Origin: Niabella drilacis
GTDB lineage: Bacteria > Bacteroidota > Bacteroidia > Chitinophagales > Chitinophagaceae
DNA length: 64,000 nt
Assembly (NCBI RefSeq): GCF_900101395.1
Contig: NZ_FMZO01000002.1
Coordinates: forward strand, 199,840-263,839
Reading direction: 5' to 3'
The translations under genes and the position numbers were made by a program. Numbering within the stretch: the stretch's first letter is position 1; each line of letters begins with the position of its first letter. This document shows positions 1-64,000 of the stretch, in pieces. Under the pieces are notes generated by a model that saw only the letters and a program-made list of their open reading frames with translations, was not told the origin of the DNA and did not search any database.

Positions 1-33
1 GAATAGTGGTTAAAGGCAAAAGCTGCAGTGCAG

Positions 34-53
34 CGTTGCTTTTATTAGCAACG
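34..53. repeat. Short inverted repeat
   Basis: CGTTGCT (34-40) and AGCAACG (47-53) form a 7-bp stem around a TTTATT loop. It lies left of the GxxExxY remnant with no T-run following, so a role as terminator is unclear. The rest of 1-289 shows no gene that I can support. Confidence 0.35.
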
Positions 54-289
54 AACAGGAGATGGAATGGAGGTGCAGCGCACAGGTAATATAAGTCTCC
101 CCCGAAAAGATTCCCGCCGCGTTGCGGCTACGGGTAAGTCCCTGGAAGTTCTTGTTACCATTATTTGCGGCGCGCTGCGCCTGCTATCAAAAGATCAGGT
201 CTTTTTTAGCTTCCAAAGGCTTATTCATACTACATTTTATGGTAATAGACCTGTTTTTTATCCTGACGCGCTCCCGATAGCCATCGGGG

Positions 290-430
290 TATTTTCCTAT
301 GCAAAAGCTCCTCTTTCAAGCATTGATGATAAACACTTTCCAGCAGCCCTCTACCCTTGATTTTGTGCACTTCAATGGCGTAACCTGTTATTTCATGGGC
401 CAGGCTGCCCAGATATTTTTTTGTCAGCAT
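290..430 (-). pseudogene. Disrupted GxxExxY family protein (N-terminal fragment)
   Basis: The first 47 codons read like the start of a GxxExxY family protein. They include the diagnostic motif GLLESVY (residues 28-34) and the context EVHKIKGRGLLESVYHQCL. After residue 47 the similarity stops, and the frame continues into unrelated codons and a stop near 230. The break coincides with a perfect 6-bp-arm palindrome (CCCGATAGCCATCGGG, 273-288). Family members are normally about 120-130 residues, so this is a remnant. The function of the family is unknown. The frame is open to 230, so a short protein could in principle still be made. Confidence 0.6.
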
Positions 431-544
431 GGGCTATATATCTATGTGGTTAAAAATAAGTTTAAATGACTTCATAAGACGCTGCAAGCCAAATATCTTT
501 AATTTTGACATTTCATCAAAAGAAGATGGTCTTAAAATTATTAT

Positions 545-2299
545 ATGCGTTCCTTTTTTAAAATATTCCTGGCCTCCTTCCTGGCGATCCTCGTGTTCTG
601 CGCTGTTGCGTTTTTCTTTTTTATGGGAATGGCCGGCAGTGCGGTTTCAAGCGCCATCCCGGTGATCTCCGATAAATCAGTATTGAAGATAGACCTGGGA
701 GAGGCATATGTGGAGCTGCCTTCCAGTGACATACAATCGATGGTGCAGGAAAAATCACTGGCAGAAACACCCTCCCTTTATGATGTGCTCCGTTTGATCA
801 AAAAGGCGAAGACCGATGACCGGATCAAAGCGATCTACCTGGTGGCAAACGGCAATGCAAACGGGTTTGCCTCCAGTGATGAGATCCGGACGGCACTGGC
901 GGATTTTAAAGGTTCCGGCAAGGAGATCATTGCTTTCGGAAATACGATGACACAAAAGGCTTATTCCGTGGCAAATATTGCCAACAAGGTCTATGTAAGC
1001 CCCTCCGGTGATTTTGAGTGGGTGGGGTACCGGGTAAGCTACCTCTTTTTAAAGGGCGCGCTGGATAAACTGCAGATCAACCCGCAGATCTTTTATGCAG
1101 GAAAGTTCAAAAGCGCTACCGAGCCGCTTCGCGCAGAAAAAATGACCGAAGCAAACCAGCTGCAGACCCGTGCCTGGCTGAATGATTTGTATGCAGACCT
1201 GTTACAGAAAACAGCTGTTGCCAGGAAGCTGGATACGGCACTCCTTCATCAATGGGCCAATGAAGGAGTGGTGGTTACACCTCAGATCGCCGCAGCGCGT
1301 AACCTGATCGATGGGGTCCGCTATGATGACGAGCTGCAGGCAGAATTAAAACGCCGGTTGAAAATAGACAGTACCGGCAGGATCAATTTTGTGACCGTTG
1401 GCCAGTATGCCCAGGTGAATAAGGACCTGGGTGGTAGTGGTGAAAAAATTGCACTGATCTATGCAGCAGGCAATATTGTAGATGGTAAAGAAGAAGAGGG
1501 GGTGATCAGTGATGGCGCATACGTGGAGCTGTTGCGCAAGGCCCGCCTGGATCAATCAATAAAGGCCATTGTGGTACGCGTTAATTCGGGAGGGGGCAGT
1601 GCGCTGGCGAGCGATCATATCTGGAGGGAAATGAAAATGGCAAAAGCCGTAAAGCCCCTGGTGGTGAGCTTTGGCGATGTTGCGGCTTCCGGGGGGTATT
1701 ATATGTCCTGTGCGGCAGACAGTATTTTTGCATTGCCTGGTACACTGACGGGATCGATCGGGGTATTTGGTGTGATCCCGGATATGAGCGCATTTCTGAA
1801 AAACAAACTGGGCGTAACCTTTGATGGCGTGAGCACCGGCCCTCTGGCAAATGCCGGCTCCATCGACCATCCTATGACGGAGCAGGAGCGGAAGATCGTA
1901 CAGGGCAGTATTGAGCGCATCTATGAGCAGTTTAAACAACGCGTGGCAGAAGGCCGTAAAAGAGATACCGCCTATATAGAAACCATTGCGCAGGGACGTG
2001 TGTGGACAGGGCTGCGTGCAAAAGAGATCGGGTTGATCGATCGTTACGGCGGTCTGCAGGATGCGATCGATGCAGCAGCAAAAAAGGCCGGTCTGAAGGA
2101 ATTTTCCGTAAAGGAATATCCCCGGTACGGGAGTCTGCTGGAACGCATCCTGGGGCTTAACAAAAGCAATAGTTCCGAAACAATGGTAAAACAGGAACTG
2201 GGCCCGGAATATGCCAGGGTATACCAGCAGCTGCGATCCGTAAAACAGATGATAAACAGTATACAGGCCCGGCTGCCGTTCGAGTTTTTTGTTCAATAG
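545..2299 (+). CDS. sppA: Signal peptide peptidase SppA, 67K type (S49 peptidase)
   Basis: SppA is a membrane-anchored serine protease that degrades signal peptides left in the inner membrane after protein export. The 584 residues match the long two-domain form. One N-terminal transmembrane anchor spans about residues 7-29, followed by two tandem S49 domains. The catalytic Lys is visible in GKFKSATEP (Lys189) of the first domain. The catalytic Ser is in GDVAASGGYY (Ser382) of the second domain, preceded by VNSGGGSALASD. This Lys/Ser split across two domains is the hallmark of the long form. The ATG at 545 leads straight into the anchor. The stop codon overlaps the first unit of a heptamer repeat that fills the gap to the next gene. 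Confidence 0.95.
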   Translation: MRSFFKIFLASFLAILVFCAVAFFFFMGMAGSAVSSAIPVISDKSVLKIDLGEAYVELPSSDIQSMVQEKSLAETPSLYDVLRLIKKAKTDDRIKAIYLVANGNANGFASSDEIRTALADFKGSGKEIIAFGNTMTQKAYSVANIANKVYVSPSGDFEWVGYRVSYLFLKGALDKLQINPQIFYAGKFKSATEPLRAEKMTEANQLQTRAWLNDLYADLLQKTAVARKLDTALLHQWANEGVVVTPQIAAARNLIDGVRYDDELQAELKRRLKIDSTGRINFVTVGQYAQVNKDLGGSGEKIALIYAAGNIVDGKEEEGVISDGAYVELLRKARLDQSIKAIVVRVNSGGGSALASDHIWREMKMAKAVKPLVVSFGDVAASGGYYMSCAADSIFALPGTLTGSIGVFGVIPDMSAFLKNKLGVTFDGVSTGPLANAGSIDHPMTEQERKIVQGSIERIYEQFKQRVAEGRKRDTAYIETIAQGRVWTGLRAKEIGLIDRYGGLQDAIDAAAKKAGLKEFSVKEYPRYGSLLERILGLNKSNSSETMVKQELGPEYARVYQQLRSVKQMINSIQARLPFEFFVQ

Positions 2300-2361
2300 T
2301 CCATAGTCCATAGTCCATAGTCAATAGTTCATAGTCAATGGTCCATAGTCAATGGTCAGTG
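2299..2361. repeat. Degenerate heptamer tandem repeat, GTCMATR type, 9 units
   Basis: Nine consecutive 7-bp units run as gtccata x3, gtcaata, gttcata, gtcaatg, gtccata, gtcaatg, gtcagtg. The first unit shares its first base with the last base of the sppA stop codon. The same unit family builds a longer, cleaner array at 45485-45631. Confidence 0.85.
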
Positions 2362-2432
2362 GTGAAGGAATCCTGTAAAAGAATAAGAGCGGGAATTTTA
2401 AATAGTAAACTGAATAAATCGCGCATCAACGA

Positions 2433-3530
2433 ATGGAAATGAAGTATCGTCAGTCACGGGCGCTCTGGGCCATTACAAAGGCAAGTTTTAAAGCAATTTT
2501 CAGCCAGCCATCCTCTATTTTTTTCAGTTTGCTTTTCCCGATTGTTTTTATCCTGATTTTCGGAGCTTTTACCGACCGGCCACCGGCAGCAAGAAGGGTG
2601 GCGATCGACCCAGCCGGGGATACCACCGGCATTTTTTACGATAGTCTTTTGAAGAGCGGGCTTATGAACCTGGTGCATTATACAGACACTGCAGCCCGGA
2701 ACGCCGACCTGGGCAAAGGTAAACTGGATGCGGTGCTGCTCATCAGGAATGCGAAGGACTCCTCCGGAAGCAGCACCGTGCTGTTGAGGACCAGCGAGGC
2801 CGGAGCCGCCGCATTGCCGGCATTGGTGCGGGCGATTGATTATACGGGCCTTCGCATCCAGTTAAACCAGGCCCATCTAAGGAAGGCATATACGATCCGG
2901 ACGCAGATCGTTCCGGGCAAAAAATACCGTTCTATTGATTTTGTGCTGCCGGGGCAGCTCGGTTTTTCGGTGTTGTTCTCTACGTTGTTCGGGATCGCGT
3001 TTATCTTTTTCAATCTCAGGGAACAGCTGGTATTGAAACGATTTTATGCTTCGCCGGTAAAGAAGCTGAATATACTGGTGGGCATTGGTGTGAGCCGGCT
3101 TTTTTTTCAGCTGATCAACGTAGTGGTGCTGATCCTGTTTGGCCATTTCTTCCTGAACTTTACATTGGTGCACGGCGTATTGACTTTTTTTGAAATGCTG
3201 TTGCTGTCAGTAGTGATGCTGTTCCTGCTGATGGGCGTGGGGCTGATCATCAGCAGTATTGCAAAAAATGACACAGTAATTCCCCTCATGATCAACGTTT
3301 TCGGGTTCCCGCAGATACTGCTTTCCGGTACTTTTTTCCCCATTGATGTTTTCCCTAAATGGATGCAGCAGCTGTGCGGGTTATTGCCGCTGACCCAGTT
3401 CAATGATGCCATGCGCAAAGTATCTTTTGAAGGATTGCATCTTTACGACTGCTGGAGGGAGCTGGGATACCTGGGCATATGGATCGTGATCATTTATTTT
3501 GTTACTTCAAAAACGATGCGGTGGGAGTGA
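2433..3530 (+). CDS. ABC-2 type transporter permease
   Basis: This is an integral membrane subunit of an ABC-2 type exporter. The 365 residues show one transmembrane segment at about 29-46, an extracytoplasmic domain to about 168, then five more segments (about 170-195, 222-243, 253-276, 280-301, 344-359). The region around LSGTFFPIDVFPKWMQ (297-312) is typical of ABC-2 permeases. No ATPase gene lies beside it, so its partner must be encoded elsewhere. Substrate is unknown. A second in-frame ATG at 2439 is an equally good start. The flanking gaps hold repetitive low-complexity sequence, so the gene is probably transcribed alone. Confidence 0.85.
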   Translation: MEMKYRQSRALWAITKASFKAIFSQPSSIFFSLLFPIVFILIFGAFTDRPPAARRVAIDPAGDTTGIFYDSLLKSGLMNLVHYTDTAARNADLGKGKLDAVLLIRNAKDSSGSSTVLLRTSEAGAAALPALVRAIDYTGLRIQLNQAHLRKAYTIRTQIVPGKKYRSIDFVLPGQLGFSVLFSTLFGIAFIFFNLREQLVLKRFYASPVKKLNILVGIGVSRLFFQLINVVVLILFGHFFLNFTLVHGVLTFFEMLLLSVVMLFLLMGVGLIISSIAKNDTVIPLMINVFGFPQILLSGTFFPIDVFPKWMQQLCGLLPLTQFNDAMRKVSFEGLHLYDCWRELGYLGIWIVIIYFVTSKTMRWE

Positions 3531-3543
3531 GGGTGGAGGGCTG

Positions 3544-3566
3544 TTCAAAGTTTCAGGTTCAAAGTT
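3544..3566. repeat. Short direct repeat in spacer
   Basis: The 9-mer TTCAAAGTT occurs twice, at 3544-3552 and 3558-3566, in the 100-bp gap after the ABC-2 permease gene. It belongs to the same class of short repetitive spacers found downstream of sppA and of the DUF4091 gene. No function is evident. Confidence 0.4.
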
Positions 3567-3630
3567 CCGGATCCTCGATGTCTAATATCGAATGGCTATC
3601 GTCTAAAGTCTCCTGTCATCTGATTAAAAC

Positions 3631-4131
3631 ATGAAATATATTAAACTGTTGTTTTTTAGTGGTGTCGTTCTTTTACTGGTCCTTACCGGGGTTACCTTGC
3701 TGCTGCCTTCCCATGTACGGGTATCCAGGGCTGTAAACCTGAATGCAGGAGCTGATTCCGTATTGAACCTGGTGAGCGATCTGTCGAAATGGGAGCGCTG
3801 GTATCCGGGGTTTGACACACTCGAGCTGAAAGCGGCGGTAACCGAAAACGGGCGGATCGTGAAAGCTTCGGTAAAGAATGTGCAACTGCAGGTAACAACC
3901 GATACCGACTCGCTTGTTACCGTTGAAATGAAAAAAGGAGCGCAGCCGGTATTCAATAACTGGAAGCTCATCCGTTATGCCCATTCAGACTCGCTGACCC
4001 TTCAGAACTACATGGATTTTGATTTTAAATGGTACCCCTGGGAACGCTTTGCCGGACTGCTGGTCGACCGGTCTTACGGGCAGCTTATGGAAGCGGGGCT
4101 GAAGCGCCTGAAAGAGCAGATGCAGGAATGA
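3631..4131 (+). CDS. SRPBCC family protein (START/Bet v1-like fold), membrane anchored
   Basis: A 166-residue protein with an N-terminal hydrophobic segment (about 5-25), then a domain resembling the polyketide-cyclase/SRPBCC ligand-binding fold. The recognisable part is VSRAVNLNAGADSVLNLVSDLSKWERWYPGF, the usual first helix-grip element of this superfamily. Such proteins bind hydrophobic ligands in a deep cavity, but the family is too diverse to name a ligand. It stands alone between the permease and the convergent queG gene. The superfamily call is fairly firm; the function is unknown. Confidence 0.75.
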   Translation: MKYIKLLFFSGVVLLLVLTGVTLLLPSHVRVSRAVNLNAGADSVLNLVSDLSKWERWYPGFDTLELKAAVTENGRIVKASVKNVQLQVTTDTDSLVTVEMKKGAQPVFNNWKLIRYAHSDSLTLQNYMDFDFKWYPWERFAGLLVDRSYGQLMEAGLKRLKEQMQE

Positions 4132-4219
4132 TGGATTCAGGAATGGCCGCAATGGCTCAATGTCGCCAGGCGGATCAAGAGCCGGTTCCGGGTTTGATGT
4201 CAGAGAAGTTTCGGGGCTC

Positions 4220-4235
4220 AAATTCCCCGGAATTT
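4220..4235 (-). terminator. Possible terminator of queG
   Basis: A perfect inverted repeat (AAATTCC-CC-GGAATTT, 7-bp arms) begins at the queG stop codon on the minus strand. It has a very short loop and only a weak T-run, so this is tentative. Confidence 0.35.
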
Positions 4236-5167
4236 CAGTGGCTGTTAATAAATTTGAGATTCCGCTGGATGCCTTTTAGCTTTGTGCGTTTGATAGGCGA
4301 ATGTTTGAAGATCTTCCGGAACTGCTCTTCCGAAAACTGTTCCCATTCCGTGGTGGATAAATTGAGGATCTCCGGCAAGGGGGTGAACTCCTGCTGCTGG
4401 TTCGGTTTGCTGAACCGGTTCCAGGGACATACATCCTGGCAGATATCGCAGCCAAAGGCCCAGTTTTGAAACTGCCCTTTAACCGCGTCGGGTATCAGCG
4501 CATCTTTTAACTCAATCGTAAAATAGGAGATGCATTGGCTGCCGTTAACGACCCTGCCGGGCAGGATGGCCCCCGTGGGGCAGGCATCGAGGCATTTTGT
4601 GCAGCTGCCGCAAAAATCAGCACTGTAAGGGTCGTCGTACTGTAGCGGAAGATCCGTGATGAGGGTCGCAATAAAGTAAAAAGAGCCGGCCCCTTTTACC
4701 AGCAGGTTCCCGTTCTTACCGATCCAGCCCAACCCGCTTTGCCGGGCCCAGCTGCGTTCCAGCACCGGAGCAGAGTCTACAAAACCCCTGCCATTGATCT
4801 CACCAACCTGTTCCCTGATGTATTGGAGAAGGATGTTCAGCCGCGCGCGGATCACTTCATGGTAGTCATGACCGTAGGCGTATTTGGAAATACGGGGTCC
4901 GTCTGTTTGCTGTTGCTGCTGCGGAAAATAATTCATCAGCAGGGTGATCACAGACCGGGCGCCCGGGACCAGCTTTGCCGGGTCGATCCTCAGATCGAAG
5001 TAGTTCTCCATATACTGCATGCTGCCATGCATGCCTTTGGATAGCCATTGCTCCAGCCTTCGTGCATCTTCATCCAGCTGCACCGCTTTTGCAATGCCAC
5101 AATAACTGAAACCGAGTTCCCTGCTGTACTGCTTAATAAGGTGGGTATGTGCTGCGGCCGGATTCAC
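4235..5167 (-). CDS. queG: Epoxyqueuosine reductase QueG
   Basis: QueG performs the last step of queuosine synthesis, reducing epoxyqueuosine to queuosine in tRNA with cobalamin and two [4Fe-4S] clusters. The 310 residues show both ferredoxin-type Cys sets: Cys186/189/192/196 (CGSCTKCLDACP) and Cys240/243/247 (CDICQDVCP), plus Cys212. The active-site stretch VDSAPVLERSWA carries the conserved Asp131. This is the short form, ending soon after the second cluster without the C-terminal HEAT-repeat extension of some homologues. It is transcribed towards the SRPBCC gene and is probably a single-gene unit with its promoter in 5168-5397. Confidence 0.95.
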   Translation of the reverse strand: MNPAAAHTHLIKQYSRELGFSYCGIAKAVQLDEDARRLEQWLSKGMHGSMQYMENYFDLRIDPAKLVPGARSVITLLMNYFPQQQQQTDGPRISKYAYGHDYHEVIRARLNILLQYIREQVGEINGRGFVDSAPVLERSWARQSGLGWIGKNGNLLVKGAGSFYFIATLITDLPLQYDDPYSADFCGSCTKCLDACPTGAILPGRVVNGSQCISYFTIELKDALIPDAVKGQFQNWAFGCDICQDVCPWNRFSKPNQQQEFTPLPEILNLSTTEWEQFSEEQFRKIFKHSPIKRTKLKGIQRNLKFINSH

Positions 5168-5306
5168 CGGGTAAAATTACTGGCTTCCCTTGTAACAGGG
5201 CCTAAAATTTATTTTCCTCCTGATTTTACGCGGCAGGAGTATACTTTTTTTCAGGACAGAACGGGGAGCCAACAGCTTTGAATGATTTTTGAGCAAGAGC
5301 CATGAC

Positions 5307-5344
5307 AGTACAGGATGGATAGCTGTACTTTTTAACTAACTTTA
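5307..5344 (+). promoter_or_regulatory. Candidate promoter/operator of the ECF sigma gene
   Basis: A perfect 6-bp inverted repeat (AGTACA 5307-5312, TGTACT 5324-5329) is followed at 5337-5344 by TAACTTTA, a 7/8 match to the Bacteroidota -7 box TAnnTTTG. It lies 54 bp upstream of the sigma-factor start. No good -33 TTG was found at the expected 19-21 bp spacing, so a regulator may be needed. Confidence 0.35.
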
Positions 5345-5397
5345 GCAGGATCCCTACCCGGAAAAAATATACCAATGCTTGTCTTATATAGCGTCAG

Positions 5398-5988
5398 ATG
5401 AAAACGGAAGAAATTACATTTATTAAAGGACTAAAAAATGGAGAAACACTGGCTTATACCAGGATCTATGATCTGTATCATGAGCGCCTGTATTCCTTTG
5501 TGATCCGCTTTGTAAAAGTTCCTGAACTCGCAGAAGATATTTTGCAGGAAGTATTTCTTACGTTGTGGAAAGTACGGGAGCGGGTAGACAGTGAGCAGTC
5601 GCTGCAGGCCTATTTGTATAAGATTTCCAGGAATTGCGTATTTAAAGCGCTTAAAAAGAATGCCCGGCAGCAACAGTTCCGGGAACGAATTATGGCCGCA
5701 TCGGGTGCCGGCGCAAAAACGGCGTCTGATGAAGAGCGGCTGACCTGGAAGGAATACGAAAACATCCTGACCGACGCGATTGATGCACTGCCGGTACAGC
5801 GCCGGAAAGTGTTTAAACTGTGCAGGGACGAGGGGAAGACCTATGATGGCGTTGCCGCTGAGCTGGGCATTTCTAAAAACACCGTGAAAGAACATATGGT
5901 ACTGGCAACAAGAGCTATAAAATTGCATATAAGCAAGTATGTTGACTTTCAGTCGCTGCTGCTCTTCCTGGTCCTTTCCTGCATGTAG
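5398..5988 (+). CDS. ECF RNA polymerase sigma factor (FecI-like, Bacteroidota type)
   Basis: This sigma-70 family factor directs RNA polymerase to a small regulon, here presumably the SusC/SusD operon downstream. The 196 residues hold region 2 at about 20-85 (LYSFVIRFVKVPELAEDILQ and EVFLTLWKVR) and region 4 at about 130-180 (LPVQRRKVFKL and GISKNTVKEHM). There is no region 3. The adjacent FecR-like gene, 90 bp downstream, should encode its membrane anti-sigma factor. In known FecI/FecR systems a signal from a TonB-dependent receptor with an N-terminal STN domain releases the sigma factor. The next gene encodes just such a receptor, so all three parts of the switch are together. Confidence 0.93.
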   Translation: MKTEEITFIKGLKNGETLAYTRIYDLYHERLYSFVIRFVKVPELAEDILQEVFLTLWKVRERVDSEQSLQAYLYKISRNCVFKALKKNARQQQFRERIMAASGAGAKTASDEERLTWKEYENILTDAIDALPVQRRKVFKLCRDEGKTYDGVAAELGISKNTVKEHMVLATRAIKLHISKYVDFQSLLLFLVLSCM

Positions 5989-6078
5989 CCCCTCATTCCA
6001 AAAAAAACAGGTAGAGGACCCACCCGGTTTTATATTCCAGGGATATTATAATAAATAACGGCTAAATCCACATTGCCA

Positions 6079-7272
6079 ATGGAGAAGGATATTCGCTATT
6101 ATAAAGACCTCCTTAAGAGGTATACGAACGATGAGTGCTCTCCGGAAGAGATAGCACAGCTAATGGACTTTTTACATGGCCGGGAGTCTAACCGCCTGCT
6201 GCTGGCCGAAATCCGGAGCAGGTACAATGAAGGTGAGCAAACGGGAAACCTGAAGATCACAGAACACCAGAGCCGGCGGATCAGGGAACTGCTGCTGCAA
6301 ACAGCGGCAGCAGAAAAGCCGGCGCATGGGCTCTTCAGGATTAGGAACTTCGTTTGGGCTGCTGCTGCGGTACTGTTGGTCTGCACAGGATTGTATTGGT
6401 TTTATACACAGGAGCCTGTTCAAATGGAAAAACAGGGCCGCCCGGAGGCAAGACTGATCAAACCGGGAACAGAAAAGGCAACACTTACCTTCCCGGACGG
6501 GACCGTGCGCAACCTGGATGAGGATGCTAAGGGCGTCTTATATCAAAAGGACGGGCTTGTTATTTCAAGAATGGCAGACGGGGCTATCCGGTATGCGCTG
6601 TTGCCCGGGACGCAGGATCGTACAGTGCCGGAAGCATTAAAAACAGCCCTTAGTACCCCGGTTGGCGGAGAATGCAGGGTCGTACTCCCGGATGGTTCCC
6701 GGCTTTGGCTTAACGCCCTTTCAGAGGTGAGATTTCCCGTAATGTTTTCAAAACAGGAGCGCCGGGTGCAGGCCAGGGGAGAAGTGTATTTTGAAGTGGC
6801 AAAGAATGCCCGGCAGCCATTTAAAGTATTTTCCGGTGGCCAGGTGATAGAGGTACTCGGAACGCATTTTGTGGTACACACCAATACAGATAATACGGTA
6901 ATCAGAACTACGTTGCTGGAGGGGTCTATCCGCCTTTCCAATGGGAAAACAACAAAGATCTTAAAGCCTGGCCAGGAATCAAGAACCGCTCAGGATGAGC
7001 AGGATATTGCTGTTGAAGCAAAGCGGAATGCGGAGGCTGCAGTGGCCTGGAAAGATGGTTATTTTATTTTTGACAATACCGATTTTAAAACGGTGGAGGA
7101 TCAGTTGAGTAAATGGTATGATGTCGAGTTTGTCTATGACCACCGGCCCGATAAGTTACTCTATGGTACCATCGAAAGAAAGACCGAACTGGCCAAAGTG
7201 CTCAAAATGCTGGAGATCGTGGGCAATATTCACTTTAAAACAGAAGGGAGAAAAATATATGTAACAGAATAG
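6079..7272 (+). CDS. FecR family anti-sigma factor (with DUF4974)
   Basis: This inner-membrane anti-sigma factor transmits the receptor signal to the ECF sigma factor. An N-terminal cytoplasmic region (1-88) precedes one transmembrane helix at about 91-109. The periplasmic FecR domain follows, with PDGSRLWLNALSEVRFP and RGEVYFEVAKNARQPFKVFS. The C-terminal DUF4974 domain (FDNTDFKTVEDQLSKWYDVE) resembles a secretin/STN fold. I chose the ATG at 6079; a TTG two codons upstream (6073) is in frame but unnecessary. Its position between the sigma factor and the STN-bearing SusC fits the three-part signalling pathway. Confidence 0.93.
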   Translation: MEKDIRYYKDLLKRYTNDECSPEEIAQLMDFLHGRESNRLLLAEIRSRYNEGEQTGNLKITEHQSRRIRELLLQTAAAEKPAHGLFRIRNFVWAAAAVLLVCTGLYWFYTQEPVQMEKQGRPEARLIKPGTEKATLTFPDGTVRNLDEDAKGVLYQKDGLVISRMADGAIRYALLPGTQDRTVPEALKTALSTPVGGECRVVLPDGSRLWLNALSEVRFPVMFSKQERRVQARGEVYFEVAKNARQPFKVFSGGQVIEVLGTHFVVHTNTDNTVIRTTLLEGSIRLSNGKTTKILKPGQESRTAQDEQDIAVEAKRNAEAAVAWKDGYFIFDNTDFKTVEDQLSKWYDVEFVYDHRPDKLLYGTIERKTELAKVLKMLEIVGNIHFKTEGRKIYVTE

Positions 7273-7388
7273 AACAAAGAACCTATTAATACAAAACCGG
7301 AAGTGCGGGAACACCTCCGGCGGCGTCAGGTCAAGATAAAACAGAACGTTGTAGTCATATTATCTAAAACCATAACAAATACAAATGT

Positions 7389-10300
7389 ATGAATTTTAAC
7401 ATTCATAGCGGGGGCAATGTGCTGCGCAGGATTGTCCGTTTACTTCTTCCTTGCGGAGCAATTAAATCTAAAACTTTCTTAGTGATGAAACTGACCGTTT
7501 TGCTACTGGTGGCATTCTGCCTGAAGGCAGGTGCATCGGCCTGGTCACAGCAGATAACCATTAAAGCAAGGAATGAGCCGTTTAAAAAAGTAATGGAACA
7601 GATCGGCCAGCAGAGCGGGTATTCGATCCTAGCTGATGTGAAGGAGTTGAACAATGCCCGGAACCTGTCACTCAGCCTGAAAAACGTTCCTTTAAAACAG
7701 GCGTTGGAAGTCTGTTTTGCCGATCAGCCCTTCAGCTATCAGCTGATGGATAAAACGATCCTGATCACCAGCCGCAAACAATATGTAGTGCCGCTTTCCT
7801 GGGTGCTGAACGGTAAAGTGATCAATGAAAAGGGGGAGCCGGTTGCCGGGGCTTCTGTTTCCGTTAAGAACTCGAACCGGGGCGCTTCTACTGATCTGAA
7901 TGGTAAGTTTATGATTGAAGTGGATGCCGAAACAGACTCGCTGATGATCACCTATGTGGGATACAAACAGAAAACCATCGCTGTGGGGACGGCAAAGGAT
8001 ATCACCATTACCCTGGAGGTGGATCTTGAAAAGCAAAAGATCGAAGAAGTGGTGATTGTCGGTTTTGGCACGCAAAAGAAAAAGGACATGGTGGGGGCCG
8101 TCACTTCCGTAACTCCGTCCGATTTAAAGATCCCGGCCAGCAACCTCACTACGGCACTGGCCGGCCGTATCGCCGGCCTGATCGCCTTTCAGCGGTCCGG
8201 AGAACCGGGCAATGATAATGCACAGTTCTTTATAAGGGGCGTTACCACGTTCGGGTATAAAAAAGACCCGCTGATCCTCATCGACGGAATTGAAGTGACC
8301 ACAACAGACCTGGCCCGCCTGCGGGTGGAAGATATTGCTTCATTTTCTATTTTGAAGGACGCCACTTCCACGGCGGTTTATGGTGCCAGGGGAGCCAACG
8401 GGGTCATATTGATCGCCACCAAGAGGGGGGGAGTGGGTAAAGCGAAGATATCGCTGAATGCAGAGAACTCCGTATCCATGCCTACCAGGGACCTGGAGCT
8501 GGCAGACCCTGTTACCTATATGAAAATGGCCAATGAAGCAAGAGCTACCCGGGGCAACCTGCAATTGCTGTACTCGCAGGAGAAAATTGAGCGCACGGCG
8601 CAGCCCGGTGCCAATCCCTATATTTTTCCGGCCGTAGACTGGCGGGAGATGCTATTCAAAAAGCAGACGATGAACCAGCGCTACTATCTGAATGTGAGTG
8701 GTGGCGGTGGGGTGGCCCGTTATTTTGTATCGGGCTCAATGACCCGGGATAACGGGGTGCTGAAAGTGGATAACCGGAATAATTTTAATAATAATATCAG
8801 CCTGAAAAGCTATTCCCTGCGCTCCAATATTGATATTGATGTTACCAAATCCACCCTGCTTACGGTGCGTCTGAATGGCAATTTTGACGACTATACCGGT
8901 CCGGTCCTTGGAGGCGATGCCATGTACTACGCGGTGATGCATGCCAACCCCGCCATGTACCCGGCTTTTTTTGCTCCGGATTCTGCCAACCAGTACGCCA
9001 ATCATATCCTGTTTGGCGGAACTACCAAAACCGGTATGCTGAACCCTTACGCAGAAATGGTAAGAGGGTATAAGGATTATTCCCGGTCGCTTATGCTGGC
9101 ACAGCTGGAATTAAAGCAGGACCTGGGCGCTATCACCAAGGGATTGAACTGGCGCACTATGATGAACACCAACCGCCTGTCCTACTTTGATGTGTCGCGG
9201 TTTTACAATCCCTATTATTACGAAGTGGGCGGGTATGACCTTTTAAATAATACCTATTCGCTTTTGCCGATCAATGAGCAAACCGGTACGGAATATCTCG
9301 GCTATAGTGAAGGCCCCAAAACGGTGCAGACCTTCTTTTACCTGGAGTCTGCCCTCAACTACAACCGTACTTTTGGCGGTAAACATAATATCAGCGGGTT
9401 GTTGGTATACATGATGAACCAGCGGCTCAACGGCAATGCCGGCGATCTGCAGCTCTCCCTGCCCTTCCGGAATGTTGGGGTATCCGGCCGGGCTACTTAT
9501 GGGTACAATGAGCGGTATTATGCGGAATTTAATTTTGGCTATAACGGTTCCGAGCGTTTTTCTACGGATAAGCGCTTCGGGTTTTTCCCATCGGCGGGGA
9601 TCGCCTGGAATATCTCCAACGAAACGTTTTTTGAGCCCATCAAAAAGGTGGTCAATAACTTCAAGCTGCGCTATACCTATGGACTGGTGGGCAACGATGC
9701 CATCGGCAGTCCGCAGGACCGTTTCTTTTATCTTTCCAACGTGAACATGAACAGCGGTTCCCGCGCAGCGAGCTTCGGATTTGGCGATGGTGCCTCCACC
9801 ACTTATGCGTTGAGCGGGGTACAGGTAAACCGGTATGCCAATGATAACATCACCTGGGAAAAATCGAAACAGCAAAACCTGGGGATAGAAATGGGGATCC
9901 TGGAAGACCTGAATCTGAAGGCCGACTTCTTTAAGCAAGAGCGTACCAATATCCTTATGACACGCTATGTACCGGCCAGCATGGGACTTGCAGCCGCTAC
10001 CATGGCCAATGTAGGTAAGGCCTCTTCAAAAGGAATTGATGCCTCCCTGGATTATAAAAAGAACATCGGTGACAATTTCTGGATATCGGGCCTGGCCAAT
10101 TTTACCTATGCAAAAAGCCGCTATGATGTATACGAGGAGCCGGACTATAAGGATAAGTACCGCTCTCACGTAGGGCAGTCCATTGGCCAGGTATACGGAT
10201 ATATAGCGGAGCGGTTGTTTATCGATGATGCGGAGGCCGCCAATGCGCCCCGGCAGAATTCTACAGACCCGGTACTTGGGGGTGATATCAAATACCTTGA

Positions 10301-10868
10301 TGTGAATAAAGATGGTCAGATAACCGAGGCCGACCAGGTACCTATTGGCTACCCCACCAACCCCGAGATCAACTACGGGTTTGGTATTTCCTCCGGGTAT
10401 AAGGGCATCGATTTTTCTGTTTTCTTTAATGGTATTGCACGCGAATCCTTCTGGATCAATGTGGCTGGTTTTGATAATAACGGGCGGTATGCAGGAACGG
10501 CACCTTTTGTGGCTGGCACACAGGTGCTGAAGGCCTATGCCGACAGTTACTGGTCGGAAGAGAACCAGAATGTTTATGCCATCTGGCCCCGCCTCAGCGA
10601 AAATATTCACGCCAATAATACAAAGATCAGTACCTGGTTTATGCGGAACGGTGCTTTCCTGCGGCTGAAACAGGTAGAGCTGGGGTATACCATGCCCAGG
10701 AACATATTAAAAAAGCTCAGCGCCTCTACCTTACGGATTTACGTAAATGCCATGAACCCGCTTACCTTCAGCAACTTTAAATTATGGGATCCGGAGATGG
10801 GCGGAAATGGTCTTGGTTACCCGATCCAGAAAGTGTACAATGCGGGTATACAGCTAACATTTAATTAA
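7389..10868 (+). CDS. SusC/RagA family TonB-linked outer-membrane transporter with STN domain
   Basis: A TonB-dependent outer-membrane channel that imports glycan fragments together with the SusD lipoprotein encoded next. The 1159 residues contain an N-terminal signal region, an STN domain (about 55-130) for signalling to FecR, a carboxypeptidase-regulatory-like domain (about 138-210), a TonB-box-like EEVVIVGFG (219-227), the plug domain (GRIAGLIAF, FFIRGVTTFG, ARGANGVILIATKRG) and a 22-strand-type barrel to the C-terminus. The ATG at 7389 gives a 32-residue leader. The ATG at 7485 (MKLTVLLLVAFCLKAG) starts directly at a standard signal peptide and may be the real start. It heads the SusCD operon; SusD follows after 29 bp. 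Confidence 0.96.
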   Translation: MNFNIHSGGNVLRRIVRLLLPCGAIKSKTFLVMKLTVLLLVAFCLKAGASAWSQQITIKARNEPFKKVMEQIGQQSGYSILADVKELNNARNLSLSLKNVPLKQALEVCFADQPFSYQLMDKTILITSRKQYVVPLSWVLNGKVINEKGEPVAGASVSVKNSNRGASTDLNGKFMIEVDAETDSLMITYVGYKQKTIAVGTAKDITITLEVDLEKQKIEEVVIVGFGTQKKKDMVGAVTSVTPSDLKIPASNLTTALAGRIAGLIAFQRSGEPGNDNAQFFIRGVTTFGYKKDPLILIDGIEVTTTDLARLRVEDIASFSILKDATSTAVYGARGANGVILIATKRGGVGKAKISLNAENSVSMPTRDLELADPVTYMKMANEARATRGNLQLLYSQEKIERTAQPGANPYIFPAVDWREMLFKKQTMNQRYYLNVSGGGGVARYFVSGSMTRDNGVLKVDNRNNFNNNISLKSYSLRSNIDIDVTKSTLLTVRLNGNFDDYTGPVLGGDAMYYAVMHANPAMYPAFFAPDSANQYANHILFGGTTKTGMLNPYAEMVRGYKDYSRSLMLAQLELKQDLGAITKGLNWRTMMNTNRLSYFDVSRFYNPYYYEVGGYDLLNNTYSLLPINEQTGTEYLGYSEGPKTVQTFFYLESALNYNRTFGGKHNISGLLVYMMNQRLNGNAGDLQLSLPFRNVGVSGRATYGYNERYYAEFNFGYNGSERFSTDKRFGFFPSAGIAWNISNETFFEPIKKVVNNFKLRYTYGLVGNDAIGSPQDRFFYLSNVNMNSGSRAASFGFGDGASTTYALSGVQVNRYANDNITWEKSKQQNLGIEMGILEDLNLKADFFKQERTNILMTRYVPASMGLAAATMANVGKASSKGIDASLDYKKNIGDNFWISGLANFTYAKSRYDVYEEPDYKDKYRSHVGQSIGQVYGYIAERLFIDDAEAANAPRQNSTDPVLGGDIKYLDVNKDGQITEADQVPIGYPTNPEINYGFGISSGYKGIDFSVFFNGIARESFWINVAGFDNNGRYAGTAPFVAGTQVLKAYADSYWSEENQNVYAIWPRLSENIHANNTKISTWFMRNGAFLRLKQVELGYTMPRNILKKLSASTLRIYVNAMNPLTFSNFKLWDPEMGGNGLGYPIQKVYNAGIQLTFN

Positions 10869-10897
10869 TTCTTCCGGCAGATAAATTCAACAGATAT

Positions 10898-12796
10898 ATG
10901 AAAAGAATTTTGTTCTACAGCACAATACTTTTGATCATAGCAGCAGCGTCCTGCAAAAAATATGTGGACATAGTGCCCGATAAGATTGCAACCATTGAGA
11001 ATGCTTTTACCAGCAGGCAGCAGGCAGAAAAATTTTTGTTCACCTGTTACTCCTATATGCCCAGGGACGCCGAAGTGAACGTGAATCCCGGTCTTACCGG
11101 GGGCGATGAGCTGATACCGCTTCAGTCCCGCTGGGGCTCCGTTGGATATATGTTTGGGATTGCGCGGGGCAACCAGAATTTTGTAACGCCCATTGGGAAT
11201 GACCAGTATTGGGGGGCCATGTTCAGAGCGCTCCGCGATTGCAATATATTCCTGGAACATATCGGCAGCGTGCCGGGTATGCGCCCCTGGGAGCGGACCA
11301 ACTGGATCGCAGAAGTGAAATTCCTGAAAGCATACTATCATTTTCTCCTGGTGCGGGCCTATGGTCCCATTCCGCTGGTAAAAGAAAACCTTCCGGTAGA
11401 TGCGCCCATGGAACAAACAAAGGTAAAGCGCATGCCGGTGGATTCCTGTTTCGGGTATATTGCCCAGCTGCTGGATGAAGCCAGGGATTCCCTGCCCGAT
11501 GCTATTGAACGGCAGGACCTGCTGGGCAAGATCTCCCGTCCCGTGGCTTATGCCTTCAGGGCAAAAGTACTGGTCACTGCAGCCAGCCCGTTGTTCAACG
11601 GCAATACCGATCAGGCCGGTCTTAAAAACAGGGATGGAGGGCCATTGTTTACCCAGGCAGCTGATCCGGCAAAATGGGAAAAAGCGGCTGCCGCCTGTAA
11701 AGAGGCTGTGGACCTGTGTACTTCCCTGGGGTATAAACTCTACACGATGGACCCGGTTTACAAAGGAGTGAAACTGACCAGTACCATTCAAACCCAGCTC
11801 AGCCTTCGCAACAGCATGGCGGTCAAATGGAACAGCGAGATCATCTGGGCCAATACACAAAGCCTGGCCGGCTACGTGCAGGCCGCAGCCGGGTTGCGGT
11901 GGGATCCTGCTTTCAGCGACAACACGGCGGTACAAAATATCCTGGATGCACCGTTAAAAATAGCAGAGTCCTTTTACAGCAGGAACGGCGTCCCGATCGA
12001 GGAAGACAAAACCTATAATTACAACAGCCGGTACGACCTGCGGACGGCAACAAAAGAGGAAGGACTGTATGTACGCCAGGGCTATGTTACAGCAGGACTG
12101 AATTTTGACCGGGAGCCGCGCTTTTATGCCGACCTGGCCTTTGATGGCGGGATCTGGTACGGGCAGGGCCGTTTTGATGACAGCAACCCCCTCAACCTGT
12201 TTTACATCCAGGGCAAAAAAGGCCAATTCAACGGACTGGCCAACCCGGCCTATGGTCCTGTTACGGGGTATACTTTTAAAAAATGCATCAACTTCGAAAA
12301 TGTGATCGGGAATACCGGTACTTATACCGTGCTTTCCTACCCCTGGCCAATGATCCGGCTGGCCGATCTGTACCTGTTGTATGCGGAAGCACTAAATGAA
12401 GTAGAAGGACCGACGGCCGATGTTTACCAGTATGTGAACCTCGTAAGACAAAGGGCCGGCATCCCGGACGTACAAACAGCATGGACCAATTTTTCCAGGA
12501 ACTCCGCAAAGTTCACCACGAAAGACGGCATGCGCAGTATCATTCATCGCGAGCGCAACCTGGAGCTGGCTTTTGAAGGGCATAAGTTCTGGGACACACG
12601 CAGGTGGAAGGACGACGCCATCCGGGAATACAACGGCGACCTGCGCGGCTGGGATATAAGCCAGCAGCAGGCTGCGGCTTATTATAACCCGGTAACCCTG
12701 TTTACACAGAAATTTACCTTAAGGGACTACTTCTGGCCGATTGCCGAAGCGGAACTAACGGCAAACAGGAACCTGGTTCAAAATCTTGGCTGGTAA
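10898..12796 (+). CDS. SusD/RagB family nutrient-binding outer-membrane lipoprotein
   Basis: This surface lipoprotein binds glycan and forms the lid of the SusC channel. The 632 residues start with a lipoprotein signal ending at Cys19 (IIAAASCKKY). Family features follow: the helical N-terminal part (FLKAYYHFLLVRAYGPIPLV) and the C-terminal SusD signature (PMIRLADLYLLYAEALNEV, then IIHRERNLELAFEGHKFWDTRRW). The Lys/Asp residues after Cys19 fit a surface-exposed lipoprotein, though the export signal is not strict. It lies 29 bp after susC and 25 bp before the next lipoprotein, so it is in the same operon. The second SusD in this window (58784-60691) is a clear paralogue. Confidence 0.96.
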   Translation: MKRILFYSTILLIIAAASCKKYVDIVPDKIATIENAFTSRQQAEKFLFTCYSYMPRDAEVNVNPGLTGGDELIPLQSRWGSVGYMFGIARGNQNFVTPIGNDQYWGAMFRALRDCNIFLEHIGSVPGMRPWERTNWIAEVKFLKAYYHFLLVRAYGPIPLVKENLPVDAPMEQTKVKRMPVDSCFGYIAQLLDEARDSLPDAIERQDLLGKISRPVAYAFRAKVLVTAASPLFNGNTDQAGLKNRDGGPLFTQAADPAKWEKAAAACKEAVDLCTSLGYKLYTMDPVYKGVKLTSTIQTQLSLRNSMAVKWNSEIIWANTQSLAGYVQAAAGLRWDPAFSDNTAVQNILDAPLKIAESFYSRNGVPIEEDKTYNYNSRYDLRTATKEEGLYVRQGYVTAGLNFDREPRFYADLAFDGGIWYGQGRFDDSNPLNLFYIQGKKGQFNGLANPAYGPVTGYTFKKCINFENVIGNTGTYTVLSYPWPMIRLADLYLLYAEALNEVEGPTADVYQYVNLVRQRAGIPDVQTAWTNFSRNSAKFTTKDGMRSIIHRERNLELAFEGHKFWDTRRWKDDAIREYNGDLRGWDISQQQAAAYYNPVTLFTQKFTLRDYFWPIAEAELTANRNLVQNLGW

Positions 12797-12821
12797 AAAT
12801 ATTCATTTCAATTAATATCAT

Positions 12822-14021
12822 ATGAGAAGAAAATATTGGGTACAGGCATTGCTGGCGTTGCTGATCCTGGCAGGATGCGGCAAAGAAGCCGTTTACAACT
12901 ACACAGATCCGGGCGCCCCGGCACCGGCCCCTATTACAGATATACAAGTGGTGCCTACTCCGGGCGGGGGGTACATCCTCTATAAGCTGCCGGTAGACCC
13001 CAACCTGTCTTATGTAAAAGCAGAGTATGAATTGCAGCCGGGTGTTAAAAGCGAGACGAAGACCTCGATTTTTAATGATACGCTCAAAATAACAGGGTTT
13101 GGCGATACGCGGGAGCGCACCATATCGGTTTACAGCGTGGGAAAGAATGAAAAGAGATCCGAGCCGGTTACTGTTCATCTTACGCCGCTGACACCACCGG
13201 TAGCTTCCGTTTTTAATTCGCTTGTAGTGGCGCCGGCCTTCGGCGGGGTGTCGGTAAAATATGAAAACCCAACTGGTACCAACCTGGTTACAACGCTGCT
13301 CTATGATAGTACCGGCAACGGAACCTGGAAGGAAGTACGCTCCTATTATTCGGCAGCTACCACCGGTGTTTTTTCTGTCAGGGGATTTGATGCAACGCCT
13401 CACCGGTTTGCCGTATACCTGCGCGACCGATGGAACAACCATTCCGATAGCCTGCAAAAAATGATTACACCACTGTTTGAACAGTTCATTCCCAAGAATA
13501 CCTGGAAAGCCCTGTACCTGCCCAACGACGGATACCAGTATGTGGAAAGCTTTAGCCTGCCGCATGTGTATGACGGCATTTGGGGCAGCGGCCGGTACGA
13601 CGGAATATTTGCCTCCCGTCACACGCTCGATATTCCGCAGTGGATCACACTGGACCTGGGGGTTACCATCCGGTTTAGCCGGATGAAGGTATGGCACTAT
13701 TTTGAGTCGCCCTTTGCAGGCGCCAGCGTAAGAGCTTTTGAGATATGGGGCTCCAATAACCCGGCGGCAGACGGCAGCTGGGATAGCTGGACCAAACTGA
13801 GCAGCTTTGAATTTGTAAAGCCTTCCGGGTTGCCGCAGGGACAGGTAACGGCAGATGATATCAACTATTCGGTAACCAACGGGGGCGATTTTGATTTCCC
13901 GGTGGATCTGCAGGGAACCTACCGTTATGTCCGTTTTAAAACCGTTGCCACCTATGCCAGCTCGGGGCCTATCGGCCAGGTAGTACTACCGGAGATCAGC
14001 TTCTGGGGCGTTATTCAATAA
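12822..14021 (+). CDS. DUF4959/DUF5126/DUF5000 domain lipoprotein (SusE-position glycan-binding candidate)
   Basis: A PUL-associated lipoprotein of 399 residues in the position usually held by SusE/F-type surface glycan-binding proteins. The lipobox ends at Cys19 (ALLILAGCGKE). An N-terminal DUF4959-like domain covers about 25-120, with the stretch YVKAEYELQPGVKSETKTS. A DUF5126-like middle follows (about 125-210). The DUF5000/discoidin-like C-terminus contains WITLDLGVTIRFSRMKVWHYF and ends YRYVRFKTVATYASSGPIGQVVLPEISFW. The discoidin-like fold suggests carbohydrate binding, but no ligand is known. It is paralogous to 57500-58741 in PUL-2. Gaps of 25 and 28 bp place it in the operon. Confidence 0.85.
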   Translation: MRRKYWVQALLALLILAGCGKEAVYNYTDPGAPAPAPITDIQVVPTPGGGYILYKLPVDPNLSYVKAEYELQPGVKSETKTSIFNDTLKITGFGDTRERTISVYSVGKNEKRSEPVTVHLTPLTPPVASVFNSLVVAPAFGGVSVKYENPTGTNLVTTLLYDSTGNGTWKEVRSYYSAATTGVFSVRGFDATPHRFAVYLRDRWNNHSDSLQKMITPLFEQFIPKNTWKALYLPNDGYQYVESFSLPHVYDGIWGSGRYDGIFASRHTLDIPQWITLDLGVTIRFSRMKVWHYFESPFAGASVRAFEIWGSNNPAADGSWDSWTKLSSFEFVKPSGLPQGQVTADDINYSVTNGGDFDFPVDLQGTYRYVRFKTVATYASSGPIGQVVLPEISFWGVIQ

Positions 14022-14049
14022 ATTAACAAAGGCTAAAATTGTAGTAACA

Positions 14050-15159
14050 ATGAATCATAAGTACCAGCTCTCAATAGGCGTGTTATTATTATTGCTGAGC
14101 GCCGCTTGTACCAAAATAGACAACAGCTATAAAGATTTTGTAGTACCCGGGGGAAGGGTTTATGTGGAAAAACCCAGGAATGCAGCCGCTTATGCAGGGT
14201 ATCATAAAGTTCAGATAGCCTGGGTAAAGGCTTCGGACCCCAATGTTTCAGGAGCAAAGATCTACTGGAACAACTATGCCGATTCTGTGATGATAACCGT
14301 AAATCCGCAGCAGGATACGGTCCGTACCGTCATCAATGGATTACTGGAGCAGTATTATACATTTGTGATCCAGACTTTTGATAAGAACGGAAACACTTCC
14401 GTACCGGTGGAGATCACCGGTCGCTCTATTGGCGATACCTACCTGTCGGGCCTTTCGCAGCGCTTCCTGCAATCCGCCTTTTACCGTTCGGGAACATTTA
14501 ATGCAAAGTGGGGAGCCGCGGCTGTATATAACGGCGCGGTAGGGGTAAAGATCTTTTATACCGACGTGGCAGGTAAGGCAAAGGAAAAATTTGTTCCTAA
14601 CGATGAAACGAATACTATTATCAGTGATTACAGCGATACTACGGGTTTCAGGTATACAACGCTTTATAAAGCGGACACATCGGCCATCGACACTATTTAT
14701 ACCCCCATGTCGGCAATAGCAGATATCAAAATGGATAAATCGTTGTGGAAAGTAGTGGCATTCTCTACCCAGCACCCGGGGGCAGACAATGCAGCAACCA
14801 ACCTGATCGACGGTACTTTTACAACCCGCTGGCATACCCTGGCGTCGGGCTCCTCCTATCCGCATTTTATTGTGGTGGATATGGGCTCCATGATAACGAT
14901 CTCCAAATTCAGCGTGGAAAGAACCAATAAAGACGCGCCTAATGGTGATGAACGGGGCCCCGATAAATTTCAGCTCCTGGTCAGCAATGATAACACAAGC
15001 TGGACAGACCTGGGTGTTTTTAATTTTAACCGGTTTGTTGATGGGGAACAAATGTATAATATTGCAAATGCACCGAAGTCCAGGTATTTCAAATTTGTTG
15101 GTTTGTCCGGTCCCCAGGCTTATATGGTGCTGGGCGAGGTGAGTGTTTATGGGTTCTGA
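14050..15159 (+). CDS. DUF4998 lipoprotein with C-terminal F5/8-type discoidin domain
   Basis: A 369-residue lipoprotein whose signal peptide ends at Cys20 (LLLLLSAACTK). The DUF4998 region covers about 30-215, recognisable from VQIAWVKASDPNVSGAKIYW and SIGDTYLSGL. The C-terminal about 140 residues look like a discoidin (coagulation factor 5/8 type C) carbohydrate-binding module: ATNLIDGTFTTRWHT, FIVVDMGSMITISKFSVER and YFKFVGLSG. It is probably a surface glycan-binding component of PUL-1. The counterpart in PUL-2 (56702-57454) has the DUF4998 part but no discoidin module. Confidence 0.85.
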   Translation: MNHKYQLSIGVLLLLLSAACTKIDNSYKDFVVPGGRVYVEKPRNAAAYAGYHKVQIAWVKASDPNVSGAKIYWNNYADSVMITVNPQQDTVRTVINGLLEQYYTFVIQTFDKNGNTSVPVEITGRSIGDTYLSGLSQRFLQSAFYRSGTFNAKWGAAAVYNGAVGVKIFYTDVAGKAKEKFVPNDETNTIISDYSDTTGFRYTTLYKADTSAIDTIYTPMSAIADIKMDKSLWKVVAFSTQHPGADNAATNLIDGTFTTRWHTLASGSSYPHFIVVDMGSMITISKFSVERTNKDAPNGDERGPDKFQLLVSNDNTSWTDLGVFNFNRFVDGEQMYNIANAPKSRYFKFVGLSGPQAYMVLGEVSVYGF

Positions 15160-15422
15160 GGGATCAGCGGAGATGGCGTTTCCCTGGTACCGCTTCTGCG
15201 AATGGTATTGCAACCGGCAAATGATGCGGGAAGCGCTGCGTGTAGTTTTATAGCATCCCTTCCGGAACAGAACCGGTCTTCCCCTAAAAAGAGGTGTTCA
15301 TGAATGTTCAGGACAGGCAATTGATGATTTTGAGTTACATTCAGCAGGGCATTGTTAAAAAGCTTCTTTAGATGGAAGGGGTTTGCCCGCACCCTTACCT
15401 CAGCAATATCACAGGATTGGCC

Positions 15423-17516
15423 ATGAACCATTATATCAGGATAAAGGCCCGCAGCAGCGGCCGGACAGGAGAAGCCCGTACGCGGTGCTGGTACCTTGTT
15501 TGCTTTGGCAGGCGTACGGTCTTCCTGTTTTATGTGCTTTTTTGTTCCTTTTCTTCTATTGCCCGGAGCGGCCCGCCGGCCCTCATCCCGCTTCCGCAGG
15601 AACTGCAATGGACGCAGGACCGCTTTGATCTGTCCAAAGCCCAAACGATCTATGTGCCGCAGAAAGCGCTGGCGTCCGTTGTAGCCCGGTTCCGGCCGGC
15701 GGCATTAAAAAAGCTTACGGTCAAACAGGGACATCCGGGTGCAAAGGAGACCGGCTATATCTTGATAGGACTGGATGAGCTGCAGGCACCTTATCATGCA
15801 GAAGAAGCCTACCAGATCCGGAGCTCAGAAAGTAGTGTACGGCTGATAGCCAATACCACACACGGCGTCTTTAATGGCTTGCAGACACTGGGGCAGCTGA
15901 TCAGCAACAATCGGATCCCTGGTTGTATCATTAAAGATTACCCGGCTTTTTCCTGGAGGGGATACATGGTGGATGTGGGGCGTAATTTTCAGTCGGTGGA
16001 TCAGCTGAAACAGCAGATCGATAAAATGGCGGCATATAAGCTCAATATCTTTCATTTTCATCTTACTGAGAATGTGGCGTGGAGACTACAGATCCGGAAA
16101 TATTCCGCATTAACGGCAGCAGCGAATATGACGCGCAATAAAGGGGATTATTATACCGTAGCGGATATGAAGGAACTCATCCGCTATTGCCGGGAGCGGT
16201 TTATAACGCTGGTTCCGGAAATTGATATGCCGGGTCATAGCGAGGCATTTACCCGGTCCATGGGCACAAATATGCAAAGCGACCGTGGGGCTGCGATCAT
16301 GCAGGATATTTTAAGAGAGGTCTGTGCAACTTATGATGTGCCCTATATACATATCGGTGCCGATGAGGTGTCCATCACCAATAAAAATTTTGTTCCGGGA
16401 GCTGAAGCATTGCTGGATTCCTGTGGAAAAAAGGTCATCGCCTGGAACCCGGGGGAGGCCAAAAGCAGCAAAACGATGCAGCATTTGTGGAAGGCGGAAG
16501 ACCGGCATTATAAAAATGATACGATTGGAAAATACATCGACTCCCGGTTCCTTTACATCAGTGATATGGACCCGGAGAATACGGTGGTCACGATTTTTAA
16601 CCGTAAATTTTTTGAGCAGGATCATGGGAATAAAAATTTGCTGGGCGCCGAGATCTGCTTATGGAATGACCGGAGGGTAGCAGATCAAAAGGATCTTTTG
16701 ATACAGAATACCCTCTATCCTGCAATGCTTACATTTGCCGAGCGGAGCTGGCGCGGGGGAGGTTATGATGGAGTTTCTTTTGCCATTGGAGCCGGTAAGC
16801 CGGAACGTATAAAGGATTTTGAAGACTTTGAGCAGCGCCTGCTGGATCATAAACGGGAACATTTTGCCGCATTGCCATTTAACTATGTAAAGCAAACGGG
16901 TATCCGCTGGAAGCTTTTAGGGCCGTTTAAAAATAACGGGGACCTGGGGCAGTCGTTCTGGCCGGAGCAAGGGGGCGCTTCATTAAAAGATTCGGCCGGG
17001 ATACCGGTTACCGGCGGTACGGTTTGGCTCTGGCATACGCACTATCCGCTTACAGGCGCCTGGGTGCAGGATCCCCGAACCCAGACTACCTGGTATGCCT
17101 ATACCTGTTTCCTCAGCCCGGTTTCAGGAACGGTCGATTTCTGGCTCGACACCAAGGACCAGTCAAAATCCGGCGCGGATGCAACGCCTCCGAAGGGGGA
17201 ATGGGACTATAATAAAAGCAAAATCTGGATCAACCGGCAGCGGATCGATCCGCCGGTATTCCAATTTGCCGGGCGAAAAAGCGGGCTGCTTGAAGACCCG
17301 CTTGTAGATGAAATGTTCTATATCCGCCCGCCCCGGAAAATAGTGGTTCATAAAGGGTGGAACAGCATTCTGGTGAAACTTCCCGTAGACCAGTTTGACC
17401 CGTTAAAGGACTGGCAGGTGCCTCCCAAACTTATGTTTACCGTTATTCCCTTAAAAAAAACGCAGGGGGAACTAAACCGGGAAAGCACCGGCTGGCTGTT
17501 CGATCCCGGAAAGTAG
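15423..17516 (+). CDS. Glycoside hydrolase family 20 enzyme (beta-N-acetylhexosaminidase type)
   Basis: GH20 enzymes remove terminal beta-linked GlcNAc/GalNAc by substrate-assisted catalysis using an Asp-Glu pair. From the ATG at 15423 the protein has 697 residues; an upstream in-frame ATG at 15372 would add 17. A hydrophobic export signal spans about 31-47, then a GH20b-type N-domain, then the catalytic barrel (SWRGYMVDVGRNF, VPEIDMPGHSEA). The catalytic pair is visible in HIGADEV (Asp314-Glu315). The usual HLTDDQGWR segment reads HLTENVAWR here. A C-terminal region of about 200 residues beyond the barrel looks like an added beta-rich module. It closes PUL-1 after a 260-bp gap, so it may also have its own promoter. 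Confidence 0.88.
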   Translation: MNHYIRIKARSSGRTGEARTRCWYLVCFGRRTVFLFYVLFCSFSSIARSGPPALIPLPQELQWTQDRFDLSKAQTIYVPQKALASVVARFRPAALKKLTVKQGHPGAKETGYILIGLDELQAPYHAEEAYQIRSSESSVRLIANTTHGVFNGLQTLGQLISNNRIPGCIIKDYPAFSWRGYMVDVGRNFQSVDQLKQQIDKMAAYKLNIFHFHLTENVAWRLQIRKYSALTAAANMTRNKGDYYTVADMKELIRYCRERFITLVPEIDMPGHSEAFTRSMGTNMQSDRGAAIMQDILREVCATYDVPYIHIGADEVSITNKNFVPGAEALLDSCGKKVIAWNPGEAKSSKTMQHLWKAEDRHYKNDTIGKYIDSRFLYISDMDPENTVVTIFNRKFFEQDHGNKNLLGAEICLWNDRRVADQKDLLIQNTLYPAMLTFAERSWRGGGYDGVSFAIGAGKPERIKDFEDFEQRLLDHKREHFAALPFNYVKQTGIRWKLLGPFKNNGDLGQSFWPEQGGASLKDSAGIPVTGGTVWLWHTHYPLTGAWVQDPRTQTTWYAYTCFLSPVSGTVDFWLDTKDQSKSGADATPPKGEWDYNKSKIWINRQRIDPPVFQFAGRKSGLLEDPLVDEMFYIRPPRKIVVHKGWNSILVKLPVDQFDPLKDWQVPPKLMFTVIPLKKTQGELNRESTGWLFDPGK

Positions 17517-17577
17517 AAAAGAACGCTCTTCCGGCGGGTAACTAATTTTCCTGCAATAATTGCATAAAGTATTTATT

Positions 17578-17596
17578 CTGACTGAATTATAGTCAG
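17578..17596. promoter_or_regulatory. Inverted repeat upstream of clpB
   Basis: CTGACT and AGTCAG (6-bp arms, 7-nt spacer) lie 166 bp before the clpB start. A second short inverted repeat (CCCCG-N6-CGGGG) sits at 17706-17721. Either could be an operator or leader hairpin. I could not identify a CIRCE element. Confidence 0.3.
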
Positions 17597-17761
17597 TTTG
17601 AAGGGGTGCTTCCTGACAAAATTTCCGCTAAAACCGGCTTGGATTTTGATTTGCTATGTTGGTACCGGCAGCAGGTCGCTGATCCCGGATGTCTGAACAC
17701 ATCCACCCCGAAGTTCCGGGGTAAGATCAGGGGAACCTGTAACCATTAACAACAACAAATT

Positions 17762-20365
17762 ATGAACTTAGGAAATTTTACAATTAAAGCAGCAGAGGCA
17801 TTTCAACAGGCCCAGCAATTGGCCTTTAATGCTAAAAATCCGAACATAGAGGTAGAGCATATATTAAAGGCGATCCTGGACCAGGAAGATTCGCCGGTCG
17901 ATTTTCTGCTCAAAAAAAATAATGTGACCATCAACCTGGTGCATGCCAAGCTCGATGAGCTGCTGGCCAAGCTGCCCACAACCAATGGAGAGCCGGCCCA
18001 GCAGATCAGCAGGGATGCCAATAGCGTGGTTTTGAGGGCCGGTGCTGCCCTAAAGCAATTCAACGATGAATTTATCACTCCGGAGCACCTGCTTCTGGCA
18101 ATTGTAGAGGGCAATGATGCGGTTGCCAAACTGCTTAAGGATGCAGGGCTTACGCAAAAAGGACTGGTAACGGCCATCAAAGATCTGCGGAAGGGGGGCA
18201 CTGTATCCTCACAAACGCAATCGCAGGAGTTCAATGCGTTAAATAAATATGCCAAGAACCTGAATGAACTGGCCCGGCAGGGGAAGCTGGATCCTGTAAT
18301 CGGCCGCGATGAGGAGATCCGGCGCACGTTGCATATTTTAAGCCGCCGTACCAAGAACAATCCCATCCTGGTAGGTGAGCCGGGTGTTGGTAAAACGGCA
18401 ATTGTGGAAGGGCTGGCGCACCGGATCATCAACGGGGATGTACCGGAGAATCTTAAATCGAAGATCATTTATGCGCTGGATATGGGGTTGCTGATAGCCG
18501 GGGCCAAATATAAGGGAGAGTTTGAAGAGCGGTTAAAGGCCGTGGTAAAAGAGGTCAGCGGCAGCGATGGGGAGATCATCCTTTTTATTGATGAGATCCA
18601 CACGCTGGTAGGCGCAGGCGGAGGTGAGGGGGCCATGGATGCAGCCAATATCCTGAAGCCGGCATTGGCCCGGGGTGAATTAAGAGCAGTTGGGGCTACC
18701 ACGCTGAATGAATACCAGAAATTCTTTGAAAAGGACAAAGCCCTGGAGCGGCGCTTTCAGAAGGTATTGGTAGACGAGCCCTCCGTGGATGATGCTATTT
18801 CGATCCTGCGGGGATTAAAGGATAAATATGAAACCCACCATCATGTCCGTATCAAGGACGAAGCCATTATAGCAGCAGTGGAACTTTCGCACCGGTATAT
18901 TACTGACCGGTACCTGCCGGACAAGGCCATTGACCTGGTGGATGAAAGTGCCGCTAAATTGCGGCTGGAGATGAACTCCATGCCCGAAGAGCTGGATCGC
19001 CTGAACAGGCATATCCGGCAACTGGAGATCGAACGGGAGGCCATTAAACGGGAAAATGATGAGGAAAAATTAAAACAGCTCAACACGGATATTGCCAATC
19101 TTTCCGTTGAACGCGATACCCTCAAAGCCAAATGGCAGGAGGAAAAGGAACTGGTAGAGAAGATCCAGGCGGGTAAGGCAAATATCGAAGACTATAAGGT
19201 GGAAGCGGAAAGGGCAGAGCGGAACGGGGATTATGGGAAAGTAGCAGAGATCCGGTATGGTAAAATAAAAGAAGAAGAAGCCCATATCATCCGGCTTACC
19301 ACAGAACTCAATAATTCAGCGGAAAGCCGTCTGTTAAAAGAAGAGGTGGATGCGGAAGACATCGCAGAAAGTGTGGCAAAAACAACCGGCATCCCCGTAA
19401 CAAAGATGTTGCAAAGTGATAAGGAACGCCTGTTACAGCTCGAAGCGCATTTGCACCAGCGTGTAGTAGGCCAGGATGAGGCTATAACGGCGGTGGCAGA
19501 CGCAGTGCGCAGAAGCCGTGCCGGGTTGCAGGATCCGCGCAGGCCCATCGGGTCTTTTATTTTCCTGGGTACCACCGGCGTGGGTAAAACAGAACTGGCA
19601 AAAGCACTGGCAGAATTCCTCTTTGATGACGAAGGTATGATGACGCGGATCGACATGAGCGAATACCAGGAAAAACATACGGTCAGCCGTTTGGTAGGGG
19701 CGCCTCCGGGATATATAGGTTACGAAGAAGGAGGGCAGCTGACCGAGGCCGTACGCCGGAAACCCTACAGTGTGGTGCTGCTGGATGAGATCGAGAAAGC
19801 GCACCCGGATGTGTGGAATGTATTATTACAGGTGCTGGATGATGGCCGGTTAACCGATAACAAGGGCCGGGTCGTTAATTTCAAGAACACCATTATTATA
19901 ATGACCAGCAATATCGGCAGTCATCTCATTCAAAATGCATTTGAGGATGTGAATGAAAAAAATGTAGATGAAGCCGCGGAAAAAGCAAAGGTTGAAGTGA
20001 TGAGCTTATTGCGCGAAACCATCCGCCCCGAGTTCCTGAACCGGGTTGACGAAATCATTATGTTCCATCCGCTGCTGAAAAGAGACATTGTGGATATTGT
20101 GAAGATACAGCTGGAAGCGTTGAAGAAACTGGTAGCCCAGAACGGTATCCAGCTCGAATTCAGCGATTATGCCCTGGAGTTCCTTGCGGAGCAGGGCTAT
20201 GATCCCCAGTTTGGTGCAAGGCCGCTGAAAAGGCTGATCCAGAAAGAGATCGTTAACCAGCTAAGTAAGCGGATCCTGCAGGGCGATCTGGACCGGTCGC
20301 GGCCGGTATTGGTGGATGTTTTTGACAATACCGTTGTTTTCAGAAACGATAATAAGAGCAGCTAG
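17762..20365 (+). CDS. clpB: ATP-dependent disaggregase ClpB
   Basis: ClpB is a cytosolic AAA+ hexamer that, with DnaK, pulls polypeptides out of heat-induced aggregates. The 867 residues match the family. They comprise a Clp N-domain (about 1-145), a first AAA+ domain with Walker [10 protein letters not shown] (near 204-212), a coiled-coil M-domain (about 400-525, rich in E/K/L and including [18 protein letters not shown]), and a second AAA+ domain with Walker [10 protein letters not shown] (near 602-610) and Walker [15 protein letters not shown] strong terminator lies 17 bp after the stop, so it is monocistronic at its 3' end. The M-domain distinguishes it from ClpA and ClpC. Confidence 0.97.
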
Positions 20366-20381
20366 ATAAAAAGCAAAACAG

Positions 20382-20409
20382 ATCCCCGCATTTCGCGGGG
20401 ATTTTTTTT
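20382..20409 (+). terminator. Rho-independent terminator of clpB
   Basis: ATCCCCGC / GCGGGGAT stem of 8 bp with a 5-nt loop (atttc), followed by eight T residues. It starts 17 bp after the clpB stop codon. Confidence 0.9.
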
Positions 20410-20613
20410 GCCTGAGCACCTGGAAAGTTCTGTTTTTATTTGATAGCCAGCTTTTTACGTAAGCCCTTTTTCTGCCGAAAAGAAAAAATTTGTAAGATGA
20501 AAAAAAAAATTATCTTCAACCGCTTTTTTGAGATATTTGTTGTATTTATGTGTTGATTTTTAAAAGTTTAAAAATCGAACCGCCTATCTAAACCAGATAA
20601 ATTTTTTAATTGT

Positions 20614-21234
20614 ATGAGTCTGAAGAAAGAAGCTGAGGAAATTATTGAGCCTAAGGACATCTTTGTAGGTAAGAAGGATGCGCCCGTAACTTTGATGGAA
20701 TTTGGAGAGTATGAGAGTGAAGAATGCGCAAAGGCCAACGAAGTTGTAAAACAGATTCTTGAAAATTACGACGGTCAGGTTAAACTTAATTTCCGCCATT
20801 TTCCTCAAACAAGAATTCATCAGCGGAGTTTAAAAGCTGCCGAATCAGCTATTGCTGCTGCGCAGGAAGGCAAGTTCTGGGAAATGCATAATGTACTGTT
20901 CCAAAACAGGCGCAATTTGGGTACTACCAGTTTAAAGCTGCACTCAAAAGAAGCAGGTGTTAATAATAAGAATTTCCTGGAAGACCTGGTAAACGGAACC
21001 TATGGATGGCAGGTGCAGGACGATCTCAAATATGGTCTTGACCTGGGGGTAAAAGAAGTGCCGACTTTTTTTGTGAACGGGCAGGTTGTAAAGGGAAAAA
21101 CCACGTATGCGCTGTTAAGCCAGGCTATTGATGAGGCCTTAAAAGGAGTGAAGAAAAAGCCCGCAGACAAGGCCAAAGCAAAACCTAAAGAAAGCGCCAA
21201 GGCCCCGGTAAAAACAAAGGTAAAAACAAAATAA
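20614..21234 (+). CDS. DsbA-fold (thioredoxin-like) protein lacking the first active-site Cys
   Basis: A 206-residue protein of the DsbA/thioredoxin_4 fold. The strand-helix DAPVTLMEFGEYESEECAKAN corresponds to the usual DYQCPYC active site. The first Cys is replaced by Ser35 and only Cys38 remains. The cis-Pro loop is intact (VKEVPTFFVNGQ). There is no signal peptide, so it should be cytosolic, where normal DsbA oxidase activity is not expected. The C-terminal about 30 residues form a Lys/Ala/Pro-rich tail (KKKPADKAKAKPKESAKAPV), which could contact nucleic acid or acidic partners. Related single-domain proteins occur fused to NhaA antiporters, but no such fusion is seen here. It sits between clpB and dnaA. 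Function is unknown. Confidence 0.8.
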   Translation: MSLKKEAEEIIEPKDIFVGKKDAPVTLMEFGEYESEECAKANEVVKQILENYDGQVKLNFRHFPQTRIHQRSLKAAESAIAAAQEGKFWEMHNVLFQNRRNLGTTSLKLHSKEAGVNNKNFLEDLVNGTYGWQVQDDLKYGLDLGVKEVPTFFVNGQVVKGKTTYALLSQAIDEALKGVKKKPADKAKAKPKESAKAPVKTKVKTK

Positions 21235-21323
21235 TTTTTTTTAATATACTTCCCGTCTTTCGGAATTTTTTACGTTATTGATCGTTGTCCCCCGCTACCG
21301 GAGAAAGGACGGAAAAAAAGAAG

Positions 21324-21368
21324 CTGAACGGCCGAAACCCTTTACTGTAAAGAGTTTCGGCCGTTCAG
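21324..21368. terminator. 45-nt near-perfect hairpin between the DsbA-like gene and dnaA
   Basis: The arms 21324-21345 and 21347-21368 pair over 22 positions around a single T, with one mismatch (C21339/A21353). The outer 15 bp (CTGAACGGCCGAAAC) are GC-rich and the inner 6 bp are CTTTAC/GTAAAG. No T-run follows on either side, so it is not a standard intrinsic terminator. It could act as a bidirectional barrier, an mRNA 3'-end stabiliser, or a structural element near dnaA. Confidence 0.6.
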
Positions 21369-21665
21369 GCTGTCAGGCTTTCCGCTTAACTGTTAAGCAG
21401 CACCCTGGGGGCTTGCAGGTTATTAAGAAGACAGCGTTATTTATGAATCCTGTGGTTTGATTGAAAAAAATTCAAGAAACAATCAGAAAAAATCGTTTTT
21501 GTACCATACGTAAAAAAAACAGGAGATTAAATTTTTTTTATGTTGAATAAATGTGGATATTCGCTGTCCCGCGAAACTTTTTTTATCGTTATGAGAAGAT
21601 GGTTTCTTGCTGGACTTTTAGGAGAAACATTATCGTAAATGCATCAATAAACTTGGTAACTTCTG
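21369..21665 (+). promoter_or_regulatory. AT-rich leader of dnaA with one DnaA-box-like site
   Basis: The gap before dnaA is strongly AT-rich with several A- or T-runs. TGTGGATAT at 21552-21560 is, on the minus strand, an 8/9 match to the DnaA box TTATCCACA. A single box could serve dnaA autoregulation. With no cluster of boxes, I do not call an origin here. Confidence 0.35.
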
Positions 21666-23099
21666 ATGGAGAAAAATGTCGAAAAAATCTGGTCTAATTG
21701 TTTAAAGATTATAAAAGACATTGTTGAGTGGCAGCACTATAAAACCTGGTTTGAACCTATAAAAGCAATTTCATTAAAAAATAATGTGTTGGTGATCCAG
21801 GTCCCCAGCCAATTCTTTTTTGAGTATCTTGAGGAACATTACGTAAATTTATTGGCTAAGACATTGAAGCGTGAGTTGGGAAAGGAGGCCCGTCTTGAGT
21901 ATCGCATTATGGTAGACAGCGGCAATAGTAAGAACAAACCGCTCACTATGGATGTTACAGGAACGGGATATAAAACCTATTCAAATAACGAAATGGATTT
22001 TCCGCTCGTGATCAACAACCCTGTAAAGAATCCTTTTGTCATCCCGGGCATTAAAAAGATGCAAATCGATCCGCAGTTGAACATCAATTATACATTTGAT
22101 GCTTATATTGAGGGCGATTGTAACCGTGTGGCCCGTCGCGCCGGGAAAACGGTGGCGGAAAAGCCGGGCGCTAATTCATTCAACCCGTTGGTGGTGTATG
22201 GCGGGGTAGGCCTCGGAAAAACCCACCTGGTGCAGGCTATTGGTAATGAAGTTAAGAAAACCCATCCCCACAAAATCGTACTTTATGTAAGTTCCGAAAA
22301 GTTCATTAACCAGTTTATGGACCACAGCCGGAACAATGCCATCAACGATTTCATTCATTTTTACCAGCTGATCGATGTGCTGATCGTGGATGATGTGCAG
22401 TTCTTCAGCAAAGCAGAAAAATCACAGGATGCCTTTTTTGCGATATTCAACCATTTGCATCAGTCGGGCAAACAGCTGATCCTTACTTCAGACAAATCAC
22501 CCAAAGACCTGGAAGGAGTGCAGGAACGCCTGCTGAGCCGCTTTCGCTGGGGCCTGAGCGCAGATCTTCAGATCCCGGATTATGAAACCCGTATCGAGAT
22601 CCTGGAGCGGAAAATGAAAACGGACGGGTTGGAAATGCCAAAGGAGGTAGTAAAATACATTGCTTATAATATTAACAGTAACGTACGCGAACTCGAGGGC
22701 GCATTGATCTCTTTACTGGCACAATCATCATTAAACAGGAGGGAGATTGATCTGGACCTGGCTAAGAAAGTGCTCCGGAACTTTATCAAATCATCCAGCA
22801 AGGAGATCACGATCGATACCATTCAAAAGATGGTTTGCGACTACTTTAATGTACCCTACGATAAGCTCCTGCAGAAAACCCGGAAGAGGGAGATCGTGCA
22901 GGCAAGACAGATCACCATGTACCTGGCCAAGTCCTTTACCAAGAACAGCCTCAAAACAATAGGAGAACATTTTGGCGGGCGGGATCATACAACGGTTATC
23001 CATTCCTGCCAGACTGTGAAGGACCTGATGGATACCGATGCCGTTTTCCGTGAAAACGTGCTGGAACTGCACCAGAAGGTGCAGCTGGCTGCCATGTAA
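21666..23099 (+). CDS. dnaA: Chromosomal replication initiator protein DnaA
   Basis: DnaA binds DnaA boxes and opens oriC for replication. The 477 residues have the N-terminal helicase-loading domain I (WSNCLKIIKDIVEWQHYKTWF), a variable linker, and an AAA+ domain III. Walker A is YGGVGLGKTHL (about residues 178-188) and Walker B is VLIVDDVQFF. C-terminal domain IV carries the DnaA signature GGRDHTTVIHSC (about 436-447) that recognises DnaA boxes. The ATG at 21666 gives the normal domain I start. The neighbours are not the usual dnaN/gyrB genes, as is common in Bacteroidota, where dnaA and the origin are often apart. Confidence 0.98.
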   Translation: MEKNVEKIWSNCLKIIKDIVEWQHYKTWFEPIKAISLKNNVLVIQVPSQFFFEYLEEHYVNLLAKTLKRELGKEARLEYRIMVDSGNSKNKPLTMDVTGTGYKTYSNNEMDFPLVINNPVKNPFVIPGIKKMQIDPQLNINYTFDAYIEGDCNRVARRAGKTVAEKPGANSFNPLVVYGGVGLGKTHLVQAIGNEVKKTHPHKIVLYVSSEKFINQFMDHSRNNAINDFIHFYQLIDVLIVDDVQFFSKAEKSQDAFFAIFNHLHQSGKQLILTSDKSPKDLEGVQERLLSRFRWGLSADLQIPDYETRIEILERKMKTDGLEMPKEVVKYIAYNINSNVRELEGALISLLAQSSLNRREIDLDLAKKVLRNFIKSSSKEITIDTIQKMVCDYFNVPYDKLLQKTRKREIVQARQITMYLAKSFTKNSLKTIGEHFGGRDHTTVIHSCQTVKDLMDTDAVFRENVLELHQKVQLAAM

Positions 23100-23172
23100 T
23101 TCTGCAGGAAACTTTTTCATATATTTTTAGTGAAATTGCGTATAAATTTTAGTTTATATAGTTGAGTTTCTC

Positions 23173-23180
23173 TATTTTTG
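23173..23180 (+). promoter_or_regulatory. Candidate -7 box for tRNA-Ser
   Basis: TATTTTTG matches the Bacteroidota -7 consensus TAnnTTTG exactly, 53 bp upstream of the tRNA. A -33 TTG at the canonical spacing is not evident, so the assignment is moderate. Confidence 0.4.
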
Positions 23181-23233
23181 CAGCCCCTGTAAGGGAAACG
23201 GCAAGAGACCGGAACAAAAGCTCTTATATTATT

Positions 23234-23322
23234 GGTGAGGTGGATGAGTGGCTGAAATCAGTAGTTTGCTAAACTGCCGTACGGGTTAAACTGTACCGCG
23301 GGTTCGAATCCCGCCCTCACCG
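23234..23322 (+). tRNA. tRNA-Ser (anticodon GCT)
   Basis: An 89-nt cloverleaf with a long variable arm, as expected for serine. The acceptor stem GGTGAGG (23234-23240) pairs with CCTCACC (23315-23321) and the discriminator is G at 23322. The anticodon stem GTAGT/ACTGC encloses the loop TTGCTAA with anticodon GCT at 23268-23270, reading AGC/AGU codons. The T-arm is GCGGG-TTCGAAT-CCCGC. The 3' CCA is not encoded. An intrinsic terminator follows directly. Confidence 0.96.
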
Positions 23323-23335
23323 CAAACAAAACAAG

Positions 23336-23358
23336 TGCTCCCTCCGGGAGCATTTTTT
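23336..23358 (+). terminator. Rho-independent terminator after tRNA-Ser
   Basis: TGCTCCC (23336-23342) and GGGAGCA (23346-23352) form a 7-bp stem with a TCC loop, followed by six T residues. Confidence 0.9.
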
Positions 23359-23952
23359 GTTTGTGCCCATAGCTGGTACAACCTGTATAATGGGTGCGGT
23401 TCAAATCATAAAAGACAGCCCCGCAATGCAATGCTTTGGGCTGTTTGCTTTTCCGGCCCTGTCAGGTTTATAAGATCATGCTATTTGAAGGCGCGTAAAC
23501 CGCCGTGTATTGATATCTCTGTAACAGCCTGTCGTGAAGAGCGCCCATTTTCCTGGTCCCGCAAATTGGAGAACCCCGATCTTTTGGCGAACAGGATCAA
23601 TGCATCTTTTAATAGAGAAAGGAATGAAGAACGCAAAAGGGTAAAGGGAAGGCAATTGGCCGGCTTTGACATTTGAAAAGCGTGCAAATTTATTCCCTGA
23701 ACCTGCATATCGTTTAATGCTCTGTTTGATGATGTGTGCTGATCGTTATCCTTAAAAAGAGTTGTGAAACCGGTACCGTCTTTTTGTTCATATGAATCTT
23801 ATGATAGACGATACAAAGTTGAACGTTGCGGACCTGAAAAAAGTTAAATGGGTTTAAGAACTACTTCGCCTGCGTATGCCCGGGCGCACAGGTGGGGAGG
23901 CAAGATCTGAATTGCTCCGGCGATTATAACATCCGTTCCTTAATTTTACGCT
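23359..23952. other. 594-bp intergenic region without a supportable gene
   Basis: Open frames exist here but none reads like a protein: their composition is irregular and no family motif is visible. A loose inverted repeat (ACAGCCC ... GGGCTGT, near 23414-23445) followed by T-rich sequence is the only structure seen. The region presumably carries the promoter of the GH43 gene. Confidence 0.5.
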
Positions 23953-25485
23953 ATGTATATTACCCGTTTGCTGTGCCTGATAGTTTTAGCTGCCGTTTTA
24001 AATATTTGCGCTGCAGCCCGCCCTGCCTTGCCGTTTGCTCCCTGTTCCCGGGCCGTAAAGGATACTGTTGAGCCGGTTATTCATGGAGATTTTGCAGATC
24101 CCTCGGTGATCCGGGTTGGCAACATCTACTATGCTACAGGCACTTCGTCGGAATGGGCACCGCATTACCCGCTGTTCAGATCCGGAGATCTTGTTCACTG
24201 GAAACAGTCGGGCTATATTTTCAATAAGGCTCCGGACTGGACATCATCATCTTTCTGGGCTCCTGAGTTATTGTATAGAAAGGGCACTTATTACGTGTAT
24301 TATACGGCGCGGAAAAAATCGGATGGCATCTCCTGTATCGGCGTGGCCACATCCGATGACCCGGAAAAGGGTTTTACAGACCGGGGTATTATAGTGGAGT
24401 TTGGCAAAGAAGCAATCGATGCTTTTATGGTGGAGGAAAACGGGGTATGGTATATTACGTTTAAGGCATACGGACTGGATAACCGGCCGATAGAATTGTT
24501 GGGGTATCAACTATCTGAGGATGGATTGAAGACCGTAGGTCAGGCTTTTATGCTGTTGCGGGATGACGACCGGAAAGGCATGGAGGGGCAGTGTATTGTG
24601 CGGCGCAATAATTATTACTATTTGTTGTATTCTGCCGGCGGCTGTTGCGGGCTGCAATGCAGTTATCATGTAAATGTGGCAAGGTCCCGGACTTTAAAAG
24701 GCCCTTACACCCGGTTTGAAGGGAATCCTGTAATGGCTGCTTTTGATGGCTGGAAATGTACCGGGCATGGTACGGTGGTAACGGGTAAGAACGGGGCTGA
24801 TTATTATCTTTTTCATGCTTACAATAACAGGACAGATGTGCATACCGGGAGGCAGGGGATGCTGGCCCGGCTGAACTGGGATACGAAGACGGGATGGCCT
24901 TCTTTTGATCCTGTTGCGGGTGAGCCGGTCAGGGACTTTTCAGATGATTTTTCCAAGGGATCCCTGGGCCCGGAATGGCAATGGGATTTCAGGCATACAC
25001 AACCCCTGGTCAGGCCGGGGAAAGGAAGGCTTTACCTGTCAGGAACGGCGGGCCTGGAAAACAGGACAGGTACCGCCCTTACAGTAAGACCTTATTATGG
25101 AAACTATGAAATGACAACGGCAGTCCTCAACCGCAACAGTGCGTTGAAAGGGCTCACTGTTTATGCCGATGCAGACCAGGCCGTTGGTATTGGCATTAAA
25201 AATGACAGCATCGAGGTCTGGTGTGTAAAAGATAATATCCGCCGGGTATTGGGCAGGGTTAAAGTAAACGGGCTGCCTACCTGTTATTTAAAAATGACGG
25301 TTACGGACGGGCAACGGCTCGGATTTTATTGGAGCGGCAACCAGCGTAGCTGGAATGAAGTGCGCGTTGCAGACGCCGGTATCTCGCAATTTTTGCCACC
25401 CTGGGACAGGAGTTCCAGGCCCGGGCTGCTGCAGCAGGGGACCGGCCCCGCGGCTTTCGGCTTTTTCCGGATCCGGTATTTTTAG
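23953..25485 (+). CDS. Secreted glycoside hydrolase family 43 enzyme (beta-xylosidase/arabinosidase type)
   Basis: GH43 enzymes hydrolyse beta-xylosides or alpha-L-arabinosides with inversion, using a five-bladed beta-propeller. The 510 residues start with a signal peptide (about 1-21). Catalytic candidates are visible: base Asp49 in HGDFADPSVI, pKa modulator Asp156 in EAIDAFMVEE, and acid Glu211 in KGMEGQCIVR. SSFWAPELLYRKGTYYVYY is the typical second-blade motif. The C-terminal about 190 residues (FSDDFSKGSLGPEWQWDF onward) resemble the concanavalin-like GH43 C-terminal beta-sandwich. It is not part of a SusCD operon and stands alone. A weak GC hairpin with T-run (about 25511-25537) may end it. 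Exact substrate cannot be read from sequence. Confidence 0.88.
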   Translation: MYITRLLCLIVLAAVLNICAAARPALPFAPCSRAVKDTVEPVIHGDFADPSVIRVGNIYYATGTSSEWAPHYPLFRSGDLVHWKQSGYIFNKAPDWTSSSFWAPELLYRKGTYYVYYTARKKSDGISCIGVATSDDPEKGFTDRGIIVEFGKEAIDAFMVEENGVWYITFKAYGLDNRPIELLGYQLSEDGLKTVGQAFMLLRDDDRKGMEGQCIVRRNNYYYLLYSAGGCCGLQCSYHVNVARSRTLKGPYTRFEGNPVMAAFDGWKCTGHGTVVTGKNGADYYLFHAYNNRTDVHTGRQGMLARLNWDTKTGWPSFDPVAGEPVRDFSDDFSKGSLGPEWQWDFRHTQPLVRPGKGRLYLSGTAGLENRTGTALTVRPYYGNYEMTTAVLNRNSALKGLTVYADADQAVGIGIKNDSIEVWCVKDNIRRVLGRVKVNGLPTCYLKMTVTDGQRLGFYWSGNQRSWNEVRVADAGISQFLPPWDRSSRPGLLQQGTGPAAFGFFRIRYF

Positions 25486-25710
25486 GGGTGGATCAACGGT
25501 TGCCCCGATTTGGGGGAGTTGACTCTTTCCCCTTTTTGCGGTTCTTATTTCCGGGGGATAGCGCGGCAGCCTTCAGCTCGTAGTGTTTATGCAGTAGGCA
25601 TACCGGTCCTGCCCGCAAAAGAAAATGCACAATAGATTTGCGGCGGCCCTGCCTTCAGATCTCAGATGGGAGCGCTGGGGGCGCGAGATCCTTCCACAGG
25701 ATTACCCTGT

Positions 25711-26022
25711 CTATAATATGGTTTCCAATTGTAAAAAGACAGGCACCAGGGCCCTTCCTTTTTCGGTTAAATGGTACTCGATGTGTAAGGGCTTTGGTTT
25801 GATGACCACCTTTTCCAGCAAACCTATTTCTTCCAGTTCTTTTAAAGCAAGGGACAATGTTTGCCTGTTTGAACCGTGGATTTGACGCAACAGTCCACTG
25901 AATCGTAAGGGTGCTTCAACGGCCAGGCGGAAGATTTCGGGTTTCCACTTGCCGGACAGCAGTTTCAGAAGCCCCTGCACAGGGCAGGTTCCCGCGTCTT
26001 GTGTCAAATTCCTGGTGGTCAT
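25711..26022 (-). CDS. HxlR family transcriptional regulator
   Basis: A 103-residue winged-helix regulator of the MarR-like HxlR family. The core reads TCPVQGLLKLLSGKWKPEIFRL and later RQTLSLALKELEEIGLLEKVV, the recognition helix and wing region. A single Cys13 in the TCPV motif is at the position where redox-sensing family members (for example YodB and HypR of Bacillus) carry their sensor thiol. The gene is divergent from a DsbA-family gene with 70 bp between starts, so it probably controls that gene and itself. The redox-sensing role is inferred from the family and the neighbour. Confidence 0.9.
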   Translation of the reverse strand: MTTRNLTQDAGTCPVQGLLKLLSGKWKPEIFRLAVEAPLRFSGLLRQIHGSNRQTLSLALKELEEIGLLEKVVIKPKPLHIEYHLTEKGRALVPVFLQLETIL

Positions 26023-26035
26023 AAATTTCTGACTT

Positions 26036-26067
26036 ATTGCAAAAGAATTTTATCCGGTGCATCTTTG
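26036..26067 (+). promoter_or_regulatory. Promoter of the DsbA-family gene
   Basis: A -33 element ATTG (26036-26039) and a -7 element CATCTTTG (26060-26067, 7/8 to TAnnTTTG) are spaced 20 bp apart, the normal Bacteroidota arrangement. The -7 box is 25 bp before the ATG. The divergent HxlR start is only 13 bp left of the -33, so binding here could affect both genes. Confidence 0.6.
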
Positions 26068-26092
26068 CACAAATATAAAATTAAATTGAGTG

Positions 26093-27019
26093 ATGCAAGA
26101 TCAGAATAATCCGCTTTTATGTGATCCGGCTGAAGGCGTTTGCGGCATACCTGCCGGAACCCTTAAAAAGGATGTTGTTATTCCCGGCACAAAGAAACCG
26201 GTTAAGGTTATTTATTTTACAGACCCGATCTGCTCTTCCTGCTGGGGGATAGAACCCCAGCTCCGGAAGCTGAAGCTGGAATATGGAGGCAATATAGAAA
26301 TAGAATACCGGATGGGCGGCTTGCTGCCCGATTGGAGCTATAACAGCGGCGGCATCAGCAAACCATCGGATGTAGCCCACCATTGGGATGAGGTAAGCGT
26401 TTATTATGATATGCCGATTGACGGGGACGTTTGGCTGGAGGATCCGCTGCCGTCGTCTTACCCGCCTTCCATCGCATTTAAAGCCGCACAAATGCAAAGT
26501 AGCGAAAAAGCTGTTTTGTTTTTACGGACGATCCGCGAGATGGTCTTCCTTCAAAAAAAGAATATCACCCGGTGGGAACACCTGGAAACGGCAGCGCAAA
26601 AGGCCGGGCTAAATGCGGCACAGCTGAAAACTGATTTTGAAGGCAATGCAAAACTGCTTTTTGAAGAAGATCTGAACCTTGCCGGCACATTGGGCGTAAG
26701 AGGGTTTCCCACTATGTTCTTTATAGATCCATCAGGCAATAAGGAAATCGTATATGGTACAAAGCCCTATCCTTTTTATGAAACGGCGATCTTAAAACTT
26801 GATCCCCGGGCTGCCAGGGAAACGTACGGCAAAGACTGGGAAACCCTTTTTTCCATTTACCCCTCGCTTACGGCAAAAGAGTTCTCTGAGCTTTCGGGTA
26901 CGCCGCGGATGGAAAGTGAAACCCTGCTGAATGAACTGGTCGCAAAAGGATCTGTAGAAAAGCGAACGACCAAAAACGGTGCTATCTGGATGAAGGAAAA
27001 GCCTGCTGCCGGTATGTAG
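26093..27019 (+). CDS. DsbA family (FrnE/SpxH-like) thioredoxin-fold protein
   Basis: A cytosolic thiol-disulfide oxidoreductase-like protein of 308 residues from the ATG at 26093 (a GTG one codon upstream is also in frame). The active site CSSC is at Cys47-Cys50 in YFTDPICSSCWGIEPQLRKL. The cis-Pro loop is VRGFPTMFFID. Two further Cys (10, 17) lie in the N-terminal extension. The DPxCxWCWG-type context resembles FrnE and SpxH/YjbH proteins; SpxH is a ClpXP adaptor in Firmicutes, but no Spx is visible here. The C-terminal about 50 residues (ELSGTPRMESETLLNELVAKGSVEKR) look like a small winged-helix add-on. It is divergent from the HxlR regulator, suggesting a thiol-stress response unit. Confidence 0.82.
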   Translation: MQDQNNPLLCDPAEGVCGIPAGTLKKDVVIPGTKKPVKVIYFTDPICSSCWGIEPQLRKLKLEYGGNIEIEYRMGGLLPDWSYNSGGISKPSDVAHHWDEVSVYYDMPIDGDVWLEDPLPSSYPPSIAFKAAQMQSSEKAVLFLRTIREMVFLQKKNITRWEHLETAAQKAGLNAAQLKTDFEGNAKLLFEEDLNLAGTLGVRGFPTMFFIDPSGNKEIVYGTKPYPFYETAILKLDPRAARETYGKDWETLFSIYPSLTAKEFSELSGTPRMESETLLNELVAKGSVEKRTTKNGAIWMKEKPAAGM

Positions 27020-27341
27020 TGCCGTAACAAGGCCGGGCGCTGCGGTTGATGCTGTTGCATTAGCGCCCGGAGTCATTGGTGGCTCCTCCCGGGTTGTAGT
27101 ACATTTTTGGGAGCAGGATGAAATGAGAAATTCCTGACCCGGTGTTGGATTATTACCACACCTGTATGGCTGTTTTGGGAGCATTCTTTGAAAAATGAAG
27201 TACCGGCAGGCAGAAAAATGCTATGCAGTAAACAGGTCCTATACGGGCACGATCTACCCGGTTTGCAATAACGAGGATAGGGCAAACGCATCTAAATTGG
27301 GTAAAAAGAGCACACCCGGAGCATTTTCTGGCACTGTAAGT

Positions 27342-27487
27342 GCCGCGTGTTTATAGCAAGGTATTGAAGAGAAAAGCCGGCTCCTGTAGGAGCCGCGTAA
27401 AATTTCCGACCCAACAAACACGCGGCTCCTACGGGAGCCGGGTTGATAAAACAGCAGCGTACTATAAACACGCTGCTCCTCAGGAGC
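27342..27487. repeat. Cluster of three hairpins built from one inverted element
   Basis: Three hairpins lie within 146 bp: GGCTCCT-GT-AGGAGCC (27379-27394), GGCTCC-TACG-GGAGCC (27424-27439) and GCTCCT-C-AGGAGC (27475-27487). The flanks also match: GCGTGTTTATAG (27345-27356) is the exact reverse complement of CTATAAACACGC (27462-27473). The element therefore has nested symmetry, like a REP/REPIN or small palindromic mobile repeat. It fills much of the 555-bp gap (27020-27574) before the next gene; the rest of the gap holds nothing I can support. Confidence 0.75.
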
Positions 27488-27574
27488 TGAACAATGCTGA
27501 AATTAGATGCGTTTGCCCTGATAACGAGGACCTTTCCGGGCAGGATGTGTTTTATTAATGGTATTTTTGAAAGA

Positions 27575-28795
27575 ATGAAAAAAGCATCCGTTTTAGTAGT
27601 CCTTTTCTTTTCTGTGATCCGGGTACTTGCGCAAAGCGGGCCGGAGAAGCATATATTCCCTTTAAGATTGGACGAACGTAAGATATCGATTACGCAGCTT
27701 CAGCCAATGATCAATGAAATGGGCGCCAACAGGATTGTGGGGCTGGGAGAGGGTACACATGGAACAAAAGAGTTTAATGATCTCCGGATCAGCCTTATCA
27801 AAGAACTGATAGAAAACAAAGGGTTTCGGATCATTTGCTTTGAGAACGCCTTTGGGGATGCTTATTATTTTAATGAGATCGTTAATTCATCCGGGTCTAT
27901 AAAAGAGGGGATGAAGAAATATTTGCTCTCGTTATGGCAAAATGAAGAAATTGAAACCCTTTTTGAGTGGATAAGGGAATATAATCGAAGTCATTCAGAA
28001 AAAGTTTCCGTTTCAGGAATGGATTTTAATTACCTCGCAAACGCTGCAGGGATTATAATCAATGAATCAAAAAAAGCAAACTTATACCCATTAGCATCAT
28101 TAGCAAACGATCTTTATAGGGAAGCATTGCAATACGATGCTGCCTGGGACGCCCAAATGAAAGGGTTAGACAGATCCCGGTGGGGGGGGCAGCTAAAAAG
28201 TATACGATCCATCCTGCAACAAATTGACAGCTCAATCAAAGTGGATAAACTCCCTGTTTCGGAGCTGCTTCAAACCGCGGTATTGAGTGTAAGGGCCTGG
28301 AGCACCGGAGAGAGAGGCAGGGACCGGAGTATGGCACTGATGGCTGTGCAGATCGCTAAAAATAGTAAAATGATCATATGGGCACATTCGGTACATCTTG
28401 CGCTGAAGTCCCCGTTTAAAGATAATAGCGTTGGTGGGTGTGGGGGCTATATAAAACAGGAGGTACCTGAATATTATTCCCTGGGCATGGGGACGGCAGC
28501 TGGAAAATATGGGGGATTTGATGACCGGTTTGATACGCGGACGAACGTCATGAAAAGGTTTGTTCTGCCAGATGTAAAACATCCCAGCTGGGATGAATAT
28601 TTTTTCAATATGAAACTCCCCGCTTTTTTTGCGGACCTCCGCAATGCTGAGAAAGGGACAAGGTCACTCCCGCTGCGCCTTATTGGCTATGGCCCTCCCC
28701 AGCGTATTTCTTATAGCGATGCTATAAAACTGGAGGAATTATTTGATGGGTATATATTCATCAGCAAAACCAATGCACCCGGATATTTCCGTTAA
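27575..28795 (+). CDS. Erythromycin esterase family protein (exported)
   Basis: A 406-residue member of the erythromycin-esterase (EreA/EreB-like) superfamily. The conserved active-site motif GLGEGTHGTKEF is present (Glu59, His62), followed by ICFENAFGD, SVSGMDFNYLAN and IIWAHSVHLAL. I chose the ATG at 27575 because it starts at a clear signal peptide (MKKASVLVVLFFSVIRVLAQ). An in-frame ATG at 27494 would add 27 residues unlike any leader. Many superfamily members do not act on macrolides, and export to the periplasm or surface is unusual for a resistance esterase. I call only the family, not resistance. It is convergent with the barrel-protein gene 54 bp downstream. Confidence 0.85.
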   Translation: MKKASVLVVLFFSVIRVLAQSGPEKHIFPLRLDERKISITQLQPMINEMGANRIVGLGEGTHGTKEFNDLRISLIKELIENKGFRIICFENAFGDAYYFNEIVNSSGSIKEGMKKYLLSLWQNEEIETLFEWIREYNRSHSEKVSVSGMDFNYLANAAGIIINESKKANLYPLASLANDLYREALQYDAAWDAQMKGLDRSRWGGQLKSIRSILQQIDSSIKVDKLPVSELLQTAVLSVRAWSTGERGRDRSMALMAVQIAKNSKMIIWAHSVHLALKSPFKDNSVGGCGGYIKQEVPEYYSLGMGTAAGKYGGFDDRFDTRTNVMKRFVLPDVKHPSWDEYFFNMKLPAFFADLRNAEKGTRSLPLRLIGYGPPQRISYSDAIKLEELFDGYIFISKTNAPGYFR

Positions 28796-28849
28796 AGGTT
28801 ATAACGGCGGCGCCCTGCTAAAGGCCCGGCTGCCCCTGACTGACACAGA

Positions 28850-31774
28850 TTAACCCGCCCTTTTAGCCCTGCCTCCAAATTGCCTGGGAAAATAGGAAAG
28901 CGTAAATTGAAAGTAGCGTTGCAATCCCTGCGACACGGTAGTAGTTGTTGTGCTTCCGCTTGAATAGCTATTCACCGTCTGGTTTTGTCCCAGGATATTG
29001 AATACGGATACCCGGGTTTCAAACATTTTTTTCTTTTTGGGAAAGACGTAACCCGCAAAAGCGTCCCAATTGATATTCCGGATGGGCTGCTGGTTTACTG
29101 AAATATTTTTGTTGTAACGGAAGCTGTTGCTTAAGGTGAAATTTTTGGGTACTTTGAGGGTAAACCTTGCTGCAGTATTATACGATTGAGTCCTGGTAGG
29201 GGTATAGGCGCTGCGATCACCGTGCTGCTCGGCATTTGTTTTTGAAATGGACTGCTGTATGGATACGTCGATTATTCCAGGTGCATTAAAGGAAAGCGTA
29301 ATATTGTGATTGAGCCGGTCATTTTTGTAGGTTAACAGGTCGCCATCGATATATTGCGGCCCGCGCGCACTCCCCCAATTCCCGTTATAGCTGAGCTGAT
29401 AAATATTTTTTCGTACCGGGTGCGATATATTCAGATTTGTACCTCCGTTAAAGGAGTTGCTGACGCCGGCACCGGCAGCGTAATAAACACTGCCTGTGGC
29501 ATAGCCGCCGCTGGTGTTTGCCTGGATGGTCGTTTTGTTGAACATCAGCGACAGACCCGCATTGAAACCCGTGTTAAACATTTTTGATCCCGGGGTATTA
29601 ATAAAATAGGTAGTAGTGCCTCCATTGCCGTCATAGATCGTACTGTCTGATATGCCGTTCCGTTCTTTATTATAACCCAGGTTTAATGCCGCGTTGTACG
29701 AGTTCTTTCTTTCAAAGCCGCCGTTTTTATTATAAGCGAAGCTAAAGTTATAGACATTGTTGAACCTTGATTTTAAGTTGGGGTTACCCACAATCATGCG
29801 ATACCGGTTGGCTGCACTGTCCTGTATGGGATATAGCTGATCAATGGTAGGAGCTGTTGCTGAACTGTTATGTGTCAGGTTCATATTGATATTGGCACCT
29901 TCTGTTTTGTAATAGTTATAGGAAATACCGGATGCCGGTGTAAAAAAGTTATAAATAAATGTACGGTTGCGATAGCTGAGTGTAGAAACATTCCGCTGGT
30001 ACAGCAACTGGTTCTGCAGGTTGGTGCTGATCTGTATGGTACGCCTGAACCGGTCGGTAATGTTTTTGGTGAACGTTTTTGCCAGCTGCAGGCCGGTCCT
30101 GTTGTTAATATTTGTGGTGCTGCTGAGGTTGGAAAGGTTGTTGTTCCGGTTATAGGTATGGGTAACCGTATCCCGGTCGGCGACATCGGCGTTTATTTCT
30201 GATCCGGAGTACTGGGTATTATTATTGAGGCCCATGTTGATATTCCAGAAATTATGATCCTTTAACAGCAGTTGCCGCAGCCCGCCATAATTCAGTCCCA
30301 GGTTGCCGTTCAGGTTTGAGTTCCTGTTAACATATTTCCTGTCGTAGAGGTCTGTATAAATACTGTCCGTCAGTGCATCGAAACGGCTATAGGTATTACT
30401 GTTGCTCAGGGTAGTGCCGTAACCGATGGCGTAATTGGCTGAAAAGTTTTTCGGTCCCGGATCCTCATTTATTGAGGTGTTGCTATAGTTTCCACTGAGA
30501 TTAAGATCGTTGCGATAGCTATCGGCCTGCGATCGGTTGGATGAGCGGCTTGCCGGTATTGAATCGTTCCTGTATGAAATGCCGGTTCCTTCAGTTTCCG
30601 AACTGGAATGGGTACGGCGATAGGAAACATTGGTTGAAAAAGATCTTTCTTTTTTGCGGGAATTATACGCCCCCCTTAGTGATTGGGATAGCGAGCGCGA
30701 GAGGCTGTAACCGTTGTTGAGGTCGGTGAATTTAGTGTTGCCCAGGTTCCTTACAGTAGTGCGGTTGTTTACGGAGCTATTCCTGTCTCCGGTTATTAAG
30801 TACTGCCCGGTCAATGATTTTTCATTATAAAAATCGGTTACTTCTTTAAGGTTTTTCCGGTAATCGACTCCCGTATTCCAGTTGTTTTGGATGTTCAGGT
30901 CTTTGTTTTGCAGTACAGGTTCTATGTTGCCCAGTGCTTTCCGGGTATTGCTGACGGTAGCATTGAAACCAAGGTTCGATCCTTTATTATACACCTGCAT
31001 AGACATATCCGCGCCATAGCTTTTGTTGGTTCCGGCCCTGGCAGTCGTGTTGCCGAAATGGCCTTTACGTTTATCTGGTTTTAGCTTTATATTCATTACT
31101 ACCGCGGTATCCTTCTGCATATCTTCGATTTTCTGTTTATAGAAATCGCGCTCCTGGTATACCTGTATTTTATCAATGGCATGCTTTGGCAGGTTCTTCA
31201 GCGCCATATTAAAGCTACCGTCAAAAAAGGGCTTACCATCTACATACAGCTTCTTTACCTTTTTGCCGTTTACGGTAATGGTGCTATCCTGCCAGCGGGC
31301 TACCCCGGGTGTTCTTAACAGGATTTCCTCTGCAACCTCAGTGGAATCCAGCCGGATGCCGGCCGGGTTGATTTCCAGGGTGTCGCCATTGAGGGTTACC
31401 GGGGCTATGGTCTTTACAATCACTTCTTCCAATACCTGGCCGGTATCTCTTACCAGGCTTATAGTGCGGAGGTTGAGACCGCTTTTTGCAGAATCCAGGT
31501 AAAGATCTGCTATATGGGATACAAAGCCGGTATGGCTGACGGAAATATACAAGGGTGTTTTCAGGGGCAGCTCTTTTATTTCAAAGAGCCCTTGTTCTCC
31601 GGTTACCTGGTAATTGATGGCGGCGGAGTCGGCTTTTTTAAAAACAGTAACGGTTGCAGCAGGAAGACCGCTGCTGTCAATGGAACTAAGCACCCTGCCG
31701 TTAATAATACCTTTGTTTTGGGCAGGGGATGCCAGCTGAAGAAACAGTAACAGGATAACAGGCAGCAGTTTCAT
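28850..31774 (-). CDS. TonB-dependent-receptor-like outer-membrane beta-barrel protein
   Basis: A 974-residue outer-membrane protein with a signal peptide (MKLLPVILLLFLQLASPAQ), a carboxypeptidase-regulatory-like domain (about 22-110; GIINGRVLSSIDSSGLPAATV) and a plug-like region (about 115-230; LLRTPGVARWQDSTITVNGK and LYVDGKPFFDG). A long Asn/Ser/Tyr-rich beta-barrel follows (OMP beta-barrel family 3 style). TonB-box and SusC features are absent, so it is not a SusC protein. It starts 7 bp after the beta-propeller gene on the same strand, so the two are one transcription unit. Substrate is unknown. The two genes may form an exported complex, as for propeller/receptor pairs in other Bacteroidota. 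Confidence 0.85.
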   Translation of the reverse strand: MKLLPVILLLFLQLASPAQNKGIINGRVLSSIDSSGLPAATVTVFKKADSAAINYQVTGEQGLFEIKELPLKTPLYISVSHTGFVSHIADLYLDSAKSGLNLRTISLVRDTGQVLEEVIVKTIAPVTLNGDTLEINPAGIRLDSTEVAEEILLRTPGVARWQDSTITVNGKKVKKLYVDGKPFFDGSFNMALKNLPKHAIDKIQVYQERDFYKQKIEDMQKDTAVVMNIKLKPDKRKGHFGNTTARAGTNKSYGADMSMQVYNKGSNLGFNATVSNTRKALGNIEPVLQNKDLNIQNNWNTGVDYRKNLKEVTDFYNEKSLTGQYLITGDRNSSVNNRTTVRNLGNTKFTDLNNGYSLSRSLSQSLRGAYNSRKKERSFSTNVSYRRTHSSSETEGTGISYRNDSIPASRSSNRSQADSYRNDLNLSGNYSNTSINEDPGPKNFSANYAIGYGTTLSNSNTYSRFDALTDSIYTDLYDRKYVNRNSNLNGNLGLNYGGLRQLLLKDHNFWNINMGLNNNTQYSGSEINADVADRDTVTHTYNRNNNLSNLSSTTNINNRTGLQLAKTFTKNITDRFRRTIQISTNLQNQLLYQRNVSTLSYRNRTFIYNFFTPASGISYNYYKTEGANINMNLTHNSSATAPTIDQLYPIQDSAANRYRMIVGNPNLKSRFNNVYNFSFAYNKNGGFERKNSYNAALNLGYNKERNGISDSTIYDGNGGTTTYFINTPGSKMFNTGFNAGLSLMFNKTTIQANTSGGYATGSVYYAAGAGVSNSFNGGTNLNISHPVRKNIYQLSYNGNWGSARGPQYIDGDLLTYKNDRLNHNITLSFNAPGIIDVSIQQSISKTNAEQHGDRSAYTPTRTQSYNTAARFTLKVPKNFTLSNSFRYNKNISVNQQPIRNINWDAFAGYVFPKKKKMFETRVSVFNILGQNQTVNSYSSGSTTTTTVSQGLQRYFQFTLSYFPRQFGGRAKRAG

Positions 31775-31781
31775 AGGCGCA

Positions 31782-33065
31782 TTAATCTTCTTTGGGTTTT
31801 AAGCGAAGAATGACCGGGTTATCTGCCGGCTTACCGGTTTTATAGAACCGGGCCAGGGTTTTTTCGTATTGCGGGTTCATTTTTGCAGCGCCCTTTTTCA
31901 AATTAAAAAGTGCTCTTGCCGAAAGGCCCTGGTAAATGTTTTTTTCGTCAAATGCCAGTACCGGCCCCTGCAGGGGGAACAGAAAACTGCTGCTGTCCGC
32001 TTTTAATTTGCTGCGGTCGTAAAGTCGATTTTCTTTTTTGTCGAAAACATAGTAATTGTAATTGCCAAAAGGTTGCCGCACATTAAAAAAAAGGAACCGT
32101 TCCAGGTTCGCAAAATTGTTGACGGTATTCATATTGCTTCCCAAAAGACTTCCACCGCTGCCGGCCCTGGTGCTAATGGTGATACTGCCAAAAGAGATCT
32201 GGTCAACCGGGGCAAAGGAAAACGCGTTCGGCATAGATGCCGCGGGCCGCATTTTAGATCCGGCTATTTCATACATTGCGGCTATCGAGTCCGGCGTGAG
32301 CCTGTAAATGAAAGGTTGAAAGGGGCGTGATATAAAAAGCACCGAGTCATTTAAAGTAGGAAAAAAGCTGCACTGGTGGGCTGTACGGCCATAAAAAACT
32401 GAATCGGTCTTTGTGTGGTACGGGAAATACTCCCGGACGACGCTGTCTTCATTCATCACTTTTAACTCATGATCCTGCATTTCTGTGTTCTGGGCATCGG
32501 ACCGGATAAAGCTGAATATAAATTTGCGGCTGCCTAAAGAAACGGGATTGGCAAGCAGGTATGCCGGTGCGGGTACGATTTCAGTGCGTAGCGCAGGCAG
32601 ATCGTTGAGATAAAGCCGGGTAGCGCTTACCAGTGTGGAGGGTTTTGATCCCTGGTCCTTTGCCAGGTGTGCCTGTAGTTTTGTAAGTGTAAGATTGTAA
32701 TTTTTATGCTGGCTAAAAATAAGCAGGGCATTACGGGACTTGTCCTGCTGAATGAAATGAATACGGTAACGTTTGGGGGCGTTTTTATATTTTGTAATAA
32801 ATTTCCCCTGCTTATCAAAGAAAAGGATCGCATCTGTATCCGTATCCAGGATGATGAAATATTTATCCGTTACCACCAGTTGTTTGATGATCCCGAAAAT
32901 CGATTGATGGCTTGTTTCCAGTGGAATGAACTCAGTTTCATCAAAAATGCCGGAGCGGGTAGTATCTTTGGCTTTTGCCGGGTCTAATAATACCGGCCGG
33001 GGCTGGGTATATACCATACTCCAGGTTCCGATAAGCAAACCCAATAGCATTAGTTTTTTTATCAT
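31782..33065 (-). CDS. Exported 6-bladed beta-propeller protein
   Basis: A 427-residue protein with a signal peptide (MIKKLMLLGLLIGTWSMVYTQ). The N-terminal segment FDETEFIPLETSHQSIFGII, followed by TDKYFIILDTDTDAILFFDKQ, matches the Bacteroidota 6-bladed beta-propeller family (NHL/BF2222-like). Blades continue to about residue 380 without catalytic motifs. It is the first gene of a two-gene unit with the outer-membrane barrel protein, suggesting a periplasmic or surface partner. Ligand and role are unknown. Confidence 0.78.
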   Translation of the reverse strand: MIKKLMLLGLLIGTWSMVYTQPRPVLLDPAKAKDTTRSGIFDETEFIPLETSHQSIFGIIKQLVVTDKYFIILDTDTDAILFFDKQGKFITKYKNAPKRYRIHFIQQDKSRNALLIFSQHKNYNLTLTKLQAHLAKDQGSKPSTLVSATRLYLNDLPALRTEIVPAPAYLLANPVSLGSRKFIFSFIRSDAQNTEMQDHELKVMNEDSVVREYFPYHTKTDSVFYGRTAHQCSFFPTLNDSVLFISRPFQPFIYRLTPDSIAAMYEIAGSKMRPAASMPNAFSFAPVDQISFGSITISTRAGSGGSLLGSNMNTVNNFANLERFLFFNVRQPFGNYNYYVFDKKENRLYDRSKLKADSSSFLFPLQGPVLAFDEKNIYQGLSARALFNLKKGAAKMNPQYEKTLARFYKTGKPADNPVILRLKPKED

Positions 33066-33087
33066 AGTAGAAGCCTCATCCGTATAT

Positions 33088-33095
33088 CAAATGTA
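33088..33095 (-). promoter_or_regulatory. -7 box of the propeller/barrel operon
   Basis: On the minus strand TACATTTG matches TAnnTTTG exactly, 22 bp before the propeller start codon. No convincing -33 TTG was found at standard spacing. Confidence 0.45.
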
Positions 33096-33205
33096 CGGGG
33101 CAAATGCAGATACGGCTTCTTTTTTTATATAGCAATTTGTTAATTCTGCGGGTGATTGGCACTGTTGCGCCCCGCCTCTTTTACAGCGGCAAGGGCTCTT
33201 TGGTG

Positions 33206-34093
33206 CTATTTATTCTTAAAGTGTTTGGGTGAGATGCCCATGATCTTTTTAAAAACCCTTGAAAAATGATACTGGTCTTCATAGCCCAGGCTGTAAGAGA
33301 TGGTTTTAATATTGTGCGAACGGTCCATCAGCATCTGGCAGGCCTTCTGTATCTTAAGAGAGGTAAACAGATGAATAGGGCTGGATTTGACCTGTTTTTT
33401 AAATAATGAAGAAAGATGCGAGGATGAAAGCCCTACTGCCGCGCTGATCTCATCCAAACGGAGGGGCTTGTCCAGGTTCTGTTTCATAAATGTAATACAC
33501 TGCTGAATGACGTCGTTTTCATTAACCGATAACTTTATTTGGGTATTCAGGAAAGAAGAAAGATATGCATGTACGCAACTGCAGCCGTAAATAAGGTTGT
33601 CCGCATTGTCCGGCAGCTCCAGGTGCTGGAGGATATCATAGAATATCAGGTGCCGTGAAGTACTGACTGCGGCACTCACCGGAGCCTTCCCCTGTATTTT
33701 TGTAAGCAGCTGGTAATAAAACCCGGCATCAGCGCCGCAAAAGTGGAGCCAGTAAATGCTCCAGGGATCCTTTTCGTGTGCGCCATAGTAATGTGCGGTT
33801 CCCGGGGGAATAATAAAAAATTCATTGGACTTTACTTCGTATCGTTTGTTTGCTATCGAATACCAGCCTTTTCCCTTTACGCAATGAATTAAAATATACT
33901 GGGTGCAGCCCTTTGGGCGCTCCCGCTCGTGGTGTGCGGCAAGCGGGTAATACCCCATATCTGTAATGTAGAGGTTTTTGCAGAAAACATGCTGAGCGCA
34001 AAATCTTACTTTCACCTGCGGAAGAATACAGGCCAGCTGGCCTTCAAAGCCTTCCTTTTTTTTTTGAGCACTGCTTGTGTTGACTGGCTTCAT
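33206..34093 (-). CDS. AraC family transcriptional regulator
   Basis: A 295-residue regulator with an N-terminal cupin-type sugar-sensing domain (about 40-150; YILIHCVKGKGWYSIANKRY, FFIIPPGTAHYYGAHEKDPW) and a C-terminal double helix-turn-helix (about 190-293; LDEISAAVGLSSSHLSSLFK and YSLGYEDQYHFSRVFKKI). It is divergent from the SGNH hydrolase gene that opens a plus-strand sugar-use locus. The shared region contains tandem TATCCAT elements 21 bp apart, the spacing expected for an AraC dimer or tandem sites. It probably activates that locus and regulates itself. The inducer is likely a sugar, but none can be named. Confidence 0.92.
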   Translation of the reverse strand: MKPVNTSSAQKKKEGFEGQLACILPQVKVRFCAQHVFCKNLYITDMGYYPLAAHHERERPKGCTQYILIHCVKGKGWYSIANKRYEVKSNEFFIIPPGTAHYYGAHEKDPWSIYWLHFCGADAGFYYQLLTKIQGKAPVSAAVSTSRHLIFYDILQHLELPDNADNLIYGCSCVHAYLSSFLNTQIKLSVNENDVIQQCITFMKQNLDKPLRLDEISAAVGLSSSHLSSLFKKQVKSSPIHLFTSLKIQKACQMLMDRSHNIKTISYSLGYEDQYHFSRVFKKIMGISPKHFKNK

Positions 34094-34141
34094 GGAACGA
34101 ACCGTTTTTTATTGCGGAACAACCGCCCGGGTAATAGTGGT

Positions 34142-34179
34142 GTAAATGTATCCATATTTTTGATAAGGATATCCATTCT
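34142..34179. promoter_or_regulatory. Putative AraC operator overlapping the araC-family promoter
   Basis: Two copies of TATCCAT (34149-34155 and 34170-34176) are exactly 21 bp apart, two helical turns. The right copy lies in TAAGGATATCCATTCT (34164-34179), which recurs identically at 35339-35354. On the minus strand TACATTTA (34142-34149), a 7/8 match to TAnnTTTG, abuts the left half-site, so binding would affect transcription of the regulator itself. Confidence 0.6.
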
Positions 34180-34271
34180 GCTGGGCCCCTGGTATTTTTC
34201 TACTGCATTGCGTTCCCTGCGGAGCAGCCTGGAGTTCCGGCGTAAAAAAAAGTGAAAAGGTAAAAAATGTT

Positions 34272-34310
34272 ACGGATCCATCCCGTTTACCTTTTATCTG
34301 CGCATCTTTG
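34272..34310 (+). promoter_or_regulatory. Promoter of the SGNH hydrolase gene
   Basis: The -7 element CATCTTTG (34303-34310) is preceded by TTTACCTTTTAT and a degenerate operator-like ACGGATCCATCCC. The same order of elements occurs before the sugar-porter gene (35339-35381). The leader to the start codon is about 118 nt. Confidence 0.5.
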
Positions 34311-34428
34311 CGTAGCTGCCATCACTGCCGTATGAACAGCTGGGATCATTGAACAGCTGGTATCTCTTAGCCATGCCGGGCAGTTTTATGATGGCGGCAG
34401 CCTTATATCAACGAATAAAAAACAGGGA

Positions 34429-35148
34429 ATGAAAAACGGGATCGCTCATTTATTGCTGCTCCTTTTTACCTTACCGGCAATCATGGCCGTCCGGGCCCAG
34501 GCGGATCCGCAAACCTACCTGGGAGAACTGAAGGCCGCACTGGGAAAAAAATGGCCGGCAAACCGCACCATTAACCTGGTGTTTCACGGGCATTCTGTTC
34601 CCAGTGGCTATTTTCAAACGCCTGCTGTGCATACGCTTGAGGCCTATCCGCACCAGGTATTGCAGCAACTGAAGGAGCTGTACCCCTACGCCGTCATTAA
34701 TGTGATCACCACTTCCATTGGAGGTGAAAACTCCGTACAGGGACGGAAACGGTTGAAGAAGGATGTGCTGCCGCATTGCCCCGATGTATTGTTCATCGAC
34801 TATGCCCTTAACGACCGGGCCATTGGCCTGGAAGCATCCCGTATCGCTATGGAAAAGATGATCCGGCAGGCATTGAAAAAGAAAATAAAGGTCATCCTGA
34901 TGACAGCTTCCCCGGACCTGGCGGTGGATCTCCTCAAACAGGATAATATACTAAACCAATTCAGTCAGCAGCTGATCCGGCTGGCCGCAAAATACAGGAT
35001 CGGTCTTGCAGACAGCTATGCCGCGTTCTATGAGCAGGCCCGGAGTGGCAAAGACGTTCGCGATTACATGGCGCAAAGCAACCATCCCAATGAGAAAGGG
35101 CACCGGCTGATCGCAGATCGTATCATGCAATGGTTTCAGACAAAATAA
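34429..35148 (+). CDS. Secreted SGNH/GDSL-family hydrolase (esterase type)
   Basis: A 239-residue exported hydrolase with a signal peptide ending near residue 24 (LFTLPAIMAVRAQA). SGNH blocks are visible with variations. Block I is FHGHSVPSG with nucleophile Ser56 (GHS instead of GDS). The Gly block is ITTSIGGENS, the Asn block is IDYALND, and block V is SNHPNEKGH with the catalytic His. The usual Asp three residues before that His is Gln here. Relatives deacetylate or de-esterify polysaccharides. The gene is divergent from the AraC regulator and opens the sugar locus, so it probably removes acyl groups from a glycan. A 254-bp gap with its own promoter separates it from the transporter. Confidence 0.82.
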   Translation: MKNGIAHLLLLLFTLPAIMAVRAQADPQTYLGELKAALGKKWPANRTINLVFHGHSVPSGYFQTPAVHTLEAYPHQVLQQLKELYPYAVINVITTSIGGENSVQGRKRLKKDVLPHCPDVLFIDYALNDRAIGLEASRIAMEKMIRQALKKKIKVILMTASPDLAVDLLKQDNILNQFSQQLIRLAAKYRIGLADSYAAFYEQARSGKDVRDYMAQSNHPNEKGHRLIADRIMQWFQTK

Positions 35149-35338
35149 GCTGGGGTTAACGGGAAAATGATCAATAAGCCCCCGGGTTCCGGGGGGCAAA
35201 GAAACGCCCTGCAACAGGCGCAGCAATTGTTGCGGGAACGTATAACAGCCGTCTTTTTACGGTTTATGGAAGGAGGCAACCGGGAGGATCGATGAATGGC
35301 ATGCCATGCCTGCTTCATAAGATCATCCTTTTTTTTCG

Positions 35339-35381
35339 TAAGGATATCCATTCTATTTACCTTTTTATGTACGCATCTTTG
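35339..35381 (+). promoter_or_regulatory. AraC operator and promoter of the sugar-porter operon
   Basis: TAAGGATATCCATTCT (35339-35354) is identical to the element at 34164-34179. A degenerate second half-site CATCCTT lies 21 bp upstream of its TATCCAT (35324-35330). TTTACCTTTTTAT and the -7 element CATCTTTG (35374-35381) follow, 22 bp before the start codon. The operator ends about 20 bp upstream of the -7 box, a normal class-II activator position. Confidence 0.6.
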
Positions 35382-35402
35382 TGCTCCTAAAATCGCTTCA
35401 GT

Positions 35403-36740
35403 ATGAAAAGTCAGTATTCATTCAATACGTCCTATATCATCGGCATTTCCTTTATATCTGCACTGGGTGGTTATTTGTTCGGGTTCGACTTTGCGGTGAT
35501 CGCCGGGGCGCTTCCGTTCCTGAAAGAGCAATTCGGTTTTGACGAAGTGCAGGAAGGATTTGCCACGGCTTCGCTGGCGCTTGGCTGCATCGTCGGATGC
35601 CTGCTGGCCGGCCGGATCTCCGATCGCTGGGGGCGTCGCAGGGGGCTGATGCTGGCGGCAGCAATATTTTTTGTTTCTTCCCTGGCAATGGCATTTTCGC
35701 ATAACAGCGCAACATTCATAGCAGCCCGTTTTGCGGCGGGTATCGGTGTGGGGATGGCCTCAGTGCTGTCGCCGATGTATATTGCCGAAGTAGCGCCCAC
35801 CAATATGCGCGGTCGTATGGTGGCCATCAACCAGCTGACCATTGTGATCGGCATCTTTGTTACCAACCTGGTCAACTACAGTTTACGGAATGAAGGGGCA
35901 GATGCCTGGCGCTGGATGGTGGGACTGGGTGCCGTGCCCGCCGCGCTTTTTTTACTGGGTGTTTGCTGGCTGCCTGAGAGTCCGCGCTGGCTGGCCAAGG
36001 CAGGAGCACTTTCTCCTGCAGAAAAGATATTAAAAAAGATCGGTGGCGGGGACTATGCAGCCCACACGCTGGAGGCGATCCGCAAATCGGTAGCCGGTGA
36101 TACCGTGGTCCGTTATAAGGATGTATTCCAGCGCTCCGTTTTCCCGGTGGTATTGATCGGTATCGGACTCGCCGTATTTCAGCAGCTTTGCGGCATCAAC
36201 GTGGTGTTTAACTATACGGCAAACATTTTTGAAAGCGTAGGGTTCAGCCAGGATGATCAGTTAAAACAAACCGTATTTATCGGGTTGGTGAATATGATCT
36301 GTACCCTGGTGGCGATGTGGCAGGTAGACAAGCTGGGCAGGAAGCCGCTGATGTTGCTGGGGGCCGTCGGGCTCACCCTGCTGTATATTGTAAGCGCGGT
36401 ACTACTGAAACAAAAGTCACCGGCAGCTTCCTGGTCGTTGTTGGCCGCCATCGGCTTGTATGCTATGACGTTGGCTCCGGTTACCTGGGTGCTTATATCA
36501 GAGATCTTTCCCAATAAGGTACGAGGGGCCGCTACATCCATTGCCGTGCTGGCGCTCTGGGCTTCCTATGCGGTATTGACCTTTACCTTCCCCATACTGG
36601 CAAAAAAATTGGGTACCTACACACCATTCTATATTTACGCAGGAATCTGTGTGATCGGCTTTGTATTTGTGAAGTTCCGGGTGAAGGAAACCAAAGGGAA
36701 ATCGCTGGAAGAAATGGACACTGTTTTTTCCGGCCATTGA
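35403..36740 (+). CDS. Sugar porter family MFS transporter
   Basis: A 445-residue inner-membrane proton-coupled sugar transporter (xylose/glucose/galactose porter type) with 12 predicted helices. Family signatures are visible: GGYLFGFDFAVIAGALPFL, the loop 2-3 motif GRISDRWGRRRG, the loop 6 motif PESPRWLAKAG, helix 7 QQLCGINVVFNYT, the loop 8-9 motif VDKLGRKPL and the C-terminal ETKGKSLEEMD. It imports a monosaccharide or small sugar released outside the inner membrane. The DUF5107 gene starts 31 bp downstream, so they form an operon. Confidence 0.95.
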   Translation: MKSQYSFNTSYIIGISFISALGGYLFGFDFAVIAGALPFLKEQFGFDEVQEGFATASLALGCIVGCLLAGRISDRWGRRRGLMLAAAIFFVSSLAMAFSHNSATFIAARFAAGIGVGMASVLSPMYIAEVAPTNMRGRMVAINQLTIVIGIFVTNLVNYSLRNEGADAWRWMVGLGAVPAALFLLGVCWLPESPRWLAKAGALSPAEKILKKIGGGDYAAHTLEAIRKSVAGDTVVRYKDVFQRSVFPVVLIGIGLAVFQQLCGINVVFNYTANIFESVGFSQDDQLKQTVFIGLVNMICTLVAMWQVDKLGRKPLMLLGAVGLTLLYIVSAVLLKQKSPAASWSLLAAIGLYAMTLAPVTWVLISEIFPNKVRGAATSIAVLALWASYAVLTFTFPILAKKLGTYTPFYIYAGICVIGFVFVKFRVKETKGKSLEEMDTVFSGH

Positions 36741-36771
36741 TCACGATAACTAAATTAAATTATAAACGAAG

Positions 36772-39700
36772 ATGATGGAAGTGCAGGCCTGGCAGGAAGT
36801 GGTGAAGATCCCTACCTATAAAACCGGGCAACCCGACAAGAACCCGATGTTCCTGGAAAAACGGGTGTACCAGGGTAGCAGCGGGGTCGTATATCCTTAC
36901 CAGGTGATCGATAAAGTATATGATGAAAAAGAAGAGAAGGAGTGGACCGCCTTATACCTGGAGAACGATTACCTGAAAGTAATGATCCTTCCGGAGCTGG
37001 GCGGACGGATACAGATGGCCTATGATAAAACCAATGACTATCATTTCGTATATCACAACAGGGTCATCAAACCTGCATTGGTGGGCTTGTTGGGGCCCTG
37101 GATCAGCGGTGGCATCGAATTTAACTGGCCGCAGCACCATCGTCCCACCACTTTTGATGCCACCGATTTTCAGATCGTTGAAAATAAAGATGGCAGTAAA
37201 ACCGTATGGGTAAACGAGTACGAGCAAATGTTTGGGACCAAGTGTGCCCTGGGCTTTACCCTGTATGCAGATAAGGCTTACATAGAACTGGAGGCAAAAC
37301 TGTATAACCGTACGCCTTTTCCGCAAACCTTTTTGTGGTGGGCGAACCCGGCAGTTGCCGTGGATGAACATTATCAAAGTGTATTTCCGCCGGATGTAAA
37401 TGCCGTTTTTGATCATGGAAAACGGGATGTAAGCTCATTTCCGATTGCAACCGGCACTTACTATAAGGTAGACTATGCGCCCGGTACCGATATTTCCATT
37501 TACACCAATATCCCGGTGCCTACTTCTTATATGGCGGTGAACAGTGCCTTCAATTTTGTGGGCGGGTACCATCATCAGAAAAGGGCGGGTATCATGCATG
37601 TGGCGAATCATCATGTTAGCCCGGGAAAAAAACAGTGGACCTGGGGTTGCGGCGAATTTGGCAAGGCATGGGATCGCCAGCTTACCGACGAGGATGGCCC
37701 TTACTTTGAACTGATGTGCGGCGTGTACACCGATAACCAGCCGGACTTTAGCTGGATCATGCCTAATGAAGTACGGACCTTCAAACAATACTTCATGCCG
37801 TATAAGAACATTGGGTATGTAAAGAATGCTTCTGCAGATGCGATGATAAACCTGGAAACAACGGACCTTACAGCCAGGGTGCAGGTATACATAACAAAAG
37901 AGCAGCCGGTAACCATAAAATTGAAGCAGGCAGGACAGGAGCTCTTTTCTGAAACAGTGGTACTGTCACCACTGGAAAGTTTTGAGAAGCAGGTTTCCAT
38001 CACCGGTGCACCGGGTAGCTGCCAGCTAAAAGCAGAAGTGCTGGACGGGAACGGGAAACTGCTGATTGCCTATACGCCGGTAGAACGCAATACGGAGGCC
38101 ATACCGGACCCTGCAAAACCCATACTGCGGCCGGAAGCGCTTTCTACCAGCGAGGAACTATACCTGGCCGGTCTGCATCTGGAGCAATACCGGCATGCCA
38201 CCTATTCGCCTCTGGATTATTACCGCGAGGCATTAGTGCGGGACGCAACCGATGTGCGGTGTAACAATGCCATGGGGCTGTGGTACCTGCGCCGTGGCCA
38301 GTTTGAAACCGCAGAACCTTATCTCCGCACCGCAGTGGAGAAACTTATGGCAAAGAACCCTAATCCCTACGACGGTGAACCGCTGTATAACCTGGGTCTT
38401 TGCCTGCAGTACCAGAACCGGTTAAACGAAGCGAAAGACTGGCTGTATAAAAGTACGTGGAATGCAGCCCAGCAGGATAATGCTTACCTGCAGCTCGCCT
38501 ACATCAGCGCGCTTCAAAATGACTGGGAGGCCTGCTCCGGGTTTGCCGAGAAATCGGTTTTAAGAAACTATCACAGCCTGAAGGCCCGGCATATAAAGGC
38601 AATTGCGTTGCGGAAACTGAACCGGGATGATGAAGCGGCCGCTTTGCTGGAAGAGACATTGCGGATTGATGCATTTGATTTTGCAGCACGGTATGAATGG
38701 TGCGGCTACCTGCAGCAGCACCGGGGCGCAGCGGCTGCTGGGGAAGCATTACAGCAGCTGCAACGGCAGCTGCGTAACCGTTCCTACTCCTTTATTGAAA
38801 TGGCCCTGCAATATGCTGCCGCCGGCCTCTATGAGGAGGCCATTGCGTTTTTAGCAATGACAGCGGCGGAAACAACCGATCCGATGGTCAGTTATTACCG
38901 GGGGTATTTTAGCCATTTATCCGGCAACGGTGAGCGGGCGGCGGAATGGTTGCGGCAAGCGTTCGGTATGAAGCCGGATGGCGTATTTCCTAACCGGATT
39001 GAGGACATTGCAGTGCTGAGAACCGCAGTGGAGCTGAATCCCGGTGATTACAAGGCATTCTATTACCTCGGTAATTTTTATTATGGGAAACGTCTCTATG
39101 AGCAGGCCCGTACCTGCTGGGAGCAGTCACTAGCCATTAACCCTGATTTTGCCACCACGAACAGGAACCTCGGGATCGCTTACTATAATAAATTTGGTAA
39201 AAAGGAAGCCGCACTTCATCTGTTCCAAAAGGCATTTGATGCCGACCCTTCGGATTCGAGGGTGTTGTTTGAACTGGACCAGTTAAAGAAGCGGTTTAAC
39301 ATTCATCCCGGAACGCGCCTGTCATACTTGAACCAATACCCGGGTCTGGTGCGGGACCGCGATGATCTTTATATTGAATACATTGGCTTGCATTCCCTGC
39401 TGGGCCGGTTTGAAGAGGCCGGCCGGCTGCTGAGTGCCCGTAACTTTCACCCCTGGGAAGGAGGAGAGGGCAAAACCTCCGGGCAGCATGTACTGATCCA
39501 CGTAGCGCGCGCCAAACAATCACTGGCAAAAAATGACCTGGAGAGTGCCGGTGATTTGTTGCTTAAGGCCCGCGCATACCCGGCAAACCTGGGAGAAGGA
39601 AAGCTGTATGGCGCCCAGGAGAACGACATCCTTTACTGGCTGGGATGCGTGGCGGAAGCTGGCGGCAACCGGGCTGCGGCACAGGCTTATTGGGAGAAAG

Positions 39701-40086
39701 CTGCAGTAGGTCTTTCAGAACCTGCACCGGCCATCTTTTACAACGATCAGCAGCCGGATCAGATCTTTTACCAGGGGATGGCATTGCGGAAAGCAGGAAG
39801 GCAGGAAGAAGCAGAACAGCGGTTCCGCAACCTGATCCGCTATGGTGAAGCACATTTGAATGATACGGTCGCGATCGACTTTTTTGCGGTATCCCTTCCG
39901 GACCTGATGATCTTTGACGATGATCTGGACCTGCGTAACAGGATCCACTGTTATTACCTGATGGGGTTGGGGCACCTGGGCCTGGGTGCCTGGGCTGAAG
40001 CCGGTCAGTATCTGGGCCGGGTATTGAAGCTGGACCCTGCACATACCGGTGCCACCCTGCACCGGGGCCTGATACCCGTTTTGTAA
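36772..40086 (+). CDS. Cytosolic DUF5107 protein with C-terminal TPR repeats
   Basis: A 1104-residue protein without a signal peptide. The N-terminal about 340 residues are DUF5107, a galactose-mutarotase-like beta-sandwich. Characteristic motifs are LENDYLKVMILPELGGRIQM (63-82), then SGGIEFNWPQHH (112-123) and WWANPAVAVDEHYQ. From about 440 on it is a series of TPR-like helices (for example AMGLWYLRRGQFETAEPYLRTA, YLGNFYYGKRLYEQARTCWEQ). No catalytic residues are established for this family. Its abundance of conserved Glu/Asp/Trp in a sugar-binding-like fold, and its place 31 bp after a sugar porter, suggest it acts on the imported sugar. It has an exported paralogue at 40400. Either ATG of the tandem ATGATG may be the start. 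Confidence 0.85.
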   Translation: MMEVQAWQEVVKIPTYKTGQPDKNPMFLEKRVYQGSSGVVYPYQVIDKVYDEKEEKEWTALYLENDYLKVMILPELGGRIQMAYDKTNDYHFVYHNRVIKPALVGLLGPWISGGIEFNWPQHHRPTTFDATDFQIVENKDGSKTVWVNEYEQMFGTKCALGFTLYADKAYIELEAKLYNRTPFPQTFLWWANPAVAVDEHYQSVFPPDVNAVFDHGKRDVSSFPIATGTYYKVDYAPGTDISIYTNIPVPTSYMAVNSAFNFVGGYHHQKRAGIMHVANHHVSPGKKQWTWGCGEFGKAWDRQLTDEDGPYFELMCGVYTDNQPDFSWIMPNEVRTFKQYFMPYKNIGYVKNASADAMINLETTDLTARVQVYITKEQPVTIKLKQAGQELFSETVVLSPLESFEKQVSITGAPGSCQLKAEVLDGNGKLLIAYTPVERNTEAIPDPAKPILRPEALSTSEELYLAGLHLEQYRHATYSPLDYYREALVRDATDVRCNNAMGLWYLRRGQFETAEPYLRTAVEKLMAKNPNPYDGEPLYNLGLCLQYQNRLNEAKDWLYKSTWNAAQQDNAYLQLAYISALQNDWEACSGFAEKSVLRNYHSLKARHIKAIALRKLNRDDEAAALLEETLRIDAFDFAARYEWCGYLQQHRGAAAAGEALQQLQRQLRNRSYSFIEMALQYAAAGLYEEAIAFLAMTAAETTDPMVSYYRGYFSHLSGNGERAAEWLRQAFGMKPDGVFPNRIEDIAVLRTAVELNPGDYKAFYYLGNFYYGKRLYEQARTCWEQSLAINPDFATTNRNLGIAYYNKFGKKEAALHLFQKAFDADPSDSRVLFELDQLKKRFNIHPGTRLSYLNQYPGLVRDRDDLYIEYIGLHSLLGRFEEAGRLLSARNFHPWEGGEGKTSGQHVLIHVARAKQSLAKNDLESAGDLLLKARAYPANLGEGKLYGAQENDILYWLGCVAEAGGNRAAAQAYWEKAAVGLSEPAPAIFYNDQQPDQIFYQGMALRKAGRQEEAEQRFRNLIRYGEAHLNDTVAIDFFAVSLPDLMIFDDDLDLRNRIHCYYLMGLGHLGLGAWAEAGQYLGRVLKLDPAHTGATLHRGLIPVL

Positions 40087-40174
40087 CGGTTGGTGACCTG
40101 ATTAATGTGCATGCGGGTTCTCCGCGTGGCAGGATAAGATACACCTGTCTTTAACGAGTTTTTTAATGATGTTT

Positions 40175-40205
40175 GCCCGGGTTTATTGATAAATCCGGGC
40201 ATTTT
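40175..40205 (+). terminator. Terminator after the first DUF5107 gene
   Basis: GCCCGGGTTTAT (40175-40186) pairs with ATAAATCCGGGC (40189-40200) around a 2-nt loop, with one G-T wobble, followed by ATTTTG. It is a strong hairpin with a short T-run, ending the porter-DUF5107 unit. Confidence 0.8.
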
Positions 40206-40259
40206 GCTGTGCGTTTATATAGTTTGACAGCATCCGTCCGTAAGGAGAACAGATCTTTA

Positions 40260-40267
40260 TATTTTTG
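40260..40267 (+). promoter_or_regulatory. Candidate -7 box for the second DUF5107 gene
   Basis: TATTTTTG matches TAnnTTTG exactly, between the upstream terminator and the gene. GTAAGGA (40240-40246) 13 bp upstream resembles the left half of the AraC-locus operator. No -33 at canonical spacing. The rest of the 313-bp gap shows nothing else. Confidence 0.4.
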
Positions 40268-40399
40268 AGCATTCCTGTCTGCAATATGATTATTTTGCAG
40301 GGGTATTAAGGAAAAAGAGCGCTTGCCGCTGTACCCCGGTGTGCAGCCGGTGCAGGTATGTTGCCGGTCCGGATGGAGTAAATTCGATAAAAAATAACA

Positions 40400-43300
40400 A
40401 TGAAAAAAGGTTGCTTCTGCATGTTATACCTGCTGTTTCTTTGCCTGTCCCCGGCAGCGCAAAAGAATGCAGTGATCCGGGAGTTGAAAAAGAGCTATAT
40501 CACTTATCCTTTTTCAGATCCGAACCCGATCCCTTCCTTTGGTAAAATATATCCTTATTTCCGGTTTGATGGCTTTACGGCTACTCCTGTACATAAAGAA
40601 TGGAAAGTGGTGGAGCTGGAGAATGATTTTATCCGGGTAGCAATATTCCCGGAGATCGGGGGAAAGGTATGGTCGGCTTATGATAAGGTTCATCGGCGCT
40701 ATTTCCTGTACAATAACAGCGTGGTAAAGTTCAGGGATATTGCCATGCGTGGCCCCTGGACGAGCGGCGGGGTGGAATTTAACTATGGGGTGATCGGCCA
40801 TACTCCCAATACGGCAACCCCGGTTGATTATCAGCTGCGCACCGGCAAAGAGGGCAGTGTAAGCTGTATCATCGGCTGCCTGGAGCTGCTCACCCGTACC
40901 CGTTGGAATGTGGAAATAAAGCTGGAAAAGGATAAAGCCTTTTTTACAACCCGCTCTACCTGGTTCAATGCCACTGCTACGGAGCAGCCCTACTACCAGT
41001 GGTCCAATTCGGCGGTATATGCCAAAAATGATCTGCAGCTGATCTACCCCGGAACCGCAGCCATCGGGCATTCCGGGGAAGTGATCCGGTGGCCTTATGA
41101 TTCTGTTGCAGGAAAAGATATAGCACAGTGGAAGGAGAATAATTACGGAGGCTCCAAGTCTTTTCATATTATCAATAGCGGCAAACCCTACTTTGGAGCG
41201 CATTGGAAATCGGAGGATTTTGGAATGCTGCACTATACCGCCGGGGATGAAAAACTGGGCCGGAAGATGTTTTCCTGGGCCCTGAGCGACCAGGGCGATA
41301 TCTGGAAAGAGCTGCTGACCGATAAGGACGGGCAGTATGTGGAAATGCAGAGCGGCCGGTTGTTTAACCAGAATTCGATCCCCAGCAGCCTTACACCATT
41401 TAAACAAACGCAATTCATTCCGTATGGCACGGATCAATGGACGGAATACTGGTATCCCTTTGCCGGAACGGGTGGCGTTACGGATGCGAATGAGGCCGGT
41501 GTTGCGGCGGTCAGCGGGGCCGCGCTCCGGCTTTCTCCCCTGATGTTTATAAAAGATACCTTGTATGTAAGCGATCAGAAAGGACGTGTTCTCTATGCGC
41601 AATGGGTAGCGCTGCAGCCATTGAATACGAAGATTATTCAAACGGGATTGTCTCCCGGTCAGTGGGAGCAGGCAACCATCCGGCTGGCGGGGTATACCTG
41701 GACGGTAGGCGACAGGGAATTGCAGCGGCCGCTTACCGCCCCGGCCGATTTTGACTGGAACACCGCCTATGGATGGTATGTGTATGCAAGGGACCTGGCC
41801 GGGCTGAGGAACTATCCCGAAGCAGAAATAAAAGTGCGGCAGGCACTTGGTAAAAATAAAAATTATGTGCCGTCCCTTGCCTTGCTGTCGCAGCTGCTTT
41901 ATAACCGTATGCAATACGATTCAGCCTTTGATGTGGCCAGGCATGCCTTGAGTGTGGATACCTACGATGCAGCTGCCAACTATTACTATGCGTTAGCGGC
42001 GTATAAAACGGGCCGGATCAATGATGCCATAGACGGGTTCAATGTGGCTGCCCTCACTACCGGATTCAGGAGCGCTGCTTATACTGAATTGGGCCGGATC
42101 TTTTTTATACAGAAGGATTACACCCGTTCATTGCAGTACGCAGAAAAATCGGTGCTCAATAACCGGCAGAATGTAGAGGGGCTACAGTTACAGTACCTGG
42201 CCAACCGGGTAATGGGAAGGGAGAACGCAGCGGTGGAAAAAATGATCGCGGCAGCCGAGCCGCTGAACCTGTTCCTGTTGTTTGAAACATACCGCGGGGG
42301 CCAGGCGCCCGCGGCTGCAAAAATGCCGGCAGCACCTATTCAGAATGAATTTCCCTACCAGACATACCTGGAGCTGGCCATTTGGTACAACCAGCTGGGC
42401 TGTGTGGAAGAGGCAAAGCAGGTTTTGGCAATATCGCCGGATCATAATGAATTGCAGTATTGGCGGGCCTATTTAAACCGCGATCAGGCCATGGGTGCCA
42501 CCTATCTGAAGCAGGCCCTTGCTGCGGACCCGGATTTTGTTTTCCCGTTCAGAGAGGAAACAAAGCCGGTGTTTGATTGGGTGCTTACGCAAACAAAAAG
42601 CTGGAAGCCGGTCTACCTGCTTTCTTTGTTGCAGCTGGCAAAGAACAACCGGAATGAAGCCCGGTTATTACTGAATGGTGTTCGTGAATCCCCCGGTTTT
42701 GCACCGTTTTATATGGTGCGGGCATCCCTGAATGAAGATACGGCTTTGCAGCGCCGCGACCTGGAGCTGGCGGACAAAGCCGGCAAAGGATGGCGGTATA
42801 AAAACTATCTCATACGTTATTACCTTGCTGCCGGTGCCTACAGTGTTGCACTGCAGGTAATTGAACCCTATTGCCGCGCGCATCCGGAAGATTATATCAA
42901 CGGGATGCTTTACGTGCGTGCCCTGATGCGGAACGGCCGTTACCCGCAGGCCAATGAAGTGCTGGAACGGCTGAAGATCCTGCCCTTTGAAGGAGCAGGG
43001 GAGGGAAGAAGGCTTTATGAAGAAATAAAGCTGGTATTGGCGCTGGATGCGTTGCAGCAAAAAAAATATGCCGCTGCTCTGGGGTATATCAGGGAAGCAG
43101 CCGTATGGCCCCGGAATATGGGAGTGGGAAAACCCTATGATGACCTTGTTGATAACCGGTTGGAGCAGTTTTTGGAAGGCGTAACCAAAATGGCAATGAA
43201 ACGTGGAGAGGAGGGACAACAGTTACTAAAGCAGGTGGCGGGCTCAAACAGATCTGCCGGTTCCATAAATGCATTGGTGCAGGTTGCCGCACTTGCCGCG

Positions 43301-43486
43301 TTAGACCAGAAAACAGCGGCCGATGCCCTGTTTGGGAAATGGGCCTCCGGCCAGAAAGATGCCGGCAAGGTACAGTGGGGAAAACGCTTCCTGGACGAGC
43401 CCCTGGATACCGGCAAACCGGACCTGGCACTGTACCGGCAATTGGTGAAGCAGATCACCGAAGCTGAAGATAAACGATTATTTTAA
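40400..43486 (+). CDS. Exported DUF5107 protein with C-terminal TPR repeats
   Basis: A 1028-residue paralogue of the preceding DUF5107 protein, but with an N-terminal signal peptide (MKKGCFCMLYLLFLCLSPAAQ). DUF5107 motifs are VELENDFIRVAIFPEIGGKVWS (71-92), then SGGVEFNYGVIGH (122-134) and YYQWSNSAVYAK. TPR-like helices fill about 455-1010. Both paralogues share a late motif with GEG and a W/Y-PxNxGxGK element (AVWPRNMGVGKPYD here). This copy should work in the periplasm or at the surface, the other inside the cell. The DUF4091 gene follows closely, so the two are co-transcribed. Enzymatic role is unproven. Confidence 0.85.
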   Translation: MKKGCFCMLYLLFLCLSPAAQKNAVIRELKKSYITYPFSDPNPIPSFGKIYPYFRFDGFTATPVHKEWKVVELENDFIRVAIFPEIGGKVWSAYDKVHRRYFLYNNSVVKFRDIAMRGPWTSGGVEFNYGVIGHTPNTATPVDYQLRTGKEGSVSCIIGCLELLTRTRWNVEIKLEKDKAFFTTRSTWFNATATEQPYYQWSNSAVYAKNDLQLIYPGTAAIGHSGEVIRWPYDSVAGKDIAQWKENNYGGSKSFHIINSGKPYFGAHWKSEDFGMLHYTAGDEKLGRKMFSWALSDQGDIWKELLTDKDGQYVEMQSGRLFNQNSIPSSLTPFKQTQFIPYGTDQWTEYWYPFAGTGGVTDANEAGVAAVSGAALRLSPLMFIKDTLYVSDQKGRVLYAQWVALQPLNTKIIQTGLSPGQWEQATIRLAGYTWTVGDRELQRPLTAPADFDWNTAYGWYVYARDLAGLRNYPEAEIKVRQALGKNKNYVPSLALLSQLLYNRMQYDSAFDVARHALSVDTYDAAANYYYALAAYKTGRINDAIDGFNVAALTTGFRSAAYTELGRIFFIQKDYTRSLQYAEKSVLNNRQNVEGLQLQYLANRVMGRENAAVEKMIAAAEPLNLFLLFETYRGGQAPAAAKMPAAPIQNEFPYQTYLELAIWYNQLGCVEEAKQVLAISPDHNELQYWRAYLNRDQAMGATYLKQALAADPDFVFPFREETKPVFDWVLTQTKSWKPVYLLSLLQLAKNNRNEARLLLNGVRESPGFAPFYMVRASLNEDTALQRRDLELADKAGKGWRYKNYLIRYYLAAGAYSVALQVIEPYCRAHPEDYINGMLYVRALMRNGRYPQANEVLERLKILPFEGAGEGRRLYEEIKLVLALDALQQKKYAAALGYIREAAVWPRNMGVGKPYDDLVDNRLEQFLEGVTKMAMKRGEEGQQLLKQVAGSNRSAGSINALVQVAALAALDQKTAADALFGKWASGQKDAGKVQWGKRFLDEPLDTGKPDLALYRQLVKQITEAEDKRLF

Positions 43487-43632
43487 ACGATAAAAAGAGG
43501 TTCAATATAAACCTGTCAAATTAAAAGATCATGATCAGACAATCAGGACACCTGGCATTTTTCCTGCAGCGCTGCGTCCTTCCCGGTAATACCCGGCCTG
43601 TTTGCGTGGCAAAAGCAATAAGAGATCAAAAA

Positions 43633-45357
43633 ATGTTGTGCATCCGGAAATTTTTCCTGCTGGCGCTTGTTTTTTCTTTTGTGAAGGGATCTGCGCAAAA
43701 CAGTGCCGATCTGTACCAGGTGGATGCCCTGGAGAAAGTGTTTAAGGAGCGGGCGTATTTTCCCCCGTTACAGGACGATACGATCCGGGCCGCGGCAGGA
43801 GAAACAGCATCCATACAGCTGGTCATCCGGGCTAACCGGATGCTGACCGGGTTGTCGGCTACTGCTGTTTGCCTGCCCGGCAATACGTCAAAGCTCACCG
43901 GCAAAACCGGCTGGGTAACCTATGTTCCGGTAGGGCGGAGCTATACACCGGCGTCCAAAGACCTGCTGCGCTCTGTTTCCGGGTACTTTCCCGATCCGAT
44001 CGTAGATGATACGTTGCTGACGCTGTCTCCGGGAGAGATCAATCCGCTGTGGGTCTCTGTGCCCATACCCGTAAGCACGGCTGCCGGCGTTTACCGGATA
44101 CAGGTACGTGTAAACGGGTTGGTAAATGGGAAGAAAGAACAGTTCCATCGTACGGTTGCGGTGAAAGTATACCCGGTGAAAGTGCCCGAAACCTCGTTGT
44201 GGATCACCAACTGGTCGGCTCATTTTAACCCGGTGTCGCTGGAATTGCTGAACAGGGGCAATAAAGTGGAATTATATTCACCACTGTACTGGGAGCTGCT
44301 GAAGGTACATGCGGACATGATGGCATCCCATAATCAGAATGTACACCGGATCTATGCTGCCTGGAACACAAAGTATACATTGCGGGACGGGAAATACAGT
44401 TTTGACTTTACCAACTTCGATAAGGAAGCGGAGCTGTTTGACAGGGCCGGCGCTTTGAAACGGATCGAGGGCGGACACCTGGCCTGGAGATCCGGAGCAT
44501 GGGATGATCCGTTCTTTGTAGAAGTGCCGCTGGAGGATAATGAAGCAACAAGAAAGCTGAAACAGGCCCCAAATCCCTCTATAAAATTATATGGCATGCG
44601 CTCCGTGCTGCTGCCTGTGGATGATAGCCGCACGCAGAATTTTCTCAACCAGTTCCTGCCTGCTTTAAAAGCGCACCTCGAACAGAAGGGATGGCTGGGC
44701 AGGTACATGCAGCATATATCAGATGAGCCAACCGCAAAGAATGCTCCATCCTATGTAGCGATCAGCAGCTATGTAAAAAAGTATTTGCCGGGTGTAAAGA
44801 TCATGGATGCGGTACTTACATCAAAAGAACTAAAAGAGGGCATTGATGTATGGATACCGGTACTGGATGTATATCATAAGGATTATGCCTTTTACCAGGA
44901 GCTGAAAAAGAATGGCAGGGAAGTGTGGTTCTATACCTGTGTGGGCCCGCGGGGCAATTATGCCAACCGGTTTATTGAGCAGCCGTTGATCCAGACCCGG
45001 TACCTGCACTGGATCAATTATAAATACGGGGCTACCGGTTATTTACATTGGGGATTAAATTACTGGGGTGGCCGGGACCCTTTACGGGATGACGCTTCCC
45101 GCGACAGGGGCAAGCTTCCGGCAGGCGATGCCAATATTGTATACCCGGGGTATAAAAAACTGTATACCTCCATTCGTTTTGAAGCAATGCGCGATGGCAT
45201 TTACGATTATGAGTTGTTGAAAATGCTGGAGCAGAAGGATGCGGCAAAAGCAAAGGGGCTGGCAAATGAACTGATCCTGAATTTTAATGATTATGACAAC
45301 AGCATTCTTTATTTCAGAAAAGTAAGAAAGCGGCTGCTGGAGGCACTGGGTGATTGA
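43633..45357 (+). CDS. Exported DUF4091 protein (glycoside-hydrolase-like)
   Basis: From the ATG at 43633 the protein has 574 residues and begins with a signal peptide (MLCIRKFFLLALVFSFVKGSAQ). An in-frame ATG at 43531 would add 34 residues that do not look like a leader. An N-terminal beta-sandwich region precedes a barrel-like part (ITNWSAHFNPVSLELL, HADMMASHNQNVHRIY) and a C-terminal DUF4091 domain (YLHWGLNYWGGRDPLRDD, IRFEAMRDGIYDYELLKMLE). Proteins of this architecture resemble TIM-barrel glycosidases, with GGHLAWRSGAWDDPFF, HISDEPTA and Glu/Asp-rich loops as candidate active-site segments. It is the last gene of the AraC locus, 146 bp after DUF5107 by this start. Confidence 0.8.
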   Translation: MLCIRKFFLLALVFSFVKGSAQNSADLYQVDALEKVFKERAYFPPLQDDTIRAAAGETASIQLVIRANRMLTGLSATAVCLPGNTSKLTGKTGWVTYVPVGRSYTPASKDLLRSVSGYFPDPIVDDTLLTLSPGEINPLWVSVPIPVSTAAGVYRIQVRVNGLVNGKKEQFHRTVAVKVYPVKVPETSLWITNWSAHFNPVSLELLNRGNKVELYSPLYWELLKVHADMMASHNQNVHRIYAAWNTKYTLRDGKYSFDFTNFDKEAELFDRAGALKRIEGGHLAWRSGAWDDPFFVEVPLEDNEATRKLKQAPNPSIKLYGMRSVLLPVDDSRTQNFLNQFLPALKAHLEQKGWLGRYMQHISDEPTAKNAPSYVAISSYVKKYLPGVKIMDAVLTSKELKEGIDVWIPVLDVYHKDYAFYQELKKNGREVWFYTCVGPRGNYANRFIEQPLIQTRYLHWINYKYGATGYLHWGLNYWGGRDPLRDDASRDRGKLPAGDANIVYPGYKKLYTSIRFEAMRDGIYDYELLKMLEQKDAAKAKGLANELILNFNDYDNSILYFRKVRKRLLEALGD

Positions 45358-45484
45358 GCGGTTGGATTTGAAAATTTGAAAATGGGAGAATGGAAAATTT
45401 TAAATGTAACAATGAGGAATCCTTTGTTGCTCTATGACCTTTCCTCCGGAACGAAATCTGCATCAAACTATAAGAGCCGGAAAT

Positions 45485-45631
45485 GTCAATGGTCAATGGT
45501 CAATAGTCAATGGTCAATAGTCAATAGTCAATGGTCAATGGTCAATAGTCAATGGTCAATAGTCAATGGTCAATGGTCAATGGTCAATAATCAATAGTCA
45601 ATGGTCAATGGTCAATGGTCAATAGTTAATG
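45485..45631. repeat. 21-unit heptamer tandem array (GTCAATR)
   Basis: Twenty-one uninterrupted 7-bp units of gtcaatg or gtcaata. The only exceptions are unit 16 (atcaata) and unit 21 (gttaatg). The last base alternates irregularly between G and A. Because 7 is not a multiple of 3, the open frames here are artefacts. The array lies in the 425-bp gap after the DUF4091 gene. Its relative with more divergent units follows sppA at 2299-2361. Confidence 0.95.
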
Positions 45632-45707
45632 GAACATCAAGCAAGCACACAGATCCAACATCAGACCTCGAATCCCAAACGTAAAACCAGAAATCCGAAT
45701 GATTCGT

Positions 45708-45791
45708 AAGCAGTGAAACACGGATCTGACCTGAAACCTTGAACAAAAGAATGATCTGAAGCAGTGAAACACGAATCTAACGTCAAACCTT
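45708..45791. repeat. 33-bp imperfect direct repeat, two copies
   Basis: AAGCAGTGAAACACGGATCT at 45708 and AAGCAGTGAAACACGAATCT at 45759 begin two 33-bp copies (45708-45740 and 45759-45791) that differ at five positions. The second copy covers the stop codon of the minus-strand coiled-coil gene, so the repeat has supplied part of that gene's 3' end or grown from it. Confidence 0.8.
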
Positions 45792-46979
45792 ATACATCCT
45801 GTTGGCAGAATTAATATACTCCAGCGGGTCAAAGGTCTTGTCAAATGACTCCTGCAGTTCCTTCATTTTGATCTCCAGGTCTTTGATGCGGCTTCCCAGC
45901 TGCGGATCTGTACGGTATTTATCAAACAGCTCTTTGTATTTTAAAAGATTCTGGCTGATGCGGAAGGTGACCTGGCCAAAGCGTTGTTTCAGGGATTGTA
46001 CGTCGTTCATTTGCACATAAGCCGCCTGCCGCCATTCTTTGGGGTTGCTCTTTTTTTCGTTGGCTACAAACTTTGCCGCTTCATCTCTTACGCGGGTAAG
46101 GTATTGGTAGCGTCTTTCAGCATCATTCTGGCGGGAAAAATTGTCGTTAAAATCGGCTTGTGATACTTTTATAATACCGAGGTTTTCCTTCAGCGACTTG
46201 TCGTATTTTTTCTGAAGATCCTGCAGCTCGGCGGTAATGGCCTCCCATTCATTTTCGATTTGCCCGTTGTCAAAATTAAACTGGCTGATCTTCATGGTAA
46301 GCGTCAGCATTTCTTCGCTTTGTGTTTTCAACGCTTTTTCTTTTTTGCCGATATTGTCGATGTAGGTGGTCATGCTCGAAAACAAAGCGGATGTGATCGG
46401 ACCGGTAACCGGAACCCCTTTGCTGAAACCGCTGGCAAAACTTAAAAGGTTGCTGGTGACATTCAGGACCGGGCTTTCCGCTTTTTTCTCTTTTACGAAA
46501 GCGGCGTAGGAATTATACCACTTGGTATAGCCATCGTAATTCATCGGATTACCGGTTTCGCTCAAAGAGTTAAAGAACGCTTTTGTGGAATTGAAAAGCA
46601 CCAGGGGCTTGATCTCCCGTTCCATAGAGATCAGGTTGACCATTGCAGACTGGTAGTTGGCCTGGAAGATATTCAGTTCATTCTGCTCGATGGCTTTTTG
46701 TTTTTCTTCAACTGCCTGAACCCTTAAGACCAGTTTATCCGCTTTATCTTTTACATCTTTGGATTCATTGATGGATTTGTCGAGAGCCGACATGCGCTGA
46801 TCCAGCTGTGTTACGGTGGAGTCAAAAGATCTTGTTTTTGAAGTAAAATTTTTCTGAATATCATCAAGAACCTTATCTCTCAGCGACTGGGCGCCAGCCA
46901 CAGAAGGATCCTGTGCCCGGGCGGAAGAAAGCGCATAAAAAAGTCCTATCAGCAGTGCAAATTTTTTCATCACGTTCAT
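45783..46979 (-). CDS. Unrecognised exported coiled-coil protein
   Basis: I do not recognise this 398-residue protein. It starts with a signal peptide (MNVMKKFALLIGLFYALSSARAQ; the ATG at 46970 is an alternative start) and is then almost entirely helical. Heptad-rich stretches occur at about 45-100 (STVTQLDQRMSALDKSINES), 210-280 and 350-385 (DLEIKMKELQESFDKTFDPL). A glycine/serine-rich less helical part lies at about 165-200 (LLSFASGFSKGVPVTGPITS) and could insert in or touch a membrane. No Cys after the signal, so not a lipoprotein. It is transcribed away from the signalling cluster. A structural periplasmic or surface role is possible but unsupported. Confidence 0.7.
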   Translation of the reverse strand: MNVMKKFALLIGLFYALSSARAQDPSVAGAQSLRDKVLDDIQKNFTSKTRSFDSTVTQLDQRMSALDKSINESKDVKDKADKLVLRVQAVEEKQKAIEQNELNIFQANYQSAMVNLISMEREIKPLVLFNSTKAFFNSLSETGNPMNYDGYTKWYNSYAAFVKEKKAESPVLNVTSNLLSFASGFSKGVPVTGPITSALFSSMTTYIDNIGKKEKALKTQSEEMLTLTMKISQFNFDNGQIENEWEAITAELQDLQKKYDKSLKENLGIIKVSQADFNDNFSRQNDAERRYQYLTRVRDEAAKFVANEKKSNPKEWRQAAYVQMNDVQSLKQRFGQVTFRISQNLLKYKELFDKYRTDPQLGSRIKDLEIKMKELQESFDKTFDPLEYINSANRMYKV

Positions 46980-47181
46980 TTATAGTTTTAAAATAGCCAT
47001 CCATCAGCAGATCTGCAGCAGCACCATCCTGAAAACAACCGTCTCCTGCTGTTCAGGAAAAACACAAATAACCAGCCAAATTGGCCTTTGTGAGGAACAC
47101 AGACAGGTGAGCTTATTATGGTAGGGCTGGAAATCAGCAATTTAGGGGCGAAAATACTAAAAAAGAGGGAATCGGGGAAAC

Positions 47182-47652
47182 TCAGGAAAGGAGGGACTGG
47201 CGCAACAGGAATTCCATCTGCCGGTTATTTTCTTCCAGCTTCTCGGCAATTTGTTTTTTAGAGCGGTTGGTGGCATAGAGGGCAAGCCCCTCCTTTATGG
47301 TTTGTCTGAGCAGGGCTTCTTCCCAGGGTTTTTGTATATATTTAAAAACCCGGCCCTTGTTAATTGCATCAACAACTGCATTGATATCTGCATAGCCCGT
47401 AAGCAACATCCGGATCGTATCCGGGTAGTCCTTTATAATTGATTCCAGAAATTCAATGCCCGTAGTTTCCGGCATCCGCTGATCGGTGATGATCAGGTGT
47501 ATCTCCTGTTCTTTTAATACCTGCAGGGCCTCGGCTACCCCCGGGGCAGTAAAAACGGAAAAATCTCTTCGGAAACAGGCTTTAAAGGAGTTCAGGTTAT
47601 GAATTTCGTCATCGACATACAAGACATTTGAATACTGAAGACTTTGCTCCAT
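47182..47652 (-). CDS. Response-regulator receiver protein with C-terminal coiled coil
   Basis: A 156-residue stand-alone receiver. Acidic residues DDE (14-16), the phosphoacceptor Asp57 in LIITDQRMPETTG, the switch Thr in LLTGYAD and the Lys in YIQKPWEE are all present. The DQRMP form is typical of RpfG-like and histidine-kinase-linked receivers. A short helical tail (KKQIAEKLEENNRQMEFLLRQ) replaces an output domain, so it may act as a phosphate shuttle or bind a partner. It is divergent, with 77 bp, from the ThiF-like gene. Its receiver closely resembles that of the receiver-kinase at 51705. Confidence 0.92.
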   Translation of the reverse strand: MEQSLQYSNVLYVDDEIHNLNSFKACFRRDFSVFTAPGVAEALQVLKEQEIHLIITDQRMPETTGIEFLESIIKDYPDTIRMLLTGYADINAVVDAINKGRVFKYIQKPWEEALLRQTIKEGLALYATNRSKKQIAEKLEENNRQMEFLLRQSLLS

Positions 47653-47729
47653 AGTTTATTTGGAATTAATATTTGTGTAAGTTTGTGTTTAGATGCTTTT
47701 ATGCGTAACTTCAAAATTACTTAATATTT

Positions 47730-48851
47730 ATGGAAAAAAACGCAACTGCTAAGGAATCAGCGTTGTTGCAGGCGTTGTCGGATCCCGGGCACGTCTATAA
47801 GCCCTTATTTTTTAGAATATATAATGATGATGATAAACAATTGTTCCTGAAACTGCAGGAAACGGTAAAGGACCTGGTTATTTATGATCAAATTTTAAGC
47901 CAGCTTCGTGAATATGTGAAGATTTGTTATCTTACGAAACTAAAGCCCGGCGATGACCTGCAGCCGTTCGTAAACGAGCTGCTGGGCAACCGCAGGCAGG
48001 AGGAATACGGGGTTTGGGTGTACTACCCCTGGTCGAAGAGACTGGTGCACCTGCTGGATGAGGAGGAGTTTGTGGCCCTGAGGACAAGCAGGAATACCTA
48101 CAAGATCACCCCGGAGGAACGGGAGCTCCTCCGGTCAAAAAAGATTGGAGTTATCGGGCTGTCTGTAGGACAGTCTATTGCCATTACCCTGGCCATGGAG
48201 CGGGTTTGCGGGGCGCTGCACCTGGCCGATTTTGATACGATTGAACTGAGCAATATGAACCGGCTGAACGTGGGTGTGCAGGATATCGGGCTCAACAAGG
48301 CCGTTTTGGCTGCGCGCAGGATCGCGGAGCTGGACCCCTTCCTGGAGGTATTATGTTTTGAGGAAGGGATCACCGCACAAAATTTAGACGCGTTCTTCTT
48401 AGAAAACGGGAAAATTGATATCCTTGTAGAAGAATGTGATGGGATTGATGTAAAGATCTCCAGCAGGTTAAAGGCCCGGGAACTGGGCGTTCCGGTAGTA
48501 ATGGACACCAATGACAGGGGGATGCTGGATATCGAGCGGTTTGACCTGGAGCCGGACCGGGCAATATTTCATGGGAGTATTGATGAAGGCATGAATACAG
48601 AAAAACTAAAAGGATTGACAAATGAGGAAAAAATTATCATTCTGGGCAAGATATTTGATCTTTCAAAAATCTCCGACCGGATGAAAAGGTCGCTTGGAGA
48701 AATGAACAAAACAATCAATGCGTGGCCACAACTTGCGTCCTCCGTTGTTTTGGGGGGAGCCATGGTTACGGATACCTGCAGAAGGATCCTGTTATCAGAG
48801 ATACACAGTTCCGGCAGGTATTACATAGATTTTAATGATTTAATCAATTAA
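47730..48851 (+). CDS. ThiF/E1-like adenylyltransferase family protein (Rv1355c-like)
   Basis: A 373-residue member of the ThiF/MoeB/E1 superfamily, which adenylates C-terminal carboxylates of small proteins or peptides. An unassigned N-terminal part (1-137) precedes a Rossmann fold with the nucleotide loop GVIGLSVGQSIA (140-151) and the E1 signature ADFDTIELSNMNRLN (166-180), then DIGLNKAVLAARRIAELDP. There are no CxxC zinc pairs and no obvious catalytic Cys, so sulfur or ubiquitin-like transfer by thioester is doubtful. Rv1355c-type proteins often carry a C-terminal nitroreductase domain; it is missing here. The acyltransferase-like gene follows after 11 bp, so they are co-transcribed. No ubiquitin-like or ThiS-like partner gene is seen. 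Confidence 0.82.
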   Translation: MEKNATAKESALLQALSDPGHVYKPLFFRIYNDDDKQLFLKLQETVKDLVIYDQILSQLREYVKICYLTKLKPGDDLQPFVNELLGNRRQEEYGVWVYYPWSKRLVHLLDEEEFVALRTSRNTYKITPEERELLRSKKIGVIGLSVGQSIAITLAMERVCGALHLADFDTIELSNMNRLNVGVQDIGLNKAVLAARRIAELDPFLEVLCFEEGITAQNLDAFFLENGKIDILVEECDGIDVKISSRLKARELGVPVVMDTNDRGMLDIERFDLEPDRAIFHGSIDEGMNTEKLKGLTNEEKIIILGKIFDLSKISDRMKRSLGEMNKTINAWPQLASSVVLGGAMVTDTCRRILLSEIHSSGRYYIDFNDLIN

Positions 48852-48862
48852 GAAACTGACCA

Positions 48863-49549
48863 TTGGAAATTGTAATAAGAGCGTTTAGAGCTACTACAGA
48901 CCCTGGCACGTGTTTGAATTTTATTGAAGGTCATCGTCGGCTGCTTGAATTACATTTTGGTATTGTTGCAATTACTTCAAGTAATCAGGACTGGATGTAT
49001 CATGATAATACATTTGTGATCGTTGCGGAAGACAAGGAAAGGACCAAGGTATATGGCGGCGCAAGGGTGCAAATGGCTGATGGGAAATTGCAGCTGCCCA
49101 TCGAAACTGCTATCAGCAAGTATGATCCCTCTGTACATACAATGGCCGGCCAGCCCGGCGTTTCAGAAATTTGCGGGTTATGGAATTCGACGGAAGTTGT
49201 CGGTTGGGGTATCGGAAGCTTCTTTATGAGCCGGGCAGGCGTGGCGGTAGCCTGTATGCTGAAATCTACAAAAGTTCTCTTTCTGGCGGCTCCCATTACC
49301 GTAAGAATGGGTAAAAGAATGGGTGCAGAAATTGAGACCTCCCTGGGCAACAATGGTAACTTCTTTTATCCAAAAGATGACTTTATCGCTACGGCTATGG
49401 CCATCAACGATTGCCCTGTTCTTTCAAAGGCCGATGAAAAAGAGCGGAACCGGATCCTTAGCATCGTTGAGCGCCCGGTACAGCGGGCGCCGGAAGATGG
49501 TCCCAAAGGGCAGCTGATGATCGACTATCAACTGGACATAACCGGCTAA
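48863..49549 (+). CDS. Putative GNAT/LuxI-fold acyltransferase
   Basis: A 228-residue protein that reads like the GNAT/acyl-homoserine-lactone-synthase/N-acyl-amino-acid-synthase fold. It has VYGGARVQMADG at about 63-74 (the beta-strand pair that in LuxI reads GxxRL), then VSEICGLWNSTEVVGWGIGSFFMSRA, and VRMGKRMGAEIE near the C-terminal strand. The family match is weak and made by eye. It starts with TTG at 48863; the next in-frame ATG lies too far in to leave a whole domain. It is 11 bp after the ThiF-like gene and 4 bp before the histidine kinase, which implies translational coupling. It might make an acylated signal or acylate a protein. A plain N-acetyltransferase is the conservative alternative. 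Confidence 0.5.
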   Translation: MEIVIRAFRATTDPGTCLNFIEGHRRLLELHFGIVAITSSNQDWMYHDNTFVIVAEDKERTKVYGGARVQMADGKLQLPIETAISKYDPSVHTMAGQPGVSEICGLWNSTEVVGWGIGSFFMSRAGVAVACMLKSTKVLFLAAPITVRMGKRMGAEIETSLGNNGNFFYPKDDFIATAMAINDCPVLSKADEKERNRILSIVERPVQRAPEDGPKGQLMIDYQLDITG

Positions 49550-49553
49550 TGTG

Positions 49554-51692
49554 ATGTATAAGCTGATAACTATATTCCTTTTCTCGCTTTTTTTGATCCG
49601 TGCCCAGGGGCAGCAGCTGACCAGCGTTGATGACAGCAAGAAAACGTACCTGGCTACGCATGCACAGATCGAATACCTGGAGGATCAGAAAGGCCAGTAT
49701 AGCTTCCCGGCCGTAACCAGGCAGCCTTTCCGGTCCTATAAAGGGCAGGTTCCCAATTTCTTTATAAGCCACTCCGTGTTCTGGTTAAGGATCAGGGTAC
49801 GCAACAATACAGCTTTTTCCCGTTTATTGGTCGCGCTCAGCCATCCCACCCTGGATGAAGTGGTGTTTTATGCCGTAAAAGGAGATGGAACGTTGGTGGA
49901 CTCGGTCCTGATTTCCGAAAAGGAGCCGTTCGGCAGCCGGGTCAATAAGAACCAGAACTACCTGTTTAATCTTACCATGGAAACGGGCAGCGAACAGACC
50001 GTTTATATTAAACTGTATGCGTCTGAGCAGATACTGGTGCCCATAGAAGTGGGTACTATTAAATCCATCCAGGAAGGGCTTGCATTAAAAGACCTTGTTT
50101 TTGGCTTGTACACCGGGTTGATCATGGCCATGTTCCTGTATAACTTTTTCCTGCTTTTTTCCACCAATGATAAAAGCTATTTTTATTATATTCTCTATGT
50201 GCTTTTTGTTGGATTAAGCCAGGCCATGCTCCAGGGATATGCCTTCCGGTTTTTGTGGCCCGGCTTCCCGGGTTTGAACGGGTATGCCAATGTGCTGATC
50301 CCGTTCCTCAATGGTATTGCCGCGGCGGAATTTATCCGGCATTTTCTGAGTCTTAAACAATTGTCGGCAAAGCTCAACCGGCGTATGCTGATCATTGAAC
50401 TGGCCTATTGCGTAGCTTTTGTACTCTGTATTTTAAAATTCAGGCAGGAGGCCCAGGTGGTGGTGCAATTTGTTGCAGCAGCAGGATCTGCCTACGTATT
50501 GGTTATGCTGAGTAACCTGAGCTACCGGAAAATAAGGGTTGCAAAATTCCTGTTGCTGGCGTGGACGGTTTTTTTGTGCAGCGTTATTATTTTCGTATTG
50601 AGGAATGCCGGTTTACTTCCTTATAACGATTTTACCTATTATGCCCTGCAGGTCGGATCGGCAGCAGAGGCCATGTTGCTTTCCCTGGCCCTGGCAGATA
50701 AGATCAATACCTATCGCCGCGAGGAGGAACTGGCCCGCAAGGAGGCCTTGAGGGTTTCGAGGGAAAATGAGCAATTGATAAAAGAGCAGAACATCATCCT
50801 CGAAAACGAAGTAAGGAACCGTACGGAAGAATTACAGCACACCAACGAAGAACTCAAGGAAGCCATGAACCAGATACAGCATACGCAGGCCAAGCTGGTT
50901 GAAAATGAAAAGATGGCCTCACTGGGTCAGCTTACTGCGGGCATCGCCCATGAGATCAACAACCCCATCAATTTTGTAACCTCCAACATCCGGCCCCTGG
51001 AAGCAGATGTAACGGATCTGCAGCAGGTGATCCATAAGTACGAAACGCTGGACCTGGCAAAGGACCTGCCGCCACAGCTGGCCGATATAGAAAAGTATAA
51101 AAAGGAGATCGACCTGGAGTATGTGTATGAAGAGATCGCGATCCTTCTTTCCGGCATCAGGGAAGGGGCAAACCGTACTTCCGAAATTGTAAAGGGGCTG
51201 AAGAGCTTTGCAAGGGTTGACGAAGCCAACTGGAAGCGGGTCGATATCAACGAGGGCATTGATTCAACCCTGCTGCTGGTCAAAAATACATTTCCGCAAA
51301 ATTTTCAGCTGATCAAGGAGCTGGGGACCCTGCCCAGGATCGAATGTGAACCGGGAAAGATCAACCAGGTGATCATGAATATTGTTACCAACGCGGTTCA
51401 GGCCATACAGGAACGCATCCTCGAGGACGGGCAGCAGGGGTTGTTAACCATAAAGACCTGGGAGCAGGATGATACCGTAAAAGTGAGCATTGGGGATAAC
51501 GGAAAGGGGATGCCGGAGGAGGTCCGGAACAAGATCTTTGACCCATTCTTTACGACCAAGGATGTAGGAGAGGGAACGGGGTTGGGCTTATCCATTGTTC
51601 AGGGCATTATCGAAAAACACAATGGCTCTATTCAGGTATTCACAGAAACCGGAAGAGGCACTACCTTTGTAATCAGTTTACCCGTTCGCTAA
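49554..51692 (+). CDS. 7TM-DISM sensor histidine kinase
   Basis: A membrane histidine kinase of 712 residues. After a signal sequence comes a 7TMR-DISMED2-type extracytoplasmic domain (about 25-165; [29 protein letters not shown]), which resembles carbohydrate-binding jelly-rolls. The seven-helix 7TMR-DISM module covers about 178-385, then a coiled coil (395-450). The HisKA domain has the phosphoacceptor His466 in [15 protein letters not shown]. The HATPase domain has N-box [13 protein letters not shown]1 DNGKGMPEE and G2 [11 protein letters not shown]. The ATG at 49554 is preferred over an in-frame GTG at 49551. It lies 4 bp after the acyltransferase-like gene and 12 bp before the receiver-kinase gene. 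Confidence 0.93.
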
Positions 51693-51704
51693 AATACAGC
51701 ATTG

Positions 51705-52796
51705 ATGCCCGAAATTAACGTACTTTATGTAGATGATGAGCAGCAGAACCTCAACTCCTTTAAAGCCGGTTTTCGTACCCGGTACCGGATCTTTACGGCC
51801 ATTTCCGTAGCGGCCGCACTGGAGATACTGGATCGGGAGGAGATTCATGTGCTGATATCTGATCAGCGGATGCCTGAGATAACGGGGGTCGAATTTTTTA
51901 AAATGACAAAAGAGCGGTATCCCCATATCCCAAGGGTACTGCTTACCGGATATACCGATGTTGAAGTACTGGCAGAAGCGGTAAACAAAGGCGATATCTA
52001 CCGGTATATTACCAAGCCCTGGGATGAGCTGGAACTGCACAACAGCGTGCTCAATGCTTATGACCACTACAAAGCAAACCGGGATCTCAGCGAGAAGATC
52101 ATTGAGCTGCAAAAGGCTAACGACGGACTAAACCGGTTTGTTTACAGTCTTTCGCACGAACTGCGGGCGCCCATCGCTTCCGCAATGGGTATCCTGGACC
52201 TGGTAAAAATGGAAGGCCGGACCGAAGAATCCGGTGGATACTGGAAACTGATGGATGCCTGTGTTCAGAAGCTGGATTACTATATTTCCCAGACCGTTCA
52301 GTTTTACAAAACGGCCCGCTTTAAAGCAGCGCAGGAGCAGATCCATTTTGAAGCCCTGGTGCGTTCCCTCATTGACCTTTACCGGACCTCCAACGGCACC
52401 AAAAATATCAATTTTAAGGTAGAGGTAGATGAAGCCGGGGAGTTTTACGGTGATAAATTCCGGATCGAAATAGTGATCGCCAACCTGCTCTCGAACGCGA
52501 TCAAATGCCAGCGCCCGGAAGAGCCGGATAAAAAAGTGGAGATCCGGATCACCGCAGGCAGTGAGGACGCCCGTATTATTGTAGCAGACAATGGCGTTGG
52601 CATGGAAGCGGCAGAGCAGGCAAGGATCTTTGATCCCTTCTTTAAAGGAGCACAGCCCGGCGGTTTGGGGCTGGGGCTATACATCCTGCAGGAGGCCCTG
52701 GAAAAGCTGAATGGCACGGTAACGGTGCACTCCATCAGGGGAGAGGGATCCCGGTTTGAAGTCCATGTTCCCAATAACCCGGAAAATAACGGGTAA
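51705..52796 (+). CDS. Receiver-histidine kinase (REC-HisKA-HATPase)
   Basis: A soluble 364-residue protein in which an N-terminal receiver drives a C-terminal kinase, the reverse of common hybrid kinases. The receiver has phosphoacceptor Asp53 (LISDQRMPEITG), TGYTD and YITKPWDE. The HisKA His151 is in YSLSHELRAPIASAMGI. The HATPase part shows N-box NLLSNAIKCQ, G1 DNGVGMEAAEQ and G2 GGLGLGLYI. I chose the ATG at 51705; a TTG at 51702 is also in frame. It is probably the direct acceptor of phosphate from the 7TM kinase 12 bp upstream, and in turn may phosphorylate another receiver such as the product of 47182-47652. Confidence 0.92.
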   Translation: MPEINVLYVDDEQQNLNSFKAGFRTRYRIFTAISVAAALEILDREEIHVLISDQRMPEITGVEFFKMTKERYPHIPRVLLTGYTDVEVLAEAVNKGDIYRYITKPWDELELHNSVLNAYDHYKANRDLSEKIIELQKANDGLNRFVYSLSHELRAPIASAMGILDLVKMEGRTEESGGYWKLMDACVQKLDYYISQTVQFYKTARFKAAQEQIHFEALVRSLIDLYRTSNGTKNINFKVEVDEAGEFYGDKFRIEIVIANLLSNAIKCQRPEEPDKKVEIRITAGSEDARIIVADNGVGMEAAEQARIFDPFFKGAQPGGLGLGLYILQEALEKLNGTVTVHSIRGEGSRFEVHVPNNPENNG

Positions 52797-52877
52797 ATGA
52801 TCCTGATTTTTGAGCGGGGGATGCTTAATTTTGGAGGTGCATATAAGCATTATTTTTAAACAGCATTTTTGTTTTAA

Positions 52878-55028
52878 ATGAATTTTATGAAGCAGCACTC
52901 CATCGTACTTTTTATCCTTTTAATCCTGATCTCCTGTAATATGCCCGGCAAAGCACCCGACAAAACAGACACTGCAAACGGCGGAAACCCGCTGTTGGAA
53001 GAGAGTACACTTCCATACCAGACCATTCCTTTTGATAAAATAAAAGAGAGCGATTTTGAGCCCGCTTTTGAAATGGGGATGCGGCAGGAGATGGAGGAGG
53101 TGGACAGCATTGTTAATAACCCCGCGGCCCCGACCTTTGAGAATACCCTGGTGGCCCTGGAGCGGTCCGGGCGGCTGCTGGATCGGACCAATGCGGCTTT
53201 TAATGCGCTCACCAGCGCTAATACCAACGATCATCTCCAGCAGATCCAGGAAGCCATGGCTCCCCGGCTTTCCGCGCACTCGGACTCTGTTTTTATGAAT
53301 GCCCGGTTATACGAAAAGGTAGCTGCTATCTACAAACAGCTGAACAAGCTGCCGCTTGACCCGGAATCCAAACGGCTGGTGGAATACTATCATCAAAAGT
53401 TTGTAATGAACGGGGCTGCTCTTCCTGATTCCGGTAAAACACAGCTGAAGAAGCTGAATGAGGAAGAAGCTACCTTAAGCACAAAGTTCAGCAACCAGTT
53501 ACTGGCAGCAGCAAAAGCGGGTGCCTTGGTGGTGGATAGCCGGGAAGAGCTGGCCGGGTTGCCGGATGCGGAGATCCAGGCCGCCGGTGAGGCCGCAAAG
53601 CGTAATAACCAGGAAGGCAAATACCAGATAGCATTGATCAATACTACCCAGCAACCCGCGCTTCAATCCCTCAGCAACCGGGCAACCCGGCAACGGCTGT
53701 TTGAAGCGTCCTGGACAAGGGCCGAAAAAGGGGATTCCAATGACACCCGTAAAAATATCCTGCGAATAGCAGCCATAAGGAAGGAAAAAGCCCGGATACT
53801 GGGCTTCCCCGACTATGCTGCGTGGAAATTGCAGGACCAGATGGCCAAGACACCCGAGGCCGTGAACGCATTTTTAAGCAGGCTGATCCCGGTGGCGCTG
53901 GCGAAGGCTGCTGCTGAGGCGGAAGATATCAAGGCCGTAAAGACGGGGGAAAAAGATACGGCTGCACTGGCTCCGTATGATTGGGATTTTTACTCCGAAA
54001 AAGTACGGAAAGCAAAATATGACCTGGACGAGTCAGCGGTAAAACCCTATTTTGTGCTGGACAGCGTTTTGAAGAACGGCGTATTCTATGCCGCTACACA
54101 GTTGTACGGCATTACTTTTAAAGAAAGGAAAGACCTGCCGGTATACCAGGAGGATGTAAAAGTGTACGAGGTGTTTGACAAGGATGGTACCCCCATGGCC
54201 CTGTTTTACTGCGATTACTTCAAACGCGATAATAAGAATGGCGGGGCCTGGATGGATAATTTTGTAACCCAGTCCAGGCTCTTTCATACAAAGCCGGTGA
54301 TCGTGAACGTATGCAACTTTGCCAAACCGGTTCAGGGACAGCCGGCTTTATTGAGTTTTGATGATGTTACAACCATGTTCCATGAGTTTGGTCACGCCCT
54401 GCACGGCCTGTTTGCAAGTCAAACATATCCCTCCCTTTCCGGAACAAGCGTATCCCGGGATTTCGTGGAAATGCCTTCGCAATTCAACGAACACTGGGCA
54501 CTGGATTCAACGGTGTTAAAGAACTACGCCCGGAACTATAAGACCGGCGAAACGATTCCGCAGGCCCTGGTCGATAAGATCAGGAGCGCTGCAACCTTTA
54601 ACCAGGGGTATGCCATGACCGAGCTGCTGGCCGCTGCAAAGCTGGATATGCAATGGCACCTGCTTTCTTCCGGGGATAGCGCGGTTACTGATGTGGACCG
54701 CTTTGAGCAGGAAGCCCTCCGGAAAAACGGGATCTATGTTTCGTATGTTCCGCCACGTTACCGCTCCTCTTACTTTTTGCATATCTGGGCCAACGGCTAT
54801 TCTGCGGGCTACTACGCCTACAGCTGGGCCGAGATGCTGGATCATGATGCCTATGCCTGGTTTAAAGAGAACGGCGGCTTAAAAAGAGAGAACGGGCAAC
54901 GGTTCCGTGATATGGTGCTTTCCAAAGGGAATTCTGAAGACCTGGCTGCGATGTATAAGGCATTCCGGGGCAAAGATCCCAGTATTACTCCCTTGCTGGA
55001 AAACAGGGGGTTGGTTCCGGGGAAATAG
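52878..55028 (+). CDS. M3 family metallopeptidase (peptidyl-dipeptidase Dcp type), lipoprotein
   Basis: A zinc peptidase of 716 residues that removes dipeptides from oligopeptides. The signature HEFGHALHG gives zinc ligands His502 and His506 with catalytic Glu503; the third ligand is Glu531 in FVEMPSQFNEHW. The motif YVPPRYRSSYFLHIWANGYSAGYYAY near the C-terminus is typical of Dcp/oligopeptidase A. Unlike E. coli Dcp, which is cytosolic, it begins with a lipoprotein signal ending at Cys20 (LILISCNMPG), so it should be membrane-anchored outside the cytoplasm. The ATG at 52887 is an alternative start. It is separate from the signalling cluster (81 bp) and ends at a bidirectional terminator. Confidence 0.95.
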   Translation: MNFMKQHSIVLFILLILISCNMPGKAPDKTDTANGGNPLLEESTLPYQTIPFDKIKESDFEPAFEMGMRQEMEEVDSIVNNPAAPTFENTLVALERSGRLLDRTNAAFNALTSANTNDHLQQIQEAMAPRLSAHSDSVFMNARLYEKVAAIYKQLNKLPLDPESKRLVEYYHQKFVMNGAALPDSGKTQLKKLNEEEATLSTKFSNQLLAAAKAGALVVDSREELAGLPDAEIQAAGEAAKRNNQEGKYQIALINTTQQPALQSLSNRATRQRLFEASWTRAEKGDSNDTRKNILRIAAIRKEKARILGFPDYAAWKLQDQMAKTPEAVNAFLSRLIPVALAKAAAEAEDIKAVKTGEKDTAALAPYDWDFYSEKVRKAKYDLDESAVKPYFVLDSVLKNGVFYAATQLYGITFKERKDLPVYQEDVKVYEVFDKDGTPMALFYCDYFKRDNKNGGAWMDNFVTQSRLFHTKPVIVNVCNFAKPVQGQPALLSFDDVTTMFHEFGHALHGLFASQTYPSLSGTSVSRDFVEMPSQFNEHWALDSTVLKNYARNYKTGETIPQALVDKIRSAATFNQGYAMTELLAAAKLDMQWHLLSSGDSAVTDVDRFEQEALRKNGIYVSYVPPRYRSSYFLHIWANGYSAGYYAYSWAEMLDHDAYAWFKENGGLKRENGQRFRDMVLSKGNSEDLAAMYKAFRGKDPSITPLLENRGLVPGK

Positions 55029-55147
55029 CCGCAGAGATCCCGGCGGGTCTTTCGGCGAACATTTTGCTTCCCATTATGCGCGTGTGTAATGCCGGCGTCG
55101 CTTACAGCGTTTCCTTTATAAAGTGCATGTTGAATGGGCATAAAGTA

Positions 55148-55189
55148 AAAAGAGGCGTTATCAGGATCACTTTTGATAACGCCTCTTTT
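55148..55189. terminator. Bidirectional terminator between M3 peptidase and GH29 genes
   Basis: A 15-bp perfect stem (AAAAGAGGCGTTATC, 55148-55162, with 55175-55189) around a 12-nt loop, with A/T-rich ends on both strands. It stands between convergent genes and serves both. Confidence 0.9.
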
Positions 55190-55222
55190 ACAGGTGGTAA
55201 AAGCGCTTGTTTCGGGACTGTA

Positions 55223-56653
55223 TTAACTCTTTAAGACCACTTTGAACACGCGTACATTAACCGCTTCATTTTTTAGCCCCGGCAAAGGCAGGACCAATGC
55301 TTCTGCTTTTTGGTTCCATTTTATTTTTTTACCCGAGCCCAGTAATGAAACTGCGCTTATTTTTTGCCCCGATATCTTTCCCAGGGCTTTTACAGCCATT
55401 TTTTTCCCGGTAATGCTATTGGCAAAGATATAGACGATATCTTTTTTTGCGGTAAACCGTATTTCGGGAAATATGCGTTTCGATGTGGCGTCGTTCAGCA
55501 CATCCTGCATGGAACTGCCGGCGGCTGTAGGCCCGGTGAAAGTAATGGTATCCGGGATTTCGCCTGCTGTTTTCCACGGCTTCGTCCCATAAATAGCTTC
55601 GCCGTTTATCCGCATCCATTTTCCTAATACGGATAACCTTTTGATCGCATGGTCCGGAAAGCTGCCATCGCCTTTGGGGCCTACATTCAGCAAATAATTG
55701 CCTCCCTTGCTCACGATCTCTGTTAGCTGGCGCACGAGCAGCTCGGGGCTTTTCCATACAGAATCATACCTGTTATAGCCCCACATACCGCTCATGGTAA
55801 TACAGGACTCCCAGGGCCGGGTACGGATGGTATTACCGATCTCCTGCTCCATTACTGCATAATCGCCAAAGCCGCCCCCGATCCTGTTGTTTACGATACA
55901 ATGTGGCTGAATGGACAGTACCAGCTTTTTTAGTTCTTCACTTTGCCTGGGAGTAACCAGCTCATACGTATCAAACCAGACGATCCCTATGTCGCCATAC
56001 TGTGTCAGTAATTCCCGCAGCTGTGGCTTTACCTTCCGTTCAATATAGCGGCTTAATACTTTGGCCGCTTCATCAGGATAATCCCAGGTATTGCTCCTGC
56101 CGCCTTTTACCGGCCAGTTGGTGGGTACATCAGGATCCTGCCAGTCCCTGCCAAGCGAATAGTATACGCAAAACTTCAGATCGTACTTCCGGCAGGCCGC
56201 GGCAATATCTTTGAGCGGATCTCTGGCAAAAGGGGTTTGCTTTACAATATTATAATCGCTTGAAGGGGAGTTGTACATGGCAAAACCATCATGGTGTTTG
56301 GCCGTAATGACCACGTACTTCATACCCGCATCCCTGGCCATGCGCACCCAGGCGTCTGCATCAAATTTTTGCGGGTCAAAGCGGCTGCCCAGTACGGAGC
56401 CGTATTCTCTCCAGGGGATTTTTTCGTACAGCATAAAATGCTCATTGCCCCGGTACGGCTTCCCCTTCCAGTCGCCTCCGGCTTCGGAATAGAGTCCCCA
56501 GTGTAAAAATATACCAAACCGGGCGTCCGTCCACCATTGCATCCGCTTTTCCCGGGCTTCGGGCGTTTCCGGTGTTGTTGTTTGGGCTGCCGCTTTTACA
56601 AATAAAAAAAGGATAACGGCAAACACGGCAAGGTTTCTATACTTCATCTGCAA
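55223..56653 (-). CDS. Alpha-L-fucosidase, glycoside hydrolase family 29
   Basis: GH29 enzymes release alpha-linked L-fucose with a retaining mechanism. The 476 residues start with a signal peptide (about 1-23; cleavage near AAAQ). The barrel motifs are WWTDARFGIFLHWGLYSEAG (40-59), VITAKHHDGFAMYNS (115-129) and GIVWFDTYEL. The nucleophile is Asp228 in WFDTYE. The acid/base Glu cannot be fixed by eye, because it varies between GH29 subfamilies. The C-terminal beta domain (about 370-476) is short. It is the last gene of PUL-2 on the minus strand, 48 bp after the DUF4998 gene, so it is co-transcribed with the SusCD genes. Fucose removal would complement the hexosaminidase of PUL-1. Confidence 0.95.
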   Translation of the reverse strand: MQMKYRNLAVFAVILFLFVKAAAQTTTPETPEAREKRMQWWTDARFGIFLHWGLYSEAGGDWKGKPYRGNEHFMLYEKIPWREYGSVLGSRFDPQKFDADAWVRMARDAGMKYVVITAKHHDGFAMYNSPSSDYNIVKQTPFARDPLKDIAAACRKYDLKFCVYYSLGRDWQDPDVPTNWPVKGGRSNTWDYPDEAAKVLSRYIERKVKPQLRELLTQYGDIGIVWFDTYELVTPRQSEELKKLVLSIQPHCIVNNRIGGGFGDYAVMEQEIGNTIRTRPWESCITMSGMWGYNRYDSVWKSPELLVRQLTEIVSKGGNYLLNVGPKGDGSFPDHAIKRLSVLGKWMRINGEAIYGTKPWKTAGEIPDTITFTGPTAAGSSMQDVLNDATSKRIFPEIRFTAKKDIVYIFANSITGKKMAVKALGKISGQKISAVSLLGSGKKIKWNQKAEALVLPLPGLKNEAVNVRVFKVVLKS

Positions 56654-56701
56654 GGGTTCTTTATAAACGATTTCAATGGATCAATATTGCCCCGGGCTTC
56701 A

Positions 56702-57454
56702 TTATTGCAGGGCAATCGAAAGGCTTCCGTTTGCGGCCTGTACAATTTTTAATGAGTCCTTACCGCGTACGGGGGTATACATTTCATCAGTATACCTGTT
56801 GGGTTTATAAAAAGAAAGATAATATACCCATGTATTGATTTTGAAACCGGGCAGGAGCATTTTTGCATTCCTGTTGTCAATCTCAGTGATGCGGGCATTG
56901 CCCGACAGGTCGGTCCAGTAGATCTCGGTCTTTACATTTACCGTATCAACAATTCCTTTAAAGGCCAGGTAAACCGAGTCCATCGGTATCTTATTGGAAA
57001 CCTTGGCAGCAGCTGCAACGCCCGTTACGGGCCTGTTATTGAGCCCTGCCAGGTATACATCGCCGATACTGCGCACGTTGCTTAAATAAATGGCTTTGGA
57101 ATAAGTACCGTTGCTGTAAACGGACTGGATGGTGAAATTATTTACCATATAATCCGGGATATTGGGAATGGTCAGTTTTATAAATGACCCGGGGTCATTG
57201 GATGTTGCCGGAAACCGTAAGGAATCGGCTTTATTGTTCCAGTAAACCACGTATTCCGTAACCCGGGGATCGGGGCTGGGGTTAAACCTGAAGGTGACCT
57301 GGTGATATTGCGGCTGAATGACCACGTTCTGGGGCGCCCCCGGGTAATTGATCTCATCATTACCCAGGTATTTCCTGTATTCCGTAGGTTTATTACAGGC
57401 ATAGATAACAGCCATGATCATTACTGTGCCCAGCAATATATATTTACCTCTCAT
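56702..57454 (-). CDS. DUF4998 lipoprotein
   Basis: A 250-residue lipoprotein with the signal ending at Cys20 (MIMAVIYACNKP). DUF4998 is recognised from VTFRFNPSPDPRVTEYVVYW, VNNFTIQSVYSNGTYSK and RSIGDVYLAGL, closely matching the PUL-1 counterpart at 14050-15159. It lacks the discoidin module that ends that protein, and stops after the DUF4998 region. It lies between the DUF4959/DUF5000 lipoprotein and the fucosidase, in the operon. Likely a surface glycan-binding or assembly component; the molecular role is unknown. Confidence 0.82.
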   Translation of the reverse strand: MRGKYILLGTVMIMAVIYACNKPTEYRKYLGNDEINYPGAPQNVVIQPQYHQVTFRFNPSPDPRVTEYVVYWNNKADSLRFPATSNDPGSFIKLTIPNIPDYMVNNFTIQSVYSNGTYSKAIYLSNVRSIGDVYLAGLNNRPVTGVAAAAKVSNKIPMDSVYLAFKGIVDTVNVKTEIYWTDLSGNARITEIDNRNAKMLLPGFKINTWVYYLSFYKPNRYTDEMYTPVRGKDSLKIVQAANGSLSIALQ

Positions 57455-57499
57455 TTTATTTTCTTTTAATAGTATTGTTAAGAATGTATGCTCCTGCTT

Positions 57500-58741
57500 T
57501 TATTTTACAACCTGCCCGAAGAATATCAGCTCGTTAAAAAGACATTCTCCCATTGTTCCGTCAAAATTTTGTTCGCAGGAGAAGCGGATATACCGGACAT
57601 CAGGAATATCAAGGTCAAAATCGAATGGGAAGCCTGCATTGAGGAATGCTACGTCTGCTGCCGTAACTCCTGTGGCCTGTCCTGAAGGCTTGGGAGGGTG
57701 AAGGAACCGCCCCAGGCACACCCAGTTACCTGTAACGGTACCTTTTTCAGCACCCAATGGCAACGGCACATCCTGTGGTACTACATCGCTGCAGCCCCAG
57801 ATCGTCCATTCCATCGGGTTTTGGTTGGTCCAGGCAAATTGATTTGAAGCTCCGTTCCTGGTATATAACAGGTACCGGCTTAGGGTTCTCTTACCTCCCA
57901 GGTCAATGGTGCAGGAAACGGGGAATGCAGGAGCGCCCGTACCACGCCAGCAGTTGGCCGCATCATTATTATTGGCAAACGTATTGTTTACCAGGTTAAC
58001 TACCGGCCAGGCGGGATTGGCATCTGTAGTTAAAGCATAGGACTGCATGGTAGGATATTTCGGTAATTGTATCTCAAATATGGGTTTTATCCATTGATAA
58101 ATGGTGTCCGAGTGGTTGCCGAACTGATCCATCGTTACAAAACCCCAGTAATAGTTAAGGGAATCGTATCCGCGCACCGTGGTCGAAAGCAACGAGTCTT
58201 TGCCAAAATGTTGGGTAACGGGCTTCATTACCTGGTAGGCGGAATCATATTTTAAAATAGCAATACCCACGTTAGACCGGTTCTGGTTATTCAGCACCAC
58301 GTTAACCCCGCCAAAAGTGCTCCGGATCATCATGTCCTCTTTTACCAGCAAATAAGGAGGCCTGGTGGGGCTTACGGTGGCGCTTACAGGCTCAGAACGT
58401 ACATTGGCCCTGCTTACGGTAACCAGTTCTACCTTATAATCGGCATCCTTGGAAAAACCATCCACCACTATTTTGTTGGAGTAATAACTGGAAACGGATT
58501 GCCGCTTAACACCGGGCCGTATTTCGTAGGTAGCTTCTACATACAAAATATTATTGGAGTGGGGGAGGGTATAGGTAAGGGTAGCGGTGCCGGCATCATT
58601 TTGCACCTGTACATCCGATACGGGGCCGGGAGGGGTTTTGTCCGCAGCTACGATCTCGTTATAGCTAACGGGCTTGGTGCAGGCTACCGGCAAAAAAGCC
58701 ACCGTTAACATAATCCATATTATATTGAATATCTTTTTCAT
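57500..58741 (-). CDS. DUF4959/DUF5126/DUF5000 domain lipoprotein
   Basis: A 413-residue lipoprotein (lipobox Cys21, TVAFLPVACTKP) paralogous to 12822-14021 in PUL-1. Shared segments include the N-terminal DUF4959 (YVEATYEIRPGVKRQSVSSY), the middle DUF5126 (TVRGYDSLNYYWGFVTMDQFGNHSD) and the discoidin-like C-terminus (CTIDLGGKRTLSRYLLYTRNG, DVRYIRFSCEQNFDG). It sits in the SusE-like position and probably binds glycan at the surface. Downstream and upstream gaps of about 45 bp keep it in the operon. Confidence 0.85.
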   Translation of the reverse strand: MKKIFNIIWIMLTVAFLPVACTKPVSYNEIVAADKTPPGPVSDVQVQNDAGTATLTYTLPHSNNILYVEATYEIRPGVKRQSVSSYYSNKIVVDGFSKDADYKVELVTVSRANVRSEPVSATVSPTRPPYLLVKEDMMIRSTFGGVNVVLNNQNRSNVGIAILKYDSAYQVMKPVTQHFGKDSLLSTTVRGYDSLNYYWGFVTMDQFGNHSDTIYQWIKPIFEIQLPKYPTMQSYALTTDANPAWPVVNLVNNTFANNNDAANCWRGTGAPAFPVSCTIDLGGKRTLSRYLLYTRNGASNQFAWTNQNPMEWTIWGCSDVVPQDVPLPLGAEKGTVTGNWVCLGRFLHPPKPSGQATGVTAADVAFLNAGFPFDFDLDIPDVRYIRFSCEQNFDGTMGECLFNELIFFGQVVK

Positions 58742-58783
58742 TCTTTTGTAATTTTTAAACCAGATTTTTTTCGGACAGTGTGA

Positions 58784-60691
58784 TTACCAGTATAGATTTT
58801 GCACAATGAGCGGGTTGTTTAAAATAACCGTTTCGTCAAATGGCCAGAAATAGTTCTTCTCCGTTATATTGGGTGAGAAGAGATTGGTTAGTCTGTAAAA
58901 ATCGGATGCAGTGGTCGTGCCCCGGTAATTCCAGCCCTGGTATGGGAGCGCATTCACGGAAAGGTATTCTTTCCACCGTTTCAGGTCCCATCCAATCTCT
59001 CCCTCAAAGCAGAGCTCAATTCTTCGCTCCTGGTGTATAATACTTCTCAGCCCGTCTTTTGAAAAAGGTTTTGCCGCGTTGGAGGAGTAGGTGGCCCATG
59101 ACTGCACAACGCCCTGCAGGCCGGCTCTGAACCGCACCGAATCAATATAGCGGTATGCTTCGGCATTGGGGCCCTGGGCCTCATTCAATGCTTCCGCATA
59201 CAATAACTGCAGGTCTGCCAAACGGATAACGGGAGGATAATAGGCTACTTCTGTGAGTGAGTTTCCGTTAAAAGTGGTTTTATAATTGACCAGTTTTTTG
59301 GGCCAGTAACCGGTGTAGCTGGACACCAGGCCCGGGTATCCCTTTGCATAATTGAGGCCACTGGCATTGGCAGCGTTCTCTACGCCCATTCCATACCAGA
59401 TACCGCGGTCAAAAGCCAGGTCGGCATAGAACCGGGGTTCCCTGTTAAAATGAAGCCTGGCAGTGGGGCCACTGGCGCTGATATAGTATTTATGATCTGC
59501 ACCGGCAGTTGCGGTAGTGTACCGGCCTGCATAATCGTAGGTCTCGTCTTCATCAATAGGAACACCGTTATTGGTATAAAACAGCTCAGCCATATTTAAG
59601 GGAACAGCCACTACCGCATCCCCATCAACACTCCGGGTGGCGCTTGTTGAAGCCAGGGAAGCAAAATAGCGCTGATGCCTGTTGATAACGTTCCCCGGCC
59701 AGATCACTTCCGGGATGATGGCATTAACGGACCGGTCGAAATTAACGGGCCCCTGGATGGAAAGCAATCGCATGATCGAATCAGGGATATAATTCGTATT
59801 GTTGGTAGGCTTTACATATTTATACAGTGTGGCTCCCTGGTCTTCGCAGATATCGAGCGCCTTGCGGCAGGCTTCGGCCGCAGCGCTCCATTTGGATGCG
59901 TCGTACTCCTGGGGGAAAAGCCGGGTGCCATCTTTATTGGCCAGCGTTTTAAAATCGTTATCCCCGTTAAATAAAGGACTTGCCTGCAATACGGCTGCCT
60001 TTGCTTTAAGCGTGGCGGCCATTACCTGGGTAAACCGGCCGTATTCGGTCGAAACATCGTAAACAGCGGGTGGCAAACCGGGAAGTGCTTCATCTATTAA
60101 CGAGTAGATATACGCGAATACCGAGTCGCTTGGTGCCCTGGGCACACGTGCTTCTTCTGTTGGCGTGTATATAGGCTGATTTACTTTTACTAAAGGAACG
60201 GGTCCGTATTTTCTTACCAGCCAGTAATAATAAAAGGCCTTAAGGGTTTTGACCTCGGAGATCCACCGGGTTTTTTCATCCAGCCCTAGGTCCGGCGCAA
60301 TATTTACGTTTTCCAGGAACGTATTGCATCTTCTTATGGCCACGTAAATACCAGAAAAATCGTTTTGGATATTGGTATTGGCAGCTGTGCCATAGGGCGA
60401 TAAGTTGCCGTACAGCACCCAGAAGCCATTTACGTTGTATTCACTTCCGAAGTTGATCCCGGTAAGATTGTTCCGCATGATCAGTTCTCCTGAGCTCGTC
60501 CATCCCGGGTTATTTTCCGGCGCCTGCAGGTTCTGCATGCGCTGGTAACAGGAGAATAAATAGTTTTCCGTTTCATTTCTGTTCCTGAATGCATATTCGA
60601 TCGTAGCCACGTTGTCTGGTATAATATCCAGGTACTTTTTGCAGGAGGCTGCTATAGAGATCACCAGGCAGGCGATAATATATTTTTTCAT
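58784..60691 (-). CDS. SusD/RagB family nutrient-binding outer-membrane lipoprotein
   Basis: A 635-residue SusD protein with the lipobox Cys17 (VISIAASCKKY) followed by the same KKYLDIIPD start as its PUL-1 paralogue. SusD features are TLKAFYYYWLVRKYGPVPLV, PVIRLADLQLLYAEALNEAQ and IIHQERRIELCFEGEIGWDLKRW. It caps the SusC channel, encoded 14 bp upstream in the same transcription direction. The two SusD proteins in this window are of nearly equal length and share motifs throughout, so they arose by duplication. Confidence 0.96.
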   Translation of the reverse strand: MKKYIIACLVISIAASCKKYLDIIPDNVATIEYAFRNRNETENYLFSCYQRMQNLQAPENNPGWTSSGELIMRNNLTGINFGSEYNVNGFWVLYGNLSPYGTAANTNIQNDFSGIYVAIRRCNTFLENVNIAPDLGLDEKTRWISEVKTLKAFYYYWLVRKYGPVPLVKVNQPIYTPTEEARVPRAPSDSVFAYIYSLIDEALPGLPPAVYDVSTEYGRFTQVMAATLKAKAAVLQASPLFNGDNDFKTLANKDGTRLFPQEYDASKWSAAAEACRKALDICEDQGATLYKYVKPTNNTNYIPDSIMRLLSIQGPVNFDRSVNAIIPEVIWPGNVINRHQRYFASLASTSATRSVDGDAVVAVPLNMAELFYTNNGVPIDEDETYDYAGRYTTATAGADHKYYISASGPTARLHFNREPRFYADLAFDRGIWYGMGVENAANASGLNYAKGYPGLVSSYTGYWPKKLVNYKTTFNGNSLTEVAYYPPVIRLADLQLLYAEALNEAQGPNAEAYRYIDSVRFRAGLQGVVQSWATYSSNAAKPFSKDGLRSIIHQERRIELCFEGEIGWDLKRWKEYLSVNALPYQGWNYRGTTTASDFYRLTNLFSPNITEKNYFWPFDETVILNNPLIVQNLYW

Positions 60692-60705
60692 ACACTGACT
60701 ATAAA

Positions 60706-63700
60706 TTAGTTTATACTTATTTGTGCACCAATATTTAATACTTTCTGAATGGGGTAGGCAAAGCCGTTACCTCCCTGTTCCACATCCCACAGCTTAAACC
60801 CGCTGATCGTGAATAAATTCATGCCGCTGGCATACAGCCTGCAACTTTTGATCCGGAGCCTTTGTAACAGGTTACCCGGTAAGGAGTATCCGGCTTCTAC
60901 ACTTTTTAATCTTAAGAATGAACCATTACGCATCCACCAGGTACTGGTTTGCAGGTTGTTGGTGATTTGATTGGAGGAGGTTCCAAAGCGGGGATATAAG
61001 GCATACAGGTTCCTGTCCGACTCTGACCAGTGATCATCGGCAAAAGCTTCTAACAGGAGCGTGGTGCTGGCCGGCGCTCCTCCTCCCATAAACGGGCTAA
61101 CGGCGCCGGGGTTTATAAAGAGACTTGTCTTGGCATTCCCCTGGAAAAAGAAGGCGATATCAAACTGTTTGATCCTGCTGCTTAAGCCAAAACCGTAAGT
61201 GACCTGGGGTGTTGTGGGATCGCCGATCGGCACCATATCGGCTGTTGTTATTTGCCCATCGCCGTTCACATCACGATACTTGATGTCGCCGCCCATGGTT
61301 CCTGCAAACTGGGAGGGGGAATTGGCTACCTCCTGGTCATCCACAAACAATCGCTCAGCAATATAGCCGTACCGCTGGTTAATGAGGGCCCCCGTTTTGC
61401 GACGCCAGGGCTCTCCCGGATAATCGGGCTCTTCGTTAAATATATATTTTGACTGTGTTGCTGTAAGGTTGGCCCTGCCGGCGATCATAATATCCTTGGC
61501 TACCATGGTACTGTAATCCAGGGAAAGATCCAGCCCCCTGGATTCGGCCTTCCCGAGATTGGCTCCGATACCTGTTTCCAAACCCATGGATGCGATCGGA
61601 AGTCTTGTCTGGTAAATATTATCGCGTTTTTGTTTGTAAACCTCGATAACGGTTTTCAGATCCTTCAGGATCGTTAATTCCGCGCCCAGGCTTAGCTGGT
61701 TGGACCGCTCCCAGCTCACAAGCGGGTTGGGATAGTTGGATATGGCAACCCCGGGCCGGGTATAACCATTGGTAACGCCAAAGGAGGCTCCGTTGCCACC
61801 CGTCAGGTCAACATTGGAAAGATAGAAGAACCGGTTGCCCGAAATATTATCGTTACCGGCAAAGCCATAAGAGCCGCGTAGCTTAAAGGAGTTGATCACA
61901 TCAGCCAGGAAAGATTCCTGCCAGAACTTTTCACGGGAAAGTACCCAGGCAGCACCAACCGTTGGAAAAAAGCCAAATCGTTTTTCTTCCGAAAAGCGCT
62001 CCGAACCATTGTATCCAAAGCTGAAATCGGTGATATATCTTTTTGCATACGTATAAGTGACACTACCGGAGTAGTTCAGGTTCCTGTAGGGGAGCGTACC
62101 CTGTAAAGACCCGTCGAAAGCTCCGTTGGCAGAAGTGCTCAAAACCCTTTCCTGGCGGGCACCGATTACTTTTGCGCTGATATTATGATCAATGGCAAAG
62201 GTCTTGTCGTAACTCAGCACCCCCTGCATATACACCTGTGAGGTGACGATATTGGGAGACCTGCTGAAATCCAGGTATTCCGTTGGCTTGCTGCCATCCG
62301 TAACATTGTTCAGCCACAATAAGCTGTACTGGTCTTTAACCGCATCGTAGTTTTGCACGGCATAGTAAAAGGGATTATAGGTCCTGTTGATACTGTAGTT
62401 AGAAAACCGGGTTGTGGATATCATTCCCGAAAATTTTAGCCCCGGCAACAGCATCCTCAGATCCTGCGCAATATTAAGCTGCGCGTTAATGGTAGAACGG
62501 TAAAACTGGGAGTATCCCCTCATCAGGTTCGCATAAGGGTTAACGGAAAGCCCCCCGTTGGTATTGCCAAACAGGATATGCTTTGTGTATATGTTAGCCT
62601 GATCCGGTAAAAAATAAGCAGGAAATGCAATGGGGTCCGTATGCATCACCACATTCCACAGATCGGAAGCTCCGCTTGGATCGCTGGTTATAGGACCGTT
62701 GTACTGGTCAAAGATACCGCCCAGCAATACGGACAAAACCGTTGATTTGGTGAGGTTCATATCAATGTTTGACCGCAGCTGGTAACTCTTTAGCTTCACA
62801 TTGTTGTTAAAGTTGTTTACAGGGTCCACTTTAAGGATCCCGTTATCTACATTGTACGAACCCGATACAAAATATTTTGCGAGGTTACTGCCGCCCCGGA
62901 TATTGATATTGGCCCGCTGGTTATTGGTATACTTTTTAAACAGGAGGTCTGCCCAGTCGTTTACCGGGTAAACATAAGGGTTATACCCGGGCGCTTTATC
63001 AATGGTTTGCTGGGTAAAATAGATCTTGTCTGCGGTATACCGTTCCCCGGCATAGGGATCGCGGGTTACAGAAGCCTCATTATACATCTTCATAAAAGTA
63101 ATGGGGTCTGCAAGCTGAAGGTTTTTGGTAGGCTGCGACATGGAGTTATCAAACTGGCCGCTTACTACAGGGGTTCCGATCTTTCCTCTTTTGGTCATTA
63201 CCAGGACCACGCCATTGGCGCCGCGGGATCCATACAGGGCGGTAGCCCCTGCATCTTTCAATATAGAAAAGGATTCGATATCATTCACCTGCAGGCGCGC
63301 CAGGTCATTGGTGCTGGACTCCAGGTTATCGATAATGATCAGCGGGCTGCTGGAATAGCCAAAGGTAGTTACGCCGCGTATGAAAAATTGCGCATTGTCG
63401 TATCCTGGCTGTCCGCCCGGCTGGTAGGCGATGATGCCGGCAACTTGCCCGGCGAGGGAAGTGGTTAGATTGCTGGAAGGGATGCGCAGGTTGTCGGGGT
63501 TAACGGTAGTAACCGACCCGGTAACAGCCTCACGCATCTTCTTTTCACCGTATGCAGTGATCACGATCTCTTCTGCCCTGGTATCAGCCAGGCTTAAAAC
63601 AGCGTCAATAACGCCTGATTTGCTGACCGGGATGGTTACGGTGTTATACCCCGTATAAGATATTTCAAGTGTACCTCCTTCGTCAGGAACAGCCAGGGAA

Positions 63701-64000
63701 TAGTTACCATTGGCATCGGTTTTGGTGGCGATATTCGTTCCTCTCAGCGCTACAGTAGCCCCGGCAAGCGGGCTCCCTGCCGAATCCTTTACGGTACCCA
63801 CTACATCAATGCGTGGCGGCGGGGCCGGTTCTTTGCTCACGGGTTTTACCGCGGGCGCAACATCCGGAATTTTATCGCTTTTTGAAACTACAATGGTTTT
63901 GCCAACAATTTTATAATCGAGGCCTTTCCCGTTCAGGCAGGCTGCCAATGCCTCTTTTAAAGAAACATTCTTTACGTTCACGGTTACGGCACCCACTTGT
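60706..64000 (-). CDS. SusC/RagA family TonB-linked outer-membrane transporter, N-terminus outside window
   Basis: The reading frame is open to the right edge, so the start codon and signal peptide lie beyond it. A GTG near 63996 is unlikely to be the true start because it falls inside the STN domain (AVTVNVKNVSLKEALAACLN). What is visible: the end of STN, a carboxypeptidase-regulatory-like domain (PRIDVVGTVKDSAGSPLAGA), the plug with GQVAGIIAYQPGG, FFIRGVTTFGY, GSRGANGVVLVMTKRG, and the whole barrel to the C-terminal ISIN. The STN domain implies signalling to a FecR/ECF sigma pair, which may lie just outside the window. It is paralogous to the PUL-1 SusC. Confidence 0.95.
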   Translation of the reverse strand, partial: QVGAVTVNVKNVSLKEALAACLNGKGLDYKIVGKTIVVSKSDKIPDVAPAVKPVSKEPAPPPRIDVVGTVKDSAGSPLAGATVALRGTNIATKTDANGNYSLAVPDEGGTLEISYTGYNTVTIPVSKSGVIDAVLSLADTRAEEIVITAYGEKKMREAVTGSVTTVNPDNLRIPSSNLTTSLAGQVAGIIAYQPGGQPGYDNAQFFIRGVTTFGYSSSPLIIIDNLESSTNDLARLQVNDIESFSILKDAGATALYGSRGANGVVLVMTKRGKIGTPVVSGQFDNSMSQPTKNLQLADPITFMKMYNEASVTRDPYAGERYTADKIYFTQQTIDKAPGYNPYVYPVNDWADLLFKKYTNNQRANINIRGGSNLAKYFVSGSYNVDNGILKVDPVNNFNNNVKLKSYQLRSNIDMNLTKSTVLSVLLGGIFDQYNGPITSDPSGASDLWNVVMHTDPIAFPAYFLPDQANIYTKHILFGNTNGGLSVNPYANLMRGYSQFYRSTINAQLNIAQDLRMLLPGLKFSGMISTTRFSNYSINRTYNPFYYAVQNYDAVKDQYSLLWLNNVTDGSKPTEYLDFSRSPNIVTSQVYMQGVLSYDKTFAIDHNISAKVIGARQERVLSTSANGAFDGSLQGTLPYRNLNYSGSVTYTYAKRYITDFSFGYNGSERFSEEKRFGFFPTVGAAWVLSREKFWQESFLADVINSFKLRGSYGFAGNDNISGNRFFYLSNVDLTGGNGASFGVTNGYTRPGVAISNYPNPLVSWERSNQLSLGAELTILKDLKTVIEVYKQKRDNIYQTRLPIASMGLETGIGANLGKAESRGLDLSLDYSTMVAKDIMIAGRANLTATQSKYIFNEEPDYPGEPWRRKTGALINQRYGYIAERLFVDDQEVANSPSQFAGTMGGDIKYRDVNGDGQITTADMVPIGDPTTPQVTYGFGLSSRIKQFDIAFFFQGNAKTSLFINPGAVSPFMGGGAPASTTLLLEAFADDHWSESDRNLYALYPRFGTSSNQITNNLQTSTWWMRNGSFLRLKSVEAGYSLPGNLLQRLRIKSCRLYASGMNLFTISGFKLWDVEQGGNGFAYPIQKVLNIGAQISIN

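Follow-up and report, generated by a model that had tools for sequence, protein, structure and literature searches.

The five genes at positions 47182-52796 of the 64,000-nucleotide stretch of Niabella drilacis DNA analysed here (the window) probably constitute a synthase-receptor cassette that would signal through N-acyl amino acids or oxazolones. A presumed synthase is genetically linked to a presumed dedicated receptor, and the former would make the signal that the latter senses. The sequence-only reading had suggested that the first two proteins of the operon make or modify a signal perceived by the adjacent kinase; this proposal gained support and holds better than its more modest alternative, modification of a protein in the phosphorelay.

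The gene cluster is real, as all five ORFs were verified at their places. A stand-alone receiver of 156 aa (47182-47652; Pfam Response_reg 1.2e-19) lies on the minus strand, divergent from a tight plus-strand operon. This operon encodes a ThiF-like protein, putatively an N-acyl amino acid cyclase (47730-48851), a predicted LuxI/FeeM-like N-acyltransferase (48863-49549), a 7TM-DISM kinase consisting of a sensor part (49554-50699, its extent set by a profile built here) and a kinase part (50700-51692), and a receiver-kinase (51705-52796) with Response_reg, HisKA and HATPase_c domains in Pfam. The gaps of 11, 4 and 12 bp that had been read within the operon are right if the DISM kinase and the receiver-kinase start at the ATG codons at 49554 and 51705. 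The acyltransferase starts with TTG in the window and in three Niabella relatives and with GTG in a fourth, Niabella defluvii (L016, CP079215), which was left out of all counts, its cassette being split by many frame breaks resembling sequencing error. When the window was aligned with three Niabella loci, the 77 bp between the divergent genes (47653-47729) proved highly conserved, and they are likely a two-way promoter region; a sigma-70 pattern scan of them stayed at background and was uninformative. The phosphoacceptor histidine is present in both kinases (AHEINNP in the DISM kinase, SHELRAP in the receiver-kinase), as is the phosphoacceptor aspartate, within DQRMPE, in both receivers. No exporter or DNA-binding regulator was found among the five genes, and "self-contained", as the circuit had been called, is too strong for a cassette that has no DNA-binding output in the window.

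The ThiF-like protein matched Pfam ThiF (4e-16) and NCBIfam PRK07877 with 464 bits over profile positions 8-339 of 722, below the full-length cut-off of 476. It is 41-44% identical to three actinobacterial relatives, with which it has the ATP-site residues and the Gly-rich, D..N.NR and CD motifs in common, and tblastn against plasmids returned 13 actinobacterial records at 43-47% identity, most of them annotated as Rv1355c family. By sequence, the protein groups with TrzS (Rv1355c family), more precisely with its cyclase half; TrzS makes N-acyl oxazolones, and its cyclisation of N-acyl amino acids has been demonstrated (PMC12856293). This N-acyl amino acid-cyclising family had not been named in the sequence-only reading. 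No flavin-dependent desaturase is fused to the gene or adjacent to it in the window, and a PRK07877 search of the whole genome (E<=0.001) gave a single match, the ThiF half itself.

For the acyltransferase, the alignment to an ordinary housekeeping N-acetyltransferase that would have spoken against the proposal did not turn up: the protein has no family in Pfam or NCBIfam, nor in PADLOC. Only one of 15 acyltransferase relatives matched Pfam Acetyltransf_1, weakly (0.0021). None of the 15 matched the Pfam families of LuxI-type synthases or FeeM at a limit of E 1, at which the HMMER filters remove most matches above 0.1; a distant relative (L171) alone gave a FeeM match, at E 0.045. With the AlphaFold model (pLDDT 90), the best Foldseek match was BjaI, followed by MesI, RpaI and FeeM, but in a second structural comparison generic GNATs scored as high as FeeM. 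In the suggested comparison with LuxI and FeeM, the predicted fold resembles FeeM and AHL synthases, and ordinary GNATs score about equally. The acyltransferase profile found nothing better than E 1 among PDB chains, and tblastn of the protein against plasmids gave no match. In four of eight actinobacterial regions the profile picked out the gene adjoining ThiF, weakly (14-19 bits, E 8e-6 to 3e-4), in a scan of 322 ORFs where the next best score was about 4; it matched nothing in the other four (L148, L149, L151 and L207), and in Streptomyces L148 a GNAT does adjoin the ThiF gene but is not matched by the profile. As judged from the model and the profile, the window appears to have the adjacent FeeM-like amino acid N-acyltransferase of oxazolone pathways, with generic GNATs tying on fold.

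The gene after the acyltransferase encodes a 7TM-DISM receptor kinase, with 7TMR-DISMED2 (4e-25), 7TMR-DISM_7TM (1.7e-46) and HATPase_c (1.9e-26) matches in Pfam. The model of its sensor, a periplasmic DISMED2 domain followed by seven helices, has a pLDDT of 91, and the periplasmic part resembles RetS (3jyb, TM 0.81). Human Wntless, which also came up as a Foldseek match, was discarded (TM 0.24-0.34, rmsd about 16-20 Å).

A search of genome contigs with the single acyltransferase protein reached only Niabella, and a profile search over genomes did far better. Among the resulting 100 loci, which leave out a second weak match in genome G372 (25 bits), the acyltransferase has a DISM kinase downstream in 94 (the window and 93 of 99 others); where both flanks exceed 3.5 kb, as they do in 81 of the others, the kinase is there in 79. 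A contig edge follows closely after the acyltransferase in three (L168, L169 and L173). The gene order, which was to be checked across Bacteroidota, is conserved far outside the genus, with the set spanning 26 family-level and 56 genus-level groups. Of the 99 other loci, 81 have a receiver-kinase downstream and 80 a related receiver close to the acyltransferase, which in 76 is encoded on the opposite strand; this receiver count is a lower bound, since some stand-alone receivers (L106, L107) were picked up by the profile for the receiver-kinase. In three relatives the cassette includes a LuxR-type response regulator. Among the papers listed by searches of the open-licence PMC literature, none reported this linkage.

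The linkage is above chance, because DISM genes are rare and yet one lies downstream in nearly all loci. The window's genome has three DISM matches in 6.1 Mb, and 18 carrier genomes have 43 (one to five each), the cassette copy being the sole one in five of the 18. Of 296 genomes that have no acyltransferase, 37 also encode strong DISM sensors. Around non-cassette strong sensors, in 17 regions of 14 genomes (13 of these 37 and the carrier G273, which has a paralogue; one region, L227, is a 3.7-kb contig), no nearby ORF matched the acyltransferase profile at E 1e-3. Against the cassette-kinase profile, the kinase parts of these sensors reach no more than 178 bits, compared with at least 385 for cassette kinases uncut by a contig end or frame break.

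The position occupied by ThiF in the window is interchangeable. In the 100 loci it holds ThiF in 30, a ThiF-oxidase fusion in 53 (the TrzS-like fusion in 51 of the 99 other loci, plus two cut by contig ends), a class I methyltransferase in seven, an ICMT in four, an FAD oxidase in two and an O-methyltransferase in one, with none in one locus and two of unknown type. The oxidase, methyltransferase and ICMT calls come from profiles built here from three, six and one sequences, respectively; Pfam was run on two fusions (one below the nitroreductase cut-off), six of the seven class I methyltransferases and three of the four ICMTs. On the acyltransferase tree, the finishing enzyme changed at least 10 times. 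Difference in finishing class goes with divergence of the 7TM part given the kinase (1/499 permutations as high), and has no positive link with divergence of the periplasmic domain (303/499) or of the acyltransferase (partial correlation -0.12; 488/499).

Synthase and sensor also vary together. Several pairs of congeners have DISM kinases whose sensor half has diverged far more than the kinase half, giving a step in identity inside one protein. Sensors commonly evolve faster than kinases, so this step alone is no proof of specificity groups. The partial rank correlation between acyltransferase and 7TM divergence given the kinase, receiver-kinase and receiver was 0.61 (24 pairs; 2/2000 permutations as high), compared with 0.01 between acyltransferase and receiver-kinase. 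In 19 pairs whose kinases are 60% or more identical and which have two or more flanking genes in common, the window being left out and one pair having no flanking ORF, acyltransferase and 7TM correlated at 0.86 given the kinase and flanking genes (0/2000 as high), and flanks and 7TM at -0.01 given the kinase; these values use non-overlapping ORFs, earlier flank means having included overlapping shadow ORFs. Acyltransferase and kinase given flanks also correlated highly in this set (0.76), so block-wise movement of the operon accounts for part of the signal. At the sequence level, the presumed synthase and sensor vary in a linked way, as would be expected of specificity groups.

This co-variation bears on the possibility that the genes are a biosynthetic cluster with its own regulator, making an antibiotic, surfactant or envelope lipid, while the kinase senses envelope stress, sugars or the like. 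Related N-acyl tyrosines are described as antimicrobial (PMC12856293), and carbohydrate binding is reported for a DISMED2 domain, that of Pseudomonas NicD (PMC8544897). An acyltransferase relative is present but the kinase is missing in L141, in L171 and, on a 6.6-kb contig, in L170, so these enzymes can function on their own; a ThiF relative also sits in actinobacterial regions whose annotation shows no adjacent kinase. For a sensor of an unrelated cue, though, it would not be predicted that acyltransferase divergence tracks the sensor and not the receiver-kinase or flanking genes, and we consider this explanation unlikely, if still a serious contender.

Another, more doubtful possibility is that the kinase senses its own cell's product as feedback or self-protection only, rather than in cell-cell communication. 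Tryptazolones were more abundant inside cells, whereas acyl-tryptophan intermediates accumulated mainly in the supernatant (both from PMC12856293). The lack of an exporter among the window's five genes would fit feedback, but the predicted sensor has a periplasmic domain, and the swapped, matched synthase-sensor types resemble communication groups.

ThiF proteins include E1 enzymes, and the window's protein has weak PADLOC E1 matches (best 2.8e-9), but E1-type conjugation was rejected and the modest reading, in which ThiF and the acyltransferase conjugate or acetylate a phosphorelay protein, is hardly credible, given the far stronger Rv1355c-family match, the lack of any E2-like, ubiquitin-like or deconjugase partner among the five proteins (Pfam; NCBIfam, best 25 families; PADLOC), and the small-molecule tailoring enzymes, methyltransferases or an FAD oxidase, that take the ThiF slot in other cassettes.

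In the signalling cassette as we propose it, the LuxI/FeeM-like enzyme would join an acyl group to an amino acid, as its fold, family and neighbours suggest, and the ThiF-like enzyme would adenylate the free carboxylate and close the oxazolone, a reaction demonstrated for the TrzS cyclase that it matches. As no desaturase is fused or adjacent in the window, a saturated acyl oxazolone is predicted as the product, or else the N-acyl amino acid that its hydrolysis would give; oxazolones are destroyed by acids and alcohols (PMC12856293). Where another enzyme fills the ThiF slot, the molecule would be oxidised or methylated. The product would leave the cell or partition into the envelope and, judging by linkage and co-variation, bind to the DISMED2/7TM part of the kinase encoded next door. 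This kinase may then phosphorylate two related receivers, one standing alone and the other borne by the receiver-kinase, with output via another regulator outside the cassette. Synthase and sensor would change together between relatives, giving specificity groups.

The nearest known systems share parts of this arrangement. In OxzAB, TyzACB and TrzAS (Pseudoalteromonas, Mycobacterium), as in the cassette, a FeeM-like acyltransferase adjoins a TrzS-family ThiF-like cyclase, and TrzS is a ThiF-oxidase fusion like many of the Bacteroidota relatives; unlike them, the window has no fused or adjacent desaturase, and in the cassette the enzymes are genetically linked to receivers and a membrane receptor kinase, and the ThiF slot is interchangeable. 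The stieleriacine and N-acyl dehydrotyrosine clusters combine NasY, ThiF, a nitroreductase and a methyltransferase, but no sensor kinase is mentioned, the word "kinase" being absent from the main text on them. LuxI-type AHL synthases and FeeM share the predicted fold, but the 15 cassette members match neither Pfam family and the partner is a membrane kinase rather than LuxR. RetS, SagS and NicD have the same DISMED2 domain and seven helices as the cassette kinase; the available part of PMC8544897 describes no synthase beside them and NicD as carbohydrate-binding. In the ComQXPA quorum-sensing system of Bacillus, it is the sensor portion of ComP that varies. That locus likewise unites a signal-modifying enzyme with a receptor kinase and is strongly polymorphic in a linked way, with pherotypes (PMC4408185), and the co-variation seen here has the form known from pheromone systems that fall into specificity groups. 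The cassette differs in having a predicted non-peptide product, unrelated proteins, a 7TM-DISM receptor and, in the window, no DNA-binding regulator.

Whether such cassettes amount to a widespread, previously unnamed form of chemical communication in Bacteroidota, in which interchangeable enzymes finish N-acyl amino acids as oxazolones, desaturated oxazolones, or methylated or differently oxidised derivatives, each read by a co-diversified 7TM-DISM kinase, and separate groups exist among close species, is in our judgement evenly balanced. The physiological role of N-acyl oxazolones was called a major unresolved question in 2025 (PMC12856293). If the proposal is true, these molecules would gain a candidate receptor and a function, and the cassette offers named hosts (Niabella species) and built-in specificity controls in congeners whose kinase halves are alike but whose sensors differ. 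Bacteroidota would then have an acyl-based signalling system of their own.

The five genes that the sequence-only reading had placed at 47182-52796 were all confirmed in the window: a receiver gene on the minus strand (47182-47652) and, on the plus strand, ThiF-like (47730-48851), acyltransferase (48863-49549), DISM kinase (49554-51692) and receiver-kinase (51705-52796) genes separated by 11, 4 and 12 bp. All domains of this cassette except the 48863-49549 product were confirmed by Pfam. At 45376-45597, an ORF translation has a repeated peptide pattern (QWSMVNSQWSIVN...), which suggests a small intergenic tandem DNA repeat.

The gene order, whose conservation the sequence-only reading had left to be checked, is kept beyond the genus, as kinase-bearing loci cover 26 family-level and 56 genus-level groups. 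The single acyltransferase protein, used as query on a phylum-wide sample of 296 genomes, had matches in 12; an acyltransferase profile matched 12/292 genomes across the phylum, 76/395 in the class and 23/248 in the order, and the union of carriers over all searches was 97 genomes. In the 99 loci counted (the surroundings of 96 other genomes and three of the four Niabella loci, the window being extra), a co-directional DISM kinase gene is found downstream of the acyltransferase in 93, as in the window, a receiver-kinase then follows in 81 and a receiver is nearby in 80. Where over 3.5 kb of sequence is available on each side, the DISM kinase is present in 79 of 81 loci. Six loci lack it, four of them from one family: L168, L169 and L173 are at a contig edge, L170 is on a 6.6-kb contig, and L141 and L171 are true exceptions. 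On the L170 contig, which carries no ThiF or kinase gene, a FAD-binding oxidase adjoins the acyltransferase relative (3089-5449). The L099 cassette has two tandem acyltransferase genes, and that of Niabella defluvii (L016, CP079215) is seemingly broken by many frame breaks over several genes, probably through sequencing error.

The acyltransferase matched nothing in Pfam, NCBIfam or PADLOC, and the generic Acetyltransf_1 was matched by one of 15 relatives, at 0.0021. For a model built from 15 relatives (pLDDT 90), the top Foldseek ranks went to three AHL synthases (BjaI, MesI and RpaI) and to FeeM, which makes N-acyl amino acids, generic GNATs coming close after. In a further structural comparison, two generic enzymes led by Z (16.4 and 16.3), followed by FeeM (16.1), TofI (16.0) and LasI, RpaI and BjaI (15.0-15.4); alignments span 170-192 residues for the LuxI/FeeM group and 146-147 for the two generic enzymes. 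The model resembles LuxI and FeeM, with which the sequence-only reading had asked for a comparison, but generic GNATs tie with them, so the fold by itself is not decisive. FeeM and BjaI are also given as the nearest structures of TyzA in PMC10404671.

The ThiF protein belongs to the Rv1355c family, scoring 464 bits against the ThiF half of the 722-position NCBIfam model PRK07877, whose full-length cut-off is 476 bits. Its tblastn matches on 13 actinobacterial plasmid records, to Rv1355c-family or ThiF proteins, have 43-47% identity. In a nine-sequence alignment it is 41-44% identical to three actinobacterial rows and shares their nucleotide-site residues, including Asp237, the likely counterpart of the tested Asp217 of TrzS, a sequence outside this alignment. 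Among the 296 genomes sampled from the phylum, all strong matches of the Rv1355c type (>390 bits, 10 genomes) lie within a cassette, as does a contig-cut match in G109, and the twelfth acyltransferase genome, G126, has a methyltransferase instead. Rv1355c is TrzS, and PMC12856293 and PMC10404671 describe the M. smegmatis TrzS as cyclising and then desaturating N-acyl tryptophan to an oxazolone. The window ThiF and acyltransferase would be equivalent to the first two steps of such a pathway; unlike in TrzAS, a search found no desaturase fused or adjacent to them, and the pair is therefore not classed as the full pathway.

When a profile of 95 acyltransferases was run on eight actinobacterial regions (322 ORFs), it matched the gene beside ThiF in four, at 14-19 bits and E 8e-6 to 3e-4 (next-best ORF about 4, reversed sequences none under 4), and found no match in the remaining four. 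The matched gene sits where TrzA would be expected; these scores are weak. On the Rhodococcus plasmids L150, L208 and L210, a GGDEF-domain gene adjoins the acyltransferase-position and Rv1355c-type genes, echoing the c-di-GMP neighbours described for Mtb trzAS in PMC12856293.

The finishing gene of the cassette is exchangeable. Across 100 loci, window included, this position holds ThiF alone in 30, ThiF fused to a nitroreductase-type oxidase in 53 (two cut by contig ends), a class I methyltransferase of roughly 255 aa in seven, an ICMT-family methyltransferase in four, a FAD-binding oxidase in two (one, L170, without kinase) and a Methyltransf_2 O-methyltransferase in one; it is empty in L109 and unassigned in two loci. 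At least 10 class changes are needed on the acyltransferase tree, and 14 gains or losses of the oxidase (a quick tree with some long branches); L108 (ThiF-oxidase) and L176 (O-methyltransferase), from one genus, are sisters at 100% SH-aLRT. N-acyl tyrosine synthases of Planctomycetota are likewise flanked by ThiF, nitroreductase and methyltransferase genes according to PMC12479983. The sequence-only reading had offered, as its more modest version, that the pair modifies a protein of the phosphorelay. The swapped enzymes argue against this, since what they have in common is that an N-acyl amino acid is a possible substrate for each, which favours a small molecule.

The sensor of the DISM kinase (periplasmic DISMED2 domain plus 7TM) was modelled from 37 sequences (pLDDT 91) as a RetS-like periplasmic domain (TM 0.81) with seven helices beneath, and the phosphoacceptors are retained in kinase and receivers. 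No DNA-binding regulator was found in the window's cassette; in L108, L116 and L176 a LuxR-type response regulator directly follows the receiver-kinase. In one family (L021, L022, L024, L025) a PorX-like gene (receiver plus PglZ) lies upstream near the cassette, possibly as an output link or as mere local gene order; this assignment, like those of tsaE and alanine dehydrogenase nearby, comes from Pfam on L021. Cassette-type DISM sensors occur at E 1e-40 in 49/296 genomes, 12 of them acyltransferase carriers, and in 17 regions where they stand apart from the acyltransferase, the segment behind the sensor matches the cassette kinase poorly (≤178 bits).

Acyltransferase and sensor vary together. 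Five congeneric pairs were compared in 60-residue windows: in L021/L022, identity steps from 22-33% in the sensor to 73-97% in the kinase, with 40-53% in the acyltransferase and 75-92% in the receiver-kinase. L139/L142 and L108/L176 show a like step (mostly 22-57%, then 73-93%), L022/L025 a step in the periplasmic part only (17-32%), and L020/L157 a mild one (45-92%, then 90-98%). Among L021, L022 and L025, kinase identity is 80-83% in all pairs, while L022 and L025 are grouped by acyltransferase (62%) and 7TM (76%) and L021 stands apart (44-46% and 35-37%); flanking genes too bring L022 and L025 somewhat nearer (mean 78 vs 73%). This variation is not universal, the acyltransferase being 94-99% identical among four close Niabella loci.

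Over 24 disjoint nearest pairs, conditioned on kinase, receiver-kinase and receiver, acyltransferase identity had a partial rank correlation of 0.61 with 7TM identity (2/2000 permutations as high) and of 0.46 with that of the periplasmic domain (26/2000). Controls gave 0.01 for receiver-kinase with either acyltransferase or 7TM, 0.30 for acyltransferase with receiver (212/2000) and 0.25 with kinase (278/2000). Given the kinase alone, acyltransferase and 7TM correlated at 0.58 (0/2000; 45 disjoint pairs). In 19 pairs with shared flanking genes, this was 0.86 given flank and kinase (0/2000), and flank with 7TM given kinase gave -0.01; acyltransferase with kinase given flanks reached 0.76, so the operon partly moves as a block. 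Partial Mantel tests on 90 loci gave 0.19 for acyltransferase with 7TM given kinase and 0.35 for acyltransferase with kinase given sensor (both 0/499). Finishing-class difference tracked 7TM (0.21, 1/499) and was not linked to the periplasmic domain (-0.02, 303/499) or the acyltransferase (-0.12, 488/499).

We infer that the acyltransferase and finishing enzyme would catalyse the formation of a small-molecule product which the adjacent kinase may sense, and that this synthase-receptor cassette could serve communication between cells.
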